In this document: one piece after another, positions 1 through 64,000 of the stretch | Layout of the letters: every line of letters begins with the position of its first letter | Numbering within the stretch: the first letter of the stretch is position 1 | NCBI GenBank assembly: GCA_030531245.1 | Contig: JAUNOA010000001.1 | Span: forward strand, 1 to 64,000 | Origin: Lachnospiraceae bacterium | GTDB taxonomy: Bacteria > Bacillota > Clostridia > Lachnospirales > Lachnospiraceae | Direction of reading: 5' to 3' | Length of the DNA: 64,000 bases | Notes under the pieces: model-generated | Database searches by the model: none | Told to the model about the DNA's origin: nothing | What the model saw: only the letters and a program-made list of their open reading frames with translations | Translations under genes and position numbers: made by a program

Positions 1-118
1 GTGCCGCAGGGTCGGCGGCTCATGTATCACATAGAAAAAATGATTGACCCTTTTTAATTATACTTTTTCTAAACTGCTTTAGCAATAAGACGTATTATGA
101 AATATTTCTAAACAGTCT
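1..118. other. Left-edge non-coding stretch
   Basis: AT-rich sequence downstream of the sensor kinase gene. A 6-bp inverted repeat (AGGGTC at 10-15, GACCCT at 47-52) is followed by a T-run, which could be the remnant of a terminator, but the loop is over 30 bases long so this is weak. I see no coding region in it. Confidence 0.3.
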
Positions 119-1432
119 TTATTTCTTTTCCAGTTCAAACCAGAACTCCACACCGTCTTCATGGTTTTTGACGCCATACGGCATACCATGCGCATCCATG
201 ACCGCTTTGACTATTGAAAGTCCTATTCCCGATCCCCCGTAGTTTCCTGAATGAGCTTTGTCGACTTTATAGAACTTATCCCATATATGCTCCAGCTCGT
301 TCTCAGGTATCGGATTACCTGTATTAAAGACTGAAACATATACTCTTTGTCCTTCAGTCTTCAGTCTTACATCTATCCTGCCGTTATCGTTTACATGGTG
401 TACGGCATTGCTCAGATAATTAGTGATGACACTTTCGATTTTGAGTTCATCCGCGCGAACATTCACTTGTTCCTCGATATCCCTGACGATATCCACGTGT
501 TTTTGATCCGCAAGAATACCCATACTTGCAGTTACATCTCCCAGCATATCAGACAGGCAGAATTCACTGAGTTCGAGTTCATCCTGACCGGACTCGATTT
601 TGCTGAGCATAAGCAGCTGCTGGACTATCTGATGCATTCGTTCTGTCTCATCGACTATGATACCGGCATAATAGTTTCTGCTTTCCTCATCCTGACACAT
701 ACCCTCTGCCAGACCCTCTGCATAACCCCGGATTACCGTGATAGGAGTTTTCAGTTCATGAGATACATTTGCAACAAACTCCCGCTGTATCTGATTCTGC
801 TTTTCCTTTTCGTCCAGATCATGCTGCAGCCTCTCATTTTCAAGCTCAAGTTTATACATCCTGGAGACTTTTCCGGTAAGTATGACAACTGCGATTATAC
901 CCAGGATCAATGCAGCAATTCCCGCCAGGATCAGAAAATGATTTGATTGCTCCGCAGCATATACCATACTCTGTACCGGCGTAGACATCAGGACCATAAT
1001 ACGGTTATCATTACAGTATCCGAAGAACTCTATATCTGTGTCGGTGCGCGTGATTGTATAATCTCCTGTCTGCGTGACAGTCTCTTCATTCACAGGTCCT
1101 CTTCCTGCAAACAGTCTGTCTCTGAGGCGCTTCAACAGATATTCGTTGTCACGCTCGGATGAAACCAGTACCATCGATGTATATGAATCATATATCGCGA
1201 TCGAGATATTTTCTCTCTCTGAATAATCATCCAGAATATCACTCAGTTCATCTATCTCATCATCTTTAACGGCATCATCGATTTCCCGATATGCCTCCTG
1301 CATGCTTCTGATCTTCTGACGTTCATAGTACGGTCTGAGTCCCCAGATATTCAGAATAAGCGTAACAAGCACGATCAGCAGGATCGCGATTGTAAATACC
1401 GCTGTGAATCTGTACTCCGATGCCTTTTTCAT
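119..1432 (-). CDS. Sensor histidine kinase, membrane-bound
   Basis: A 437-residue two-component sensor kinase. One membrane segment lies at about residues 9-31, an extracytoplasmic sensor region at about 32-165 and a second membrane segment at about 166-187. A short charged linker leads into the HisKA domain, where the H-box reads VSHELKTP with the phospho-acceptor at His225. The N-box (NYLSNAVHHV, near 340) and the glycine-rich ATP lid (GGSGIGLSIVK, near 400-410) are intact, so the kinase should be active. The signal sensed is unknown. Its start codon directly follows the recO stop codon with no spacer, so translation is probably coupled to recO. A response regulator normally lies upstream of its kinase. 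Here recO takes that place, and a regulator could only lie to the left of the window. Confidence 0.92.
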   Translation of the reverse strand: MKKASEYRFTAVFTIAILLIVLVTLILNIWGLRPYYERQKIRSMQEAYREIDDAVKDDEIDELSDILDDYSERENISIAIYDSYTSMVLVSSERDNEYLLKRLRDRLFAGRGPVNEETVTQTGDYTITRTDTDIEFFGYCNDNRIMVLMSTPVQSMVYAAEQSNHFLILAGIAALILGIIAVVILTGKVSRMYKLELENERLQHDLDEKEKQNQIQREFVANVSHELKTPITVIRGYAEGLAEGMCQDEESRNYYAGIIVDETERMHQIVQQLLMLSKIESGQDELELSEFCLSDMLGDVTASMGILADQKHVDIVRDIEEQVNVRADELKIESVITNYLSNAVHHVNDNGRIDVRLKTEGQRVYVSVFNTGNPIPENELEHIWDKFYKVDKAHSGNYGGSGIGLSIVKAVMDAHGMPYGVKNHEDGVEFWFELEKK

Positions 1433-2089
1433 TTATCCGATGCTCTCAAGAATCTCCAGGGAATTCATTTTTTTATCAACGTATTTTTTAAGGCTCCTGT
1501 CTACGCACTCTTCAAGTTCCTGCATGACCTCATCCGTAAGTGCAAAAGTAAACAGCTTCTCTATGGGTGTATTCAGTATGAAATCCCATGTGAATGCTGC
1601 CGTGTCCCCCACATCTCCTCCCGGTCGTGACGGCTTCGCGTCATACTGGCCCTCGATCTTCATCATTCTCAGCTCAAATATGCGTCTGGTCAGCCTATGC
1701 GGCAGTGACGGCCGCGTAAGTGCAGTAAGCGCATAGTACAACAGATTGATCATCTGAGGCTCGCTCATTGATTCACGCGAATAATAATCCGCCAGCTCCA
1801 GAAAATACGTGCCGTAACAACTCGATTCCACATCTTTAAAAAGCGGCTCGAAATAGTTGTCTATACGCGCAGAGCTCAGATTATACGCATCCTTTCCCTC
1901 ACGCAGTCTGAAATTTCCGCAGGCAAAAATACGTGTCACTCCCATAAGCGCACTGCCCTGCCTTCTGGCACCTCTGGCGAATGCACTTATCTTACCGCGT
2001 TCCCTGGTAAGTAAAGTGACCCTTTTATCATACTCTCCTATCGGCTGGACCTTGATTATTATGCCGTTTGTCTCAAAATAATCTATCAT
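1433..2089 (-). CDS. recO: DNA repair protein RecO
   Basis: A 218-residue RecO. The N-terminal OB-fold shows the usual opening (ETNGIIIKVQPIGEYDKRVT) and a basic loop (FARGARRQGS) that contacts single-stranded DNA. The helical C-terminal part follows. RecO works with RecF and RecR to load RecA onto gapped DNA. The central region where many RecO proteins carry a four-cysteine zinc site (after FELRMMKIEGQ) has no cysteine cluster, so this is a zinc-free variant. The gene is 5-prime to the sensor kinase on the same strand and diverges from glnA. The frame is a little shorter than the usual 230-260 residues. Confidence 0.9.
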   Translation of the reverse strand: MIDYFETNGIIIKVQPIGEYDKRVTLLTRERGKISAFARGARRQGSALMGVTRIFACGNFRLREGKDAYNLSSARIDNYFEPLFKDVESSCYGTYFLELADYYSRESMSEPQMINLLYYALTALTRPSLPHRLTRRIFELRMMKIEGQYDAKPSRPGGDVGDTAAFTWDFILNTPIEKLFTFALTDEVMQELEECVDRSLKKYVDKKMNSLEILESIG

Positions 2090-2198
2090 TTTTCACCCAT
2101 TATTATCGAGAAAATTATATCATAATCCGTTAAACGGGTGTATAATTATTCGCGGATTTCACACATAGTTCACAAAGCTAAACAAAGAGGAAAAAAAC
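2090..2198. promoter_or_regulatory. Divergent recO/glnA promoter region
   Basis: Both directions have a perfect -10 hexamer: TATAAT at 2141-2146 (+) for glnA and TATAAT read on the minus strand at 2114-2119 for recO. Neither has a good -35. A perfect 11-nt palindrome, CCGTTAAACGG (2127-2137), sits between the two -10 boxes, where a bound protein could affect both promoters. It does not match the GlnR box (TGTNA-N7-TNACA). An operator role is inferred from position only. Confidence 0.5.
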
Positions 2199-3620
2199 AT
2201 GAAAAGCTATAAAGACATACAGGATCTCATCGAGCTGGCTGAGATTCAGATGATTGATTTCAAGATTGTAGACATCGACGGAAAATTCCGTCATGTCACT
2301 ATACCCGCTTCCGATTTCTCCGTGGAGCTGCTTGAGGATGGAATCGGTTTCGATGCGTCGAACTACGGATATGCCATCGTTGAAAAAAGCGATATGGTAT
2401 TCATCCCCGATCTCGACACGGCTATTGTTGACCCGTTCTGCGATATACCCACTCTCTCAATCGGCGGAAATGCAATGATAATCGATCATCCGAATAATCG
2501 TCCGCTTCCGCAGTATCCGCGAAATGTCGTTAAGGCCGCCGAGGATTATATGAAGCAGACAGGTATAGCAGACGAGATGATCATACTCCCGGAATTTGAA
2601 TTTTATCTCTTCGATCAGGCGGGATGGGAAGTCAGCCCGCGCCATTCGGGATTCGAGATTGATTATCAGGCAGCTCACTGGAACAGCTATGAAGAAGGTC
2701 ACGGAAATGTCACCGGTCTTCAGAAAGCTTATCATATCGACAGACCGCTTGATACTACATTTGATGTAAGAAGCCAGATGGTACTCTACATGGAAGAAGC
2801 AGGCATTCCGATCAAATACCATCATCCCGAAGTCGGTTCCGCCGGACAGTTTGAAATCGAACCCAGGCTTGGAAAGATGAGCGACATGGCCGATGCGACC
2901 ATGATGATTAAATACATTATCCGTAATACCGCAGAAGAATACGGAATGACGGCAACATTTATGCCTAAGCCTGTTTATAAAGAAGCCGGAAGCGGACTTC
3001 ATGTACATATGCTTCTGAAGAAAAACGGAAAACCGGTATTTTCTGATGATAAGGGTTACTCTAACCTCTCAAAGACAGCTCTTTATTTCATCGGAGGTCT
3101 TCTTACTCATATCGGTTCACTATGTGCCATCACCAACCCGAGTACCAATTCGTACAAGAGACTTGTCCCGGGATACGAAGCACCTGTTAACGCGGTTTTT
3201 GCCACATCAAACAGAAGTGCCGTTGTCAGAATTCCGGCATATGCCAAAACACCGGATCTTCGCAGATTCGAGCTCAGGAATCCGGATGCGACTTGCAATC
3301 CGTATTATGCATTTGCCGCCATACTCATGGCAGGACTTGACGGAGTCAGGAGAAAAATCGATCCGAAGAAGGCCGGTTTCGGACCTTATGATGTGAACCT
3401 CTTCAATCTTTCCGATTCTGAAAAAGCAAAACTCAAAAAGCTTCCGAAGTCACTTGACGAGGCGCTTGATGCACTTGAGAAAGATTACGAATTCCTCCTT
3501 GAGGGCGGAGTATTTACTGAAGATATGATCAGAAATCACATCGCACGCAAACGTGCCGATGCGAATGAAATCAACACAGTACCCAACCCGATTGAATTCG
3601 ATAAGTACTATAACTGTTAA
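2199..3620 (+). CDS. glnA: Glutamine synthetase, type I
   Basis: A 473-residue GSI enzyme that makes glutamine from glutamate, ammonia and ATP in the cytosol. Visible signatures are the metal-site strand LPEFEFYLFD (near 130-140), the ATP/metal motif GSGLHVHM (near 265) and the signature NPSTNSYKRLVPGYEAP (near 310-325). The adenylylation loop of proteobacterial GSI reads NLYDLPPEE. The matching stretch here is NLFNLSDSE, with Phe at the modified Tyr position, so control by adenylylation is excluded. A strong SD (AAAGAGGA, about 2184-2191) fixes the start. It converges on glyA. Confidence 0.96.
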   Translation: MKSYKDIQDLIELAEIQMIDFKIVDIDGKFRHVTIPASDFSVELLEDGIGFDASNYGYAIVEKSDMVFIPDLDTAIVDPFCDIPTLSIGGNAMIIDHPNNRPLPQYPRNVVKAAEDYMKQTGIADEMIILPEFEFYLFDQAGWEVSPRHSGFEIDYQAAHWNSYEEGHGNVTGLQKAYHIDRPLDTTFDVRSQMVLYMEEAGIPIKYHHPEVGSAGQFEIEPRLGKMSDMADATMMIKYIIRNTAEEYGMTATFMPKPVYKEAGSGLHVHMLLKKNGKPVFSDDKGYSNLSKTALYFIGGLLTHIGSLCAITNPSTNSYKRLVPGYEAPVNAVFATSNRSAVVRIPAYAKTPDLRRFELRNPDATCNPYYAFAAILMAGLDGVRRKIDPKKAGFGPYDVNLFNLSDSEKAKLKKLPKSLDEALDALEKDYEFLLEGGVFTEDMIRNHIARKRADANEINTVPNPIEFDKYYNC

Positions 3621-3623
3621 CGC

Positions 3624-3664
3624 TTTTTTATCTGATAGGATGCAATTTCTTGTCATACAAAAAG
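3624..3664 (-). repeat. Terminator-associated palindromic repeat, copy A
   Basis: A 41-nt imperfect palindrome. Read on the minus strand it starts with the T-tract of the glyA terminator, passes through ATTGCATCCTATCAGATA and ends in an A-run. It aligns with two other intergenic copies at 28350-28388 and 48494-48533; over the 33-nt core about 25 positions match copy C. This is the most diverged copy in its first arm. Confidence 0.6.
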
Positions 3665-3716
3665 GGGCCATCGAAACAATGACATCTTAACATAATGTTA
3701 TTGCTTCAATGGTCCC
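3664..3716 (-). terminator. glyA transcription terminator
   Basis: About 20 bp of stem with several G-U pairs (ggggccatcgaaacaatgac paired with gttattgcttcaatggtccc) and a 13-nt loop. On the minus strand the stem is followed by a T-run (3658-3663), so it terminates glyA. The arms differ only by transitions that keep pairing. It may also slow plus-strand read-through from glnA. Confidence 0.75.
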
Positions 3717-3792
3717 TCTGCAATGTAAAAACAAATCCGTTGTTGAAAATTTTTCCGGTCTGCCGGATTTTTTATCCGGTCAATTATCTGGA

Positions 3793-5034
3793 TCAGTCAT
3801 ATATCGGATGCTGCCAGCAAAGCTTTACGACATCCTCTGAAATCTCTTTCTTTTTGTTTTCAAAATCAAAGATACAGTCACACACCCAACCGGCGATAAG
3901 CGACATCTCCTTCTCTGTAAATCCCCGGGTTGTCACGGCCGGAGTACCGATACGCAGTCCGCTTGTTACTGTCGGTCTTTCCGGATCTCCCGGGATGGCA
4001 TTTTTATTTGCCGTGATATGTATACTGTCAAGCCGATTCTGAAGCTCGATTCCGGTGACTCCAGTTCCTGTAAGATCAAGAAGCATCAGATGATTATCCG
4101 TTCCGCCTGATACAAGTTTGATTCCTCTCTGCATAAACTCCCCTGCGAGTGCGGCTGCATTTGACACGACCATCTTCTGATAATCTGAAAAGTCTGTGGA
4201 AAGTGCCTCACCGAGAGCTACCGCTTTTGCTGCAATAATGTGCATCAGCGGTCCTCCCTGAGTTCCCGGGAATATAGCCTTATCAACCTGCTTTGCATAC
4301 TGCTCTCTGCAGAATATCATACCGCCCCTAGGACCGCGAAGTGTCTTATGTGTAGTTGTGGTAACTATATCTGCATACGGGAACGGTGAAGGATGTACCC
4401 CTGCCGCAACCAGACCTGCTATGTGAGCCATATCAACCATAAAATATGCGCCGACCTCGTCCGCTATTTCGCGGAAAGCCGCAAAATCAATAAATCTTGG
4501 GTATGCGCTTGCCCCTGCAAGTATAAGCTTAGGTCTGTTTTCAAGTGCAAGTTTTCTGACCTCGTCATAATCAATACGGCCTGTCTCTGTATTGATTCCA
4601 TACGCGATTGAATTAAAGTATTTTCCGGAAATGTTTACCTTGGCTCCGTGCGACAGATGTCCTCCCGCAGGAAGTCCCATGCCCAGAACCGTATCTCCGT
4701 TTTCAATCATGGCATAAAAAGCTGCCAGATTTGCATTTGCTCCCGAATGCGGCTGAACATTTACATACTCAGCTCCCTGAAATAGTTCCAGTGCTCTCTC
4801 TCTCGCAATCTGTTCCACCACATCGACATACTCGCATCCGCCGTAATAGCGATGGGCAGGATATCCCTCTGCATACTTATTTGTCAGAATACTGCCTGCC
4901 GCATCAAGCACTGCCTGAGATACGATATTCTCAGATGCAATCAGTTCTATATTATTCTGCTGTCTGTGCAGCTCATCATTTATTGCCGAAGCCACCTCCG
5001 GATCAATATCAAAAAGCCTGTCCAATGAATCCAT
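3793..5034 (-). CDS. glyA: Serine hydroxymethyltransferase
   Basis: A PLP enzyme that interconverts serine and glycine and supplies 5,10-methylene-tetrahydrofolate. About 413 residues. The PLP lysine lies in [14 protein letters not shown], and the N-terminal [11 protein letters not shown] and [16 protein letters not shown] segments are typical of SHMT. An upstream TTG and another ATG exist in frame (5049 and 5040). The ATG at 5034 is chosen because GAGGAG lies 7 nt before it, whereas it nearly abuts the 5040 ATG. It is followed by its own terminator, and era lies upstream on the same strand. Confidence 0.95.
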
Positions 5035-5112
5035 AAGCATTCTCCTCAATCAATCATCTCTGACTGAATAAAATTATATCTTGTTTTTGATATGGTAGCA
5101 ATCCTGCATATT

Positions 5113-6009
5113 TTATATTATGTTTCTGCTCTCATATCCGAAATTTTTCAGCTGAATATTGCTGTCTCTCCAGTTTTCTCTGACCTTGACCCATATTTTC
5201 AGGTTTACCTTTTCTCCTGTAAGCTCCTCTATGTCTATACGGGCCGCAGTAGCAACACGCTTCAGCATCGAACCGCCTTTGCCGATAATGATACCTTTAT
5301 GCGATTCCTTCTCGCATACGATAGTAGCATCAACATCATAGATCCCGTCATCACGCCATTCAAATCTGTCTATCATCACAGCGACACCATGAGGAATCTC
5401 CTCGGATATAAATCTGAGTGCCTTCTCACGTATCATTTCGGCAGCGATCTGCTTTACCGGCTGGTCTGTCACGGTATCCTCATCGAAATACATCGGTCCT
5501 TCAGGCATAAAGCTGAAGATAACATTCAGCAATTCGTCGCAGTTGCTGCCCTTTTCTGCGCTGATCGGTACGATCTCACAGCCCGGCAGCAGATCATTGA
5601 ACTTCGCTATGATAGGCAGCAGTTCTTTTTTGTCCTGAAGAATATCCGCTTTATTGATAACAATAACAACCGGCTTATTAACATTCCTTAGCTGTGAAGC
5701 GATACTCCTGTCTCCGCCTCCGATGAAACCACTTGCTTCGACAACCCATAATATCACATCCGCATCAGCTATCGAATGATTGGTCACATCGATCATATAT
5801 TCCCCCAGCCTGTTCCGGGCTTTCTGCATACCCGGAGTATCCAGGAAAACTATCTGCCCTCGTTCATCCGTATATACAGTCTGAATCCTGTTTCTGGTAG
5901 TCTGAGGTTTATCCGAAGTAATGGCAACCTTCTGACCGATTATTCTGTTCATAAGTGTGGACTTGCCTACATTCGGCCGTCCGAGCAATGTAACGTACCC
6001 GCTTTTCAT
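5113..6009 (-). CDS. era: GTPase Era
   Basis: A ribosome-assembly GTPase of 298 residues that binds 16S rRNA near its 3-prime end. The P-loop GRPNVGKST is at residues 8-16, followed by DTPG (G3) and NKAD (G4). The C-terminal KH domain carries the GIIIGKGGSMLKRVATAAR loop. The frame is open about 30 codons further upstream, but those codons lie in the end of the transporter gene and have no Era character. The ATG at 6009 follows GGAGGA by 11 nt and gives the family length. The SD lies inside the preceding transporter gene, whose stop is 3 nt away, so the two may share a transcript. Confidence 0.96.
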   Translation of the reverse strand: MKSGYVTLLGRPNVGKSTLMNRIIGQKVAITSDKPQTTRNRIQTVYTDERGQIVFLDTPGMQKARNRLGEYMIDVTNHSIADADVILWVVEASGFIGGGDRSIASQLRNVNKPVVIVINKADILQDKKELLPIIAKFNDLLPGCEIVPISAEKGSNCDELLNVIFSFMPEGPMYFDEDTVTDQPVKQIAAEMIREKALRFISEEIPHGVAVMIDRFEWRDDGIYDVDATIVCEKESHKGIIIGKGGSMLKRVATAARIDIEELTGEKVNLKIWVKVRENWRDSNIQLKNFGYESRNII

Positions 6010-6011
6010 GA

Positions 6012-7352
6012 TCAGCCGATTCCTCCGAGTATCGCGCCTGCAATCAGTGCGATAAGCGCAGCTGCACAGAATACATACTTGCCCATAGGATAAAACCATT
6101 TGCCGATTGGCTTATTTGCACCGATATTAACCTGTTCCTCCACAAACTTCTTTCCTGCTATCCAGAAGAACATGATTGCGGCGAGAAGTGCACCTATCGG
6201 GCAGATATAGATGGATACCACATCCATCCATTCGGATGTGATAGCCTGAATCATAACTGCAACCACACATCCTATACCTACCGCTATCATTGTTGCGTAT
6301 ACTCTCCTTAGTTTAAACTTCTCCTCAAGAAATGCAGTGAAGCATTCATAAAGATTAATGATAGATGAAAGACCTGCAAACAAAACCGCAATAAAGAAAA
6401 TGATACATACAATTCTTCCGCCCGGCATAGCATTGATAACATTTACAAGGTAGATAAACATAAGTCCCGGGCCACCGCTTTCAAGAGCTGCCCCCGAAGT
6501 TGCCATAGCCGGAATGATAACAAGTGCCGCAAGAAATGCCGCAAGTGTATCAAATATTGCAACGTTACGTGCTGAATAAGGAATATCCTCTTTTTTATTC
6601 AGATACGAACCATATATAACGGAACCGTTTCCTGCAACGGACAGAGAAAAGAATGCCTGACCGAAGGCAAATATCCACACCTTTGGATCCGCAAGTCCCG
6701 CACCGTTGAATGTGAATATATACTTGTATCCGTCCCCTGCTCCCGGTAAAGTCGCAATATAAATCGCCAGTATTACAAGCAGTCCGAACAGAACAGGCAT
6801 CATGACCTTGTTTGCTCTTTCAATTCCACCTGCGATGCCGCATGCAAGGATAGCAAATGCCAGAAAAGCAGCTATGATGACCCATGGAGTTGCACCGTTT
6901 GCCGATGCAGTAGCCCCGAATGTTCCTCCGATGACATCCATATCAGTTCCCATTGCAGTAAGCTCTCCGGTAAGAGACATTACAAAATACTTGATAATCC
7001 ATGCAAAAACGACTGTGTATCCTATAGACAGTCCCATTGAACCGATAATCGGGACCGCACCTATGATTTCACCTGATGTCCTGTTGCCGAAACGCATTTT
7101 CGTGCACATACCGAAGGCGCCTACCGGTCCGGACTGAGCGGCACGTCCGAGTGTGAACTCTTCGATGATACCTGTTGATGCAACCAGAACGACAAAAATA
7201 AGATACGGGATAATAAAAGTAAGTCCCCCGTAAACCGAAACCAGCATCGGGAATCTCCAGAGATTTCCCATACCTACTGCTGAGCCTATGCAGGCAAGAA
7301 TGAATCCCCAGCGGGACTGAAATCCGTCTCTTCCATTCTCATCATATGACAT
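6012..7352 (-). CDS. NSS-family sodium-dependent transporter, predicted tryptophan uptake
   Basis: A 446-residue neurotransmitter:sodium symporter homologue. TM1 has the family signature SAVGMGNLWRFP with the unwound Na+/substrate site, and the remaining sequence is strongly hydrophobic (about 11-12 TM helices). The ATG at 7352 has AGGAGG 7 nt upstream; the longer frame would start inside the leader. Upstream is a complete T-box leader whose specifier codon reads TGG, so expression should rise when tRNA-Trp is uncharged. That points to tryptophan as the substrate, as in bacterial TnaT transporters. The function is seen for the family and inferred for the substrate. Confidence 0.9.
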   Translation of the reverse strand: MSYDENGRDGFQSRWGFILACIGSAVGMGNLWRFPMLVSVYGGLTFIIPYLIFVVLVASTGIIEEFTLGRAAQSGPVGAFGMCTKMRFGNRTSGEIIGAVPIIGSMGLSIGYTVVFAWIIKYFVMSLTGELTAMGTDMDVIGGTFGATASANGATPWVIIAAFLAFAILACGIAGGIERANKVMMPVLFGLLVILAIYIATLPGAGDGYKYIFTFNGAGLADPKVWIFAFGQAFFSLSVAGNGSVIYGSYLNKKEDIPYSARNVAIFDTLAAFLAALVIIPAMATSGAALESGGPGLMFIYLVNVINAMPGGRIVCIIFFIAVLFAGLSSIINLYECFTAFLEEKFKLRRVYATMIAVGIGCVVAVMIQAITSEWMDVVSIYICPIGALLAAIMFFWIAGKKFVEEQVNIGANKPIGKWFYPMGKYVFCAAALIALIAGAILGGIG

Positions 7353-7380
7353 AATTTTTCCTCCTGACTGCCGGAACATT

Positions 7381-7590
7381 AAAAATCCCGGCTGCAAATA
7401 ATCGCTGCCGGGACAAGATATATTTTTATCCTGCGGTGCCACCCTGCTTGACGGTCCATCAACCGTCCCCTCAAAATGTCACTACCTCCGAAGGCCCATT
7501 CAGCCCTGTGTCCATTGCCACGCTCTCACCGTCCGCAGCTCGCTTATAATGGATTGTACAAAACCTACTCACTCTCCATCAACGGTATAA
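7381..7590 (-). promoter_or_regulatory. T-box riboswitch leader, tRNA-Trp specifier
   Basis: Read on the minus strand. The Stem I bases (GAGAGTGAGTAGG, then AGCGAGC and GTGAGAGCGTGG) come first. The specifier region GAATGGGCC follows, with TGG (Trp) at 7496-7498. The T-box proper, AGGGTGGCACCGCAG (7431-7445), comes next, and then a terminator hairpin (TCCCGGCAGC / GCAGCCGGGA, 7386-7413) followed by TTTTT at 7381-7385. Uncharged tRNA-Trp should pair with TGG and the T-box and prevent termination. The specifier frame is assigned by the conserved GAA-NNN-(G/A)CC layout and has not been folded. Confidence 0.88.
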
Positions 7591-7594
7591 ATAG

Positions 7595-7623
7595 ATTGTA
7601 ATTATAATATTCCGGAATGTCAA
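7595..7623 (-). promoter_or_regulatory. Promoter of the T-box/transporter transcript
   Basis: Minus-strand TTGACA (7618-7623) and TACAAT (7595-7600) separated by exactly 17 nt. The -35 overlaps the stop codon of the M16C peptidase gene, so the transporter has its own start site just past that gene. Confidence 0.8.
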
Positions 7624-10499
7624 CTGAAAAGAGGCTCTGAAGAATCAAAATATTCAGACTCTTCTCTGGCCTTGCTCTCGCATGCTATGGCACAGACACT
7701 CTCATCGCTGATTACATCCTCAATGACCGGTGCAAGTCTGCGGATATCCTCCGGAGTTGCTCCGAGAATCTCATTTCTGGTCTTCTGGCGCATCTCTGTC
7801 GTAAGATGTCCCAGATAGCAGCTCAGTGCCCTGAGTCCTTTTCCTAGAGGTGTCATAGGCGTATCCTGATCACTTATCGTCCCGATTACCGCTTTTGTCA
7901 TCTCCCTTTCGTCTGCATCATAGTTTCTCACAAAATCAGGAATACCTTTCAAAACCTGATCACTTACAGAAAGATTCGGATCCCTGTAAGTATAGAATCC
8001 GGCAATCCCGCTGTTTCCGAACAGGGCTCCGCATCCGTAGGCTCCTCCTTTGACGCGTATATTGTTCCAAAGATAATCGTAATTCAGAAGCGTACGCAAA
8101 ACCAGCATTGAACCGCTGAACATATGCCCGTGATTTTTGTAATTACCGAATCTGGATATAAAATTGACCATTCCTGCGGTAGTAAATGCTTCTCTTCCGT
8201 TTTGCCTGAGTTCAACCTTTAAGAGCTCCGGTTTTCCACCTTCAGAACTTCTTATGGCAAGACTGCTCTTTACTGCCTCAAACCCTTCCACATCGCAGAC
8301 GATATGTATAAGCAGATTATCCTTCGAGAATATCCTCTGACATATCTCCTTCAGTTTTGCAGACATCTTCTCTGCATCCGTATTCTCCAGCATGCGAAGA
8401 TATGCTATACCCTTTGTATTTTCCTTGAACCATCTGTCTGTACTGTATGCACTTCCGGCACGATTCAGTGCTGTCAGATGTCCTGATGAAACTAGTGATT
8501 CTTTTGTCTTTGATCTGATTTCGGCTATTATTTCTTTCAGTCTGTCGACATCATCCAGCCTGCTTTCAAAAAGTATCTCATCCATCATTCCAAAAGCAAA
8601 ATCCGTCTTGTCGTAAAGTACCTTGCAGTTTGCTGCAAAAGTCATAACCGACTTATTGTCCTCTGCAAGATCCGCATAAGACTCAACACAGAATCCAAGT
8701 CCTCCGGAATTAAGATTAATCTGAGTGGAGAGATCGGCATAGCTGTGTTTTTCCGTATCTATGTATCCCATTACCTCTGCCAGAAAAGCAGCGTATGGAA
8801 TATCTTCCGCCGGTATTTTTTTCAGATCGTAAACCAGTTTTATATACGCTATTCCCGATGTAAATACATCACAGAACAAAAGCCTGTATCCGTCATGACT
8901 GCGCTCTTCCCACTTTTCAGGAGTGACATCCTTCCTGATATCCTCACGTTTAAGCATCGGGATCTTCAGGATGTCTTCTTTTTTTGACGGCTCACTCTGG
9001 TACTCTTTCAGTGCATTTGTTTTCTCAATGACTGCTGTAACCTCATCCTCGGAAAAACCCGCTTTGATTTCCGCAAGCTTATTTTTGAGTTTTTCTTCAT
9101 TTTTCTGCTGAAGTCCCTTTACCGGTTTCATTGTGATGCTTGCCTGATATGGGTTGTCGATCAGATATTTTCTGATAGTCTCTTCAAAATATCCTTCATT
9201 TATCCTGCTTCTTAATGTTTTGAAAATTTCATCAAATCTCAGATGCATAGTCGGATCGGCATCATAAAGCCAGCTGTCAAAGCTCTGCAGTCCATATGCC
9301 AGTCCCTTCGGCATGGAACCAAAATCCGCTTCTCTTGCTCTGAACTCAAGAACATTGATAGCTGCCTCAACGGAAAGCTTGTCGAGTTCCCCGTCCGCTT
9401 GGGATTTTAAGACATTTTTTACTATATCCAGAAACTCTCCCTTACGGGCGAGATCTGCATTCTTTGCAATTACGGAGAAATACGGCAGCCTGATTCCTCC
9501 TGCGAATCCTCCGCAGATATCATCACCTATTCCTGCCGATATCAGAGCCTTCTGAAGCGGTGCACCGGGAACATCCAGAAGCACATAATCCAGTATCTGC
9601 ATAGCCGTGGATTCAACAGGGTCAAGCTCACAGTCCACTGCCGCATGCCAGCTGAGTATGGCGGACTTCTCTTCCGATTCGGAATCCATTATCGGATAAT
9701 CAAAGCTGACATCCTTCGGTGCATTCCATTTTTCAGGAAGCGGTATCTGCGAATCAACCGTGATTCTGTCAAATCTGGAAAGATACTCTTTGTCTATCCT
9801 GTCGAGCATTCTGTCCATATCGCAGTTTCCGTACAGGTAAATATACGAGTTGCTCGGATGATAATACTTTGCATGAAATGCTTTAAAAGCATCATAAGTG
9901 AGCTCGGGAATGTTGTCGGGGTCTCCTCCGCTTTCCTCTCCGTATGTGCATCCTTCATACAATACCCTGCTTATGGCGCGTTCAAGCAGTCCGTCTGCGG
10001 ATGAATATACTCCCTTCATCTCGTTGTAGACCACTCCGTTATATGACAGCTCCCCTTCCGGATCATCCAGTTCATAATGCCAGCCTTCCTGTCTGAAGAT
10101 TTTTTCCTCGGATCTCATTTTAGGGAAGAACACCGCATCCAGATATACATCTGTCAGATTCTCGAAATCTTTATCGTTGCAGCTTGCAATCGGATATACC
10201 GTCTTATCCGGATATGTCATCGCATTAAGGAAAGTGTTGAGACTTCCCTTTGCAAGTTCGATGAAGGGATCCTTGCACGGGTACTTATCCGATCCGCAGA
10301 GTACGGAGTGCTCAAGGATATGCGGTACTCCGGTACTGTCGCCTGCAGGCGTACGGAAACCTACTGCAAAGACTTTATTGTCATCCTCGCATGGCATCAG
10401 AAATACCTTTGCCCCTGTCTTTTTATGTTCAAGTATCAGTGCGTCTGCCCCGATTTCCTCTATCCTGCTTTTATGCTTTAGCTCGTATGATGTCACCAA
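7620..10499 (-). CDS. M16C family zinc metallopeptidase (presequence protease-like)
   Basis: A 959-residue insulinase-fold peptidase. The inverted zinc motif HILEH sits near residue 80 within TGVPHILEHSVLCGSDKYP, and the matching downstream glutamate is in a YNEMKGVYS segment. The size and the two paired halves match the M16C (PreP/CYM1) group, which degrades peptides inside a closed chamber. No signal peptide is seen, so it is probably cytosolic. The start is TTG (10499) or GTG (10496), supported by AGGTGA a few bases upstream, and overlaps the end of the U32 gene by 29 nt, which suggests co-translation. It may recycle peptides, but no specific substrate can be read from the sequence. Confidence 0.9.
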   Translation of the reverse strand: MVTSYELKHKSRIEEIGADALILEHKKTGAKVFLMPCEDDNKVFAVGFRTPAGDSTGVPHILEHSVLCGSDKYPCKDPFIELAKGSLNTFLNAMTYPDKTVYPIASCNDKDFENLTDVYLDAVFFPKMRSEEKIFRQEGWHYELDDPEGELSYNGVVYNEMKGVYSSADGLLERAISRVLYEGCTYGEESGGDPDNIPELTYDAFKAFHAKYYHPSNSYIYLYGNCDMDRMLDRIDKEYLSRFDRITVDSQIPLPEKWNAPKDVSFDYPIMDSESEEKSAILSWHAAVDCELDPVESTAMQILDYVLLDVPGAPLQKALISAGIGDDICGGFAGGIRLPYFSVIAKNADLARKGEFLDIVKNVLKSQADGELDKLSVEAAINVLEFRAREADFGSMPKGLAYGLQSFDSWLYDADPTMHLRFDEIFKTLRSRINEGYFEETIRKYLIDNPYQASITMKPVKGLQQKNEEKLKNKLAEIKAGFSEDEVTAVIEKTNALKEYQSEPSKKEDILKIPMLKREDIRKDVTPEKWEERSHDGYRLLFCDVFTSGIAYIKLVYDLKKIPAEDIPYAAFLAEVMGYIDTEKHSYADLSTQINLNSGGLGFCVESYADLAEDNKSVMTFAANCKVLYDKTDFAFGMMDEILFESRLDDVDRLKEIIAEIRSKTKESLVSSGHLTALNRAGSAYSTDRWFKENTKGIAYLRMLENTDAEKMSAKLKEICQRIFSKDNLLIHIVCDVEGFEAVKSSLAIRSSEGGKPELLKVELRQNGREAFTTAGMVNFISRFGNYKNHGHMFSGSMLVLRTLLNYDYLWNNIRVKGGAYGCGALFGNSGIAGFYTYRDPNLSVSDQVLKGIPDFVRNYDADEREMTKAVIGTISDQDTPMTPLGKGLRALSCYLGHLTTEMRQKTRNEILGATPEDIRRLAPVIEDVISDESVCAIACESKAREESEYFDSSEPLFS

Positions 10500-11700
10500 T
10501 TTCTATCACCTCATTTTCATTGAATTCGACTGTAAGTGCCTGCTGCGGATGCGGTGCGCTTTCCTGCAAAACTCCGTCCCCGAGTATTGATTTAACGGTT
10601 ACGTACAGATTACGTCCGTCAGGCTTCATGACCTCAAGTTCATCACCGACACAGAATTTGTTCTTCTGTTCGAAACATATCCGCCCGCCGTCGGCACTTT
10701 CCACTGTACCTATATATGTATAATTCTTCACATATGTATTATTGTCATATATCTGACTGTCACTTGTCGGCTTTCCGAAGAAAAAGCCTGTAGTGAATTC
10801 CCTGTATGTGCATTTGCCGATTTCATCTTTGTAATGTTCAAGATTGGCTCTGTATTTATCTTCCGATTCAAGCAGATCGTCGATCGCATTTCGGTAGGTT
10901 CTGGCAACCGTGGCAACATACAAGGCTGTCTTCATCCTGCCTTCCACCTTGAAGCTGTCTATACCCGCATCGAGCATCTCGGGAATATGCTCTATCATGC
11001 AGAGGTCCTTGGAATTGAAAATGTATGTTCCCCGTTCGTTCTCAAATACAGGCATATATTCGCCGGGGCGCTCTTCCTCCACAATACTGTACTTCCACCT
11101 GCACGGATGTGTGCATGCACCCTGGTTTGCGTCACGTCCCACCAGATAGTTGCTCAGCAGGCATCTTCCGGAATATGATATACACATGGCACCATGGATG
11201 AAAGTCTCTATCTCCATCTCAGGATCTATATGTCCACGTATGTCTTTGATTTCGGAAAGCGACAGTTCCCTCGCCGCAACCACTCTCTTCGCACCCTGCT
11301 TCCACCAGAAATTGTATGTGCCGTAATTGGTATTGTTTGCCTGAGTGGAAATGTGGACATCAACATCCGGTGCCGACCTTCTTGCGATTTCAAACATACC
11401 CGGATCAGCGACAATAAACGCATCCGGTCCGAGCTTACCGACTTCGGTCAGATAAGCCTCCGCCTCATTCAGGTCATCGTCATGTGCGAGAATATTGGCG
11501 GTAACATGGACTTTCACTCCGTGTTCGTGCGCATATCTGATGGCCATATCCATCTCTTCAGGATCAAAGTTTTTTGCAGCCGCGCGAAGTCCGAATGCTT
11601 CTCCTCCGATGTAGACCGCATCCGCACCATATCTTACTGCCGTTTTGAATACATCCCAGCTTCCTGCAGGTATAAGTAATTCCGGTTTCTTCATATCCAT
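10471..11700 (-). CDS. U32 family protein, tRNA hydroxylation protein TrhP-like
   Basis: 409 residues with the U32 signature ETFIHGAMCISYSGRCLLSNY-type block, which holds two cysteines, and further cysteines in GACTHPCRWKY. The family was named collagenase-like peptidase, but TrhP members are needed to form 5-hydroxyuridine at wobble position 34 of tRNA. The directly upstream gene is TrmR-like, which methylates that hydroxyuridine, and the same pairing (yrrM-yrrN-yrrO) is known in Bacillus subtilis. The gene starts immediately after the trmR stop with no spacer. Only one U32 copy is present here, where B. subtilis has two. Confidence 0.85.
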   Translation of the reverse strand: MDMKKPELLIPAGSWDVFKTAVRYGADAVYIGGEAFGLRAAAKNFDPEEMDMAIRYAHEHGVKVHVTANILAHDDDLNEAEAYLTEVGKLGPDAFIVADPGMFEIARRSAPDVDVHISTQANNTNYGTYNFWWKQGAKRVVAARELSLSEIKDIRGHIDPEMEIETFIHGAMCISYSGRCLLSNYLVGRDANQGACTHPCRWKYSIVEEERPGEYMPVFENERGTYIFNSKDLCMIEHIPEMLDAGIDSFKVEGRMKTALYVATVARTYRNAIDDLLESEDKYRANLEHYKDEIGKCTYREFTTGFFFGKPTSDSQIYDNNTYVKNYTYIGTVESADGGRICFEQKNKFCVGDELEVMKPDGRNLYVTVKSILGDGVLQESAPHPQQALTVEFNENEVIEIGDIIRAKA

Positions 11701-12363
11701 TTATTTCTCTTTCCCAAGTCTCACGCTTATGCTCATTCCGTCTGCAACGTTCAGAACACTGGTCATATATTCATCACTGTGCGTGAGCTCGTATAAGTAT
11801 TCTCTGAGTCTTGCATGCGTTGTCCTGTCTCTGCGATCCACCGCAAATCTGGACTGGACTATATCTCCGTCATGAAGCACATTATCCGAAAGCAGTACAC
11901 CTCCCGGAACAAGGATTTTAGTTACATCCGGCAGCCAGTTGATATACTGTGCCTTCGCGGCATCCATGAAAATAAAATCGAACCTCTCATTGTTTCTGAC
12001 ATATTCCTTCAGCATATCCGTGGCATCGGCCAGATAACAGCTTATCCGGTCTTCATAGCCAGCCAGCCTGACATTTTCTACAGCCATTCCGTAATCATTT
12101 TCTCCTATCTCTATGGTTGAGATATGACAGTCAGCCTCCGTATTTGCCGCCATAACTATTGCCGAATATCCCACACAGGTACCGATTTCCAGTATTCTCC
12201 CGGGGTTTTTCATTTTTAAAACAGACTTAAGCAGCTGTTCTCCGTCACGTCTTATTATCGGCATGGCGTCCTCAGCTGCTTTGGTCCTGATTTCCTCAAT
12301 GACCTTATCATTTCCGGGAATCAGACTGTCTATATAGTCTTTTATCCTCTCATTCTGAAACAT
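11701..12363 (-). CDS. trmR: tRNA 5-hydroxyuridine methyltransferase
   Basis: 220 residues of class I SAM-dependent methyltransferase (YrrM/TrmR group, related to catechol O-methyltransferases). The SAM site is LEIGTCVGYSAIVMA, and the metal/catalytic region FIFMDAAKAQY and LLSDNVLHDG are typical. It converts ho5U34 to mo5U34 in tRNA. The ATG at 12363 is chosen because AGGAAG is 5 nt upstream and the length fits; an upstream in-frame extension lies in the mltG-like gene. It overlaps that gene by 14 nt and abuts the U32 gene, so the three are one operon. Confidence 0.9.
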   Translation of the reverse strand: MFQNERIKDYIDSLIPGNDKVIEEIRTKAAEDAMPIIRRDGEQLLKSVLKMKNPGRILEIGTCVGYSAIVMAANTEADCHISTIEIGENDYGMAVENVRLAGYEDRISCYLADATDMLKEYVRNNERFDFIFMDAAKAQYINWLPDVTKILVPGGVLLSDNVLHDGDIVQSRFAVDRRDRTTHARLREYLYELTHSDEYMTSVLNVADGMSISVRLGKEK

Positions 12364-12832
12364 TATCTTCCTGAAGCCACTCAAACGGTTCATCCGGCTG
12401 AGTCTCCTCCTGTACCGGAGAGATTCCTGCTCCGTCCGGAATCGTCTCATCCCCGGGCGGTCCGTCATTCAGCTGATCAAGTATCTCTCTGGATGTCTGT
12501 GATGTATTGAAAGTATATGTTCCCGGCTTCACCTCATAATCAAAAAACTTTGCCTGAACAATAATCGAATATTTATTGTCTACAAGTCCTTTGTTCTTAA
12601 GAATTTCGGCAACTTCCTTTTCTCCGTCTCCGTCTTTTACAGTCACTGTTATATCGTGTCCCGGAGCATCTTCCACCGCCTGCGCATAAAAGATGCTGTG
12701 ACCGAAATCATATGCGGCCTTGATACCTTTTCCCGCAATAACAAATACGACAACAACAAGTACGACCCTGATTGCAAGCAGGATGATCGTACCTGTTATA
12801 TGATTTATGGTTTTCGTTGTCTTACTGCTCAT
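12350..12832 (-). CDS. MltG-like protein lacking the catalytic domain
   Basis: 160 residues. A cytoplasmic N-terminus, one TM helix (about 17-36) and a LysM-like module (TVTVKDGDGEKEVAEILKNK, then VKPGTYTFNTSQT) match the N-terminal part of endolytic murein transglycosylase MltG/YrrL. The family's catalytic YceG domain is absent; the protein instead ends in an acidic Pro/Glu-rich tail. It stands where yrrL stands in the Bacillus operon. It could be a non-enzymatic regulator or scaffold of peptidoglycan synthesis, or a shortened relic. The frame is intact, with no sign of a recent frameshift. Confidence 0.8.
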   Translation of the reverse strand: MSSKTTKTINHITGTIILLAIRVVLVVVVFVIAGKGIKAAYDFGHSIFYAQAVEDAPGHDITVTVKDGDGEKEVAEILKNKGLVDNKYSIIVQAKFFDYEVKPGTYTFNTSQTSREILDQLNDGPPGDETIPDGAGISPVQEETQPDEPFEWLQEDNVSE

Positions 12833-12886
12833 TATTTTCGGATACTATTATACTATCAATGCTGCAATAATCAAAACAGTTTATCT

Positions 12887-15061
12887 TCAGATATTTACCA
12901 TTGTGACTATAGGCATGATGACAGGGGTCTTTTTGTATTTTTTAATCAGATAGCTCTTGAGTGCATCCTTCATCTCGATTTTAATCTTATTCTCGTCAAT
13001 CCCTCTGTAGTTCAGACTGTTAAGTCTGTTCTTCACTACAGTCTCCAGTTCATCAATGATGTCTCCGTTTTCTTTTTCGTAAATGAAGCCTCTTGTCACG
13101 ATATCAGGTCCTCCGACGATTTCCCCGCTTCCGTCCTGCATCGCAACGGATGTGATAATGATACCGTTTTGTGACAGATACTGTCTGTCCTTGATTACCA
13201 TATCTCCGACATCTCCGACACGGGTTCCCTCAACAAATACCGGCCCTGCCTCCACATGATCGATTACTTCGCATTTATTGTCTCCGACTTCAAGTACATC
13301 CCCGGAGCCAATGATCCTGACCTTCTTTGACGACATTCCCATGTCGATCGCTATCTGTTTCTGAGCCACCAGATGCATGTAGTCTCCGTGGATCGGGATG
13401 GCATACTTCGGTTTCAGAAGCGCATAGATAAGTTTGATATCCTCTTCGCACGCATGTCCTGAAACATGAGTGTCATGGAACTCGACCTCTGCACCCTTCA
13501 TATAAAGCTCATTTATGACCCTGGCTACAGCCTTCTCATTCCCGGGAATGGTCTTGGAACTCATAACGACAACGTCGCCATCATTGATAATGACTTTCTT
13601 ATGCGTCCCCGCTGCCATACGGCTGAGCGCCGCCATGGATTCGCCCTGGCTTCCCGTCGTTATTATTACGGTATCTTCAGGTCTGTAGTTTTTGAGATTT
13701 TCAACATCCACCAGAGTTCCCTCCGGGATACTGATATATCCGAGTCTTGTTGCAATCTCAAGAATATTGGACATCGACTTACCTTCCACGATAACCTTAC
13801 GTCCGAATTTATGGGCCACATTGATTATCTGCTGTACTCTGTCGACATTCGAAGCAAAGCTCGCAACTATAAATCTCTGATCCTTATGCTCTGAGAAAAT
13901 AATTTCGATTTTCCGCCCTACCGTCTTTTCAGATGCGGTAGATCCGGCATTCGGCGCATTTGTCGAGTCACACAAAAGCGCAAGGCATCCCATATCTCCT
14001 ATCTCCGCCATCCTCTGCAGATTTGCAGGATCACCGAATATAGGCGTATAATCGATTTTAAAATCGCCCGTATGGAATATGACTCCTGCAGGTGAGAAAA
14101 TCGCAAGTGCGGCCGAATCCGGAATGCTGTGATTTGTCTTTATGAATTCAACCTTGAAATCACCTGCCTTTATCACATCTCCGTATTTAACCGTCCTCAG
14201 ATGAGCACTTTCAAGCAAACCTGCTTCCTGAAGCTTGTGCTCTATCAGTGCCAGAGAAAGCCTGTTGCCGTATACCGGAACATTCAGATTTCTTAATACA
14301 TAAGGGAATGCTCCTATATGGTCTTCATGACCGTGAGTCACAAAAAATGCTTTTACCTTGTCCTCGTTCTCTTTCAGATACGTGACATCAGGTATTACCA
14401 GATCAATACCGGGCATGTCTTCCGTAGGGAACGTCATACCACAGTCGACAACTATGATACTGTCCTCATATTCAAATGCCGTAATATTCATTCCTATCTG
14501 CTCAAGCCCTCCGAGGGGAATGATTTTTACGGTTTTATTGTTTGATACGGGCACAATATTTCTGTTTTTTTCTGCCTGACTGACTTCTATCCTGGTCTTG
14601 GGCTGTTTTGCTGCCGGATCCCCGGATTTTTTCGGAACATCCTTTACATATTTCTGTTCCTGCCCGGTTGCAGCCTTTGATGGCAGATTCGTCGGTTTCT
14701 TATCAGCTGATGCCTTTGATCCCTGCTTCTTTTCAGGCTTTGGTTCCTGCTTCTGTACCTGCTTTGCTTTTCGGTTATCCGCAGTTTTTTTCATCTGACC
14801 GGATTCCGGTTTTGCCGCAGACTTTGGTGATGACTTTGCGGCAGATTTGGTTTCTGTCTTTACCGTCTGCTTCTTAGATGTCTTATCCTGCTGCTTAACC
14901 TGTTTGTTTTCAGACTTCTTTGAAGCCGGTACGGATTTTGATGTTTTCTTTTCTTTATTCTTTTTTCCGGCATCGGATTTTTTGCCTGCTCCCGCTGCCT
15001 CTGTAGCTTTTTTCCCGACTTCCTTAAGTCTCAAAAGCGGATTGATGCTATATTTACTCAA
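12887..15061 (-). CDS. rnj: Ribonuclease J with long basic N-terminal extension
   Basis: 724 residues. Residues about 1-170 are low complexity, rich in Lys, Gln, Ser and Ala. The metallo-beta-lactamase core follows (IIPLGGLEQIGMN, then HGHEDHIGAF as zinc motif 2) with the beta-CASP domain and C-terminal domain. RNase J is the main 5-prime exonuclease and endonuclease of mRNA decay and rRNA maturation in Firmicutes; typical length is about 555. The extension may bind RNA or partners. The start is TTG (15061) with GGAGG 6 nt upstream, overlapping the end of the DUF1292 gene by 8 nt. Confidence 0.94.
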   Translation of the reverse strand: MSKYSINPLLRLKEVGKKATEAAGAGKKSDAGKKNKEKKTSKSVPASKKSENKQVKQQDKTSKKQTVKTETKSAAKSSPKSAAKPESGQMKKTADNRKAKQVQKQEPKPEKKQGSKASADKKPTNLPSKAATGQEQKYVKDVPKKSGDPAAKQPKTRIEVSQAEKNRNIVPVSNNKTVKIIPLGGLEQIGMNITAFEYEDSIIVVDCGMTFPTEDMPGIDLVIPDVTYLKENEDKVKAFFVTHGHEDHIGAFPYVLRNLNVPVYGNRLSLALIEHKLQEAGLLESAHLRTVKYGDVIKAGDFKVEFIKTNHSIPDSAALAIFSPAGVIFHTGDFKIDYTPIFGDPANLQRMAEIGDMGCLALLCDSTNAPNAGSTASEKTVGRKIEIIFSEHKDQRFIVASFASNVDRVQQIINVAHKFGRKVIVEGKSMSNILEIATRLGYISIPEGTLVDVENLKNYRPEDTVIITTGSQGESMAALSRMAAGTHKKVIINDGDVVVMSSKTIPGNEKAVARVINELYMKGAEVEFHDTHVSGHACEEDIKLIYALLKPKYAIPIHGDYMHLVAQKQIAIDMGMSSKKVRIIGSGDVLEVGDNKCEVIDHVEAGPVFVEGTRVGDVGDMVIKDRQYLSQNGIIITSVAMQDGSGEIVGGPDIVTRGFIYEKENGDIIDELETVVKNRLNSLNYRGIDENKIKIEMKDALKSYLIKKYKKTPVIMPIVTMVNI

Positions 15062-15332
15062 GTACTACCTCCGTATCCTCTCCCATTAATTCCGCGAAAA
15101 TCTTTCCGACGTAATTAAGTTCGTCTTCATTTTCCACAAACTGAAATATCGCATCTGTATCTTCGGGCTTTGATACATCCTTAAGAATGTAACACTCTCC
15201 GTCCTCATCCTCTGCGGCATCAGTTGTCAGAATATAATTTGCTCCGTTGATTTTTGTTGCTTCAAGAACAAAAAGTTCTATTTCATTTCCTTCTTCATCA
15301 TTGATTGCGATTTTGTTTGTATCCTCTGTCAT
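15054..15332 (-). CDS. DUF1292 family protein (YrzB-like)
   Basis: A 92-residue very acidic protein (DEEGNEIELFVLEATKINGANYILT) of the DUF1292/YrzB family. No biochemical role is established. It is embedded in the conserved ireB-ruvX-DUF1292 cluster of Firmicutes, 9 nt after ruvX and overlapping the RNase J start by 8 nt, so translation of rnj is probably coupled to it. Confidence 0.85.
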   Translation of the reverse strand: MTEDTNKIAINDEEGNEIELFVLEATKINGANYILTTDAAEDEDGECYILKDVSKPEDTDAIFQFVENEDELNYVGKIFAELMGEDTEVVLE

Positions 15333-15341
15333 TTTTTCCTC

Positions 15342-15764
15342 TCACTTTTCTTTCTGATTCATATAATCGCGAAGTATGATCGATGCTGCAACGCTGTCGA
15401 TATACTTCTTTCTCTCACTCCTTGGAATCTCCATATCAGCCAGTATCTCATCTGCCTCCACAGTAGTCAGTCTTTCATCCTGCCACACTATAGGGATATC
15501 TATGCGCTTCTTCAGTGCCTCGCAGAATTCTTCTGTCTTTTTCACCCTGGTTCCGTCGCTGCCGTCCATCCTTACCGGCCTGCCCAGAACTATCAGTCTG
15601 ATATCATTGTCCTCTATGAGCTTAACTATCTGCGCAAGCGTCCTGCGCAGGTGATTCTCTTTTTCTCTGACTATCGTCTCCCCCGGCTGTGATGTAATCC
15701 CGAGCACATCGCTCATAGCCACTCCCACCGTCGTGGATCCGTAATCAAGTCCCATCATTCTCAT
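15342..15764 (-). CDS. ruvX: Holliday junction resolvase-like RuvX/YqgF
   Basis: 140 residues with the RNase H-like fold of YqgF: MGLDYGSTTVGVAMSD at the N-terminus (first catalytic Asp), LVLGRPVRMDGS in the middle and the WQDERLTTVEA strand with the second acidic site near residue 97. Members act in 16S pre-rRNA 5-prime processing and possibly in recombination. It sits between ireB and the DUF1292 gene. Confidence 0.93.
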   Translation of the reverse strand: MRMMGLDYGSTTVGVAMSDVLGITSQPGETIVREKENHLRRTLAQIVKLIEDNDIRLIVLGRPVRMDGSDGTRVKKTEEFCEALKKRIDIPIVWQDERLTTVEADEILADMEIPRSERKKYIDSVAASIILRDYMNQKEK

Positions 15765-15805
15765 AGTATTAACTCCAAATTAAACCTGCATATCACATAA
15801 CAAAA

Positions 15806-15830
15806 CAAGAACAAGCTCTCCTTGTCCTTG
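15806..15830 (-). terminator. Weak hairpin between ireB and ruvX
   Basis: Minus-strand CAAGGACAAG / CTTGTTCTTG with G-U pairs and a 5-nt loop, followed by TTTTG. It may partly terminate ireB transcripts or process the operon mRNA. The T-tract is short, so strong termination is unlikely. Confidence 0.4.
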
Positions 15831-15879
15831 CTTCGAATCTTCAGTTGGATTAAAACATCTATAATTAAGTAACCGTATG

Positions 15880-16146
15880 TTACTTGGATTCAAGTTTGTT
15901 ATCGATATAATTTCTGAGCAATTCTTCAAGGATCTCATCACGCTCAGCCTTCATGATGAGTGAACGGGCATTATTATAGCTTGTAATATATGTCGGATCT
16001 CCCGACATGACATATCCTACTATCTGGTTGACAGGGTTATAACCCTTTTCCTTAAGCGCATCATATACCAGACCGATGATCTCGCTGACCTCCAGTTTCT
16101 GCTCCTCAACCTTTTCAAAAAATCTTGTATCTGTATTATATGTCAT
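15880..16146 (-). CDS. IreB family regulatory phosphoprotein
   Basis: 88 residues ([16 protein letters not shown]...) matching IreB/YrzL. In Enterococcus this protein is phosphorylated by the PASTA kinase IreK, near its N-terminal Thr residues, and affects cell-envelope stress resistance. Threonines are present at positions 2, 5 and 7. The ATG at 16146 follows GAGGG by 8 nt and gives the family length; an upstream ATG at 16182 would add 12 unrelated residues. First gene of the ireB-ruvX-DUF1292-rnj cluster. Confidence 0.87.
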
Positions 16147-16220
16147 ATCTTTGCCCTCATTTCTGAATCCATTATATGACAAAGCCCGATTGCAAACAAT
16201 ATACTATTCCTTACATAATC

Positions 16221-17438
16221 TTACGAAAGAATGAAGCTTTCTCCGGTGACTTTGACCAGTGTATTGATGCATTCATCGCCATACCGCGATATCGGCAGCC
16301 TGACACGGACATATTCCGGGGTATGTCCGATAAGAAACTCTCCGTCGGATTCCTCGATCAGTACTTCTATCTCCCGTCCTATATAATACCTGATAAACTC
16401 TGATGTATTGCTGTCATTTATCTGTTCCAGCTCATCAACTCTCTTCTGCTTTTCTGCAAGCGTCAGCTGATTGGGCATACGGTCGGCCACAGTTCCCTTA
16501 CGTCTCGAATACGGAAAAATGTGCATCTGATAAAACTTCATCTCATCAACGAAAGCTTTGGATGTCTCAAAGTCTTCTTCCGTCTCCCCGGGAAAGCCTG
16601 CTATGACATCCGTTGTTACAGCAGGATGTTCCCAGAAGCTTCTGACCAGATTTACAGCCTGTCTGTATTCATCCGCGGTATAATGCCTGTTCATGGCTTT
16701 AAGTGTCCTGTCGCATCCGCTCTGGAGGCTCAGATGGAAATGCGGACAGAACTGTCTGACTTTTTTCAGACCGTTCAGCAGTTCAGCATCGATAAGTCTC
16801 GGCTCAAGTGATCCGAGCCGTATTCTTTCGATCCCGTCGATTTTTCCTATCTCCGTTATCAGATGGACAAGCTCGTCCCTCCCGTATGACGATATATGAA
16901 TTCCCGTCAGGACTATCTCCTTATGTCCTGTTGCTGCAAGCTGTCCGACCTCCCTGAGTATACTATCTTCCGGCCTTTTGCTGACACGTCCTCTTCTGTA
17001 GGGAATAATACAGTATGAACAGAACTGATTGCATCCGTCCTCAATCTTCACATCGGCACGCGTATGCCTGCCCATCTTTGTAATGGCTATCTCCTCAGCC
17101 CGGGCTACTATTTCATTTTTATGTGCATTGTCGATAAGCTTATCGCAGTCAAGCTGCCTCGCAGATTCTTCATCAAGTCCTTCCACATAGCATCCTGTTG
17201 CCACGATTACTGCATCCGGAGCAAGCTTTCTCGCCCGGTGTATCATCTGTCTGGATTTTCTGTCTGCAATATTTGTTACCGAGCAGGTATTTATGACATA
17301 TATATCCGCTTTTTCGTTAAAATCCACCACCGTATAACCGGAGTTTTCGAATATCCGGATCATAGCCTCGGTTTCACATATATTCACTTTGCATCCCAAT
17401 GTATGAAAAGCTACTTTTTTATTGACTTTATTTTCCAT
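16221..17438 (-). CDS. mtaB: tRNA t6A37 methylthiotransferase MtaB
   Basis: 405 residues of the methylthiotransferase family. The N-terminal UPF0004 domain has Cys residues in HTLGCKVNICE, INTCSVTN and ATGCYVEG for one [4Fe-4S] cluster. The radical SAM domain has CNQFCSYCIIPYRRG (CX3CX2C), and a short TRAM-like C-terminus follows. MtaB adds the 2-methylthio group to t6A37 in tRNAs reading ANN codons. The HTLGCKVN opening separates MtaB from MiaB and RimO. It diverges from the HPr-like gene with only 46 nt between them. Confidence 0.93.
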   Translation of the reverse strand: MENKVNKKVAFHTLGCKVNICETEAMIRIFENSGYTVVDFNEKADIYVINTCSVTNIADRKSRQMIHRARKLAPDAVIVATGCYVEGLDEESARQLDCDKLIDNAHKNEIVARAEEIAITKMGRHTRADVKIEDGCNQFCSYCIIPYRRGRVSKRPEDSILREVGQLAATGHKEIVLTGIHISSYGRDELVHLITEIGKIDGIERIRLGSLEPRLIDAELLNGLKKVRQFCPHFHLSLQSGCDRTLKAMNRHYTADEYRQAVNLVRSFWEHPAVTTDVIAGFPGETEEDFETSKAFVDEMKFYQMHIFPYSRRKGTVADRMPNQLTLAEKQKRVDELEQINDSNTSEFIRYYIGREIEVLIEESDGEFLIGHTPEYVRVRLPISRYGDECINTLVKVTGESFILS

Positions 17439-17450
17439 AATACCTATTAT
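17422..17450 (+). promoter_or_regulatory. Promoter of the HPr-like gene, inside the mtaB start
   Basis: TTGACT (17422-17427), 17-nt spacer, TATTAT (17445-17450). The -35 box lies in the first codons of the divergent mtaB gene. Binding of polymerase here may compete with mtaB initiation. Confidence 0.7.
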
Positions 17451-17484
17451 TAAAGCAGTTAAAAACAGTTAGTGGAGGTAATCT

Positions 17485-17715
17485 ATGAAGTCTGTAACTA
17501 TATTTTTAAATTCAATCGACAAGGTAAAGTCTTTTGTAAACACACTGGCAGGATTCGAGTGCGACTTTGATCTCATCTCCGGACGTTATGTCATCGATGC
17601 AAAATCGATCATGGGTATCTTCTCTCTCGACCTTTCAAAGCCCATTGAGCTCTGCATCCATGATAATGATCAGATGGATGTCATCCTCGAAAAGCTTCAG
17701 CCATATATGGTATAA
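17485..17715 (+). CDS. HPr/Crh-like protein without the active-site histidine
   Basis: 76 residues with the HPr fold signature in its second half: DAKSIMGIFSLDLSKPIELCI, which holds the regulatory serine (Ser46 of HPr, in AKSIMG). The segment that in HPr reads GLHARPA is replaced by DKVKSFVN, so the phospho-acceptor His15 is gone and the protein cannot relay phosphate in the PTS. This is the pattern of Crh of Bacillus, which lacks His15, keeps Ser46 and acts with CcpA. A regulatory role is inferred. The SD is GGAGG (17473-17477). Its terminator lies inside the opposing thiI gene. Confidence 0.85.
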   Translation: MKSVTIFLNSIDKVKSFVNTLAGFECDFDLISGRYVIDAKSIMGIFSLDLSKPIELCIHDNDQMDVILEKLQPYMV

Positions 17716-18903
17716 TCACTTGGCCTTACACAGGATTCTTTCTTTGGTTGCGACTGCGGTCGCAACCATTTTTTCTGCCTCTTCAGCGATAATCTTCTCT
17801 GATTTCTCAATTTTCTCGAGCAAAGGTTTTGTAACCGGATGCTTGGCTACGAATATTGTACAGCAATCCTCATAAGGTTCAATGGATGTCTCAAATGTGC
17901 CTATCTTTTCGGAAATGTCAATAATCTCCTGTTTATCGAATCCGATAAGCGGACGGAAAACAGGCATTTCACATACGGCATCTGTCGTTACAAGCGACTG
18001 CACTGTCTGGCTTGCAACCTGTCCTATACTCTCACCTGTGATAAGCGCGAGATTCTCATTATTCTTCGCAATTTCCTGGGCGATTCTCATCATATATCTT
18101 CTCATGATGATAGTCAGTTCCTCGTGAGGGCATTTCTCATATATAAGCATCTGTATATCGGTAAAATTGACGATATGCAGATTGATCGGTCCCGAATACC
18201 TGGCAACCTTGGTTGCCAGATCTATGACCTTCTGCTTTGCCCTTTCGCTGGTGTATGGCGGTGCATGGAAATAAACAGCCTCGATTTTAACACCGCGTTT
18301 TGCGATCATATAGCCTGCCACAGGGGAATCTATTCCGCCGGAAAGAAGAAGCATTGCTTTTCCGTTTGTTCCTACCGGCATCCCTCCCGGACCCGGAATC
18401 TCGATAGAATAAATATTGATATTGTTTCGTATCTCGACCTTGAGCATTACCTCAGGTTTATGCACATCAACATGTGTTTCCGGAAATGTATCCAGTATGA
18501 GTCCCCCGAGATCGCAGTTGATGGTCTCTGATGTTCCCGGAAAATCCTTGTCGGCGCGTCTGGTATCTACCTTGAATGAGAAATTTTTATCTTCGTATAC
18601 GGTATCTATATACTCGACTACGGCTTTATTGATGGCATCCATCGACTTTTCTTCCACCCTGACCATCGGTGAAAAGCTGTGAACGCCAAACACCGTCTTT
18701 ATAGCTGCCACAGCGTCATCATAATCATAATCACTCTCTGCATCAACGTATATTCTTCCGCGCTCTTTACTTACTCTGAACTGTCCTTCAACAGTTTCCA
18801 TAGCCAGTCTCAGCTGCTTGATAAGCGCATCCTCGAACATGAATCTGTTCTTGCCCTTGCAACCTATCTCTCCGTATTTGATCAAAAAACTTTTAAATTT
18901 CAT
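17716..18903 (-). CDS. thiI: tRNA 4-thiouridine sulfurtransferase ThiI
   Basis: 395 residues: an N-terminal ferredoxin-like domain (FLIKYGEIGCKGKNR), a THUMP domain and a PP-loop adenylation domain with LLLSGGIDSPVAGYM (near 180-195). The C-terminal rhodanese domain of the E. coli enzyme is absent, as is usual in Firmicutes. ThiI activates U8 of tRNA for 4-thiouridine formation. The ATG at 18903 overlaps the desulfurase stop as ATGA; the longer open frame above it is out-of-context sequence within the desulfurase gene. AAGGAGA precedes it. The sulfur donor is probably that coupled desulfurase. Confidence 0.94.
   Translation of the reverse strand: MKFKSFLIKYGEIGCKGKNRFMFEDALIKQLRLAMETVEGQFRVSKERGRIYVDAESDYDYDDAVAAIKTVFGVHSFSPMVRVEEKSMDAINKAVVEYIDTVYEDKNFSFKVDTRRADKDFPGTSETINCDLGGLILDTFPETHVDVHKPEVMLKVEIRNNINIYSIEIPGPGGMPVGTNGKAMLLLSGGIDSPVAGYMIAKRGVKIEAVYFHAPPYTSERAKQKVIDLATKVARYSGPINLHIVNFTDIQMLIYEKCPHEELTIIMRRYMMRIAQEIAKNNENLALITGESIGQVASQTVQSLVTTDAVCEMPVFRPLIGFDKQEIIDISEKIGTFETSIEPYEDCCTIFVAKHPVTKPLLEKIEKSEKIIAEEAEKMVATAVATKERILCKAK
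17746..17774 (+). terminator. Terminator of the HPr-like gene within thiI coding sequence
   Basis: Perfect 9-bp stem GGTTGCGAC / GTCGCAACC with a 4-nt loop (TGCG), followed by A and six T on the plus strand. It lies 30-60 nt inside the 3-prime end of the convergent thiI gene, where the opposite strand encodes a Val-Ala-Thr-rich stretch. Confidence 0.8.
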
Positions 18904-20054
18904 TTTCTCGTAAATCTCCTTAACTGAGGAATCAGTTCTTCCATTGCTGCAAGGAAATACTCCGCCTCTTCTTTTGTATTCAGCTCGCACAGCGAAACTC
19001 TTATGGTTGAATCCAGCAGGCTTTCTCTGAGCCCTATGCCCTTCAGGGTTCCGGAGATACCCGGATGATGGGTTGAGCAGGCAGACCCGCTCGACACACA
19101 TATGCCTTTGTCTTCAAGAGCATGCAGTAATACTTCTGATTTAACCCCTTCTACGCTTATGCTGACAATGTGGGGTGCGCCTGCATTTCCCTTTAATGAA
19201 CTGACTGTTACTCCGTCCATCTGCGATGCACCGTCAATTAACATGTCCTTGATCGATGTTACATATGCGATGCGCTCTTCGAAATTATCATAAGCTTCTT
19301 TTGCCGCCTGACCAAGTCCTGCGATACCGGGAACATTGATCGTACCGCTTCTGAGCCCCCGCTGCTGGCCTCCGCCGTACATAATGGGTTTGATTTTGAC
19401 TTTCTCATCGATATACAGAAAACCGATGCCCTTTGGTCCGTGGATTTTATGACCTGATACGCTCAGCATATCTATACCCAGCCGTTTCGGATAAATCCGC
19501 AGCTTACCGTATGCCTGAATAGCATCCACGTGGTAAAGTATGCCGCTGTTATACCCCTTGATTATTTTTGACATTTCTTCTACAGGCTCGATGGCCCCGA
19601 TCTCATTGTTGACCATCATAGTCGACACCAGTATCGTATCCGGACGCAGGCTCTTTTTTAATTCATCAAGCTTCACATGTCCCGTTTCATCAACCGGCAG
19701 TGCCGTGATTTCAAACCCCAGGCTCTCCAGAAACAGCAGCGGCTCATAAACCGAAGCGTGTTCGATACCTGTGGTAATGATGTGCTTCCCCGCTCTCTGA
19801 TTGGCCAGAGCACAGCCTATAAGAGCTGTATTGTTGGACTCTGTACCTCCCGAGGTAAAGAGAATTTCCTTTTCTTTACATTTCAACGTTGAGGCGATGA
19901 TTTCGGACGCTTCTCTCAAATACCGTTCTGCCTCAACCCCCATGATATGCTTTGATGAAGGATTGCCGTAATCCTCTCTCATCGTTTTCTCAACTATCCG
20001 GGCTACTCCCTCGCTCGCCGCCGTAGTGGCTGCATTGTCAAAATATACTCTCAT
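18900..20054 (-). CDS. Cysteine desulfurase (NifS/IscS family, ThiI partner)
   Basis: 384 residues. The PLP lysine is in SVSGHKIHGPKG (near 200), the pyridoxal contact HVDAIQAYGK precedes it and the persulfide cysteine is in SSGSACSTHHPG (near 325). It takes sulfur from cysteine and passes it to acceptor proteins. The ATGA overlap with thiI and the absence of an iscU scaffold suggest a dedicated tRNA-thiolation role, like NifZ-ThiI of Bacillus. It diverges from glmM. Confidence 0.93.
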   Translation of the reverse strand: MRVYFDNAATTAASEGVARIVEKTMREDYGNPSSKHIMGVEAERYLREASEIIASTLKCKEKEILFTSGGTESNNTALIGCALANQRAGKHIITTGIEHASVYEPLLFLESLGFEITALPVDETGHVKLDELKKSLRPDTILVSTMMVNNEIGAIEPVEEMSKIIKGYNSGILYHVDAIQAYGKLRIYPKRLGIDMLSVSGHKIHGPKGIGFLYIDEKVKIKPIMYGGGQQRGLRSGTINVPGIAGLGQAAKEAYDNFEERIAYVTSIKDMLIDGASQMDGVTVSSLKGNAGAPHIVSISVEGVKSEVLLHALEDKGICVSSGSACSTHHPGISGTLKGIGLRESLLDSTIRVSLCELNTKEEAEYFLAAMEELIPQLRRFTRK

Positions 20055-20136
20055 AGTGAGATATTATAACATAAAGCCGGTTCCGGTTGTGAGAAATTCT
20101 TATTCGAACAGTATTTATTTTTGGTGGTGTTTTACA

Positions 20137-20165
20137 TTGACTTAAAATTTTTAATTACTTACAAT
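20137..20165 (+). promoter_or_regulatory. glmM-MATE operon promoter
   Basis: TTGACT (20137-20142), 17-nt spacer and TACAAT (20160-20165), followed by a leader of about 50 nt with GGGAGGAG directly before glmM. The 166-nt gap between the desulfurase and glmM holds nothing else that I recognise. Confidence 0.78.
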
Positions 20166-20220
20166 AAGAAAGGTTTTGGGTAAATGCGCAAATACGTAAT
20201 CAAAAAGGGAGGAGTTTCAC

Positions 20221-21573
20221 ATGGGCAAATATTTCGGTACAGATGGATTCCGGGGCGAGATCAATGTAGATCTCGGCGCCGAGGAAGCATTTAAAATCGG
20301 GCGTTTCTTAGGGTGGTATTACGGACAGGATCCGAAAGAACCCGAAAAATGCAGAATAGTCATCGGAAAGGACCCGAGACGCTCGAGCTATATGCTCGAG
20401 GATGCTCTCTGTTCGGGTCTGGTTACCAGCGGTGCGGATGTTTACCTGCTGCATGTAACAACAACTCCGTCTGTCAGCTATATGGTCCGTGCAGATGATT
20501 TCGACTGCGGAATCATGATTTCCGCAAGTCATAATCCATACTATGACAACGGAATCAAAATCGTCAACGGAAACGGTGAAAAGCTTGAGGAGTCCGTCAT
20601 AGAAAAAATAGAAGCTTATATCGATAATCCGGTTGATCTTCCCAAGGCCACCCGGGAGAATATCGGTCAGGCTATTTCCTATGATGCAGGACGCAACCGC
20701 TATATCGGTTATCTCATCAGCCTTGCGACACACAGCTTCAAAGGAAAGAAAATTGCTCTGGACTGCTCAAACGGTTCGGCATCCGCAATTGCCAAATCCG
20801 TATTCGATGCTCTCGGTGCTCAGACTCATGTAATAAATGCCGATCCCGACGGAACCAATATCAACCGCGACTGTGGTTCGACACATATTGAGAAGCTCTG
20901 CTGGTACGTCACGCAAAACAGCTGTGACCTTGGATTCGCATTTGACGGTGATGCCGACAGATGTATTGCCGTAGATGAGCACGGTGAGGTCGTTGACGGT
21001 GATAAGATACTTTTCATATGCGGTAAATACATGAAAGAAAAAGGTCAGCTGTACAATACTACAGTTGTCACTACTATAATGAGCAATTTCGGACTCTATA
21101 AAGCATTTGACCGTGAAGGCATCAGTTACGAGAAAACTGCCGTGGGAGACAAATATGTCTATGAGAATATGCAGAGAAACGGCAATTGTCTTGGCGGCGA
21201 ACAGAGCGGACACATCATCTTTTCAAAGCATGCCAATACGGGAGACGGAATCGTGACCGCGCTTAAAATCATGGAAGTCATCATGAGCAAAAAGCTGCCT
21301 CTTTCGAAACTGGCGGACGAAATACACAAATACCCGCAGGTACTTAAAAATGTTCCTGTGGAAAGCAAGGATGCTGTTATAAACAATGAAGCAGTCGCCG
21401 CTGCTGTCAGGAATATCGAATCCCGCCTCGGAGATTGCGGCAGAATACTGCTGAGGCCTTCGGGTACAGAACCTGTGATACGTATCATGGTCGAAGCCGA
21501 TACGGAGGAAACCTGCAGGGAATGCGTCAAAGCGGTATATGATACAATGAAAGATGAGGGACTTGTCAGATGA
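20221..21573 (+). CDS. glmM: Phosphoglucosamine mutase
   Basis: 450 residues. The catalytic phosphoserine is in MISASHNPYYDNG (near 100), the metal loop is FDGDADRCIAVD (near 242), the sugar-binding loop is GGEQSGHIIF (near 325) and the phosphate-binding loop is LRPSGTEPVIR (near 418). GlmM converts glucosamine-6-P to glucosamine-1-P for UDP-GlcNAc and peptidoglycan. In many Firmicutes glmM follows cdaA-cdaR; here it is about 36 kb from them and is coupled instead by an ATGA overlap to a MATE exporter gene. Confidence 0.95.
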   Translation: MGKYFGTDGFRGEINVDLGAEEAFKIGRFLGWYYGQDPKEPEKCRIVIGKDPRRSSYMLEDALCSGLVTSGADVYLLHVTTTPSVSYMVRADDFDCGIMISASHNPYYDNGIKIVNGNGEKLEESVIEKIEAYIDNPVDLPKATRENIGQAISYDAGRNRYIGYLISLATHSFKGKKIALDCSNGSASAIAKSVFDALGAQTHVINADPDGTNINRDCGSTHIEKLCWYVTQNSCDLGFAFDGDADRCIAVDEHGEVVDGDKILFICGKYMKEKGQLYNTTVVTTIMSNFGLYKAFDREGISYEKTAVGDKYVYENMQRNGNCLGGEQSGHIIFSKHANTGDGIVTALKIMEVIMSKKLPLSKLADEIHKYPQVLKNVPVESKDAVINNEAVAAAVRNIESRLGDCGRILLRPSGTEPVIRIMVEADTEETCRECVKAVYDTMKDEGLVR

Positions 21574-22934
21574 AACCAAAGGTCATAAGTGCTGACAGAA
21601 TGGGAACCGAGCCGACAGGAAAACTGTTGTTCTCAATGAGTGCACCGTTGTGTATCTCAATGCTCGTTCAGGCTCTTTACAATATAGTTGACAGCATTTT
21701 CGTATCAAGAATAGATGAACAGGCACTGGCTGCTACAAGTCTTGCTTTTCCGGTTCAGTCACTTATGATTTCTTTTGCCGTCGGTATAGCTGTAGGAATG
21801 GCAGCTCTGCTTTCCCGCTCACTTGGGGAAGGAAACCGCCAGCGTGCTCAGGATGCATGCTACAACGGAATATTCATCGAACTCTGCGGTGCCGTCGTTT
21901 TTTTCCTTTTCGGACTTTTCGGAACAAAGTGGTTTTTTTCTACACAGACTTCCAATCCTGTCATCATCGAATACGGCATGACTTATCTGTCCATAGTCTG
22001 TACCTTCTCGGTCGGATTCATTCTTGAAGTGATTTTCGAGCGCGTACTTCAGGCTACCGGTAATACGATATACAACATGATAGGCCAGTGCTGCGGCGCT
22101 ATATTCAACTGTATATTCGATCCTATACTTATCTTCGGTCTCTGCGGTTTCCCTGCAATGGGGATCAAGGGTGCCGCTATCGCGACTGTGGCCGGTCAGT
22201 TCTTTGCAATGATAATGGCCGTTATATTCAACATCACAAAGAACCGTGACGTTTCTGTCATATGGAAGAAATTCAGACCTCAGGGTACCGTAATCAAGCA
22301 GGTACTGTCAGTCGGCGTTCCTTCATTTTTTATGCAGGCAATCACCTCAGTCACAACTTACCTCATGAACTCGATTCTGATAGCTTATTCGGAAGCGGCT
22401 GTAACGGTTTACGGTATCTATTTCAAGCTTCAGAGCTTCATATTCATGCCCATCTTCGGTATGAACAACGGTATGGTACCTATCATCGCCTATAACTACG
22501 GCGCAAGAAAAAAAGACCGTATCACGAGCACGATGAAGTATGCGGTAATTGCTGCAACAGCCATCATGGCCTTCGGAACCCTTTTGTTCAATCTGTTCCC
22601 GGGATGGTTCATGCGACTGTTCAATGCCGAAGGAGAACTTCTTGAACTCGGATCGGTGGCCCTTGCAATTATCTCATATCATTTCATATTTGCCGGTTTC
22701 AACATCGTAATCCTTTCCACCTATCAGGCTTTGGGCAACGGAGTTTATGCACTTATCGTGTCGATACTGAGACAGCTTGTCATCATCCTGCCTGCAGCAT
22801 TCATCCTCGGGAAACTATTCGGTGTCAATGCAACCTGGTGGGCATTTCCGATTGCGGAAGCCATTTCCACGATAGTTAATATTTTCCTCTTCAGGAAGAT
22901 ATACAACGATAAGATTGTCCCGCTCGGAAGCTGA
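21570..22934 (+). CDS. MATE family efflux transporter
   Basis: 454 residues, about 12 TM helices, with the MATE opening ISMLVQALYNIVDSIFVSRI and a second related half (GVPSFFMQAITSVTTYLMN). It exports organic cations or drugs using Na+ or H+ gradients. The start codon overlaps the glmM stop (ATGA), so both are one transcript. The substrate cannot be predicted. Confidence 0.93.
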   Translation: MKPKVISADRMGTEPTGKLLFSMSAPLCISMLVQALYNIVDSIFVSRIDEQALAATSLAFPVQSLMISFAVGIAVGMAALLSRSLGEGNRQRAQDACYNGIFIELCGAVVFFLFGLFGTKWFFSTQTSNPVIIEYGMTYLSIVCTFSVGFILEVIFERVLQATGNTIYNMIGQCCGAIFNCIFDPILIFGLCGFPAMGIKGAAIATVAGQFFAMIMAVIFNITKNRDVSVIWKKFRPQGTVIKQVLSVGVPSFFMQAITSVTTYLMNSILIAYSEAAVTVYGIYFKLQSFIFMPIFGMNNGMVPIIAYNYGARKKDRITSTMKYAVIAATAIMAFGTLLFNLFPGWFMRLFNAEGELLELGSVALAIISYHFIFAGFNIVILSTYQALGNGVYALIVSILRQLVIILPAAFILGKLFGVNATWWAFPIAEAISTIVNIFLFRKIYNDKIVPLGS

Positions 22935-22943
22935 ATACAAAGT

Positions 22944-22975
22944 AAAAAACGCTGCGCTTTGCCGCAGCGTTTTTT
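22944..22975. terminator. Bidirectional terminator between the MATE and KamA-family genes
   Basis: Stem AACGCTGC / GCAGCGTT with an 8-nt loop, flanked by an A-run on one side and a T-run on the other. It serves both the plus-strand MATE gene and the minus-strand radical SAM gene. Confidence 0.85.
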
Positions 22976-23021
22976 GCTATTTATGTCTAATATACTCCCT
23001 CCGTCTTCGGGTTTTGATTTC

Positions 23022-24140
23022 CTATACACTCGAAGTAATCTCCGACTCATCCAGCCAGCAGTCATCCGGCCCCAGATTTTTTACGACATATCGTGCGTGA
23101 TTATCGTCATGCTTGGCCTGATGATATTTAAAGAGAATTCCGTGTCCGGTTTTCCCGAGTATCTCTATCTTTCCCGTCGGATGTGACATGACATACCGGA
23201 AGCCTTTGGCCTGACCGCTCATATGCATTTTCGCACTGTCAACAATATCCACAGCCCTGATCAAAGGAACCTGGAACTGATTTTTTACTCCGGCAGCGGG
23301 CCGGCACTGAAAAAGATAATATGGAATAACTCCTGCTGCAACCAGCCCGTTCATCAGATCAGCCAGTGTATGTTCATCATCATTAACCCCTTTTAGAAGC
23401 ACTGTCTGATTTCTTATCACACAGCCATTCTCATGGAGTATATTTACAGCACATTTTGCCTCATCAGTGAGCTCTTTTGGATGATTGAACTGAGTTACTA
23501 TTACAAGCTGAATCTTCCTTCCATACTCACGAAGTATTCCTGCAAGTTCCCCGTCTTCCGTAATCCTCTGCGGCAGAACGACCGGTGTTCGTGTTCCGAA
23601 CCGTATATATTGAAGACTCGGCACTTCTGAAAAAACGTCAAGATATCTGCGGATTGTTTCATTGCTGTTAAGAAAAGCATCACCGCCTGAAATAAGGACA
23701 TTATTGATTTCAGGATGTGCAGCAACATACTCTGCCATTGCATTTATATCTACTGCCGTTTCGTCCTGTCCGGCTTTGCCTGCCATCCTTTTCCTGAAGC
23801 AGTGCCTGCAGTACATGGCACACTGATTGGTTGAAAGTATCAGTGCCGTCTGCCTGTATTTGTGCTGCATCCCGCGAATGACTGTATTACCGGACTCACC
23901 GCTGGTATCGGCACTTCCTCCGGATGTAAACTCGATTGCATCAGGAATACTCATTCTCCGGATCGCATCATCCGGATCCTTCGGGTCGATAAGACTCAAA
24001 TAATACGGATTCACGCACATAGGGTAATCATCGGCAATCGCCTGGATACTCTTTACTTCCTCTTCGGTAAGATCAAGCACCTTCTTCAGAGATGCGGCAT
24101 CCCTGATACTGTTTTGCAGAAGCTCCTTCCATTTCGTCAT
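23022..24140 (-). CDS. KamA-family radical SAM protein (aminomutase-like)
   Basis: 372 residues of the lysine 2,3-aminomutase family. The cluster motif CAMYCRHCF (CX3CX2C) is near residue 107, followed by ISGGDAFLN. Lysine 2,3-aminomutases bind the substrate side-chain amine through an Asp in a QCDLS motif; here the motif reads QCRPAAG, and the second Asp (VDAP) is also replaced (MSHP). The substrate is therefore probably not lysine; glutamate 2,3-aminomutase-type activity is one option. No ablB-type acetyltransferase is adjacent. AGGAGG 7 nt before ATG supports the start. Confidence 0.85.
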   Translation of the reverse strand: MTKWKELLQNSIRDAASLKKVLDLTEEEVKSIQAIADDYPMCVNPYYLSLIDPKDPDDAIRRMSIPDAIEFTSGGSADTSGESGNTVIRGMQHKYRQTALILSTNQCAMYCRHCFRKRMAGKAGQDETAVDINAMAEYVAAHPEINNVLISGGDAFLNSNETIRRYLDVFSEVPSLQYIRFGTRTPVVLPQRITEDGELAGILREYGRKIQLVIVTQFNHPKELTDEAKCAVNILHENGCVIRNQTVLLKGVNDDEHTLADLMNGLVAAGVIPYYLFQCRPAAGVKNQFQVPLIRAVDIVDSAKMHMSGQAKGFRYVMSHPTGKIEILGKTGHGILFKYHQAKHDDNHARYVVKNLGPDDCWLDESEITSSV

Positions 24141-24236
24141 TGATTTCCTCCTCTGTTTTTATTTGCGGTACTACTGATGTCTCTGTTTTCGTGCCGTTCC
24201 CAGGGGATTTACCGCGTCAATTCATAGTAAAAATCA

Positions 24237-24262
24237 GAAAAGCCTTTTTTAGAGGCTTTTCT
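24237..24262 (-). terminator. Terminator after the PH-like gene
   Basis: Stem AGAAAAGCC / GGCTTTTCT around an 8-nt loop, with minus-strand T-run downstream (TGATTTTTAC). It closes the dat-symporter-PH-like gene group. A short TATCTG/CAGATA palindrome flanks it. Confidence 0.7.
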
Positions 24263-24298
24263 ATCTGCCAGATATTATGACGTATGCAATGATGTTTA

Positions 24299-24691
24299 TT
24301 ATTTTCCTTTATTCGATATTATTTTTTCCATAGCCCAATTGAATAAATCACACAGGCTTCTCTGTGTTCCGGTAAAACAGAACTCTTCTTTTGAGGTCCT
24401 GATAACTGCGGATGACTGCAGCAGCTTCTTTGTAAAGCCATATGAAGCCACTGCATTTGCGTTTATTACCTTTATTTCTCCGGAGGCAAGAGCTCCGGAG
24501 AAAATGATGATAACACGTTGGTCTGTTATCGCGACCAGTTTTCTGTTTCCTTCGTTAACTCCAGTTATTATACAGTTGATCTGTTCACTGTCTTTGAGAA
24601 CCGAAGCCAAAGGTTTCAGTTCTCTTCTCATATAAAAATCATTGTATATACCGAGTTCCTGAAGTCTTCCGGTCAAACTATGCTTTTCCAT
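24299..24691 (-). CDS. PH-like domain protein
   Basis: 130 residues. The core (AITDQRVIIIFSGALASGEIKVINANAVASYGFTKKLL) resembles the bacterial PH/YokE-like domain, a small beta-barrel often preceded by a helical region as here. No TM helix or signal peptide. The function of such stand-alone proteins is not established. It lies 40 nt after the symporter gene on the same strand and may be co-transcribed with it. Confidence 0.65.
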   Translation of the reverse strand: MEKHSLTGRLQELGIYNDFYMRRELKPLASVLKDSEQINCIITGVNEGNRKLVAITDQRVIIIFSGALASGEIKVINANAVASYGFTKKLLQSSAVIRTSKEEFCFTGTQRSLCDLFNWAMEKIISNKGK

Positions 24692-24731
24692 TGATCATAC
24701 CGTTATCTGAAAATTATGGTTGTACAGCCTC

Positions 24732-26048
24732 TTATTGCTTAAGGACAGAATCCTCTCTGAGGAATCCCAGCTTCTTTGCTACATATGTTGTACATGTCAA
24801 ATCTCCTGTAACATTGAGAGCTGTACGTCCCATATCAAGAATAGCATCGATTCCAAGAATCATAGCATAAGCTCCCGCAAGCACCGATCCTGCTTCAATC
24901 GGAAGATTTATTCCCTGCATTACCATTGCCAGCATTATAGCTCCGGCTCCCGGTACTCCTGCAGTTCCGATGGATGCGAGCGTTGCAAGCAGTACTATCA
25001 TACTCATTTCTCCTATGGTAAGTCCGCGTCCGAATGTTGACATAACCAGGAAGAACGTACAGACACCCTGATATATAGCCGTACCATCCATATTGATAGT
25101 TGCTCCAAGCGGAAGTGAAAATGCATATACTTCCTTGTCAATACCGAGGTTTTCGGCGGCAGTCATGGATGTAGGAAGCGTTCCGTTTGAAGAACGTGTA
25201 ACAAAAGCTGTAATAAATGGTGTCCTTGCCTCCTTGAAGAATGTGGAAATCTTTATCTTTCCGAGCTTCAGGATTCCACCGTATACCAGAATGATATGAA
25301 TAGCATAACCGACGAAGCACGCTACAACTACCATAACGAGCGCACCCGCCACCTTTGCACCATTCTTGGCAAATACCTCACAGATAAGAACCGCAACACC
25401 TATAGGTGCATATTGCATGATTCCTCTTACTATCATCATCATTACTTCCGTAAGACAGTCAAACACATTGTAAGTAACTGTTGCGATAGTGTGGAGTCTC
25501 TCGTCCTTGGATGCCTTTAAATATGACAGACAGATACCGAAAAGAAGTGAGAAGAAGATAACCTGAAGTACTGACTCATTAACGAGAGATGAAAGCACGC
25601 TTGTGGGAACGATTTCCGCAATAACCTGCCATACATTGGTTTCTGCTATTTTTCCTTCAGCCTCGGCCGCAAGTTCCGTAACGGCCGCGAGATCCGCATG
25701 CGGCTGGAAAATATTGGCCATTAAAAGACCGATAATTACTCCGAGTGCAGATGTGATCAGATAAATAATGATAACTCTAATACCGACTTTTCCGACATTT
25801 GCAGGTGAAACCGATGATGCGCCTACTACCAGAGAACCAACAATTATCGGGATAATAATCATTTTGAGAAGTCTGGTAAATATTGTTCCGAACATACTTA
25901 TCCATGCCGGGAGTGAAGTGACTCCGCTTGCAGCAAGTATAACACCTGCAATGGCTCCTACAATTAGACCTATCAGAATCTTATAAAGTACATTGACATT
26001 CAGATATGCCTGCAATATCCCTTTTTTCTTTGGTGCGTTATCGCTCAT
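24732..26048 (-). CDS. Dicarboxylate/amino acid:cation symporter (DAACS family)
   Basis: 438 residues. The family fingerprint is clear: SSNGTLPTSMTAAENLG (serine-rich re-entrant loop HP1), then PLGATINMDGTAIYQG (TM7 NMDGT motif) and GVPGAGAIMLAMV (HP2). Eight TM helices are expected. Members take up glutamate, aspartate, serine or C4-dicarboxylates with Na+ or H+. It lies 26 nt after the aminotransferase gene, which suggests an amino acid or keto acid substrate. AAAGGAGG precedes the ATG. Confidence 0.93.
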   Translation of the reverse strand: MSDNAPKKKGILQAYLNVNVLYKILIGLIVGAIAGVILAASGVTSLPAWISMFGTIFTRLLKMIIIPIIVGSLVVGASSVSPANVGKVGIRVIIIYLITSALGVIIGLLMANIFQPHADLAAVTELAAEAEGKIAETNVWQVIAEIVPTSVLSSLVNESVLQVIFFSLLFGICLSYLKASKDERLHTIATVTYNVFDCLTEVMMMIVRGIMQYAPIGVAVLICEVFAKNGAKVAGALVMVVVACFVGYAIHIILVYGGILKLGKIKISTFFKEARTPFITAFVTRSSNGTLPTSMTAAENLGIDKEVYAFSLPLGATINMDGTAIYQGVCTFFLVMSTFGRGLTIGEMSMIVLLATLASIGTAGVPGAGAIMLAMVMQGINLPIEAGSVLAGAYAMILGIDAILDMGRTALNVTGDLTCTTYVAKKLGFLREDSVLKQ

Positions 26049-26074
26049 ACTACCTCCTTTAATTTATAAAATTA

Positions 26075-26929
26075 TTATCCGGACTCATGTCCGGTTTTGC
26101 ACAGTTTCATATATGTGCCGGAAATCATAGCATATGCCTCATCATCCTTCATTCCCACAGGTATCCCGTCAACCGACATTATACGTTTTGTAAATGTACT
26201 TGAACCGGTGATAAATATCTCATCGGCCTCCATAAGTTCCTTCTTTGAAAAGCTCCGTTCTTCAACATCCACAGAAGCTTCCCGCGCAAGCTTCATAATA
26301 TATTTCCTGGTTATTCCCGGAAGCACCATTTCACCGTCTTCATGAGTGATCAGCTTCCTGTTCTTAATAATACAGACATTCGTGTGACTTCCTTCAGTCA
26401 CCGTCCCGTCAGGACGCACAAATATCGCTTCTGATACATTTGCCTCCTTTGCTGCCTGGTTTGCCAGAACATTTGGCAGCAGATTCAGTGTTTTTATATT
26501 ACAGTAAAAACCTCTTTTGTCCTCAAATGTTATGGCAGTGCCGGGACTTACAACATCAGGCATCCCGTCTTTTTCATTTACTGAAATCAGAAGATCCGGT
26601 TTGACAGATTCGGGAGGAAAGCAATGCTGGCGCGGAGCTGTTCCTCTGTCGCACTGCCAGTACATAAGACCATACGCTGTCCCCGATCTGCGTGCGCATT
26701 CCTCAATAAGTTCTTTCAGATCTTCCTTGGAAAAATCCGGCCTGATTTTTATTGCTGCCATACTGTTGAAAAATCTGTCAATATGATCCTGAATAAAAAG
26801 CACACGCCCTTCTACAATAAAAGAGGCATCATAGCATCCATCTCCAAAATATAGTGCCCTGTTCTGAAACGGAACTGTCAATGCCTCGATGTCTCCGTAT
26901 TTTCCGTTATAATAGCCAAATAAATTCAT
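26075..26929 (-). CDS. Class IV aminotransferase (D-amino acid transaminase-like)
   Basis: 284 residues of PLP fold type IV. The PLP lysine lies in CNIKTLNLLPNVLA (near 148), with AIFVRPDGTVTEGSHTNV and LPGITRKYIM as cofactor phosphate-binding segments. The N-terminus (FGYYNGKYGDIEALTVPFQNRALYFGDG) is typical of D-alanine and branched-chain aminotransferases. The single-domain size and clustering with an amino acid symporter favour a D-amino acid transaminase, but class IV enzymes are hard to separate by eye. Confidence 0.85.
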   Translation of the reverse strand: MNLFGYYNGKYGDIEALTVPFQNRALYFGDGCYDASFIVEGRVLFIQDHIDRFFNSMAAIKIRPDFSKEDLKELIEECARRSGTAYGLMYWQCDRGTAPRQHCFPPESVKPDLLISVNEKDGMPDVVSPGTAITFEDKRGFYCNIKTLNLLPNVLANQAAKEANVSEAIFVRPDGTVTEGSHTNVCIIKNRKLITHEDGEMVLPGITRKYIMKLAREASVDVEERSFSKKELMEADEIFITGSSTFTKRIMSVDGIPVGMKDDEAYAMISGTYMKLCKTGHESG

Positions 26930-26954
26930 AATTTACGCCTCTTTTTCTACAATT

Positions 26955-26983
26955 ATTATAAAATATCAGGTTGAATGAGTCAA
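26955..26983 (-). promoter_or_regulatory. Promoter of the aminotransferase-symporter operon
   Basis: Minus-strand TTGACT (26978-26983), 17 nt, TATAAT (26955-26960), about 25 nt before the start codon. Close to consensus. Confidence 0.8.
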
Positions 26984-27054
26984 CAATGAATCTGTTGCAA
27001 TTGAATTTTCACTACTCTTAAGGGCAGAAATCATCGTAAAAATCATATTTATAA

Positions 27055-28249
27055 CTAGTTTGTTTTATAGTAGCATACAGCCTCATATGGCTTTAAGATG
27101 CCGGATTCAGAATCCTCTTCTGTAGAAATAAGCAGCTTTGCACCTTTTATGAGATTGCTGTCATAGCTTACTTCGTTTTCTGTAAAGTTGAGAAGAATAG
27201 TCGCGCAGCCATTCGCATCTGATCTGGTGTAAGCAAAGATTTCTTCGCTCTCAGGAATCAATTCCCGGTAGTCTCCGTCAATCAGAACGGGATTATCTTT
27301 TCTGAGCTTATTTAAACGCTGATACCAACTTAAAACAGAGTTGTCATCATTTAATTCGGTGGCAACATTTATCGTATTAAAATTATCGTTTACCGCAAGC
27401 CATGGGGTTCCGGATGTAAAACCGGCATTCTCCGCGGTATTCCATTGCATAGGAGAACGGGCATTGTCCCTGCTGAACCTGCGTACACATTTCATTGCAT
27501 CTTCTTCGGACAGACCATTATTCAGAGCCATCCGGTATTGATTATGTGATGAAATGTCATCATACTCATCTATAGAAGCACGGTTGACATTGGTCATTCC
27601 GATTTCTTCTCCCTCGTACATGAATGGTGTGCCCCTTAAGGTCATCAGCATTGTTCCCAGAAGCTTTGAGCCTTTTTCATGTCCATGCGGAACCGCCGAA
27701 GATTCCGCGCCAGTTATTTGGAGCACTGCCATCTTCTTTGGGATCACTCCAGATATACCAGTCACTCTTAGGATTGTCCTTGCTCGCCTTGGATTCAAGG
27801 AACCACTCGCACTGGTCAGAGGTATGATTAAAAACGAGATCCATTACTATACGTATGTCCCGCTTCCCGGCTTCTTTAATCAGAAGATCCATATCATCCA
27901 TTGTGCCGAATCGCGGATTGATGTTGTAATAATCCGCAACATCATATCCATTATCGCCCATAGGTGATTCGAACACAGGTGTCAGCCATATAGCACCAAC
28001 GCCCAGTGACTGAAGATAATCCAGTTCGGAGATAAGTCCCTTAATATCTCCGCATCCGTCTCCATCGGTGTCCTTAAAGCTGCTAGGATATGCTTCGTAT
28101 ACTATGACCTGCTGCCACCATTTTAATTTTTCCATAGAATCCTCTTTACTCTTTGAAACCTTATTATTGCATCCTGATAATGTCAGCAAAGACATTGATA
28201 CCAATACTAAGATTGCCAGTATTCTTTTTCTTATTAATAAATCAAACAC
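27055..28249 (-). pseudogene. Alpha-glucosidase (GH13) lipoprotein, broken by an internal deletion
   Basis: The first frame (28249-27677) gives a lipoprotein signal (LLTLSGC lipobox) and the start of a GH13 barrel: WWQQVIVYEAYPSSFKDTDGDG, GVGAIWLTPVFESP and VMDLVFNHTSD. It stops at FGGSAWT. The second frame (27798-27055) resumes at HEKGSKLLGTMLMTLRGTPF with YEGEEIGMTN and the C-terminal beta domain. In intact oligo-1,6-glucosidase-type enzymes roughly 170 residues lie between these points, including the nucleophile Asp and acid/base Glu. The gene has therefore lost its catalytic centre and its frame (junction near 27680). The possible start is GTG. It lies downstream of msmX in the carbohydrate island. 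Confidence 0.88.
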
Positions 28250-28349
28250 AAGATACTCACTTTCTTATTTAGTAAAAGATATCCATCAGACCTTCAGCCT
28301 CGCATTGCATATCAATTTACTTTTGCGCAAGTGCGCATCCTCCGGAGTG

Positions 28350-28388
28350 TTTTTATCTTATGGGCGCACTTTCCTATCAGATAAAAAG
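28350..28388 (-). repeat. Terminator-associated palindromic repeat, copy B
   Basis: A 39-nt palindrome: the two 15-nt arms (TTTTTATCTTATGGG and the complement of TTTTTATCTGATAGG) match at 13 positions around CGCACTTT. On the minus strand it begins with the T-tract of the msmX terminator. Related to copies at 3624-3664 and 48494-48533. Confidence 0.75.
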
Positions 28389-28426
28389 TACCCCGTTTAC
28401 CGAAGTAAAACCTGCAAACGGGGTAC
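28388..28426 (-). terminator. msmX terminator
   Basis: Perfect 11-bp stem GTACCCCGTTT / AAACGGGGTAC with a 17-nt loop. The minus-strand T-tract (TTTTT) follows and is shared with the palindromic repeat. Confidence 0.85.
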
Positions 28427-28463
28427 ATATATAAATATAATATACGATTTATTATCTGTTTGA

Positions 28464-29648
28464 TCAGAACAGATTCTTCTCTGTTTCTTTATCAAATATA
28501 TGCATAAGTTCCGGACGGAATGTGTAATGTACTTCCGCATGTTTTCCATGGATGGCATCAACATCGATATCCGTTGTCGGAACTACGATGACTACATCCT
28601 TGCCGTCTGAATTAACATGCAGATGAAGCTCTGAACCCATGAGCTCTGATACGTCTACTGTTGCAGGGATACCATCTGCTGCAAGTGATACATGCACAGG
28701 TCTGATTCCAAGTACAATATCCTCGGGAACCTTATCCAGTTTCTTTGCTGCCTCCTGTTTGTCTGCCGGAAGTTCAAAGTCCTTACCCTGTACTGTAACA
28801 ACATATTTGTCATCCTTCTTTGTAAGCTTAGCCTCAAAGAAGTTCATCTGCGGAGTTCCGATGAATCCCGCAACAAACAGATTGTTCGGATGATTGAATA
28901 CTTCCTGCGGGGTTCCGATCTGCTGGATGAAACCGTCTCTCATGATGACGATTCTGTCACCGAGTGTCATAGCCTCAACCTGATCATGTGTTACATATAC
29001 GAATGTAGTATTTATCTTTTCACGGAGCTTGATGATCTCAGCTCTCATCTGGTTACGCAGTTTTGCATCCAGGTTTGAAAGCGGCTCGTCCATAAGAAGA
29101 ATCTTCGGGTTACGTACGATTGCACGTCCGATGGCAACACGCTGTCTCTGTCCGCCTGAAAGAGCCTTCGGCTTTCTGTCAAGATACTGTGTTATGTCAA
29201 GGATCTCTGCTGCCTCACGAACCTTCTTGTCGATTTCATCCTTTGGAGTCTTCTTAAGCTTAAGAGAGAATGCCATGTTCTCATATACTGTCATATGCGG
29301 ATACAGAGCATAATTCTGGAATACCATTGCGATATCTCTGTCCTTAGGAGCTACATCATTGACAACCTTTCCGTCAATATAAAGCTCCCCTCCCGAAATC
29401 TCCTCAAGTCCGGCGATCATACGGAGTGTTGTGGACTTACCGCAGCCTGAAGGTCCTACGAGAACGATGAATTCCTTGTCTGCAATATCAAGATTGAATT
29501 CCTGTACTGCTACGACACCTTCTTCGGTAACCTGAAGATTAACTTTCTTCTCTTCTTCGCCTGCATTCTTTGCCTTTTTTGCTTTCTTCTTCTCTGAAGC
29601 ATCCTGCGGGTAAACTTTCTTAATGTTGACTAATCTTACTTCTGCCAT
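28464..29648 (-). CDS. Carbohydrate ABC transporter ATPase (MsmX/UgpC type)
   Basis: 394 residues. Walker [10 protein letters not shown], signature [14 protein letters not shown], Walker [17 protein letters not shown], the switch His in VYVTHDQ and the C-terminal TOBE/regulatory domain. Such ATPases energise several CUT1 sugar importers, and the nearby permease operon lacks its own ATPase. Between the first two strands (after VYPQDASEK) about 30 extra, mainly Lys/Glu residues are inserted compared with usual MsmX. The ATG has no clear SD; a strong AAGGAGGA lies about 115 nt upstream, in a leader rich in hairpins. Confidence 0.93.
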
Positions 29649-29888
29649 AAAACTGACTCTGACCGTGATGAATCCTCAGTCACGTTCTCGCAAATGCCGG
29701 GCATGGCAAATGCATTACGGCATGTCTCCACAATGCCGCACCGCGAGCCTCGCGGATATTATTCCTCCTTTTCCTTAAATGCTGCGAAGCATTGCTGTGG
29801 AGTGCTTCGCGCAAGTTTATTTTTTTAATTTTACCAAAAAAGCTGTCGCTTACGCAATGTTTTTTGTGAAAAGTTTTCTATTTTCTGC
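29649..29888 (-). promoter_or_regulatory. Structured msmX leader
   Basis: A 240-nt gap between the GRE stop and msmX. On the minus strand it holds hairpin 1 (GCGAAGCA / TGCTTCGC, 29784-29810, loop containing CTCCACA) and then SD-like AAGGAGGA (29763-29770) with no start codon after it. A perfect 15-nt palindrome CCGCGAGGCTCGCGG (29741-29755) follows. Last is hairpin 2 (TGCGGCAT / ATGCCGTA, about 29715-29740, loop containing TGTGGAG). The two loops are complementary over 7 nt. No clear promoter was identified. Confidence 0.6.
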
Positions 29889-31955
29889 TCACACACAAAA
29901 TTCCGCCCTCTTTATGATTTGATCCTGATACTCCTTCTCCAGTTCGACAAAATACCCTGACCATCCCCAGACTCTTACTATCATGCCCTTGTGTCTTTCC
30001 GGATGTTTCTGTGCATCTATCATATCATCGCGGTTGACTGCATTTATCTGTAGTTCATGCCCGCCTCTTACGATAAACAGCTTTACCAGCTCAGCGACCT
30101 TCTCTACATTCCCATCGGATGCAAAAACCGAATTGTGTATTTCCAGTGTCAGCGGACCGCCGTTGGCACTTCTTATCATATCCTGCTTTGTAAAAGACTT
30201 GATTACCGATATCGGTCCCTTTGCATGTGCACACAGACTGGGTGAGTAATTGGCGGGAAAGGCTTCATTTGCTCTTCTTCCGTCGGGGGTTGCAGGACAT
30301 TTCTCTCCGTACCAGATATAATACATCGCCGATGCAGTTCCGTTTCTGTAGCAGAATCCGCGGTCCGGCTTCTTTCCTTCAAGTTCATCAGCAAATGCCG
30401 ACATAAGTCCGCCTGCATATCTGTCCGGTCCGTCCTCGTCATTGCCCATCTTTTTCGTGGTATGAAGCAGCATGTTTTTGAGTTCAATATCATCGGCAAA
30501 ATCACTCTTCAGGCCTGCTTTCAGTCTTTCGGCACTGACCGTTTTTTTCTCATAATATAATTCTTTCACAGCTTCCATGGAATCTGCCGCAACGGATATG
30601 CCGACTCCGTGGAATCCTACATTACTGTATTTACAGCCCTTCGCACAGTCACGTCCTTCTTTTATGCATCCGCGCATCATGAAGGATGCCATAGGCGACG
30701 GAATCACATACAGATTATGATATTTATCCATCATCCTGCGTGCTTCTTCTTTCACGCTCTCATAGCAGGCATTTTCAAATAGAACAGCATCAGGATAATC
30801 ATCAATATGTCTCACAACCTTAAGGACAGCCTCCGGATAATTCATACCGTCGGCATTCACAAGGTCAGTTCCGCACCCCGGAATAATCGGCTCCCAGCAG
30901 GCTGCGGCACAATATTCATACGCATCATCCGGATCATAACCCCAGCGCAGCAGTGCAGGGATTATAACATCGTCATTAAGATACTGAGGAAAACCGATGC
31001 CGGCTTTTGTAAGCTCCGTACATCTGACCAGACGTTCAAACGGAGTGTTTTTATCACATCTTAAGTTGAGCTTCGGGTCGATAAGCTTAAGTTCCAGACA
31101 TGCCTGAAGCATAATATCACTCAATTCGTTATAAGCATCTCTTCCGTCCTGATTACGGCCTCCTATAACCAGTGTCTGACCGTTATCACCCTGCTGGACT
31201 CCGTCATAGAAATCCGAATCTCTGTTAAGACTCAAAAAGAATTCCTCGATCAGTTCCAGGGCTTCGTCATTCGTGATCTTCCCGCTGCCGATATCATTTT
31301 TATAATACGGATGCAATGTCTGATCCAGCCGCCCCAGCGAACACTGATAATTATTGGCCGCCCACATTCCGTAGTTCAGGATACGAACGAACTGAAGTGC
31401 TTCAAGTAAGGACTGTGCCGGATGTGCCGGAACTTTTTTCAAAGTCCCGGCAACTACGCTGTTACCCTCAAGTTCAGCCTTCACCTGATATCTGCCGCAC
31501 AGCTCAGACAGTGACAGAATCATTTCTTTCATCGCATTCAGATCAGTCTTTTTTTCTTCATCATCCGCATAAAGCTTCAGGCTCTCATCGATTTCCTCAA
31601 GCAGCGTGTCAAATCCTTTGGAAAGGACCATACCGTAATCCGGAGCAAAATTGTTGAAGTCACCTGACTCATGAACCCAGAAGTTTTTCTGAAGTTCCGC
31701 CATCTCATCCTCTGTAAAAACCGCGGGTGTAAATGGTATCGTCCTCATCAGAGTGATTTTCTCATCATCAAAAACCACCGGAGTTTCATTGTCCAGGATG
31801 TATCTCGCACGCATTACGGCCCGGTCCGTATCCGGAACATCATTCTCTGCAAATGTTTCCGTAAGCGCATAAATATCTTCCGGCTCACACCTGAACGTGT
31901 GATGTCCTTTTTCACTTACGAAATACTCTTTCATTTTCCGAATTCTGTCTGTCAT
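29889..31955 (-). CDS. Glycyl radical enzyme, unknown substrate
   Basis: 688 residues of the PFL/dehydratase GRE superfamily. The thiyl-radical cysteine and general base are in AACWEPIIPG (Cys353, Glu355); this CxE pair is the dehydratase/lyase type, unlike the CC pair of pyruvate formate-lyase. The radical loop at the C-terminus reads IVRVWGWSGYFVEL with the glycyl radical at Gly664. The usual pattern is R-V-[CSA]-G-Y, and both flanking positions are Trp here. It is about 100 residues shorter than CutC or glycerol dehydratase. The start overlaps the activase stop (ATGA) with GGAG 6 nt upstream. Being last in a sugar-importer operon implies a carbohydrate-derived substrate. It could be a C-O lyase on a sugar or polyol, but the substrate is unknown. 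Confidence 0.9.
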   Translation of the reverse strand: MTDRIRKMKEYFVSEKGHHTFRCEPEDIYALTETFAENDVPDTDRAVMRARYILDNETPVVFDDEKITLMRTIPFTPAVFTEDEMAELQKNFWVHESGDFNNFAPDYGMVLSKGFDTLLEEIDESLKLYADDEEKKTDLNAMKEMILSLSELCGRYQVKAELEGNSVVAGTLKKVPAHPAQSLLEALQFVRILNYGMWAANNYQCSLGRLDQTLHPYYKNDIGSGKITNDEALELIEEFFLSLNRDSDFYDGVQQGDNGQTLVIGGRNQDGRDAYNELSDIMLQACLELKLIDPKLNLRCDKNTPFERLVRCTELTKAGIGFPQYLNDDVIIPALLRWGYDPDDAYEYCAAACWEPIIPGCGTDLVNADGMNYPEAVLKVVRHIDDYPDAVLFENACYESVKEEARRMMDKYHNLYVIPSPMASFMMRGCIKEGRDCAKGCKYSNVGFHGVGISVAADSMEAVKELYYEKKTVSAERLKAGLKSDFADDIELKNMLLHTTKKMGNDEDGPDRYAGGLMSAFADELEGKKPDRGFCYRNGTASAMYYIWYGEKCPATPDGRRANEAFPANYSPSLCAHAKGPISVIKSFTKQDMIRSANGGPLTLEIHNSVFASDGNVEKVAELVKLFIVRGGHELQINAVNRDDMIDAQKHPERHKGMIVRVWGWSGYFVELEKEYQDQIIKRAEFCV

Positions 31956-32770
31956 TGTTTTCTCCGTCTCAGTTCGTACTCTCTTCCGACCCACTCATAC
32001 TTGGCCCCTGCCATGGTATTATACGGCAGGTATTCTATACGTATCAGATTTTTTGCATCGGACAGAAAATCTCTCGCCGATGCCAGGTTCTCTTCCGTAT
32101 CGGTGATTCCCGGAATCAGCGGGATCCTGATTATAAATCCCTTTCCGCTTTTTTTCATGTATTCGATATTCTGCAGGATACAGTCATTATCAACTCCGGT
32201 ATATCTTCGATGAAGTTCTCCATCTATCAGTTTTATATCGCACATCGTAAGATCCGCTGTATCGAATACTTCTCTGAAAACCTCCGGCGAGGCATACCCG
32301 CTTGTCTCTATAACCTTATGAACATCCGGAATCAGTTTCATAGTCTCAATCAGGAATTCACTCTGCATGAGCGGCTCTCCGCCGGAAAAAGTCACTCCTC
32401 CATGCATCATGGCATACTCGTCAGCATTTTTCCTGATCCTTGCAGCCAGTTCCTGCGCACTCAGTTCTTCACCGCAAATCCGGCGTAAATAATCAGGGCA
32501 TGTATTCATGCACTTTCCGCACACGACACATGCCCGCGCTATGATGCTTCCCTCCAGCTTTTCTTCTTCTGTCATATGTTCACATACCTGCGAGCATCTA
32601 TGGCATCCTGCGCATTCATGTCTGCGTATCAGTAGCTGTGGCTGCATCTGTTGTCCTTCCGGATTATGACACCAGGCACAGCGCAGCGGACATCCCTTCA
32701 GGAATACCGTCTGCCGCACGCCCGGCCCGTCATGCACCGAAAATTCTTTTATATCGAATATTATACCCAT
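31952..32770 (-). CDS. Glycyl radical enzyme activase (radical SAM)
   Basis: 272 residues. The radical SAM motif CPLRCAWC is near residue 27. It is followed by a ferredoxin-like insert with two cysteine sets (CAGCHRCSQVC and CVVCGKCMNTC) for two more [4Fe-4S] clusters, as in activases of dehydratase-type GREs. GGVTFSGGEPL follows. It abstracts the glycine hydrogen of its partner. The ATG at 32770 overlaps the permease stop as TAATG and its own stop overlaps the GRE start as ATGA, so importer, activase and GRE are translationally chained. Confidence 0.95.
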   Translation of the reverse strand: MGIIFDIKEFSVHDGPGVRQTVFLKGCPLRCAWCHNPEGQQMQPQLLIRRHECAGCHRCSQVCEHMTEEEKLEGSIIARACVVCGKCMNTCPDYLRRICGEELSAQELAARIRKNADEYAMMHGGVTFSGGEPLMQSEFLIETMKLIPDVHKVIETSGYASPEVFREVFDTADLTMCDIKLIDGELHRRYTGVDNDCILQNIEYMKKSGKGFIIRIPLIPGITDTEENLASARDFLSDAKNLIRIEYLPYNTMAGAKYEWVGREYELRRRKQ

Positions 32771-33636
32771 TAACCCTTTACAGCACCCTGTGAAAGTCCT
32801 GAAATGATGAATCTCTGGAATATCAAAGCTATAAGTACCGGAGGCAGTGATGCAAGCACACCTGCAGTACAAGCCAGTATATAATTTGCTCCGAACTTAC
32901 TTGAAAAATCTGTCAGCAGCACCGGCAGCGTCTTGGACGCAGCTGTAGAAGTAAAGTTCAGTGCAAAGAAGAACTCATTCCATGAAAGTATGAAAGCAAA
33001 TATAACCGTTGCCGCAAGACCTGTTGCCGCAACCGGAAGCACGATGATAAAGAAAGCTCTCAGTCTGGAACATCCGTCCACCATAGCGGCCTCCTCCAGA
33101 TCGATCGGGATTCCGTCTATATATCCCTTCATCAGCCATATCATATACGGAAGCACGAAGCTCAGATATGTGATGACCAGTCCTGCTTTGGTATTTATAA
33201 GTCCCATATTCGTCAATATCGAATACATAGGGATAATGATTGCAACTGCCGGAATCATCTGCGTGAACAGTATGGAATTCATCAGCGTATCATGTCCTCT
33301 GAATCTGAATCTCGAAAACGAATATGCTGCGATAAGTCCGACTGCCAGTGAAATCACCGTAACAATAGCTGTAACCTCAAGGCTGTTCTTAAATGATGAC
33401 AGGAACTGTGATGCGGCATCCGTAGTCTTGCCGCTGGTTCCCGCAAGCATGGCTTTGTAGTTATCCAGTGTCGGATTCTGCGGAATCCAGTGAAGCGGTC
33501 TCTGCAGAAGTTCCTGTTTTGTCGAAAGTGACGAGATAACCATCCATGCAAAAGGAGCTACCGTAATGATGACTATCAGAATAACTAATATATAAAGGAC
33601 TACTCTTCCGAGTTTCTTTTTAGCTTTTCTGCTCAT
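32770..33636 (-). CDS. Carbohydrate ABC importer permease, MalG type
   Basis: 288 residues, six TM helices, with the EAA loop EEAAMVDGCSRLRAFFIIVLP (near 190-210) that docks to the ATPase. Belongs to CUT1 importers. Its start overlaps the MalF-type stop (ATGA), and its stop overlaps the activase start (TAATG). AAAGGAGG lies 7 nt before the ATG. Confidence 0.93.
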   Translation of the reverse strand: MSRKAKKKLGRVVLYILVILIVIITVAPFAWMVISSLSTKQELLQRPLHWIPQNPTLDNYKAMLAGTSGKTTDAASQFLSSFKNSLEVTAIVTVISLAVGLIAAYSFSRFRFRGHDTLMNSILFTQMIPAVAIIIPMYSILTNMGLINTKAGLVITYLSFVLPYMIWLMKGYIDGIPIDLEEAAMVDGCSRLRAFFIIVLPVAATGLAATVIFAFILSWNEFFFALNFTSTAASKTLPVLLTDFSSKFGANYILACTAGVLASLPPVLIALIFQRFIISGLSQGAVKG

Positions 33637-34586
33637 TGGTTGCCTCCTTTCTTCTTACCGAATCCGAAGGATTTCTTTGTTCCGTCATTGCCCATGAATA
33701 CCCTGATATAGATGATCGTCATGATGAAGCATATGATAGAAAGCGTAAATGCCATAGCAGAACCATAGCCCCACTTCAGATACTTGAACGATGTCTTCTG
33801 AATCAGGAACGTGATGAATTCGGTTGAACCCATAGGTCCGCCTGCTGTCATCAGATATACAAGATCGTATGTCTGAAGCGCCCATATTGTCTTTGTGATC
33901 AAAAGTATAAGAAGAACCGGCTTGATAAGAGGAAGCGTAATGGTCCAGAATGCTTTCCATCCGTTAGCACCGTCAATAGATGCCGCCTCATAAAGACCTT
34001 TGTCTATATTGGCCAGAGCCGCTATCGTAAGGAGAACTACATAAGGAGTCTCCTTCCATATATTTGCCACCAGTACACAGATGAAAGCCGACCTGGGGGT
34101 TGCCAGCCAGGCCTGATACTTGTCTATGATTCCGATCTGTAACATGAGGGCATTGAAAGCACCGTAGTTGGCGTTGAATATCCATTTCCACATGATAGCA
34201 TTGACTACACCCGGCAAAGCCCACGGAAGTATCATGATACCTCTTACAAAGCCTCTGCCTTTGAATTCTTTATTGAGAACCAATGCTATCGCTACACCGA
34301 AGACGATCTCACAGAAAACAGAGATGATCGTAAAAATCAGCGTCTGTTTTACCGAATCGCGCCAGGTCTGGTCCTTGAACATATCGATATAGTTCTTCAG
34401 ACCTACCCACTCCAGGGAGTTGTCCTTGATGACCAGATTGTTAAAACTCAGAATAAACGAATAAACGATAGGAAAAATCAGTACTCCGAAAATGATGATC
34501 ATACTCGGAGTAATGAGAGCTACAGGCAGTTTCCCGCCGTTGGACGGATTGCCTTTATGAAGTTTAGGGGTCTTTTTTGTTTCCAT
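33633..34586 (-). CDS. Carbohydrate ABC importer permease, MalF type
   Basis: 317 residues with six TM helices and the EAA loop YEAASIDGANGWKAFWTITLP. The ATG at 34586 has GGGAG upstream; the frame runs further into the repeat-bearing spacer, but that part does not look like protein. It pairs with the MalG-type permease. Separated from the binding-protein gene by a structured 234-nt spacer. Confidence 0.93.
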   Translation of the reverse strand: METKKTPKLHKGNPSNGGKLPVALITPSMIIIFGVLIFPIVYSFILSFNNLVIKDNSLEWVGLKNYIDMFKDQTWRDSVKQTLIFTIISVFCEIVFGVAIALVLNKEFKGRGFVRGIMILPWALPGVVNAIMWKWIFNANYGAFNALMLQIGIIDKYQAWLATPRSAFICVLVANIWKETPYVVLLTIAALANIDKGLYEAASIDGANGWKAFWTITLPLIKPVLLILLITKTIWALQTYDLVYLMTAGGPMGSTEFITFLIQKTSFKYLKWGYGSAMAFTLSIICFIMTIIYIRVFMGNDGTKKSFGFGKKKGGNQ

Positions 34587-34647
34587 ATTTACTCCCAAAA
34601 TCCGGGGCGGGTATAGGCCCGTCCCGGACAAATTATTATAGTCTGCC

Positions 34648-34689
34648 AACCTCACTCCTCGCCTGCGGCTCGGGTTCGGTAAGGTCTCA
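34648..34689. repeat. 42-nt direct repeat, copy 1 (binding protein/permease spacer)
   Basis: AACCTCACTCCTCGCCTGCG... identical to the copy at 34778-34819 except for one base. Read on the minus strand each can fold through CCTTAC/GTGAGG and GCC/GGC. Lies at the permease side of the spacer. Confidence 0.85.
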
Positions 34690-34714
34690 ATCCACTTTCA
34701 CGACTCCAACTATA

Positions 34715-34775
34715 TTCGAACTTCGCTCAGAAACACTCGCTCGTTCTCATCAAGTTTTCGCTGTGTAAGTTCGAA
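34715..34775. repeat. Inverted repeat between the two direct repeats
   Basis: TTCGAACTT (34715-34723) and AAGTTCGAA (34767-34775) are perfect 9-nt inverted copies enclosing 43 nt, so the spacer transcript can form a hairpin between the two direct repeats. Confidence 0.65.
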
Positions 34776-34777
34776 CT

Positions 34778-34819
34778 AACCTCACACCTCGCCTGCGGCT
34801 CGGGTTCGGTAAGGTCTCA
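34778..34819. repeat. 42-nt direct repeat, copy 2
   Basis: Differs from copy 1 at one position (A for T). It ends 1 nt from the stop codon of the binding-protein gene, so the first element in the mRNA after that gene is this repeat, a position typical of mRNA-stabilising structures. Confidence 0.85.
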
Positions 34820-34820
34820 C

Positions 34821-36164
34821 TTAGTACTGTGCCTGAACCTCTTCGCACTGTTTCTGCATTTCCTTAAGGCCTTCTTCTACTCCGACTTCGCCGAGGAAGA
34901 TCTTCTGGCTTTCTACAGTAAGGATGTTGCAGTACTCATCATACCAAAGGAGATCCGGAAGACCTTTTGAATGAGTAATCTGATTTGCGAACTGCTCCCA
35001 GTACGGATAGAGTTCAAGAAGATCAGGATCTGAGTAAAGATCTGTCCATACAGGAAGTGATCCGATAGTTGCACAACGCTCTTTATCAAAGTCATGTGAT
35101 GACATGTACTCGATATACTTCCAGGCTGCATCCTTGTGCTCTGATGTCTTCGGGATAGCCATAGCCTCCGGAAGTGTAAGAACCATGAAGTCCTCTCCGT
35201 CTGCATGCGGAGCTGAATCTCCGACTGCTATCTCATCTACAATGCTTGATGTCTCCGGATCATTTGCTGCTGCATATACGCCCGGCCATGCCTGCATCAT
35301 AAGAGCTGTATCGCCCATATAGAATACGTTTGCAGCATTCTCATAATCTGCTGTAAGAGAAGCCGGATCGATAAGACCTGACTCAAGTCCGTCAACTACG
35401 AACTGATAAGCTTCTGCTGTCTTCGGATCCTCGCCCATTACAGGGTTGCCGTTGTCATCGATAAGCTTTCCGCCGAATGATGATACAAGCCAGTAGATCT
35501 CGTTTCCGCCTGACTGGCCCTGCCAGTATGAATCGATATAGGTGTTCAGGATCTGTCCTGAATCACGGAGCAGTTCGTCAGCTGCCTTAACCTCATCCCA
35601 TGTCTCCGGAACCTTGTCAATGCCTGCTGCCTCAAGTTTTGCTTTGTTGTACATAAAGAAACGTGTATCGTTGTTCCATGTGATTCCGTAAAGATGTCCG
35701 TCATTTGAGAACTTGTCGATAAGTCCCGGAACCATACCGTTTCTCTGCTCATCGGATACATAGTCATCAAGCGGCTCGAGCCAGTCGTTCTGAGCGAACT
35801 TAAGAACCCATGCATTATCGAACTCGATAACATCATAAGTATTTCCGCCTGCTACCAGATCAGCTGTAAGCTTGTCTGCTACATCATCCCAACCCATGTT
35901 GATAAGTTCAACCTGGATACCTGTCTCCTCTTCGAACTTACGTGTTCTCTGCTCATGAAGACCTACTGTATCCATCTCATGTGCCGGAAGGATAACCGTA
36001 ATCTTCTCGCCTGTAGGCTCAGCTGCAGGTGCTGCATCCTCTTTTGATGCTTCAGCTGCGGGTGCTGATGATCCTGAACCGGCTGCAGGTGCTGCCGATC
36101 CGCCGCATGCTGCAAGTGATAAAACCATAACTGCTGCGAGTGCAAGAGCTATAACTTTTTTCAT
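34821..36164 (-). CDS. Carbohydrate ABC importer substrate-binding lipoprotein
   Basis: 447 residues. A lipoprotein signal ends in the lipobox LSLAACGG, followed by an Ala/Ser/Glu linker and a CUT1 (MalE-like) binding fold: ITVILPAHEM, FEEETGIQVELINMGWDD, and YDVIEFDNAWVLKFAQNDW. Several Trp residues (as in TWNNDTRFF and MMQAWPGVY) would line a sugar site. It is the first gene of the operon that continues with two permeases, a GRE activase and a GRE. No ATPase is in the operon; MsmX nearby is the likely energiser. SD AAGGAGG. The ligand is unknown. Confidence 0.93.
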   Translation of the reverse strand: MKKVIALALAAVMVLSLAACGGSAAPAAGSGSSAPAAEASKEDAAPAAEPTGEKITVILPAHEMDTVGLHEQRTRKFEEETGIQVELINMGWDDVADKLTADLVAGGNTYDVIEFDNAWVLKFAQNDWLEPLDDYVSDEQRNGMVPGLIDKFSNDGHLYGITWNNDTRFFMYNKAKLEAAGIDKVPETWDEVKAADELLRDSGQILNTYIDSYWQGQSGGNEIYWLVSSFGGKLIDDNGNPVMGEDPKTAEAYQFVVDGLESGLIDPASLTADYENAANVFYMGDTALMMQAWPGVYAAANDPETSSIVDEIAVGDSAPHADGEDFMVLTLPEAMAIPKTSEHKDAAWKYIEYMSSHDFDKERCATIGSLPVWTDLYSDPDLLELYPYWEQFANQITHSKGLPDLLWYDEYCNILTVESQKIFLGEVGVEEGLKEMQKQCEEVQAQY

Positions 36165-36185
36165 TAATACTTCCTCCTTAAATAA

Positions 36186-36205
36186 TTGCAGCGCATTCTG
36201 CGCAA
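36186..36205. promoter_or_regulatory. Candidate operator in the divergent sugar-island promoter
   Basis: TTGCAGCGCATTCTGCGCAA contains GCGCA-TTC-TGCGC, a dyad with outer TTG/CAA. It lies between the binding-protein -10 and its start codon, where a repressor would block that operon. The regulator gene is not in the window. Inferred from symmetry and position. Confidence 0.45.
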
Positions 36206-36217
36206 ACTTATAAGCAT

Positions 36218-36246
36218 ATTATACAATAAAGGTTGCCGGATATCCA
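36218..36246 (-). promoter_or_regulatory. Putative promoter of the importer-GRE operon
   Basis: Minus-strand TATAAT (36218-36223) with a weak -35 TGGATA (36241-36246) at 17-nt spacing. The weak -35 suggests dependence on an activator or low basal expression. Confidence 0.55.
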
Positions 36247-36273
36247 TTTATTTGCATCATTTTATCATTTTTC

Positions 36274-36303
36274 TTGTTAAAACCAGTAGTGAAATAGTAT
36301 AAT
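36274..36303 (+). promoter_or_regulatory. Promoter of the amidohydrolase-NahK-mutase-NagA operon
   Basis: TTGTTA (36274-36279), 18 nt, TATAAT (36298-36303), then a leader of about 45 nt ending in AAAGGAG before the ATG. Confidence 0.7.
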
Positions 36304-36355
36304 TAAAATGGTGTTTTAGGTTTTTTATAAACAATGATAATAAAGGAGAACCCAT

Positions 36356-37237
36356 ATGAGACTTGACGGACATATTCACACAGGACTGGAGCGGGCAGAC
36401 TATAACCTCAATCCGGCCGGGAACCAGGCAAACCTTATGAAAGGGCTCAAGGCGGCCGGTCTTGACGGTGGTGTCATTTTTTCCGTAGACCCGATCAAAT
36501 TCGCTGACTGGGATCCTGAAAAAAGACTTCAGGACCTGCTCGATACCTGCAAAGGACAGGATAACCTTTATCCGTTTTACTATCTGAACCCCGTTGAAAG
36601 CGACGCACTGGACCAGATGGACATGGCCCTTAATGCAGGAGTATACGGATTCAAGATGATCTGTACATTATACAAACCGTCCGATGACTGCTGTCTGAAG
36701 GTTTGCGAAAAAGCAGCTCAGAACAACAAGCCTGTTCTCTTCCATTCCGGTATCTGCTGGGACGGACATAATTCCGCAAACAACAACAAGCCTGCAAATT
36801 TCGAGGCAATGATCGAGATTCCCAAACTGAAATTCTGTCTGGCTCATGTTTCATGGCCATGGTATGACGAGTGCATCGCTGTATACGGCAAATTCAACAA
36901 CGCATATTTCCGCCGTCCCGAGATGAGCTGCGAAATGTTCATAGACGTTACCCCCGGAACCCCGCGTCCGTACCGTGAGACAGTATTCACACATCTGCTT
37001 GAGTGGAGCGAGTACGATCTCAGATACAATCTTATGTTCGGTACTGACAGCAATACATCAAACTACAATACAGCATGGGCTCTTGAATGGCAGAAACGCG
37101 ACGATGCCCTTTATGAGAAACTCATTACCGAGGATGTCGAGGATTTCAAGGATCATGTATACTGCAAGAACATTCTGAGATTCATAGGCGTCAGCGACGA
37201 ACAGCCTGTAAAGAAAATCCCAATGATCGGAGAATGA
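36356..37237 (+). CDS. Amidohydrolase-2 family TIM-barrel protein
   Basis: 293 residues. DGHIHTG at residues 4-10 gives the HxH metal motif. Further metal or base sites are FHSG (near 140), LAHVSW (near 165) and FGTDS (near 226), the layout of the amidohydrolase-2 family (PF04909), which includes lactonases, decarboxylases and hydrolases. No substrate can be named. It heads a four-gene operon with NahK, a phosphohexomutase and NagA, and diverges from the importer/GRE operon, so a sugar-related role (lactone, or amide on a sugar) is plausible. Its stop overlaps the start region of the kinase gene. Confidence 0.8.
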   Translation: MRLDGHIHTGLERADYNLNPAGNQANLMKGLKAAGLDGGVIFSVDPIKFADWDPEKRLQDLLDTCKGQDNLYPFYYLNPVESDALDQMDMALNAGVYGFKMICTLYKPSDDCCLKVCEKAAQNNKPVLFHSGICWDGHNSANNNKPANFEAMIEIPKLKFCLAHVSWPWYDECIAVYGKFNNAYFRRPEMSCEMFIDVTPGTPRPYRETVFTHLLEWSEYDLRYNLMFGTDSNTSNYNTAWALEWQKRDDALYEKLITEDVEDFKDHVYCKNILRFIGVSDEQPVKKIPMIGE

Positions 37238-37239
37238 TG

Positions 37240-38340
37240 ATGACTGAAGAAAAACTCGGAAAAATAATAGATTTCTACGGTTTCAAAGGAACCTTGAAAA
37301 ATAACGGGAACTACGGCAACGGACATATCAACGACACGATTCTTCTTGAGTTTGAAAATGATGGTGTGACCTCAAAGTATGTTCTCCAGAAAATCAACAA
37401 ATATGTCTTCCATCATCCGGATGAACTCATGCAGAATATGAAAGGCATCACCGAACATCTGAAAAAGAAAGTTGCCGAAGCCGGCGGAAACCCTGACCGT
37501 GAAGTGCTTTCCATCGTCTATGCCAAAGGCGGAAGCATGTTCTGGATTGATGAAAACGAAGACTACTGGCGAATCACCGAATTCATCAGCGGTGCTTCCA
37601 GCCACGAAATAGTCGAAAAGCCGGAAGACTTCTATATCACAGGTCTGGCTTTCGGAAAGTTTCAGAGTCAGCTGTCCGATTATCCGGCCGATACCCTTTA
37701 CTACACTATTCCGGGATTTCATGACACCAGAGCCAGATACAACAACTTTCTCAGGACAGTTGAGGCAGACAAAGCGGGACGCGTTGCTGAATGTAAAGAT
37801 GAAATACAGTTCATCCTCGACCGCAAAGACCTGGCTTATTATTCGATGGATAGTTACGACAAGGGAGAGATTCCTCTCCGCGTAACTCACAACGACACAA
37901 AGCTCAACAATCTTCTGATTGATGACAAAACAGGAGAAGCCATCTGTGTACTAGACCTGGATACGGTTATGCCCGGATTTGCCATGACAGACTTCGGCGA
38001 TGCAATCCGTACAGGTGCCTGCACTGCCCTCGAAGATGAACCGGATGTCGACAAAGTGCACTGCGATCTCGCTCTTTTTGAGGCATTTGCAAAAGGTTTC
38101 ATAGAAGGATGTGACGGCAAGCTTACTGATCACGAGATAGAGACTCTTCCAATGGGTGCACTCGGCATCACATACGAACAGGCACTTCGCTTCCTTGCCG
38201 ATTATCTCGAAGGTGATGTGTATTACAAGACCGCTTATCCTGAACACAATCTGGTACGTACGCATACACAGATACGTATGGTTGAGGAGATGGAAGCAAA
38301 ATGGAATCAGATTCAGGAAATTATCAAAAAATACAAATAA
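37240..38340 (+). CDS. nahK: N-acetylhexosamine 1-kinase
   Basis: About 366 residues of the aminoglycoside-phosphotransferase fold. Strong likeness to bifidobacterial NahK: NGNYGNGHINDT at the P-loop position, PLRVTHNDTKLNNLL (catalytic Asp), VLDLDTVMPGFAMTDFGD (metal Asp), GACTALEDE and the C-terminal FLADYLEGDVYYKTAYPEHN. NahK phosphorylates GlcNAc or GalNAc at C1 with ATP. Three consecutive ATG codons start the frame (37234, 37237, 37240); the third has the best spacing to GGAGA. It is followed by a mutase and NagA, which complete conversion to hexosamine-6-P. Confidence 0.92.
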   Translation: MTEEKLGKIIDFYGFKGTLKNNGNYGNGHINDTILLEFENDGVTSKYVLQKINKYVFHHPDELMQNMKGITEHLKKKVAEAGGNPDREVLSIVYAKGGSMFWIDENEDYWRITEFISGASSHEIVEKPEDFYITGLAFGKFQSQLSDYPADTLYYTIPGFHDTRARYNNFLRTVEADKAGRVAECKDEIQFILDRKDLAYYSMDSYDKGEIPLRVTHNDTKLNNLLIDDKTGEAICVLDLDTVMPGFAMTDFGDAIRTGACTALEDEPDVDKVHCDLALFEAFAKGFIEGCDGKLTDHEIETLPMGALGITYEQALRFLADYLEGDVYYKTAYPEHNLVRTHTQIRMVEEMEAKWNQIQEIIKKYK

Positions 38341-38389
38341 CAGGTTTACACCCGGATTATTCCGAAGGCAGACAGAAAGAGCGTAAATT

Positions 38390-39826
38390 ATGATCAAATT
38401 CGGTACAGGCGGATGGAGAGCAGAAATAGGACGTGATTTCCAGATGTCCAACATACAGATGATAGGTCAGTCACTGGCTGAAAGAATCATAGAATTAGAT
38501 GAGGATAACACACCTGTCGTCATAGGATATGACCGCCGTTTCCTCTCTGAAAATGCAGCACACTGGCTTGCAGAGGTTCTTGCCGGAAACGGTATCAAGG
38601 TAATCACGATGCACAGAAGTGTCCCTACTCCTCTCATCATGCACATCGTCAAGAAACATGATTACAATTACGGTGTCGAGGTTACAGCTTCGCACAACCC
38701 TGCAAACTATAACGGAATCAAAATCATCGTTAAAGAAGGGCGTGATGCTCCGGTCAGCGTAACGGAAAATCTTGAAAGACGCTGCTGTTCTCTCGGAAAT
38801 ATCAGGACCGTTGATTTTGAAGAAGGGCGTGCATCAGGAAAAATAGAATTCCTTGAGCACCCGTTCAATGAGTTTCTCGATGACATCATCGGAATACTTG
38901 ATGTGGATGCCATCCGCAGCAAGGGTCCGCGTATCCTCTTTGATTCTATGCACGGTTCCTCTTCATATCCGTTCAACGTAATCTTCTATACAACCAGATG
39001 CACTGTTGATCAGATCAATGCAAACAAGGATGCTTATTTCGGAGGACAGATGCCCGCGCCGACAGCAGAGACCCTCAAGCCTCTCGCAGAACAGGTTGTC
39101 ATGGGACATTATGATCTGGGTATGGGCATCGACGGTGACGGAGACCGTCTCGGTGTCATTGATTCTGACGGTACCTTCATTTCTGCAAATGACATCCTCG
39201 TGCTGCTGTATTACTACCTGCATGAATTCAAAGGATGGAAAGGTCCCGTAGTAAGAAACCTTGCAACTACTCATCTTCTTGACCGTGTAGCCGAAGGACT
39301 CGGTGAAAAGTGCTACGAAGTACCCGTAGGATTCAAATACATTTCTTCAAAAATCGATGAAGTTGATGCTGTACTCGGCGGAGAATCATCCGGAGGTCTG
39401 ACCGTACGCGGTCACATACACGGAAAGGATTCGATATACGCTTCCGCGCTATTTATTGAAATGATATGCAAGACCGGCAAAGCACCGGGTGTCATGATCA
39501 GGGAACTTAAGCAGAAATTCGGTGACAGAGTCATGGTTGAATACAACGTTCCGCTGTCTGACCATCAGAAAGCAAAGCTTGTTGAACTCTTCGAAAAGGG
39601 AAAGAAAGATCAGGATGCTGCCGATATTCATCTTCCTGTATTCTCGCAGAAATACAACAGAGTCAACTATATAGACGGATGCAAAGTTTATTTTCCCGAC
39701 GATTCATTCGTAATCTGCCGTCCTTCCGGAACAGAACCGCTGCTTCGTGTATTTGCCGAAGCTCCGGAAAAAGAACAGGCTGAAGGATATATCGAAAGCT
39801 GGAAAAAAACACTTGCTGAAATGTAA
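38390..39826 (+). CDS. Phosphohexomutase (phosphoglucomutase/phosphomannomutase family)
   Basis: 478 residues. The phosphoserine loop is VEVTASHNPANYNG (near 105), the metal loop MGIDGDGDRLGVID (near 245), the sugar loop GGESSGG (near 328) and the phosphate loop CRPSGTEPLLR (near 445). FGTGGWRAEIG at the N-terminus is typical of the subgroup outside GlmM. Between NahK and NagA it most likely converts N-acetylhexosamine-1-P to the 6-phosphate. This role is inferred from context; the sequence alone says only hexose-phosphate mutase. Confidence 0.9.
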   Translation: MIKFGTGGWRAEIGRDFQMSNIQMIGQSLAERIIELDEDNTPVVIGYDRRFLSENAAHWLAEVLAGNGIKVITMHRSVPTPLIMHIVKKHDYNYGVEVTASHNPANYNGIKIIVKEGRDAPVSVTENLERRCCSLGNIRTVDFEEGRASGKIEFLEHPFNEFLDDIIGILDVDAIRSKGPRILFDSMHGSSSYPFNVIFYTTRCTVDQINANKDAYFGGQMPAPTAETLKPLAEQVVMGHYDLGMGIDGDGDRLGVIDSDGTFISANDILVLLYYYLHEFKGWKGPVVRNLATTHLLDRVAEGLGEKCYEVPVGFKYISSKIDEVDAVLGGESSGGLTVRGHIHGKDSIYASALFIEMICKTGKAPGVMIRELKQKFGDRVMVEYNVPLSDHQKAKLVELFEKGKKDQDAADIHLPVFSQKYNRVNYIDGCKVYFPDDSFVICRPSGTEPLLRVFAEAPEKEQAEGYIESWKKTLAEM

Positions 39827-39846
39827 AACCTGCAGAGGTCGTTAAA

Positions 39847-40968
39847 ATGATTTTCAAAAATGCCAATGTATTTAACGGAAAAGAATTTGTACCCGGCGAA
39901 TTTGCTGTTTCAGGCGGAAAATTCGTCGAAGTCAGAAACGTGTCAGATCATGCATCGACTGATCTGAGTGGTGCTTATGTCATCCCGGGTCTCATTGATA
40001 TACACACTCACGGCAATTCGGGAGCCGATTTTTCCGATGGAGATTTAGACGGCTTGAAAATGATGTCTAAGTTTTATTTAAGGAACGGTGTTACTTCATT
40101 CTGCCCTACTTCGCTTACACTTCCTTATGACGTTCTCGGCAAAGCTTTTGAAACGGCAAAACGACTGGCTGATAATCCTGAATCCGATGGTGCGAGGGTT
40201 ATCGGGATCCATATGGAAGGTCCTTATTTCTCGGAAAAAGCGAAGGGAGCCCAGAATCCCGAATATCTGAAAAATCCCGACTATGAAGGTTTCAAAAAGC
40301 TTTATGATGACTGCGGTGGACTTATCAGACTTGTTGATATCGCGCCGGAGCTTGAGCATGCCGTTGAATTCACGGAAAAGGTCAGCAGGTTCACTACGGT
40401 ATCTGTTGCACATACTGCAGGTACATACAACGATGCTTCCAGAGTCTTCGATGCCGGTGCTTCTCATCTCACACATCTTTTCAACGGAATGACAACTATA
40501 CATCATCGGAATCCGGGCGTCATAGAGGCATCATCGGAACGCGACAATGTGATGGCCGAACTGATATGTGACGGATTGCACGTCCATGAAAGCGTTATCC
40601 GCCTCGCATTTAAGCTTTTCCCGGAACGTATATGCCTCATATCCGATTCTCTGAGATGCGCAGGAATGCCTGACGGTGAATATATGATAGGCGGGCAGAA
40701 ATGCCGGCTGAAAAACAATATTGCAAAACTTGCTGACGGACATATCGCAGGATCTGCTTCCAATGTCCATCAGTGCCTGCTCAATGTTATACAATTCGGT
40801 ATTGATAAAGCAGTGGCTATCAATGCTGCAACTATCAATCCAGCAAGATCCATAGGTCTTGACAACTTGCTCGGCAGCATAACCCCCGGCAAGCTGGCAG
40901 ACTTCATCGTCTGTGATGAATCACTTGAAAACTTTAAGGCAATATACAAAGAAGGCAGGCTCGTCTGA
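39847..40968 (+). CDS. nagA: N-acetylglucosamine-6-phosphate deacetylase
   Basis: 373 residues of the NagA amidohydrolase group: LIDIHTHGNSGADFSDGD (metal-site HxH), HMEGPYFSEKAKGAQN (metal Glu), VAHTAGTY, HLFNGMTTIHHRNPG and the late ISDSLRCAG Asp. It deacetylates GlcNAc-6-P to glucosamine-6-P. No nagB deaminase is in the window. The last gene of the plus-strand operon; its stop codon sits in the loop of the terminator hairpin. Confidence 0.94.
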   Translation: MIFKNANVFNGKEFVPGEFAVSGGKFVEVRNVSDHASTDLSGAYVIPGLIDIHTHGNSGADFSDGDLDGLKMMSKFYLRNGVTSFCPTSLTLPYDVLGKAFETAKRLADNPESDGARVIGIHMEGPYFSEKAKGAQNPEYLKNPDYEGFKKLYDDCGGLIRLVDIAPELEHAVEFTEKVSRFTTVSVAHTAGTYNDASRVFDAGASHLTHLFNGMTTIHHRNPGVIEASSERDNVMAELICDGLHVHESVIRLAFKLFPERICLISDSLRCAGMPDGEYMIGGQKCRLKNNIAKLADGHIAGSASNVHQCLLNVIQFGIDKAVAINAATINPARSIGLDNLLGSITPGKLADFIVCDESLENFKAIYKEGRLV

Positions 40969-40981
40969 GCCCGCCTTCTTT
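40948..40981 (+). terminator. Terminator overlapping the nagA stop codon
   Basis: AAAGAAGGC-a-GGCTC / GAGCC-c-GCCTTCTTT with a GTCT loop. The nagA TGA (40966-40968) straddles the loop and 3-prime arm. The stem has an A-rich start and T-rich end, so it can act in both directions. Confidence 0.75.
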
Positions 40982-41258
40982 AATCCTCACTGTAAAAATC
41001 CCATGGCCTGCTGAATATCCGCGAATGTCTTCCTGCTTTGAATCTTCTTCTCCTGCCTTTTGGTTTGCAGGATATTCTCGGTCTTTCGGGAAGTTTTTCA
41101 AGCATCTCGTAATGTCTGATATCTGGATCCTTTTTCAGTTCTTCCATAATGACATCCAGAGCTTCCACTCTCCACTTGCAGTCCTTGATAATACACTCTC
41201 TGATCCGTTCTCTGTCTGATTCCATTTTCTCTTTTATTTTGTCCATGTCATATATCAT
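40980..41258 (-). CDS. Small basic protein of unknown function
   Basis: 92 residues. The first half is helical and charged (DKIKEKMESDRERIRECIIKD) and the second half is basic with an RRRRFKAGRHSR cluster, which would suit nucleic acid binding. I do not recognise a family. It sits convergent to nagA and downstream of the FGGY kinase on the same strand, 86 nt away. No signal peptide or TM helix. Confidence 0.5.
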   Translation of the reverse strand: MIYDMDKIKEKMESDRERIRECIIKDCKWRVEALDVIMEELKKDPDIRHYEMLEKLPERPRISCKPKGRRRRFKAGRHSRIFSRPWDFYSED

Positions 41259-41344
41259 ATATCTCTTTCTTATTATCAGGTTTTACTGGTTCCATATAAT
41301 ATGGACTCACTTGTTCAGGTATCTGTTTATTATAATTCCGGTTT

Positions 41345-42829
41345 TTATAACACAGCCTCTACATATACCTTTCTGAGTTTCTTATACTGTTCATACTTCT
41401 TATCGTATATTGCAGCATTATCCGGAATCGGGTGAACCGTTTCACGATAACCGGCAAATTGCTTTGCCATTTCAAACTTGTCTCTGCCTGTGACTGCTGC
41501 CAGTCCCAGTATAGCCGAGCCCATAGCTCCGGTCTCATCCGAACCTGTCGGTATGATATCACAGCCGAGAATGTCTGCTTTTATCTGCAGCCACTTTGCT
41601 GATTTAGCGCCGCCTCCGCATGCATAAAGCTTCTCAAATCTGACATTATTCTCGGCAAGTTTCTCCTGATTATATCTCATCTCGTATGTCACGCCTTCAA
41701 GTATTGCGCGGTATATATCTCCTACACGGGTAGCAGTTGTTATCCCGAAAAAGGCTCCTGTTGCATATGGATTGACATCCGGAGTTCCTCCCATACCCTG
41801 CAGGAACGGAAGGGCAATGATATCTGTAGGCTTGTCAGCACATACTTCATTGAAATAATCATATGCACTCATACCTTTATCACTTGCTTCTTTTTTAAGC
41901 ATATCCCCGAAGAAATCTCTGTACCATCTTACTACAGAGCCTGCCGATATGTTGTATGCATATGTTACATATCCTCCTGTTGTGAAATACGGAACACATG
42001 CAAAATTGTATTTCTGGAAATCAAGGCTTTCCGGAATGCTTGCGTAAACCGGTTCTATACACTCACAGGTACCGGATACATCAACGGCTTCTCCTACCTT
42101 TGACACGCCTACACCGAGTGCATTGACTATCTGGTCATGCGAACCGATCACAATCTTAACATCGGGTGAGATTCCAATCTTCTCTGCCAGTTCCGGAAGG
42201 ATATTTCCGGCAATACCTCCCGTAGGCAGTACCGTCGGCAGCTCATCACGGCTGATTCCGCTTGCCTCAAGAAGTTCGTCAGACCAGTCCTGCTTTTCAA
42301 CATCATATAAAAGGCTCCGGCAGGCAAGTGAAACATCACATACAGGATTTCCGCTGAGCTGATAACATATGAATCCGGCTACAAAAAGGAATTTCCACAC
42401 CGGTTTTTCAGCAGTCTTTTTTGTGTAAAGCATCTTTGCCAGAGAATACGAAGCATCAGGAAGTATCCTTGCTATCCTCATGAATTTTTCTTCTCCGACT
42501 TTTTTAACCAGCTCATCAAATTCATCATTTTCCGCATTTGCAAAATACAATATGATATCTCCGAGTGAATTACCTTCTTTATCAATCGCCGCAAAGCTTT
42601 CACCGAAGGAAGATACCGTGATTGCAGCTACTTCATCCGGATCAGGGAGCGTCTTTACACAATCAGAGATAACCTTCTTGATTGACTCTGTCAGCATCTC
42701 CTGCGGAAGATTAACCATTCCTGCTTCAAGCGGGTATTCAACATACGAAATCGCTTTCTGACTTCCGTTCTCATCAAATGCAACACACTTTGATCCTGTT
42801 CCTCCGATATCAATTCCAAGACTGATCAT
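41345..42829 (-). CDS. FGGY-family carbohydrate kinase
   Basis: About 494 residues of the FGGY fold: SLGIDIGGTGSKCVAFDENG (phosphate-1 loop), ITVSSFGES, GSHDQIVNALGVGV with a catalytic Asp, and the adenosine motif ACGGGAKSAKWLQIKADILG. Members phosphorylate xylulose, fuculose, ribulose, gluconate or glycerol; the sequence does not fix which. A GTG (42835) opens the frame, but the ATG at 42829 has AGGAGG 8 nt upstream. It diverges from a fucose-isomerase-like gene, so a ketose made by that isomerase is a reasonable guess. Confidence 0.88.
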   Translation of the reverse strand: MISLGIDIGGTGSKCVAFDENGSQKAISYVEYPLEAGMVNLPQEMLTESIKKVISDCVKTLPDPDEVAAITVSSFGESFAAIDKEGNSLGDIILYFANAENDEFDELVKKVGEEKFMRIARILPDASYSLAKMLYTKKTAEKPVWKFLFVAGFICYQLSGNPVCDVSLACRSLLYDVEKQDWSDELLEASGISRDELPTVLPTGGIAGNILPELAEKIGISPDVKIVIGSHDQIVNALGVGVSKVGEAVDVSGTCECIEPVYASIPESLDFQKYNFACVPYFTTGGYVTYAYNISAGSVVRWYRDFFGDMLKKEASDKGMSAYDYFNEVCADKPTDIIALPFLQGMGGTPDVNPYATGAFFGITTATRVGDIYRAILEGVTYEMRYNQEKLAENNVRFEKLYACGGGAKSAKWLQIKADILGCDIIPTGSDETGAMGSAILGLAAVTGRDKFEMAKQFAGYRETVHPIPDNAAIYDKKYEQYKKLRKVYVEAVL

Positions 42830-42911
42830 TTTCACTTCCTCCTGTATGGTTCACTGATGTATTTCCTTTGAACAATTATACTATTTTAAATAATTATACC
42901 ATATATATCTA

Positions 42912-42940
42912 TTGTATATTTCCCAATTTTGAACGATAAT
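42912..42940 (+). promoter_or_regulatory. Promoter of the fucose-isomerase-like gene
   Basis: TTGTAT (42912-42917), 17 nt, GATAAT (42935-42940). The 156-nt divergent region is very AT-rich and also has TATAAT-like hexamers on the minus strand facing the FGGY kinase gene, but without a clear -35. Confidence 0.6.
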
Positions 42941-42991
42941 ATATTTAAGAAGCTTTTCTAGACTTCAAAATTTGATACGGAGGGTTTTTAT

Positions 42992-44368
42992 ATGTTAACA
43001 CCAAAGGTTGGTTTCGTCGTATACGGAACACACAGAGGCGTGGATGATCCTATGGGTCAGCCATTCATCGATCAGAAAGTTATTGATAAATGTAAAAAGG
43101 CGCTTCTCAAGGAAGGTCTTGATCTCGTTGAGACATCACCTATCGTTGTAGACCGTGCGGATGCAAATAAAGCTATCCTGCCGCTTGTTAAGGATGATTC
43201 TATCGATGCTATGATCCTTTTCTCGGGAACATGGATCTGGGCAGGTGAAATGATCGGTGCTATCCGTGAATTCGCCAAAACAGGCAAAGGTATCATCGTA
43301 TGGACATATCCGGGTTCACAGGGATGGAGACCTGTAGGCGGTCTCGTACTTAAAGCAGCTCTTGAAGAGGTTGGTATCCCGTACCGTTACGTATACGGTG
43401 ATTATAAAGACAGCAAGGATCTTGAAAGAATCACTTCTTACTGTCATGCTTCGGCACTTAAGAATAAGGTTTCCAATTCCCGTCTCGGTGCTCTCGGCGG
43501 ACGCGGTATGGGACAGACCTGCGGCGTAGCAGATCCTGCACAGTGGATGAAGACATTCGGTATCGATATCGATTCAAGAGATACCACAGAGCTTATCCAG
43601 ACAGCTAAGAATGTTACCAAGAAAGAGCTGGATGAAGTATGGGCTATGGTAAAGACAAGATTCAAAGAGCTTCCTGCAGATGACGAGCAGACAGAGCGCT
43701 CATTCAGAATCTATGTTGCTCTTAAGAAACTCATCAAGAAAAACAACTGGGATTATTATACAATCCAGTCATTCCCGGGATTCGGTGATGATTACGGTGC
43801 AACCTGCTTTGCACAGTCAATGATTCTTGACGATGGTATCCCTACTTCAACACTCTCCGACTTCAATACATGCCTTACATCGATTCTCGTTATGTATCTG
43901 TCAAATGACAGCATTTACTACGGAGATTTCCAGTGCATCGACAAGAAGAAGGGCGAAATCAAGATCATCGGCGACGGTGCATGTCCTACATGTCTTGCAG
44001 ACAAGAACGGTGCTGTATTTGCTACTCACGGAATTCCGACCGAGGGAGCTGCAGGCGGTATCTCGGTCAGCCTTACATGCAAGGCAGGCAAGGGTGTCCT
44101 TGCAAGAGTATGCCGTGAGGACGGAAAGTTCGCACTTGTAGTAACCAGAGCAGAAGTTAAGGTTCCGTCAGCAAAGGATCTCAAGAAGAGAAAACTTGAA
44201 TGCGGTATCCCATTCTGGCCACATGCATTCGTATATCCGCAGTGCGATATCGAGGAACTCCTTCAGCACTGGCACAATGAGTATGCATGCCTCGGATACG
44301 GCGAAGAGCTTTATGAGCGCCTTGTAGCATTCGGCGAGCTTACCGGCATGAAGGTTTATGCCCTGTAA
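42992..44368 (+). CDS. L-fucose/L-arabinose isomerase-like protein
   Basis: 458 residues. The N-terminal Rossmann-like half (VGFVVYGTHRG, DAMILFSGTWIWAGEM) and the C-terminal half (GDGACPTCLADKNG, ECGIPFWPHAFVYPQCDIEE) match the fucose/arabinose isomerase superfamily, shorter than classical FucI (about 590). It would convert an aldose to a ketose with a divalent metal. Some relatives act on sulfoquinovose. Flanked by an FGGY kinase and an iron alcohol dehydrogenase. No aldolase is near. SD GGAGGG. Confidence 0.78.
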   Translation: MLTPKVGFVVYGTHRGVDDPMGQPFIDQKVIDKCKKALLKEGLDLVETSPIVVDRADANKAILPLVKDDSIDAMILFSGTWIWAGEMIGAIREFAKTGKGIIVWTYPGSQGWRPVGGLVLKAALEEVGIPYRYVYGDYKDSKDLERITSYCHASALKNKVSNSRLGALGGRGMGQTCGVADPAQWMKTFGIDIDSRDTTELIQTAKNVTKKELDEVWAMVKTRFKELPADDEQTERSFRIYVALKKLIKKNNWDYYTIQSFPGFGDDYGATCFAQSMILDDGIPTSTLSDFNTCLTSILVMYLSNDSIYYGDFQCIDKKKGEIKIIGDGACPTCLADKNGAVFATHGIPTEGAAGGISVSLTCKAGKGVLARVCREDGKFALVVTRAEVKVPSAKDLKKRKLECGIPFWPHAFVYPQCDIEELLQHWHNEYACLGYGEELYERLVAFGELTGMKVYAL

Positions 44369-44378
44369 TACAGGACTG

Positions 44379-44437
44379 ACGTGCGCCGTAAGGCGCACGT
44401 TAAAAAAGCGGGTAGGCCGAAACCTACCCGTTTTTTT
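44379..44437. terminator. Double hairpin terminator
   Basis: First hairpin ACGTGCGCC / GGCGCACGT (44379-44400), then CGGGTAGG / CCTACCCG (44409-44430) followed by seven T and preceded by six A. The second is a strong terminator for both the isomerase-like gene (+) and the alcohol dehydrogenase gene (-). Confidence 0.88.
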
Positions 44438-44461
44438 ATATCATCCGCAAAACTCATGCCA

Positions 44462-45667
44462 CTATCTGGCATTTGTATAAATCTTGATCATATCCGCCTC
44501 ATTCAGCACTTTAAGCTGACCGATCGTTCTGGTATTTCCGCGGGAGCAGTTCGAAGCGATCTCTCTTATTACATCGTCAGTGACATCGAAATCGAAAAGC
44601 TCACTCAGCCTGGTCGGCTGACCGAGGCTTCTGAACCAGTCATCCGTAGCTTCGATAGCCTCCAGTGCAACCGTCTCGTCATCTCCGCTGTAATCCCAGA
44701 CATTCCTTCCGTACTGTGCAAAACGTTCAATATTTGCATCCATACAGTACTTTGCCCATGCGGCCCAGATAGCAGTCATGGAAGAACCGTGAGTCACATC
44801 GTAAAGCGCACTCATTGCCTGTCCGAGCTGATGAGGAGACCAGTCTCCTCCCCTGCCTCTTTCGGCATTTGTTCCAAGACCTGTAAGATCGTTATGTGAA
44901 ATCGTTGATGACCACATAATCTCACTCATAGCTTCATAGTCAGTAGGATTCTCAACTCCAACAGGACCGTACTTGATGATATTTCTCATAAGACCTTCTG
45001 CTATCTCGTCCGACATGTGATTTCCGGTAAGTGCATCAGTTGTAAAATATCTGTCTGCAGTATGGAAAAAGATATCCGCTGCACCGCTGCCTATCTGATA
45101 TTTCGGGAGTGTGAATGTAAGTTCCGGATTAAGAATAGCAAATTTACATCTGTTGAATTCAGAGTTGGTTCCGCATTTAATCGGCGGATCAATTTCCATA
45201 TTCGTCTGAACACATGAATCACTCATTTCGCTTCCGGCCGCTGCAATAGTCAGTATCGCACCTATCGGAATAGACTTTGTAATTGTTGCCTTCTTTGCAA
45301 AATAATCCCATACATCAACACCGGGTCTTGCTACACCGTATCCAACAGTCTTTGCCGTATCGATGACACTTCCTCCTCCGACTGCAAGAATAAGATCAGG
45401 ATTGAATATGTTTGCGAGTTTAATAATCTCTCTTGTCTTTGATATAACCGGATTCGCCTTTACACCGCCTGCCATGTCATAAACAATTCCTGCATCAGTC
45501 AGGCTTTTTGCTATCCTGTCAAGAAGTCCCGATTTTATCGCAGACTGTCCTCCGTATACAATGAATACTCTGCTGTATCCGTATTCGTCACATATTTTTC
45601 CTATCTCATTCTCCCTTCCTCTTCCGAAGAATATCCTGGTAGGAGTGTAGTATACAAAATCTCTCAT
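44462..45667 (-). CDS. Iron-containing alcohol dehydrogenase
   Basis: 401 residues of the type III ADH family (butanol dehydrogenase/YqhD-like). The NAD(P)-binding GGGSVIDTAK is near residue 97, and metal-site Asp/His residues lie in GAADIFFHTADRYF and the THGSSMTAIWAAWAKY segment. It reduces an aldehyde or oxidises an alcohol. Its start codon directly follows the tyrS stop with no spacer, so it is co-transcribed with tyrS. Beside the isomerase and kinase it could reduce lactaldehyde or another sugar-derived aldehyde; that is inference. Confidence 0.9.
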   Translation of the reverse strand: MRDFVYYTPTRIFFGRGRENEIGKICDEYGYSRVFIVYGGQSAIKSGLLDRIAKSLTDAGIVYDMAGGVKANPVISKTREIIKLANIFNPDLILAVGGGSVIDTAKTVGYGVARPGVDVWDYFAKKATITKSIPIGAILTIAAAGSEMSDSCVQTNMEIDPPIKCGTNSEFNRCKFAILNPELTFTLPKYQIGSGAADIFFHTADRYFTTDALTGNHMSDEIAEGLMRNIIKYGPVGVENPTDYEAMSEIMWSSTISHNDLTGLGTNAERGRGGDWSPHQLGQAMSALYDVTHGSSMTAIWAAWAKYCMDANIERFAQYGRNVWDYSGDDETVALEAIEATDDWFRSLGQPTRLSELFDFDVTDDVIREIASNCSRGNTRTIGQLKVLNEADMIKIYTNAR

Positions 45668-46891
45668 TTATTTAACCACCTTAATGAAGTTCTTTTTCCC
45701 GCGCTTTACAAGCTTGCCCTCTCCTTCGAAATCATCTGCCGAATATGTAACAGAGATGTCAGTAATCTTCTCGTCATCAACTGTTACTCCACCCTGCTGG
45801 ATATTTCTTCTTGCATCACCTCTGCTCGGGCAAAGGCCTGTTGCGACCAGAACACCCATAATATCAATCTTGCCGTCTTTAAGATCTTCTTCTTTTAGCT
45901 GATATGTAGGAATATTGGCTGAATTTGCTCCGCCTGCAAAAAGTGCTTCTGCAGCTTCTTCTGCCTGTCTGCATTTCTCCTCCCCGTGAACCATAGTTGT
46001 AAGTTCATGAGCCAGGATTTTCTTAGCTTCATTCAGCTGAGCACCTTCCCATTTGTCCATCTCATCGATCTGATCGATTGGGAGGAATGTAAGCATTCTG
46101 ATGCATTTAAGAACATCGGCATCGTCAATATTTCTCCAGTACTGATAGAAGTCATAAACAGAAGTCTTGTTTTCATCCAGCCATACTGCTCCGCCTGCTG
46201 TCTTGCCCATCTTCTTGCCGTCTGACTTAAGAAGGAGTGTGATAGTCATAGCGTGCGCATCTTTACCGAGCTTCTTTCTGATGAGTTCCGTACCTCCGAG
46301 CATATTGGACCACTGATCATCTCCTCCGAACTGCATATTACAGCCGTAATCCAGGAACAATCTGTAGAAATCATAACTCTGCAGGATCATATAGTTGAAC
46401 TCCAGGAAAGAAAGGCCCTTCTCCATACGCTGCTTGTAACACTCTGCGCGAAGCATGTTGTTTACCGAGAAGTACGGGCCAATATCACGGATGAACTCCA
46501 TATAGTTGAGGTCTCTGAGCCAGTCTGCATTGTTTACCATCATAGCCTTTCCCTCACCGAATTCGATGAAACGGCTCATCTGTTTCTTAAAGCATTCGCA
46601 GTTATGGTCGATGGTTTCAACTGTCATCATCTGTCTGAGGTCGGATCTGCCTGAAGGATCACCGATCATGCCGGTGCCTCCTCCTACCAGTGCTATCGGT
46701 TTATTTCCTGCCATCTGCAATCTCTTCATAAGACAAAGAGCCATAAAATGTCCAACATGAAGACTGTCTGCTGTTGGATCAAACCCGATATAAAATACAG
46801 CCTTTCCTTCATTGACCATCTTGCTGATCTCAGGCTCGTTGGTTGTCTGTGCAATAAGTCCTCTGGCTTTCAGTTCATCATAACATGTCAT
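45668..46891 (-). CDS. tyrS: Tyrosyl-tRNA synthetase
   Basis: 407 residues. HIGH-type motif HVGH in FDPTADSLHVGHFMAL, KMSKS-type KMGKT, tyrosine-pocket residues in YMILQSYDFYRL and the FGGDDQWSN segment, and a C-terminal S4 RNA-binding domain (PSRGDARRNIQQGGVTVDDEK). No T-box leader is present; the gene follows uppP by only 20 nt. AAGGGG lies upstream of the ATG. Confidence 0.97.
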   Translation of the reverse strand: MTCYDELKARGLIAQTTNEPEISKMVNEGKAVFYIGFDPTADSLHVGHFMALCLMKRLQMAGNKPIALVGGGTGMIGDPSGRSDLRQMMTVETIDHNCECFKKQMSRFIEFGEGKAMMVNNADWLRDLNYMEFIRDIGPYFSVNNMLRAECYKQRMEKGLSFLEFNYMILQSYDFYRLFLDYGCNMQFGGDDQWSNMLGGTELIRKKLGKDAHAMTITLLLKSDGKKMGKTAGGAVWLDENKTSVYDFYQYWRNIDDADVLKCIRMLTFLPIDQIDEMDKWEGAQLNEAKKILAHELTTMVHGEEKCRQAEEAAEALFAGGANSANIPTYQLKEEDLKDGKIDIMGVLVATGLCPSRGDARRNIQQGGVTVDDEKITDISVTYSADDFEGEGKLVKRGKKNFIKVVK

Positions 46892-46911
46892 CTGTTTTTA
46901 CCCCTTTATAA

Positions 46912-47745
46912 TTATTTAAGCAAACTACTTATTATGTACCAAATCAGAATAATAATACCAATCACTATTCTGTAATATCCGAATATATTGAAGTTGTTCT
47001 TCTTGAGCCAGCTCATAAGGAATTTGATTGAATATAATGAAACAAAGAATGCAACCACACATCCGAGAATCATATATACAACCTCTGCCGACGAAAAACC
47101 CCCTCCGTATTTTACCAGTCTCAGCAGACCGGCCCCGAGTATGGTCGGAATTCCAAGGAAAAACGAAAATTCCGCAGCTATTGGTCTTGCACATCCCAGC
47201 AGCATAGCTCCAAGTATAGTAGCACCTGATCTGGAAGTTCCCGGGATAAGAGCGAGTACCTGAAAAAGTCCTATATAAAACGCCGTCATATAATCGATTT
47301 TTCCGAGTCGCATGATCGTAGGCTGTTTATATCTGTTGACGCGCTCAACCACCAGAAATGCGATACCGAAAAGGATGAGAGTGATTGAAATCACCAGCCC
47401 GTTTTCCATGCGTTCCGATATCCAGTCATCTGCCAGAAAACCCAGAATTGCCGCAGGAACAGTAGCAATTGCAATTTTCAACCATAGTCTCCAGGTCGCT
47501 TTTTTCTGTTCGGGTTTCTTTTTTGAATCAAACGGATTCAGTTTTCTGAAATACAACACTATAAGTGCGATTACAGCACCTACCTGAATAACCGTTATGA
47601 ATACGTTCTTGAATTCAGGTGATACATCCAGTCGGATGATTTCATCAAGTATCATCAGATGGGCTGTAGAACTTATCGGCAGCCATTCGGTAAACCCTTC
47701 GACTATACCAAATACTATTACCTTTAATATTTCTATTATGCTCAT
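46912..47745 (-). CDS. uppP: Undecaprenyl-diphosphatase
   Basis: 277 residues, about 8 TM helices, BacA/UppP family. The catalytic blocks EGFTEWLPISSTAHLM and PGTSRSGATI are intact. It recycles the undecaprenyl carrier lipid for wall synthesis and can give bacitracin resistance. The start overlaps the ung stop (ATGA). Confidence 0.95.
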   Translation of the reverse strand: MSIIEILKVIVFGIVEGFTEWLPISSTAHLMILDEIIRLDVSPEFKNVFITVIQVGAVIALIVLYFRKLNPFDSKKKPEQKKATWRLWLKIAIATVPAAILGFLADDWISERMENGLVISITLILFGIAFLVVERVNRYKQPTIMRLGKIDYMTAFYIGLFQVLALIPGTSRSGATILGAMLLGCARPIAAEFSFFLGIPTILGAGLLRLVKYGGGFSSAEVVYMILGCVVAFFVSLYSIKFLMSWLKKNNFNIFGYYRIVIGIIILIWYIISSLLK

Positions 47746-48416
47746 ATGTTTTCAATCTGCCAGTCCACTGGCTTAACTCCGTTCTTCTCAAGAAAATCAT
47801 TTGCCTGAGAAAAGTGTCTGCATCCGAAAAAACCTCTGTAGGCACTTAAAGGGCTCGGATGTGGCGCCTTTAAAACCAAGTGTTCCGGATTCGTTATCAT
47901 AGGTATCTTGGACTGTGCCGGTTTACCCCATAAAAGATATACCACCGGTCGATCCTGCTGCTCTACCGCTTCGATGATGGCGTCCGTAAACTGTTCCCAT
48001 CCTCTACCTTGATGGGAATTGGCACTATGTGCCCTTACTGTGAGAACAGTATTCAGAAGCAGTACCCCCTGTCTGGCCCATGATTCAAGGAATCCGTTAT
48101 TGGGAATGTAACATCCCAGATCATCGTGCAGTTCCTGATAAATATTGACGAGAGACGGCGGTATTTCCTGTCCGGGTCTTACGGAAAAGCTCAGTCCGTG
48201 GGCCTGTCCTTCATTATGATACGGATCCTGACCAAGTATCACGACCTTGACCTCTGAAAGCGGTGTCAGATGAAGCGCAGAAAAAATCTCATCTGAAGGA
48301 GGGTACACGACTTTTCTGCTGTACTCATCCTTTACAAAATTATATAGTTCTCTGTAATATGGCTTCCTGAATTCCGTTTCAAGCGGAACCAGCCAGTCAT
48401 TTGCAATCATACCCAT
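47742..48416 (-). CDS. ung: Uracil-DNA glycosylase
   Basis: 224 residues of family 1 UDG. The water-activating loop GQDPYHNEGQAHGL and the minor-groove loop HPSPLSAYRG are complete. It removes uracil from DNA. There is no obvious SD before the ATG at 48416; an ATG two codons later is equally possible. Coupled by overlap to uppP. Confidence 0.96.
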   Translation of the reverse strand: MGMIANDWLVPLETEFRKPYYRELYNFVKDEYSRKVVYPPSDEIFSALHLTPLSEVKVVILGQDPYHNEGQAHGLSFSVRPGQEIPPSLVNIYQELHDDLGCYIPNNGFLESWARQGVLLLNTVLTVRAHSANSHQGRGWEQFTDAIIEAVEQQDRPVVYLLWGKPAQSKIPMITNPEHLVLKAPHPSPLSAYRGFFGCRHFSQANDFLEKNGVKPVDWQIENI

Positions 48417-48493
48417 TTGGATTTATTATACCATATTATTCTTATACACGCGACATATTTCCTTGCAGACAGGTACGCATGCCGCCGGAAGAC

Positions 48494-48533
48494 TTTTTTT
48501 CTGACAGGATGCGATTGCCCATCAGATAAAAAG
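48494..48533 (-). repeat. Terminator-associated palindromic repeat, copy C
   Basis: Minus strand: CTTTTTATCTGATGGGCAAT then CGCATCCTGTCAGAAAAAA. It starts with the T-tract of the hydA terminator, as copies A and B start with the T-tracts of theirs. The rest of the 165-nt gap between ung and hydA holds nothing else recognisable. Confidence 0.75.
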
Positions 48534-48556
48534 AGGAGCGCCGGCTGAGCGCTCCC
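48528..48556 (-). terminator. hydCBA operon terminator
   Basis: Stem GGAGCGC / GCGCTCC with a 7-nt loop, followed on the minus strand by TCTTTTT. Confidence 0.82.
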
Positions 48557-48581
48557 CTGAAAATATATGTTTTAAGGATTA

Positions 48582-50351
48582 TTAATCAAACTTTACACGG
48601 TCCTTGCTGTATGTTGTATGAAGGAGCTCGTGTGCTTTGTGTGAATTCGGCTCACCAAGGAACTCTGCGTAGAGCGCCTGAACCTGTTCATTCTTATGAG
48701 ACTGACGGAGAACTGCTCTCTCATCCTCTGAGTAAAGTGCATTTGCTCTCTTCTGCTGATATGTCTCATAGATATCGATATCTTCGTTCGGTAAGAATAC
48801 GCTTCTTACGTATGGCTGGCCGCCACCGTTGATACATCCGCCCGGGCAACCCATGATCTCGATAAATGTATAAGGTGATTTACCTTCACGTATCTGATCC
48901 ATGAGAACCTTTGCATTCTTCATAGCTGAAGCTACAGCAACCTTGATATTGATTCCACCGAGTGTGAACTCAGCTTCACGGATACCCTCGAATCCACGAA
49001 CCTCATGGAATTCGATCGGGCCGTACTCTTTGCCTTCAAGTACAAAGTATGCCGTACGCAGAGCTGCCTCCATAACACCGCCTGTTACACCGAAGATATG
49101 AGCAGCACCTGTTGTATCATGAACAAGGTCTGTATCAAAGTCTTCATCAGGAAGCTTTGTGAACTCGATACCTGAACGCTTGATCAGTCTGCCAAGCTCT
49201 CTTGTTGTAAGAACAGCATCAACATCTCTGAGTCCGTCCTTATTTACAAGCTGAGGTCTCTGCTCCTCAAACTTCTTTGCTGTACAAGGCATGATAGATA
49301 CTACGAACATATCCTTAGGATCTACGCCGACCTTCTCAGCATAGTATGACTTGAGGATTGCACCCATCATCTCGTGAGGAGACTTGCAGCTTGAAAGATG
49401 ATCTACCTGATCTCCGTAGTAATACTCACAGTAGTTGATCCAGCCAGGTGAGCATGATGTGATCATCGGAAGAACTCCGTTTGTCTTTACTCTCTCAAGA
49501 AGCTCTGTTGCTTCTTCCATGATAGTAAGATCTGCTGCAAAATCAGTATCAAATACTTTCTTGAATCCAAGTCTTCTGAGAGCAGCTGCCATCTTACCAG
49601 TAACAGGTGTTCCTATCGGCATACCAAACTCTTCACCGAGTGCTGCACGAACTGCAGGAGCTGTCTGTACTACTACATACTTGCCTGCTGCCATAGCTGC
49701 GTCAATCTTCTCGATTTCAGACTTCTCCATAAGAGCTCCTGTCGGACATACTGCAACGCACTGTCCGCACTGGATACACGGGCTGTTAAGGAATGAACGG
49801 TTCTCAGCAGGAGCAACGATAGCCTTGAAGCCACGGTTCTCAAATCCGAGTACACCGATTCCATGAGCATTCTTACAACGTGCAACGCAACGTCCGCAAA
49901 GAACGCACTTGCTTGTGTCACGAACGATTGCCGGTGTAAGCTCATCAAGAGTTGTCTCTGTCTTGGCACCTTCGAAATGGTTCTCACGTGCACCTGTGAT
50001 ATGAGCAACATGAAGAAGCTCACAGCACTCGTTTTTAGCACACTCCTGGCAGTTTCTGTTGTGGTTTGAAAGAAGGAGTTCAACAGAAGCTCTGCGGGCT
50101 GCAACAGCCTTAGGAGATGAAATTGTGATTTCCATACCCTCATTGATCGGGTATACGCATGATGCTACAAGGCCCCTTGCGCCTGTTGCCTCAACAAGGC
50201 ATACACGGCATGATCCGAGGTTGCACTCACCATGATTGAAAGAACAGAGTGTCGGGATAGTATATCCGCACTGCTTGCATGCTTCTAATATTGTAAGGCC
50301 CTCATCTACCTGATAAGGAATACCTTCGATTTTAATATTAACCTTTGCCAT
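48582..50351 (-). CDS. hydA: [FeFe]-hydrogenase catalytic subunit
   Basis: 589 residues. The N-terminal [2Fe-2S] domain (CSFNHGECNLGSCRVC) comes first, then a His-Cys3 cluster region (HNRNCQECAKNEC) and two [4Fe-4S] sets (CVLCGRCVARC, CIQCGQCVAVC). The H-cluster motifs are TSCSPGWINYCE, MPCTAKKFE and MGCPGGCINGGGQP. A C-terminal small-subunit tail (HELLHTTY) closes it. With HydB and HydC it forms a trimeric cytosolic hydrogenase of the electron-bifurcating or NADH-dependent kind that makes or uses H2. Maturases HydE/F/G are not in the window. Last gene of the operon. Confidence 0.96.
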   Translation of the reverse strand: MAKVNIKIEGIPYQVDEGLTILEACKQCGYTIPTLCSFNHGECNLGSCRVCLVEATGARGLVASCVYPINEGMEITISSPKAVAARRASVELLLSNHNRNCQECAKNECCELLHVAHITGARENHFEGAKTETTLDELTPAIVRDTSKCVLCGRCVARCKNAHGIGVLGFENRGFKAIVAPAENRSFLNSPCIQCGQCVAVCPTGALMEKSEIEKIDAAMAAGKYVVVQTAPAVRAALGEEFGMPIGTPVTGKMAAALRRLGFKKVFDTDFAADLTIMEEATELLERVKTNGVLPMITSCSPGWINYCEYYYGDQVDHLSSCKSPHEMMGAILKSYYAEKVGVDPKDMFVVSIMPCTAKKFEEQRPQLVNKDGLRDVDAVLTTRELGRLIKRSGIEFTKLPDEDFDTDLVHDTTGAAHIFGVTGGVMEAALRTAYFVLEGKEYGPIEFHEVRGFEGIREAEFTLGGINIKVAVASAMKNAKVLMDQIREGKSPYTFIEIMGCPGGCINGGGQPYVRSVFLPNEDIDIYETYQQKRANALYSEDERAVLRQSHKNEQVQALYAEFLGEPNSHKAHELLHTTYSKDRVKFD

Positions 50352-50365
50352 ATTATCGTCCCTCC

Positions 50366-52246
50366 TTATTCCTTATCGATAGCTTTGATCTTACATGATG
50401 CCTGGCAGAGACCGCACTTGATACACTTCTCAGGATCGATCTCGCGGCTCGGAAGCTTATGTCCCTCAGGTGTATAATCTGTCTTTGAGATTGCACCTAC
50501 CGGGCACTGTCTCTCGCAGAGACCGCAGCCGATACATTTTTCCTTGTCAATCTTGTACTGCATCAGGCTCTTGCATACATGTGCCGGACACTTCTTGTCA
50601 ACGATATGAGCAATGTACTCATCACGGAACTGCTTAAGTGTTGAAAGAATCGGGTTAGCTGCTGTCTGACCAAGAGCACACAGTGAGTTGTTCTGGCAGA
50701 TAGATGCTATTTCATTCAGCTTATCGAGATCTTCCATTGTTCCCTTACCTGATGTAATCTTGTAAAGGATCTCAAGCATCCTCTTTGTACCGATACGGCA
50801 TGGTGAACATTTACCGCAGGACTCATCAACGATGAACTCCATATAGAACTTGGCAACATCAACCATACAGTTGTCTTCATCCATAACGATTGCACCGCCT
50901 GATCCCATCATAGAACCGCGTGCCTTGAGTGTATCGAAATCGATTTCTGTATCAAGATCCTTCTCTGTAAGGCAACCGCCTGAAGGGCCGCCTGTCTGGA
51001 TAGCTTTGAACTTCTTGCCGTTCGGAATACCGCCGCCGATATCGTAAATAAGTTCCCTAAGAGTTGTTCCCATAGGAACCTCAACGAGACCTACATTGTT
51101 GATCTTTCCGCCAAGTGCAAATACCTTTGTTCCCTTTGAACCCTCTGTACCATACTTAACGAATTCTGATGCACCCTCACGAAGGATGAACGGAACTGTT
51201 GCAAGTGTCTCTACATTGTTAACACATGTCGGGCATCCCCAGAGACCCTTTACTGCAGGGAACGGAGGACGTGGACGCGGCATACCGCGCTGACCTTCAA
51301 TAGAATTGAGAAGAGCTGTCTCCTCACCGCAAACGAATGCGCCTGCACCAAGTCTGATATGTGCACGGAAGCTGAAATCTGTTCCCATGATGTTATCACC
51401 GAGAAGACCTGCTTCTTCAAGTTCCTTGATGGCAAGTTTAAGTCTTGCTACAGCGATAGGATACTCTGCACGAACATAGAAGTAACCGTTCTTGGCACCG
51501 ATAGCATATGCTGCGATAGCCATGCCCTCGATAACCGCTACAGGGTTACCCTCAAGGATGGAACGATCCATGAATGCACCCGGATCACCCTCATCACCGT
51601 TACATACGATGTACTTGTCGCCATCGCCAGGAGCTGCGAAACTCCACTTTCTTCCTGTCGGGAAGCCTGCGCCGCCACGTCCGCGAAGTCCTGAATCAAG
51701 AACTTCCTTGATCGTAGCATCACGTCCGATCTCAAGTGCTCTTGCAAGTCCCTTGAAAGCGCCTGCACCGAGTGCCTCTTTAAGGTTCTCGGGATCGATC
51801 TGACCGCATCCGTGAAGAGCAACACGAACCTGCTTCTTATAGAATGTGATCTCTTCCTGTTTTGCAACCTTCTGCTGTGTGGCAGGATCAACATAAAGCA
51901 GTCTCTCAACTACTTCGTGACCGATAATATCCTTCTCGATGATCTCTTCAACATCCTCGAGTTTAACCATACGATAGAGTGTATTCTCAGGAAAGATCTT
52001 GCAGAACGGACCCTGTGAACAGAAGCCGAAGCATCCTACCTGATTTACTGTAACCTTGTCATCAAGGCCTTTTTCTTTGATGATAGCTGCAAACTTCTCA
52101 CGGATAGCTGCGGAATCTGATGAAAGGCATCCTGTACCTCCGCAGAATACAACGTGACGTTTTCCGTCTTCGCCGCTGAACTTGGCATCAAGGCAGGCCG
52201 TGCAATCAGCCTGAGTCTTCTTTAATTCGTCAAAACTCTTTATCAT
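50366..52246 (-). CDS. hydB: Hydrogenase NuoF-like subunit (NADH/FMN)
   Basis: 626 residues. An N-terminal thioredoxin-like [2Fe-2S] domain (CGGTGCLSSDS, GCFGFCSQGP) is followed by a NuoF core with the NADH/FMN-binding stretch RGRGGAGFPTGRKWSF and GDEGDPGAFMDR. Next is the [4Fe-4S] site SCGKCSPCRIGTKRM. Two C-terminal ferredoxin clusters (CIGCGLCERQC, CIKCGLCQASC) end the protein. It takes electrons between NADH, flavin and ferredoxin. The start overlaps the hydC stop (ATGA). Confidence 0.95.
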   Translation of the reverse strand: MIKSFDELKKTQADCTACLDAKFSGEDGKRHVVFCGGTGCLSSDSAAIREKFAAIIKEKGLDDKVTVNQVGCFGFCSQGPFCKIFPENTLYRMVKLEDVEEIIEKDIIGHEVVERLLYVDPATQQKVAKQEEITFYKKQVRVALHGCGQIDPENLKEALGAGAFKGLARALEIGRDATIKEVLDSGLRGRGGAGFPTGRKWSFAAPGDGDKYIVCNGDEGDPGAFMDRSILEGNPVAVIEGMAIAAYAIGAKNGYFYVRAEYPIAVARLKLAIKELEEAGLLGDNIMGTDFSFRAHIRLGAGAFVCGEETALLNSIEGQRGMPRPRPPFPAVKGLWGCPTCVNNVETLATVPFILREGASEFVKYGTEGSKGTKVFALGGKINNVGLVEVPMGTTLRELIYDIGGGIPNGKKFKAIQTGGPSGGCLTEKDLDTEIDFDTLKARGSMMGSGGAIVMDEDNCMVDVAKFYMEFIVDESCGKCSPCRIGTKRMLEILYKITSGKGTMEDLDKLNEIASICQNNSLCALGQTAANPILSTLKQFRDEYIAHIVDKKCPAHVCKSLMQYKIDKEKCIGCGLCERQCPVGAISKTDYTPEGHKLPSREIDPEKCIKCGLCQASCKIKAIDKE

Positions 52247-52725
52247 TTTGCACCCTCCTTAAGACTGTCGATGATACCCTGAACCTGATCAACAGATACC
52301 TTCGGGTAAACTTTTCCGTTGATTGATACTGCCGGTGCGATACCGCAGGCACCAAGACAACGAAGTGCATCAAGTGTAAATAATCCATCCTCTGTTGTCT
52401 GTCCCGGAGCGATCTTCAGGATATCAGAGAACTTATCGATTACCTGCTGGGCACCCTTAACATAGCATGCAGTTCCGAGGCAGCAGCCGATAACGTATTT
52501 GCCCTTTGGCTGAAGGGAGAAGAATGAATAGAATGTTACTACTCCGTAGATTTCTGCTACAGAGATGCCTGTTTTTTCTGAAACCAGTTCCTGAACCTCA
52601 AGCGGAATGTAGCCGTATTCCTTCTGGATGTCGCTAAGGATCATCATAAGAGGTGTCTTTTCATCTTTGTATCTTTCACAGATAGAGATGATCTGGGCTT
52701 CAGCCGTTTCACTTAAACGAGCCAT
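52243..52725 (-). CDS. hydC: Hydrogenase NuoE-like subunit
   Basis: 160 residues with the thioredoxin-like [2Fe-2S] fold of NuoE: CCLGTACYVKGAQ and CLGACGIAPAV supply the four cysteines, and the helical N-terminus has IQKEYGYIPLEVQELV. First gene of hydCBA. AGGAGG precedes the ATG. Confidence 0.95.
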   Translation of the reverse strand: MARLSETAEAQIISICERYKDEKTPLMMILSDIQKEYGYIPLEVQELVSEKTGISVAEIYGVVTFYSFFSLQPKGKYVIGCCLGTACYVKGAQQVIDKFSDILKIAPGQTTEDGLFTLDALRCLGACGIAPAVSINGKVYPKVSVDQVQGIIDSLKEGAK

Positions 52726-52748
52726 TAATAATCCTCCTTAATTTCATA

Positions 52749-52764
52749 TGTCGATATCTCGACA
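52749..52764. promoter_or_regulatory. Candidate operator of hydCBA
   Basis: TGTCGATATCTCGACA: perfect 6-bp arms (TGTCGA / TCGACA) around 4 nt. It lies 13 nt downstream of the -10 box, at or just after the transcription start, a repressor position. It does not match the Rex consensus (TTGTNAN-type with TTAACAA). Confidence 0.55.
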
Positions 52765-52777
52765 CGTAGATGATTTT

Positions 52778-52806
52778 ATTATACCTCTGTGTTTATTAAT
52801 TATCAA
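52778..52806 (-). promoter_or_regulatory. hydCBA promoter
   Basis: Minus-strand TTGATA (52801-52806), 17 nt, TATAAT (52778-52783). The -35 overlaps the stop codon of the upstream IorB-like gene. Confidence 0.78.
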
Positions 52807-53207
52807 TGTATTATTGTTTGAACAGCGCCCATTTCCTCATATGTCTTTATGTAATTCATGGACTCGGTCTGCGGCATCACGGGACTGAAGCCACCGGAAT
52901 CGAAGGTCTCTATCTCCACCGTACCCCCGAATCTCAGAAATCCGAAATTCCGGCACGCCTCGATTGGTGTACGCGCATAAATAATATCTGCTCTGCCGCT
53001 ATGGATGTAATATCTGTCACCTGCAGTGTCATCAACAGCGATCATATGGCAGATAAGTCCTCCATCCTCCTGTACGGGGCAACTGACGAAATTAAGTTCA
53101 TACTCACTCATTCCGTACTTTTTCATGATAATATCTGCTCTCTTTTCAGTTTCACCGGCATCGAACCCGCAAATAACAGCGTTTGTTATCTTTTTATCTC
53201 TTTTCAT
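52803..53207 (-). CDS. Degenerate IorB-like protein
   Basis: 134 residues. The order of motifs resembles the gamma-type domain of indolepyruvate oxidoreductase beta subunit: GMSEYELNFVSCPVQEDGG (IorB: GMSQRGGSV), then HSGRADIIYARTPIEACRN (IorB: GEADVLLALEPLEALR) and FLRFGGTVEIETF. The usual N-terminal glycine-rich GVGGQG loop reads CGFDAGET here, and the protein is about 60 residues short. It overlaps the IorA-like gene by 14 nt. A true oxidoreductase subunit seems unlikely; a scaffold or regulatory role is possible. Confidence 0.6.
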   Translation of the reverse strand: MKRDKKITNAVICGFDAGETEKRADIIMKKYGMSEYELNFVSCPVQEDGGLICHMIAVDDTAGDRYYIHSGRADIIYARTPIEACRNFGFLRFGGTVEIETFDSGGFSPVMPQTESMNYIKTYEEMGAVQTIIH

Positions 53208-54609
53208 AAACTACAGCCCCTTTCCTGCATATATCTCTGCACAATCCGCAACCGTTACATCTGGTACCGTCAATATATACCTTTATTCCACGCGACCATA
53301 TTGCCGGACATCCCGATATCGTCCTGCAGTTCATACACCCATCGCAATCATTCATAGCTATCCTGCAATATTGACTCTTATAATTTTCTACAATGCTTCC
53401 GTTTCGCTCGCATTTTTCGTCAAACATAAAGACTCTGCTTCTGCCGGAATACTTGGCATCAGGTCTGTTGCTGAATACCACATCTGCTCCCATCACATGC
53501 TCTGTAATCCTGTTTGTGCCGGACTTAATTCCCGACCTTACGGTCGTCATCCGTTTCATACAGAAGATATCCTCACAGTACAGACAGTCGTCCGAATCTG
53601 TAAGAATCTCTATGATTCTATTTCTGTACGGACATCCCGGACACATAACTCCGGCTTCATACTCCGTTACCGGTTTCCTGATTTTGACATATGTTTCAGC
53701 GGAATCATCTTCATATACTACTGTCTCATGCCTTTTGACATCCGGGCAGCTGTCAATGAAATCCTGTACAGCCGTTTTTATTTCATTCTCCCATTCCAGA
53801 AAATTGTTTCCAAGCATAAGTTCTCTTACTTTTTTATCTGCTTTATACAGTTTAATGACGGATCGGGTTTTTCCTATCAAAAGAACCTTTTTATAACGAC
53901 GAAGCAGCCGTGAACCTGTATCATCTCTGATCAATTCAAGTTGCACGACTGCTACATTACCATAACCATATAACTGCTCCCGGACCATCCCTGTCAGTTC
54001 TCTTCCTGTGACAATGGCATACTCCCCATCCGTAATATACTTATTATATTTTCCTCTTATTCTCTGTTCTCCTTTCCATGAACCACTCAGGACATTTCCA
54101 ATCTGAATCTTCCTGTGTACATCAAAATACTGACTGCTGTTCAATATTCTCGCCGGGATATAAAGAAGTGTCGGATAACCTGTGATCAGTGAATACTTCA
54201 CGGCATCCTGTATCATCATAAATATCTCTTCCGGACATCCCGCCATCCAGCATGTCATCCCGCACAGCGAGACCTTGTCCAGATACTCATAATATTCTGC
54301 TCCGATTGCGATTATCAGCATAGGAGCGATAAGTTTTCTGACCTTTTCCATCACCGGAAGCATCTGGTATATCTGGTCCTCACGTATCAGACAGGCCGTT
54401 CGTTCTCCCAGCTCGGAAAAAAGACAAGCCCTGCCAATTGCCTCCTCGGCAAACGGCAGGGCTTCAGTTGCTGCTGTCTGTAGTTGTTCTTTTTCAACTG
54501 CTTCTTTAATTTCTGAATTCAGCTCACCAAGAGCCATCTCGATTCGGATAACGCCTGACCTCGCCAGGCCGCTGCCCACAGCTTCATAACCACGAAGTTT
54601 TGCCTTCAT
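53194..54609 (-). CDS. Degenerate IorA-like iron-sulfur protein
   Basis: 471 residues (IorA is about 600). The N-terminal pyrimidine-type domain is recognisable (GYEAVGSGLARSGV, ALPFAEEAIGRACLFSELGE), as are CPGCPYRNRI at the TPP-domain boundary and a C-terminal ferredoxin motif CNGCGLCRDIC with a second Cys set (CDGCMNCRTISGC). The TPP/Mg motif of IorA (GDSTFFHSG) is replaced by FDEKCERNG, and the GDIGCYTLG segment by a Cys-rich stretch. It probably cannot bind TPP but may still carry Fe-S clusters. It is upstream of the IorB-like gene and hydCBA. Confidence 0.65.
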   Translation of the reverse strand: MKAKLRGYEAVGSGLARSGVIRIEMALGELNSEIKEAVEKEQLQTAATEALPFAEEAIGRACLFSELGERTACLIREDQIYQMLPVMEKVRKLIAPMLIIAIGAEYYEYLDKVSLCGMTCWMAGCPEEIFMMIQDAVKYSLITGYPTLLYIPARILNSSQYFDVHRKIQIGNVLSGSWKGEQRIRGKYNKYITDGEYAIVTGRELTGMVREQLYGYGNVAVVQLELIRDDTGSRLLRRYKKVLLIGKTRSVIKLYKADKKVRELMLGNNFLEWENEIKTAVQDFIDSCPDVKRHETVVYEDDSAETYVKIRKPVTEYEAGVMCPGCPYRNRIIEILTDSDDCLYCEDIFCMKRMTTVRSGIKSGTNRITEHVMGADVVFSNRPDAKYSGRSRVFMFDEKCERNGSIVENYKSQYCRIAMNDCDGCMNCRTISGCPAIWSRGIKVYIDGTRCNGCGLCRDICRKGAVVYEKR

Positions 54610-54674
54610 ACGATATCCCCCTTTGTTTTGATTTTAGTGAATTTAGGATATCACATGGGGATTGTTTGAAATAT

Positions 54675-55976
54675 CTATTTGGCCTCTTTTTCTCCTATGC
54701 AGATAAAATATATTATCACGGTAACTGCAAGATAGAACCAGGTAGTCGGATTCGAAAACCAGGTAGTAAAAAATGCCAGTATCATATATATCGCAAACTG
54801 CGCGTAGAATACGGCAGCCATCGGATCATCTCTTTCCATAGAAAACCTCTCAATGAAAACTGCAGTTGCGCCGATAAGTGCCGAACCCAGAAATACACCG
54901 AGTACACCGAAATCATAATAAAAATCATAAAACATCGTCAGCGTAGTCAACTCTTCTTTTGTAACATAAAGCGGAAAATCCACAAGCTGCGGTGCGACAA
55001 ACTTAAGTCCTGTCAGCGCCCACACAGGAAACAGCATTCTGAGCCCGAAGGTATGTTCCGTCAGTTGTCTGACCAGACAGTCGAAATTGTCATAATTATT
55101 GGCGATATAGATATAAATACGGCTTATGCTGACCGGCAGGCTTATCTTCATTTCAAAAATCGAATTCAGATACTCTGCGTCATGGCTTCTCGCAGCGCTG
55201 AGTACGGCAAATGCTGCCACACCCAGAAATACAGCCGATATTACAAGCTTAACCGATACGTTTTTCTTAACTGCAATGAATGTCAGTATAGCCAAAGCCA
55301 CTGCAAAAACAAACTGAAATCTTGAAACACAAAGAAGCGGAATCGAAAATGCCATAAAATCACATATTATCATAGCGGCCGTACGCCCCGGCGTTCTGTT
55401 TTCCGTCTTCAAAAACCATATGACACTGAATGCCGGAACCAGCACACATGATACGGTAAAATAATGAACCCCTGAAATATGAAAATATGAATACGCATGC
55501 GGTACACCTCTGACGAACAGCGGTACATACCCCAGCACGACTGCTTCAAACAAAAAACATGCCGTAGAAACTGCCGTGAGAACCAGTATACAGACAAACA
55601 GTCTCTGCACATCCGGTATCCTGCCGAAGGTCATGACTCTCCCCAACGGTTTGATTTTGTAATCAATACGGGCTTTGTTCAGCATCAGCAATTCGTATAT
55701 CAGATAAAATGCCGTAAATGCAAAAAAGAAGCATAACCACGTCATGATATGCCAGTCCGTCTCCAGATATGAAAGCTTCAGACATGCTACTCCCTCTCCT
55801 CCGAGGAAACCGAGAGTGAAAAGTCCGCGCAGATTTATGACATTGCGGGTTTTCAGATAATCCATGGCGTAGAGTGCAAATGACATCAATATAAGAATTA
55901 TGCCGGACAATACATAATGTCCGGCTGATGCTGCAAAATATGATGCGATATATGAGATTACATATGCGATTATCAT
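54675..55976 (-). CDS. Wzy/O-antigen polymerase-like membrane protein
   Basis: 433 residues, about 11-12 hydrophobic segments, with a large loop in the second half containing FGLRMLFPVWALTGLKF and TMFYDFYYDFGVLGVFLG. The topology and FYYDFG-type segment resemble oligosaccharide repeat-unit polymerases. Its start overlaps the cdaR stop (ATGA), an unusual partner. No glycosyltransferases or flippase are adjacent, so a capsule role is only an inference. Confidence 0.65.
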   Translation of the reverse strand: MIIAYVISYIASYFAASAGHYVLSGIILILMSFALYAMDYLKTRNVINLRGLFTLGFLGGEGVACLKLSYLETDWHIMTWLCFFFAFTAFYLIYELLMLNKARIDYKIKPLGRVMTFGRIPDVQRLFVCILVLTAVSTACFLFEAVVLGYVPLFVRGVPHAYSYFHISGVHYFTVSCVLVPAFSVIWFLKTENRTPGRTAAMIICDFMAFSIPLLCVSRFQFVFAVALAILTFIAVKKNVSVKLVISAVFLGVAAFAVLSAARSHDAEYLNSIFEMKISLPVSISRIYIYIANNYDNFDCLVRQLTEHTFGLRMLFPVWALTGLKFVAPQLVDFPLYVTKEELTTLTMFYDFYYDFGVLGVFLGSALIGATAVFIERFSMERDDPMAAVFYAQFAIYMILAFFTTWFSNPTTWFYLAVTVIIYFICIGEKEAK

Positions 55977-57451
55977 TGATTTTCTTCTGTTGTACTTTCG
56001 GATGACTCCGACTGAGTCTCGTGACTTGCTTCAGACTCTGTCTCCCTCTCTGTCTCTTTTTCGGTCTCCTTTTCGGGTTCCCTTTCGGATTCCTTTTCAG
56101 TCTCCGGCCTGGATTCATCCTGTGCTTCTCCGGAGGTGCTTCCGCTCTCACTCTCAGGATCTTCACGATGTATCTGCGGACTTTCCGGCTCCTGTGACGA
56201 TTCAAACTCGTGCACAACCGGTTTTCCGGTTACCTTGACGGTAACCGGAGTATATGACTTGACCATATATCCTGCCGGAAGTGTGAAAATAACATCTGCA
56301 GGATAGATTCCCTCTTCTGTCATATTAGCCACATCGACGGTTCCAAGTATCTCTTTGGGATCAAGTGAATCAAGATCAGACTTGATACCTCTGAGTACCA
56401 CACCCACAGTAATCGGCTCAACCATATACTGAAGTCCTTCGACTGTATTTGTAACCGCAACCTGAGTGATATTTATTGAGAAATGCTTTTCTTCCTGTCC
56501 CTCGACCTTCATGGTGACTGAAGATACCGAATCACCGACTATCTGAAGATTTCCGGGCACATAATTCTTCAGATCAACAAGGACTTCCCTGTTTACATTT
56601 GTGCCTTCAAGATTCAGAACGGACGCCGGAACCACTATACTGTTCACCTCGGCAAGTTCTGCCTTGGATCCTCTTATGATTACTTCTTTCAGTGTTCCCT
56701 CAACTCCGATGAAACTGTACCCCGGTGCCGGAGATCCGCTGACTTCATACTGAACAGGAACCGATTTGCCGATAAGCGTAGTCAGGCTGTAATTTACCGT
56801 TGTATGGTTGACCGTAACATCTGTCTCATCAAGATCAATCGTCCTTCCCGATGCATCCAGGAACAGCGGTATAGCCGTTCCGGTAATATCCTCGCTGATT
56901 CCGTCAACATCGATAAGTATTCTGACCGTCTTTATCTGTCCTACATATGTTGCCGGTCCGGTGATTGAAACGCTCGTCGGTGAGATATCAACATTACCGA
57001 CCGCATAACCGTCTGCCGGCTGTCCCTCAAGTTCATACTCTATATCCTTGGTCGTCTTTATGATATCCTCGACCTTAACTCTGAGTACACTCGGTTTGGC
57101 TGATACATCCAGGATGATGTCCTTATTATTCAGTACTTCAACATTTACCGGCACCGAACCTGTGACATCATAGAGATCCTTCATATCGACATAGGCTCTG
57201 AAATCCGATGACTTGATTTTATACTCATCACGGGTTCTGACACTATAAGAAACCGTCACCGTATCGCTGCCGGTAAATTCATATATCTTTCCGGCATTCG
57301 TGATCACATCATCATTGACAACTTCAACCTGTACCTGCTTTGTGGCTTTGATTTCCGGATTGGATATATTTACAACTATCATCCATACCAGTACCGCCAG
57401 AACAACAGACACGATTTTAAGTCCTATGTTTTTCGTCAGAATATCTTTCAT
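55973..57451 (-). CDS. cdaR: CdaR, YbbR-domain regulator of diadenylate cyclase
   Basis: 492 residues. One N-terminal TM helix (about 9-30), then four YbbR-type beta domains outside the membrane (recurring VSITGPATYV-, VIIRGSKAEL- and TVKVTGKP-like strands), and an acidic tail with Glu/Thr/Ser repeats (EKETEKETERETESEASHE) of about 70 residues. CdaR binds and tunes CdaA. The tail could interact with the wall. Overlaps cdaA by ATGA. Confidence 0.9.
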   Translation of the reverse strand: MKDILTKNIGLKIVSVVLAVLVWMIVVNISNPEIKATKQVQVEVVNDDVITNAGKIYEFTGSDTVTVSYSVRTRDEYKIKSSDFRAYVDMKDLYDVTGSVPVNVEVLNNKDIILDVSAKPSVLRVKVEDIIKTTKDIEYELEGQPADGYAVGNVDISPTSVSITGPATYVGQIKTVRILIDVDGISEDITGTAIPLFLDASGRTIDLDETDVTVNHTTVNYSLTTLIGKSVPVQYEVSGSPAPGYSFIGVEGTLKEVIIRGSKAELAEVNSIVVPASVLNLEGTNVNREVLVDLKNYVPGNLQIVGDSVSSVTMKVEGQEEKHFSINITQVAVTNTVEGLQYMVEPITVGVVLRGIKSDLDSLDPKEILGTVDVANMTEEGIYPADVIFTLPAGYMVKSYTPVTVKVTGKPVVHEFESSQEPESPQIHREDPESESGSTSGEAQDESRPETEKESEREPEKETEKETERETESEASHETQSESSESTTEENQ

Positions 57452-58305
57452 TTGGATTTCTTGTTCCTGAGTTTATCTATAAAATTAGTATCCTTTTTAT
57501 TATTGCCGTCAACATCCACGATTTCAGAGAGTGCTGCACGCAAAGACTCGGCATCCTGCATAACGGTAAGCTTGCCTTTCTCCGATACCGAAACCTTTCC
57601 TGTTTCTTCCGAAACGACAACTGTAATCGAATCGGTCTCTTCGCTTATTCCCAGTGCTGCTCTGTGACGCGTTCCGTATGACTTACTTATGCTCATGTTC
57701 TCCGACAGCGGCAGGTAACATGTCGCAGCCGTGATGATATTGCCTCTCACAACCACCGCACCGTCATGAAGCGGTGTATTGTGTTCAAAAATGTTGATAA
57801 GGAGCTGACTGGAAACCACTCCGTCGATCTTGATACCGGTTCTTTCGATTTCCTCAAGAGAATCCTTGTTCCCGATAACGATAAGTGCTCCCGTCCTGGT
57901 CTTTCCGAGTTCAAATGCAGCCTTAACGATTTCATTTGCAGTCTTCTCCGTAAATCCGGTCTGCTGCTGCACAGGCACCAGCTTTTGGAGCAGGCTGTTG
58001 CTGCCCAGCTGCTCAAGAGCCTTTCTAAGTTCAGGCTGGAATATGACAATAAAGGCAACCGCCGCTACTGTTGCGATCTTTCCGAATATCCAAAGCAGCG
58101 TATCAAGTCTGAGAATTACGCACAAAAAGATAAAAGCAACAATGATTCCTATACCACGGAGAAGTACCCACGCCTTTGAATCCTTGATCCATGCAAGTAT
58201 CAGATAAATCAGGATTGCAATGATCACTATCTCGACAACATTTCCCCAGGACATCCTCGGGAACAGAGATGCACAAGACTTCACATATTCAATTATACCG
58301 TCCAT
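57448..58305 (-). CDS. cdaA: Diadenylate cyclase CdaA
   Basis: 285 residues: three TM helices (to about residue 90) and a DAC domain with LHDGAVVV (DGA motif) and SYGTRHRAALG (RHR motif). It makes c-di-AMP from two ATP, which controls potassium and osmolyte balance. AGGAGGG lies directly before the ATG at a short distance. It is followed by cdaR, but glmM, the usual third gene, is elsewhere (20221-21573). Confidence 0.95.
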   Translation of the reverse strand: MDGIIEYVKSCASLFPRMSWGNVVEIVIIAILIYLILAWIKDSKAWVLLRGIGIIVAFIFLCVILRLDTLLWIFGKIATVAAVAFIVIFQPELRKALEQLGSNSLLQKLVPVQQQTGFTEKTANEIVKAAFELGKTRTGALIVIGNKDSLEEIERTGIKIDGVVSSQLLINIFEHNTPLHDGAVVVRGNIITAATCYLPLSENMSISKSYGTRHRAALGISEETDSITVVVSEETGKVSVSEKGKLTVMQDAESLRAALSEIVDVDGNNKKDTNFIDKLRNKKSK

Positions 58306-58314
58306 ATGCCCTCC

Positions 58315-59280
58315 TTATTGTCTTTCCCTGACCTTTTCTTTCTTACCTGTTTTATTCTTTAATGAAGAATCCGCAGCACGATTTGAATCGCCGACCTTAT
58401 AGAATGTGTCAACGGAAATCTTCGGAACAGCTGTCACATAGTAATAATAATCATCGTCTGCAAACTGCAGGCGTTCTGTCCGCTTATAATCCACATCGTG
58501 CTTGAATACTGTGTAAATACATGCGATAACACACGAATCAAGTATCATGATAAGTGATTCCCCTGATTTCAGGATAATGGCAGTGATGATAAGCAGAATC
58601 GAGCCTGCTCCGACTGCAACGAACCATGAATACCTGAACGGTAATTTCCTAATGATGTAGACAATAACGATAACAGCTGCAAAAATCGCTATCATTACCC
58701 ACATCTCTTTATTTTTAACAACCTCATCGATAATGGAGAGGAACTTATCCGGAAGATCCATGATGCTGATCTTGCTGTCTGTCGCAATAACTGCCGGAGT
58801 CCCCTTGATGTAGGCAAGAAGATAATAAAGTACTGTTCCGCAGGCTACCGGAATTATGGAATATATACTTCCTGCAAGTCCGACCATAAGCGGAATTACA
58901 TACGGTATCCTGAATGCGAACAAAACCGGTGTAAGTATAAAAACCACTGCATCGCCCGGATGGAAACTGTAATACAGCAGTGCAACTATGATCAGAAAAA
59001 CACCGATGATTACGGCCATCTCAAATGATGCCTTGTAGACATTGGCAAGCAGGCAGACCGACAGAACGGTTGCGATAAGCCCGTACGGAAGTAATGAACA
59101 TACGAGTGAAATGATTATAAGAACAAACGGATTTTCAAATAAAGCGATATAGCCAAGTCTGTCTCCGATAAGTTTAAGGGTGACAAATGCAATGAGGAAC
59201 TTGACTAAGGTTACGATCACTATATCGTACTTTCCGTAAAATGCCTTTAACCAGTCTTTAATTCTTACTAAAGTCTCCAT
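58315..59280 (-). CDS. Polytopic membrane protein upstream of cdaA
   Basis: 321 residues with about 8-9 TM helices up to residue 260 and a soluble basic C-terminus containing a Tyr run (DDDYYYYVTAVPK) and ending in Lys/Arg. I do not recognise a family. It is 9 nt before cdaA in the same operon, so it may link the membrane state to c-di-AMP or wall synthesis. No catalytic motif seen. Confidence 0.7.
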   Translation of the reverse strand: METLVRIKDWLKAFYGKYDIVIVTLVKFLIAFVTLKLIGDRLGYIALFENPFVLIIISLVCSLLPYGLIATVLSVCLLANVYKASFEMAVIIGVFLIIVALLYYSFHPGDAVVFILTPVLFAFRIPYVIPLMVGLAGSIYSIIPVACGTVLYYLLAYIKGTPAVIATDSKISIMDLPDKFLSIIDEVVKNKEMWVMIAIFAAVIVIVYIIRKLPFRYSWFVAVGAGSILLIITAIILKSGESLIMILDSCVIACIYTVFKHDVDYKRTERLQFADDDYYYYVTAVPKISVDTFYKVGDSNRAADSSLKNKTGKKEKVRERQ

Positions 59281-59291
59281 TTTGCTCCTGT

Positions 59292-59690
59292 TTACTGCTC
59301 TTTATCCGAATAGAACCTCCGTCCGAATCTGCGAAGTTCCGACGAATTCATCTTTATTGCTTTCTTACCTATGGAATATCTGATGATATTCACAATCATA
59401 ATTATCAGCTCATATACAAGGAGTCCCGCAGCATAATACCCCAGATAAGGCTTGAACATCGCCAGAATACTCAGGATATTCGTCTCTGTCATGACCTCGT
59501 CAAATCTGTAGATTACGATAAGGGAAAAAACCATCATAAAACAGACAGTATATGCCACCAGTCCTGCAAGCATATGCTTCTCAACATAGTCGAACTCAAA
59601 ATAAGAATTAATAATATAATTCTTTCTGCCCTCGCTTTCTTCATACCTTGCGAGCTCTATCATATCCTTGAGTTTTTCCTCATTTACCAT
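59292..59690 (-). CDS. Small two-TM membrane protein
   Basis: 132 residues: a charged N-terminus (NEEKLKDMIELARYEESEGRK), two or three TM helices (about 42-66 and 83-107), and a basic C-terminal tail (SSELRRFGRRFYSDKEQ). Unknown function. The ATG at 59690 follows GGTGG by 5 nt; the frame extends to 59762 but the extra part has no SD. It starts the operon running to the Wzy-like gene. Confidence 0.65.
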   Translation of the reverse strand: MVNEEKLKDMIELARYEESEGRKNYIINSYFEFDYVEKHMLAGLVAYTVCFMMVFSLIVIYRFDEVMTETNILSILAMFKPYLGYYAAGLLVYELIIMIVNIIRYSIGKKAIKMNSSELRRFGRRFYSDKEQ

Positions 59691-59795
59691 AATTCCACCA
59701 AAAAACGAGCCTTCTAAGCGCACTATAGTTAGTTTAACATAAATAGAGCGACTGCGCCACACGAATAGGGTAAATTAAGCAAAAAGCAAGGATTA

Positions 59796-60725
59796 TTATC
59801 CCTGCTTTCTGTTCATCTCCCTGATGATATATTCAATTCCGTTTCTGGCTGCCGATTCTTTCGGAAGTATCCACTCTATCCTTACTGTTCCAAGCATCTT
59901 CTGAACTATCGGCTCCAGCAGATTTCTGAAATATCCGCTCTTGTTTACACCGCCTACATAGACTATCTTAAGTGTATCTCCGCGGAACTTCATCTTGGAG
60001 AAAGTCGTCCTGATGTATCCTGCGATATGAAATGCCGCTTCAAGAATTATCTCCTGTGCAGTCGGTTCTCCTGCCTCGGCAAGTTTGATTACATCAAATG
60101 CCAGTGAAGCTGTAGTCGGAACATCGAGTTCATTTATAACCCACTGAAGAGGAACTCCTTCTGTTTTGAATCTGCTCATCAAAGTCACTATAGGACTATC
60201 TTCATTCATGCCTTCATCCAGAAGCTGTATGGCCTCCTTTATAGCCTCGGCACCGATCCATGTACCCGATCCCAGATCCGAATAAGGCATGCCCCATCCG
60301 GCAGTCCGGTATATCTCTCCGTTACTGATACCGTACACAATTGCACCGGTCCCGCAGACAACAGCCATCCCGTCACCGTCAACCATACCCCGAAGTGAAT
60401 ACTGACAGTCATTGCATATGATGACCTTGTCCATATCCAGTCCCGTGGTACTGATAAGATTCCGATAATACTCCAGATCCTTTTCGGAATCAATTCCGGA
60501 AATACCGAATACGACACCTGATATATCATTGAGGTCTATCTTCTCAGCCTCCAGAGTTTTCAGGAACTGCTGAGCGATATCCATCCGGTCCTCGCTTTTA
60601 TCGACATTTTTATAGTTGGAACCTTTATAAAATGCCAGCGAATAGCTCCCTGTACTCTCGTTATAGATACAAAATTCAGTTTTGGTTCCGCCTCCGTCGA
60701 CGGAGATGTATATTCTGTCAGCCAT
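59796..60725 (-). CDS. BadF/BadG-type kinase, N-acetylglucosamine kinase-like
   Basis: 309 residues of the ASKHA fold: ISVDGGGTKTEFCIYN (phosphate loop), VFGISGIDS, IICNDCQYSLRG (catalytic Asp), VVCGTGAIVYGIS and DLGSGTWIGAEAI. This matches the BadF/GlcNAc kinase-like group, which phosphorylates N-acetylglucosamine or related amino sugars at C6; benzoyl-CoA reductase activators share the fold but carry Fe-S cysteines not seen here. AGGAGG precedes it. The substrate is not proven. Confidence 0.82.
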   Translation of the reverse strand: MADRIYISVDGGGTKTEFCIYNESTGSYSLAFYKGSNYKNVDKSEDRMDIAQQFLKTLEAEKIDLNDISGVVFGISGIDSEKDLEYYRNLISTTGLDMDKVIICNDCQYSLRGMVDGDGMAVVCGTGAIVYGISNGEIYRTAGWGMPYSDLGSGTWIGAEAIKEAIQLLDEGMNEDSPIVTLMSRFKTEGVPLQWVINELDVPTTASLAFDVIKLAEAGEPTAQEIILEAAFHIAGYIRTTFSKMKFRGDTLKIVYVGGVNKSGYFRNLLEPIVQKMLGTVRIEWILPKESAARNGIEYIIREMNRKQG

Positions 60726-60840
60726 GACTGACCCTCCTCCTGATTTCGTAATTATTCACAAATGGATTTTACCATCCGCTTTTCTCCTGTACAATATTAC
60801 AGACCTTAAATATTTCTGCATGATATAGTAAACCGGAGTA

Positions 60841-61773
60841 TCAGAACCATTTCCTTTTCTTCCCGATAATGAGAAGAATCGCTATGACTATAGCCGATAT
60901 AAGAATTACCAAAATGTATCCGTATTCCCATTCCAGCTCCGGCATGTTTTTAAAGTTCATCCCGTACCATCCGACAATGATAGTAAGCGGGAAGAAAATC
61001 GTAGTTATAACAGTGATTCTCTTCATCGTGTTGTTAAGCTTCTGGTCCATCATGGATGCATAGGCATCCTGAAGATGATCTGCAAATCCGTTCAGAGAAC
61101 TGATCTCGTCCCTGGACCGTCCCAGCTTGTTTATCATATTTGAAATATAAATCAGATTTGAGTCATCAAAAATATTGTTATCATTATTCTCAAAAGTCTC
61201 AAATACATCCTGCATCTGACCATAGATACCACTGTATTTGCGCAGGCGTTTTTTTATCTGTAAAAGACTTTCATTCAGCTCCTTTTCCGCTGTTCCGCTA
61301 ATGATTGTTTCTTCAAGTCCGCAGAGCTCATCCTGCAAAGTTTCCATCAGAACATTGCCGTTCTTAAAAAGATCTTCAACGAAAAAACACACGAGCTTTT
61401 CCAGAGTCTTTTTCCCTGAAAGCTGTTTTTTCAACGAATCCATAAGACATTTCGCCGCAGAATGATCATCATCCTGTATCTCTACTACAAGCAGCAGGTT
61501 CTGTTTCAGAAAAATCGAAATGAAGTCATCATTGTCAGAAGAATCCATCAGTCTCAGTTCAGCGAAGGTGTATGTCTCTCTGACATCCACTCCTGTGCGA
61601 AACCGCATGTTTATTCTGCGTCCGGATTCAATTGTATCAGGATCAAATCCCAGTGACGGCCCCGCAGTTTCAAGCTCTTCACTTGAAATAACACCAACGG
61701 TAAGAACACTGTCGGAAATATCTGATACACTGATTTCTTCAAGACTTTCGCCAACTTTATATATCATTTTCAC
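60841..61773 (-). CDS. CorA-type divalent cation transporter
   Basis: 310 residues: a long cytoplasmic alpha/beta and coiled N-terminal part, then two C-terminal TM helices around the selectivity motif YGMNFKNMPELEWEYGY (GMN). CorA pentamers take up Mg2+ or other divalent cations. A basic KKRKWF tail follows TM2, as in the family. Its 5-prime leader holds a hairpin near the SD. Confidence 0.92.
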   Translation of the reverse strand: MKMIYKVGESLEEISVSDISDSVLTVGVISSEELETAGPSLGFDPDTIESGRRINMRFRTGVDVRETYTFAELRLMDSSDNDDFISIFLKQNLLLVVEIQDDDHSAAKCLMDSLKKQLSGKKTLEKLVCFFVEDLFKNGNVLMETLQDELCGLEETIISGTAEKELNESLLQIKKRLRKYSGIYGQMQDVFETFENNDNNIFDDSNLIYISNMINKLGRSRDEISSLNGFADHLQDAYASMMDQKLNNTMKRITVITTIFFPLTIIVGWYGMNFKNMPELEWEYGYILVILISAIVIAILLIIGKKRKWF

Positions 61774-61796
61774 TCCTGTTATAATCTGTCAAGGTC

Positions 61797-61824
61797 AGGC
61801 AATACAGCGCACGGCTGTATGCCT
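61797..61824 (-). other. Hairpin in the corA-like leader
   Basis: AGGCAATACAGC / GCTGTATGCCT with one bulged base, 24 nt upstream of the start codon on the minus strand. It could modulate translation. It is too small for the known M-box Mg2+ riboswitch, so no riboswitch is called. Confidence 0.5.
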
Positions 61825-61880
61825 TGCCTGCTCACATCCTATACTGTTGAATAAAACTTTTATAGGTACAATTTTTATTA

Positions 61881-61910
61881 ATAATAGCATATCTGCAGTC
61901 AGTTATACAA
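61881..61910 (-). promoter_or_regulatory. corA-like gene promoter
   Basis: Minus-strand TTGTAT (61905-61910), 18 nt, TATTAT (61881-61886) with a TGn extended -10. It gives a leader of about 100 nt. Confidence 0.55.
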
Positions 61911-61927
61911 ATATATAGACAAAAGCA

Positions 61928-61953
61928 GAGCCCGCTTCTTATGAAGCAGGCTC
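61928..61953 (-). terminator. Terminator of the transposase/surface-protein chimera gene
   Basis: GAGCC-t-GCTTC / GAAGC-g-GGCTC with a 4-nt loop; minus-strand tail TGCTTTTG. It lies 60 nt after the stop codon. Confidence 0.7.
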
Positions 61954-62013
61954 CGTATTTAATCTGAGAAACACTCTGAAAACCTGTGTTTCACGGATAC
62001 ATTATAATTATTG

Positions 62014-64000
62014 TCATCCTTCAACCCATGCACCGTTAGCATCTACGATATAACCGTCATATGTCTTTCCGGGTCCGATAAAGCATGCGCCGAATTTTTC
62101 ACCGGCAAACGGATTGAACAGATACCACTTGTTGTTAATCTTCTGCCATCCAGTAAGCATACTTCCGTTAGCATCGAAGAAGAACCAATCTGCACTAACC
62201 TTACCGTCAGCAGATGCATTTATAATGCAAGCCCATGTATTGGTTATCTTCTTATTGTTGTAAATATAATTCCATGCATTACTTGAAGTGTCAAATGACC
62301 ATCCGCTTGCGGAAAGAGGTGTTACTACAGAACCCAGGAATGCCGGTGCTGTACTGTTTCCTGATGTGGTCGTCTGACTTGTTGCGGATCCTGAAGAACC
62401 TGAAGATCCTGAAGACCTACCTCCTGATGAGCTACCTCCTGAGTTAGACTTCTTGTAACCGCATTCAGAACATTCTCCATTTACTAAATTATGACCTTCT
62501 TTAGAATTGCAGGTCTTGCAGATATGTCCTTTTGAACCATTGCTAACCCACTCATGGTCACCAAGTTCTCCGTATGCAGCTCCGCAGACTTCACAAACTG
62601 CCTTAGCTGTACAAGTTGCCTTTCCGCCCTTATGAGCCTCTACGCTGGTTTTTCCACCACATACAGAGCACTCCTGCCAGTGGCTATCGGCATCTTTCTT
62701 CTGCTCATATTTATGCTCACCAAACTCTCCGTATGCCGCTTTGCAGACCTCACATACTGCCTTGGATGTACAGGTTGCTGTTCCGCCCTTGTGAGCTTCA
62801 ACATTTATTTTTTCTTTGCAGTTTGTACACTCCTGCCAATGATTGTTTCCGTCAGATTTCTGAACATAATTATGTCCGGTTCCTCCCGGCTGATAGATGG
62901 AGCCCTCCTCAGTTGCCTGCTTGGTGAACTTTTCATTATCAAAAGTTACTTCGTAGTGACCAGCTGCCGGAACATACCTTAGTCCATTGACTGATATTCC
63001 GCTCCTTGTCACAAAAGCAGCATCTCTCGGCAGGGAACGTATATATACTTCCCTGTCATCAGCCCGAAGGAGCCTATCCTTACCATTCCTCTTATGCCAG
63101 TTCCATAATTCAAGAGGAGTATTCGGTGCATCTGCCGGAAGATGCCCGATATTCTCAAGTATCCGTGACTTGTTCAGCGTGAGGATACAGGTCACTACTA
63201 TCCTCTTATATTCCGTTAGGTTCAGTATCGCCTGCTTACGGTAATCCACAGCCCATCTTTCCTGTGCATCATCCCGTACCACGCCCTTTCCCTCAAGGGT
63301 AGATCGGTATGCATCCTGTATGAACCCTATGTTCCTCTCGATTATCGGCTTGCAGTCTGCCCTGAACGGTGGCTGATTGGTCACTGTCATACCGTATACC
63401 CTGCATAATTCCTCTAGCCTGGACCCGGAGAACTCCCTTCCTCTGTCCGCTATCAGCTCCTTTGGCATACCTCTTACCGGCCAGTCATCTTCTGTGATCT
63501 CTATCCCCAGTTCCTTACAGAAACTGACCTTATCCATTGCCGCATTCGCGATACAGGACATCACAGCGTTCTCTCCTGCCTCGAATCCCACGTATGCTCC
63601 GGTTATCATCTGTGTTGCAGTATCTGCTGCAAGGTATATGTTAGGCCTTCCGATCACTGTATTACGGTCATACTCCGACACGAGATGGATATCTGCCATC
63701 GTCTCATCGATCTGGTAGGACCCTATGGCATCCCTGAATGCCATTGCTGAGCCACGGATCATGCGATCATTCCTCTGATAATCGTATATCCCGTTCCTGG
63801 ATATCAGTTTCTGAGGATCTTTTGACCATCTGCGGGTATAATACTGGCTGAATGATGACAATGTAGGGACATTTTCCATCACTTTCCCTTCAGGATCGGT
63901 GTAATTCTCAAGGATCATGAGCTCATATACCGTCTTGAGCGAGTTCTTCTTAGCTGAAAAGTAGTATTTCCTTATGGCACGGTCGAATATCTCATTGGAT
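62014..64000 (-). CDS. TnsB-like transposase fused in frame to cell-wall repeat domains (5-prime end outside window)
   Basis: The frame is open to the window edge, so the N-terminus is missing; 661 codons are seen. The first part is a Tn7 TnsB-type DDE integrase: YQIDETMADIHLVSEYDRN (first Asp), GRPNIYLAADTATQMITGA, ELIADRGREFSG (second Asp), PIIERNIGFIQ (Glu) and RSGISVNGLRY. From about 62973 downward it changes to a surface protein. That part has two 53-residue repeats with HWQEC-type Cys pairs and EAHKGG, a Gly/Ser/Thr linker and choline-binding-like repeats (TGWQKINNKWYLFN, YDGYIVDANGAWVEG). A surface protein needs a signal peptide, which this chimera cannot supply downstream of a transposase. 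It is probably a product of transposon-mediated rearrangement. Confidence 0.8.
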   Translation of the reverse strand, partial: SNEIFDRAIRKYYFSAKKNSLKTVYELMILENYTDPEGKVMENVPTLSSFSQYYTRRWSKDPQKLISRNGIYDYQRNDRMIRGSAMAFRDAIGSYQIDETMADIHLVSEYDRNTVIGRPNIYLAADTATQMITGAYVGFEAGENAVMSCIANAAMDKVSFCKELGIEITEDDWPVRGMPKELIADRGREFSGSRLEELCRVYGMTVTNQPPFRADCKPIIERNIGFIQDAYRSTLEGKGVVRDDAQERWAVDYRKQAILNLTEYKRIVVTCILTLNKSRILENIGHLPADAPNTPLELWNWHKRNGKDRLLRADDREVYIRSLPRDAAFVTRSGISVNGLRYVPAAGHYEVTFDNEKFTKQATEEGSIYQPGGTGHNYVQKSDGNNHWQECTNCKEKINVEAHKGGTATCTSKAVCEVCKAAYGEFGEHKYEQKKDADSHWQECSVCGGKTSVEAHKGGKATCTAKAVCEVCGAAYGELGDHEWVSNGSKGHICKTCNSKEGHNLVNGECSECGYKKSNSGGSSSGGRSSGSSGSSGSATSQTTTSGNSTAPAFLGSVVTPLSASGWSFDTSSNAWNYIYNNKKITNTWACIINASADGKVSADWFFFDANGSMLTGWQKINNKWYLFNPFAGEKFGACFIGPGKTYDGYIVDANGAWVEG
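62557..62874. repeat. Two tandem 159-nt coding repeats
   Basis: Units 62716-62874 and 62557-62715, exactly 53 codons each, encode the HNYVQK.../HKYEQK... repeats with conserved HWQEC, EAHKGG, CTSKAVCEVC and AAYGE. A shortened third unit (HEWVSNGSKGHICKTC) follows toward 62440. Typical of extracellular surface proteins. Confidence 0.85.

Follow-up and report, generated by a model that had tools for sequence, protein, structure and literature searches.

The locus and its genes

The stretch of DNA analysed here (the window) comprises bases 1-64,000 of contig C49 (96,453 bases), which belongs to G000, a draft genome of 1.84 Mb in 101 contigs. At the end of the window, we observed a single unbroken frame on the minus strand that occupies 62014-64000 and is prolonged past the window to an ATG at C49:64380, so that the fusion gene is longer than the window coordinates indicate and encodes 788 aa, with its stop at 62014. 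The tnsB ATG is preceded by AGGAGGAAG, which resembles a ribosome-binding sequence. In this frame, the initial annotation had recognized a TnsB-like DDE integrase with a complete catalytic triad that passes near 62973, without stop or frameshift, into tandem Cys/His repeats and choline-binding-like modules, and each part of this description was borne out. The features of the locus are as follows.

60841-61773, minus strand: CorA-like gene (named from its sequence)
61926..61955, minus strand: stem-loop resembling an intrinsic terminator, after the stop of the tail (13 pairs, 8 of them G-C; consensus match only)
62014..62439, minus strand: Gly/Ser linker, choline-/glucan-binding-like cell-wall module and stop (the module recurs in G000 proteins)
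62440..62880, minus strand: Cys/His (HWxEC..C) repeats, then the start of the Gly/Ser linker (repeats, and similarity to surface proteins of the family)
62881..62973, minus strand: junction segment, codons 470-500, without clear TnsB homology
62974..64000, minus strand: truncated tnsB, of which codons 127/128-469 lie in the window (Tn7 TnsB and the relatives are matched up to codon 469/470)
63337..63339, minus strand: catalytic Glu348 (IERN), aligned to 7pik and invariant in the relatives' alignment A1
63445..63447, minus strand: catalytic Asp312 (ADRGR), aligned to 7pik and invariant in A1
63706..63708, minus strand: catalytic Asp225 (IDET), aligned to Tn7 TnsB in 7pik
C49:64383-64790: TnsA-like gene, 135 aa, upstream neighbour of tnsB (aligns with the TnsA of relatives)
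C49:64803-64974: three end repeats of about 36 bp each, upstream of tnsA
C49:65000: putative transposon tip TGTATGAGGGACAAAG (from its position and TGT start)

The two halves of the gene differ in third-position GC (0.535 in the tnsB part versus 0.384 in the tail), which fits two separate gene histories. The two alternative frames of the tail are full of stops. Since the 788 codons contain no stop, decay, if any, would be recent, or the open frame is tolerated.

The transposase half is a truncated TnsB

Codons 1-469 of the fusion encode a TnsB-type DDE transposase with its catalytic triad, as found in Tn7-like transposons. Residues 121-469 matched Tn7 TnsB (PDB 7pik) with an E value of 9.4e-49, alongside a family-profile match of 1.6e-108, and D225, D312 and E348 align with the catalytic residues in the core of Tn7 TnsB. 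In an alignment with six relatives, TnsB conservation persists up to Y469. The Mu-transpos_C domain, which the relatives carry past codon 469, was not found in the fusion; the TnsB part ends at this codon, short of the Mu-C barrel and the TnsC-binding tail that form a complete C-terminus. Tn7 TnsB cannot dispense with its last 22 residues, either for its interaction with TnsC or for transposition (PMC9371665).

A scan of species genomes yielded 464 stretches that encode a TnsB relative. In the best 80 of these, TnsB typically runs 96-197 aa further than codon 469/470 before its stop, and tnsC lies downstream in 78, directly adjoining in most; in this survey the query ended at 470 by design, and the downstream lengths alone are informative, not the match ends. 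Two loci are without tnsC. One of them, L097, runs into a contig end. In the other, L085, the TnsB stop comes 11 residues past the conserved block and no tnsC is present in the remaining 4.1 kb; this locus probably represents a further copy in decay, interrupted at a similar point.

One transposon end and a TnsA-like gene remain

The initial annotation had also proposed to look beyond 64000 for tnsA and end repeats, and both were indeed present there. Five of six aligned members match Pfam TnsA_N, for which the gene of this locus stays below the cut-off (E = 0.024); on the basis of its sequence, it is a candidate TnsA partner such as Tn7-like transposons possess. Of two ends with TnsB sites, only one was found. 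The three end repeats have no second cluster anywhere in the genome, and the putative tip has no second good copy there, its other matches having 3 mismatches and being no commoner than the control. No right end was detected beyond the tail.

The TnsC AAA+ regulator was not found either. As stated in the initial annotation, no TnsC-type partner follows the fusion, the next gene being the CorA-like one, and a TnsC query gave nothing in G000 while it was positive in all three control genomes.

The tail belongs to a surface protein

The Cys/His repeats begin at about codon 501 and include two 100-nt repeats (62554-62653 and 62713-62812) that are 80% alike. These motifs also occur in large surface proteins from other members of the bacterial family. 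The tail also contains a cell-wall-binding repeat, as its choline-binding repeat PF19127 exceeds the Pfam cut-off. The C-terminal module closes several other G000 proteins whose N-termini look signal-peptide-like. When compared with two secreted proteins encoded on G000:C80 (799 and 1880 aa), this module is 44-45% identical and the Gly/Ser linker is shared; however, the C80 proteins start with a signal-peptide-like sequence, whereas the fusion has TnsB in that place. Judged by eye, the fusion begins with TnsB and has no signal peptide ahead of the tail. The surface part is thus deprived of a usable signal, as had been noted initially, and should not be exported. The terminator-like hairpin past the stop suggests that the 3' end of the tail is native.

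The junction and the sister genomes

TnsB homology stops at codon 469/470, i.e. at 62974/62973. With a query extended to residue 485 (tblastn, best 80 of the 464 stretches), the matches end at 467-470 in most loci and only a few reach 472-484, in agreement with the position first proposed for the change. Codons 470-500 weakly resemble the segment before the Cys/His repeats in the surface protein L069, in an alignment that runs from codon 469, so that the breakpoint could fall anywhere between codon 469 and about codon 500. The most likely position is 469/470.

We compared the locus with two sister genomes. Homology to G001 reaches contig position 60714 and restarts at 65329, and G002 is likewise collinear. 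G000 therefore has about 4.6 kb of extra DNA, bordered by a conserved response regulator on one side and a sugar kinase on the other; the left end, tnsA, the fusion and the CorA-like gene are located in it. At the same place, G001 encodes a small secreted-looking protein of 161 aa (L172:2587-3072, minus strand) and G002 has next to nothing. The CorA-like protein has no match in G001 or G002, both incomplete drafts; its gene may have come in together with the insertion, or the sister genomes may have lost it. The locus had been proposed to mark the edge of a Tn7-like insertion or rearrangement, and tnsA, the end repeats and the boundary at 62973 agree with both.

A random contig chimera was rejected, as it would not restore the same neighbours on both sides, which are syntenic with the two sister genomes. 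A more specific assembly artefact has to be considered, in which the real locus would still contain the missing transposon parts as well as the N-terminus of the surface protein, all skipped by the assembler, for example through strain merging. G000 is a draft of many contigs, there is no independent genome of the species for comparison, and TnsC could sit in an unbinned contig. Yet the syntenic flanks indicate that the join is not random, no second transposon end lies elsewhere in the genome, and the 400 bases that span the junction match nothing else in the genome apart from short stretches attributable to chance. Without a repeat at this point, an assembler is not easily misled there, and we regard such a collapse as unlikely.

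The absence of a tail-like gene at the locus in G001 and G002 allows another reading, in which the surface gene came with the element as cargo and the deletion took place wholly within the transposon. However, the module is common to G000's own surface proteins and the tail is not followed by a right end, which makes a cargo origin quite improbable.

Origin of the fusion

We consider it very probable that a Tn7-like transposon has been reduced here to a remnant, joined in frame by a deletion to a surface-protein gene. A Tn7-like element (left end, tnsA, tnsB, tnsC, probably tniQ, cargo and right end) would have inserted downstream of the response-regulator gene, next to a surface-protein gene on the same strand. 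One deletion would then have taken tnsB from about codon 469, tnsC, the cargo, the right end, and the signal peptide and N-terminus of the surface protein. The cut ends would have been joined in frame by chance, for which the odds are 1 in 3, leaving the left end, tnsA, the 5' part of tnsB, the surface tail and its terminator. Neither an intact surface gene nor an intact element was found at the site in any relative; the parental state, with the surface gene already in place and a single deletion, is thus one that we infer. Since the TnsB C-terminus, TnsC and the second end were not found in the genome, the remnant is probably unable to transpose. Tn7-like elements of the same type are common in Clostridia, and decayed copies of them are to be expected.

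The fusion was also searched for elsewhere, as the initial annotation had suggested. None of the 80 closest relative loci has a surface tail on TnsB, the fusion was not found in the 397 family genomes sampled, and viral contigs gave no match to a 30-base tail probe nor to the fusion protein. Literature searched for transposase fusions of this kind contained nothing relevant. A stable protein family was rejected, the fusion being present in no other genome searched.

A working domesticated protein, in which the TnsB part would bind DNA or act as a regulatory domain with the Cys/His module attached, could be suggested by the long open frame, the intact triad and the ribosome-binding-like sequence, but the fusion is confined to this genome among those searched, its cell-wall tail would need export, and no conservation points to selection, so that we give this reading very little credence. 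It is equally hard to believe that the cell expresses and retains it as a novel DNA-binding protein, derived from TnsB and equipped with a Cys/His module, which so far is seen in this species only.

The proposal of a gene fusion in progress was not supported, the product lacking the Mu-C barrel, the TnsC-binding tail and a signal peptide, with TnsC and the second end not found in the genome and the fusion unseen in the other genomes searched. The deletion remnant, presumably without function, seems to reflect the usual decay of mobile DNA rather than a new protein family, and it offers no new mechanism. It provides a clear example of transposon decay in which a chimeric ORF would be listed by automatic annotation as one protein, and a caution against taking such ORFs as new domain architectures.

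Comparison with Tn7 and with related elements of Clostridia

The remnant resembles the TnsA-TnsB part of Tn7 in its tnsA-tnsB order, its DDE triad, the similarity of the catalytic core and the repeats upstream of tnsA. Unlike in Tn7, TnsB breaks off at the equivalent of residue 520 (of 702) in Tn7 TnsB, TnsA is short, and TnsC and the second end were not found. It also resembles the short-TnsA Tn7-like elements of Clostridia, such as L077 (DUPK01000038.1), its closest relative, in which TnsA has about 130-150 aa, a similar size to that observed here. The L077 TnsB is 40% identical to the fusion over query residues 9-473; L077 retains Mu-transpos_C, TnsC and TniQ, whereas the C49 remnant does not.

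The TnsB family, from L077 to L156, covers Clostridia, Bacilli and Gammaproteobacteria. On either side of the L077 element (4679-5094 and 12040-12456) lies a direct copy of a unit that measures about 415 bp and has inverted ends. The two copies are 88-95% alike and could be a sign of nested transposon ends or of paired MITEs.
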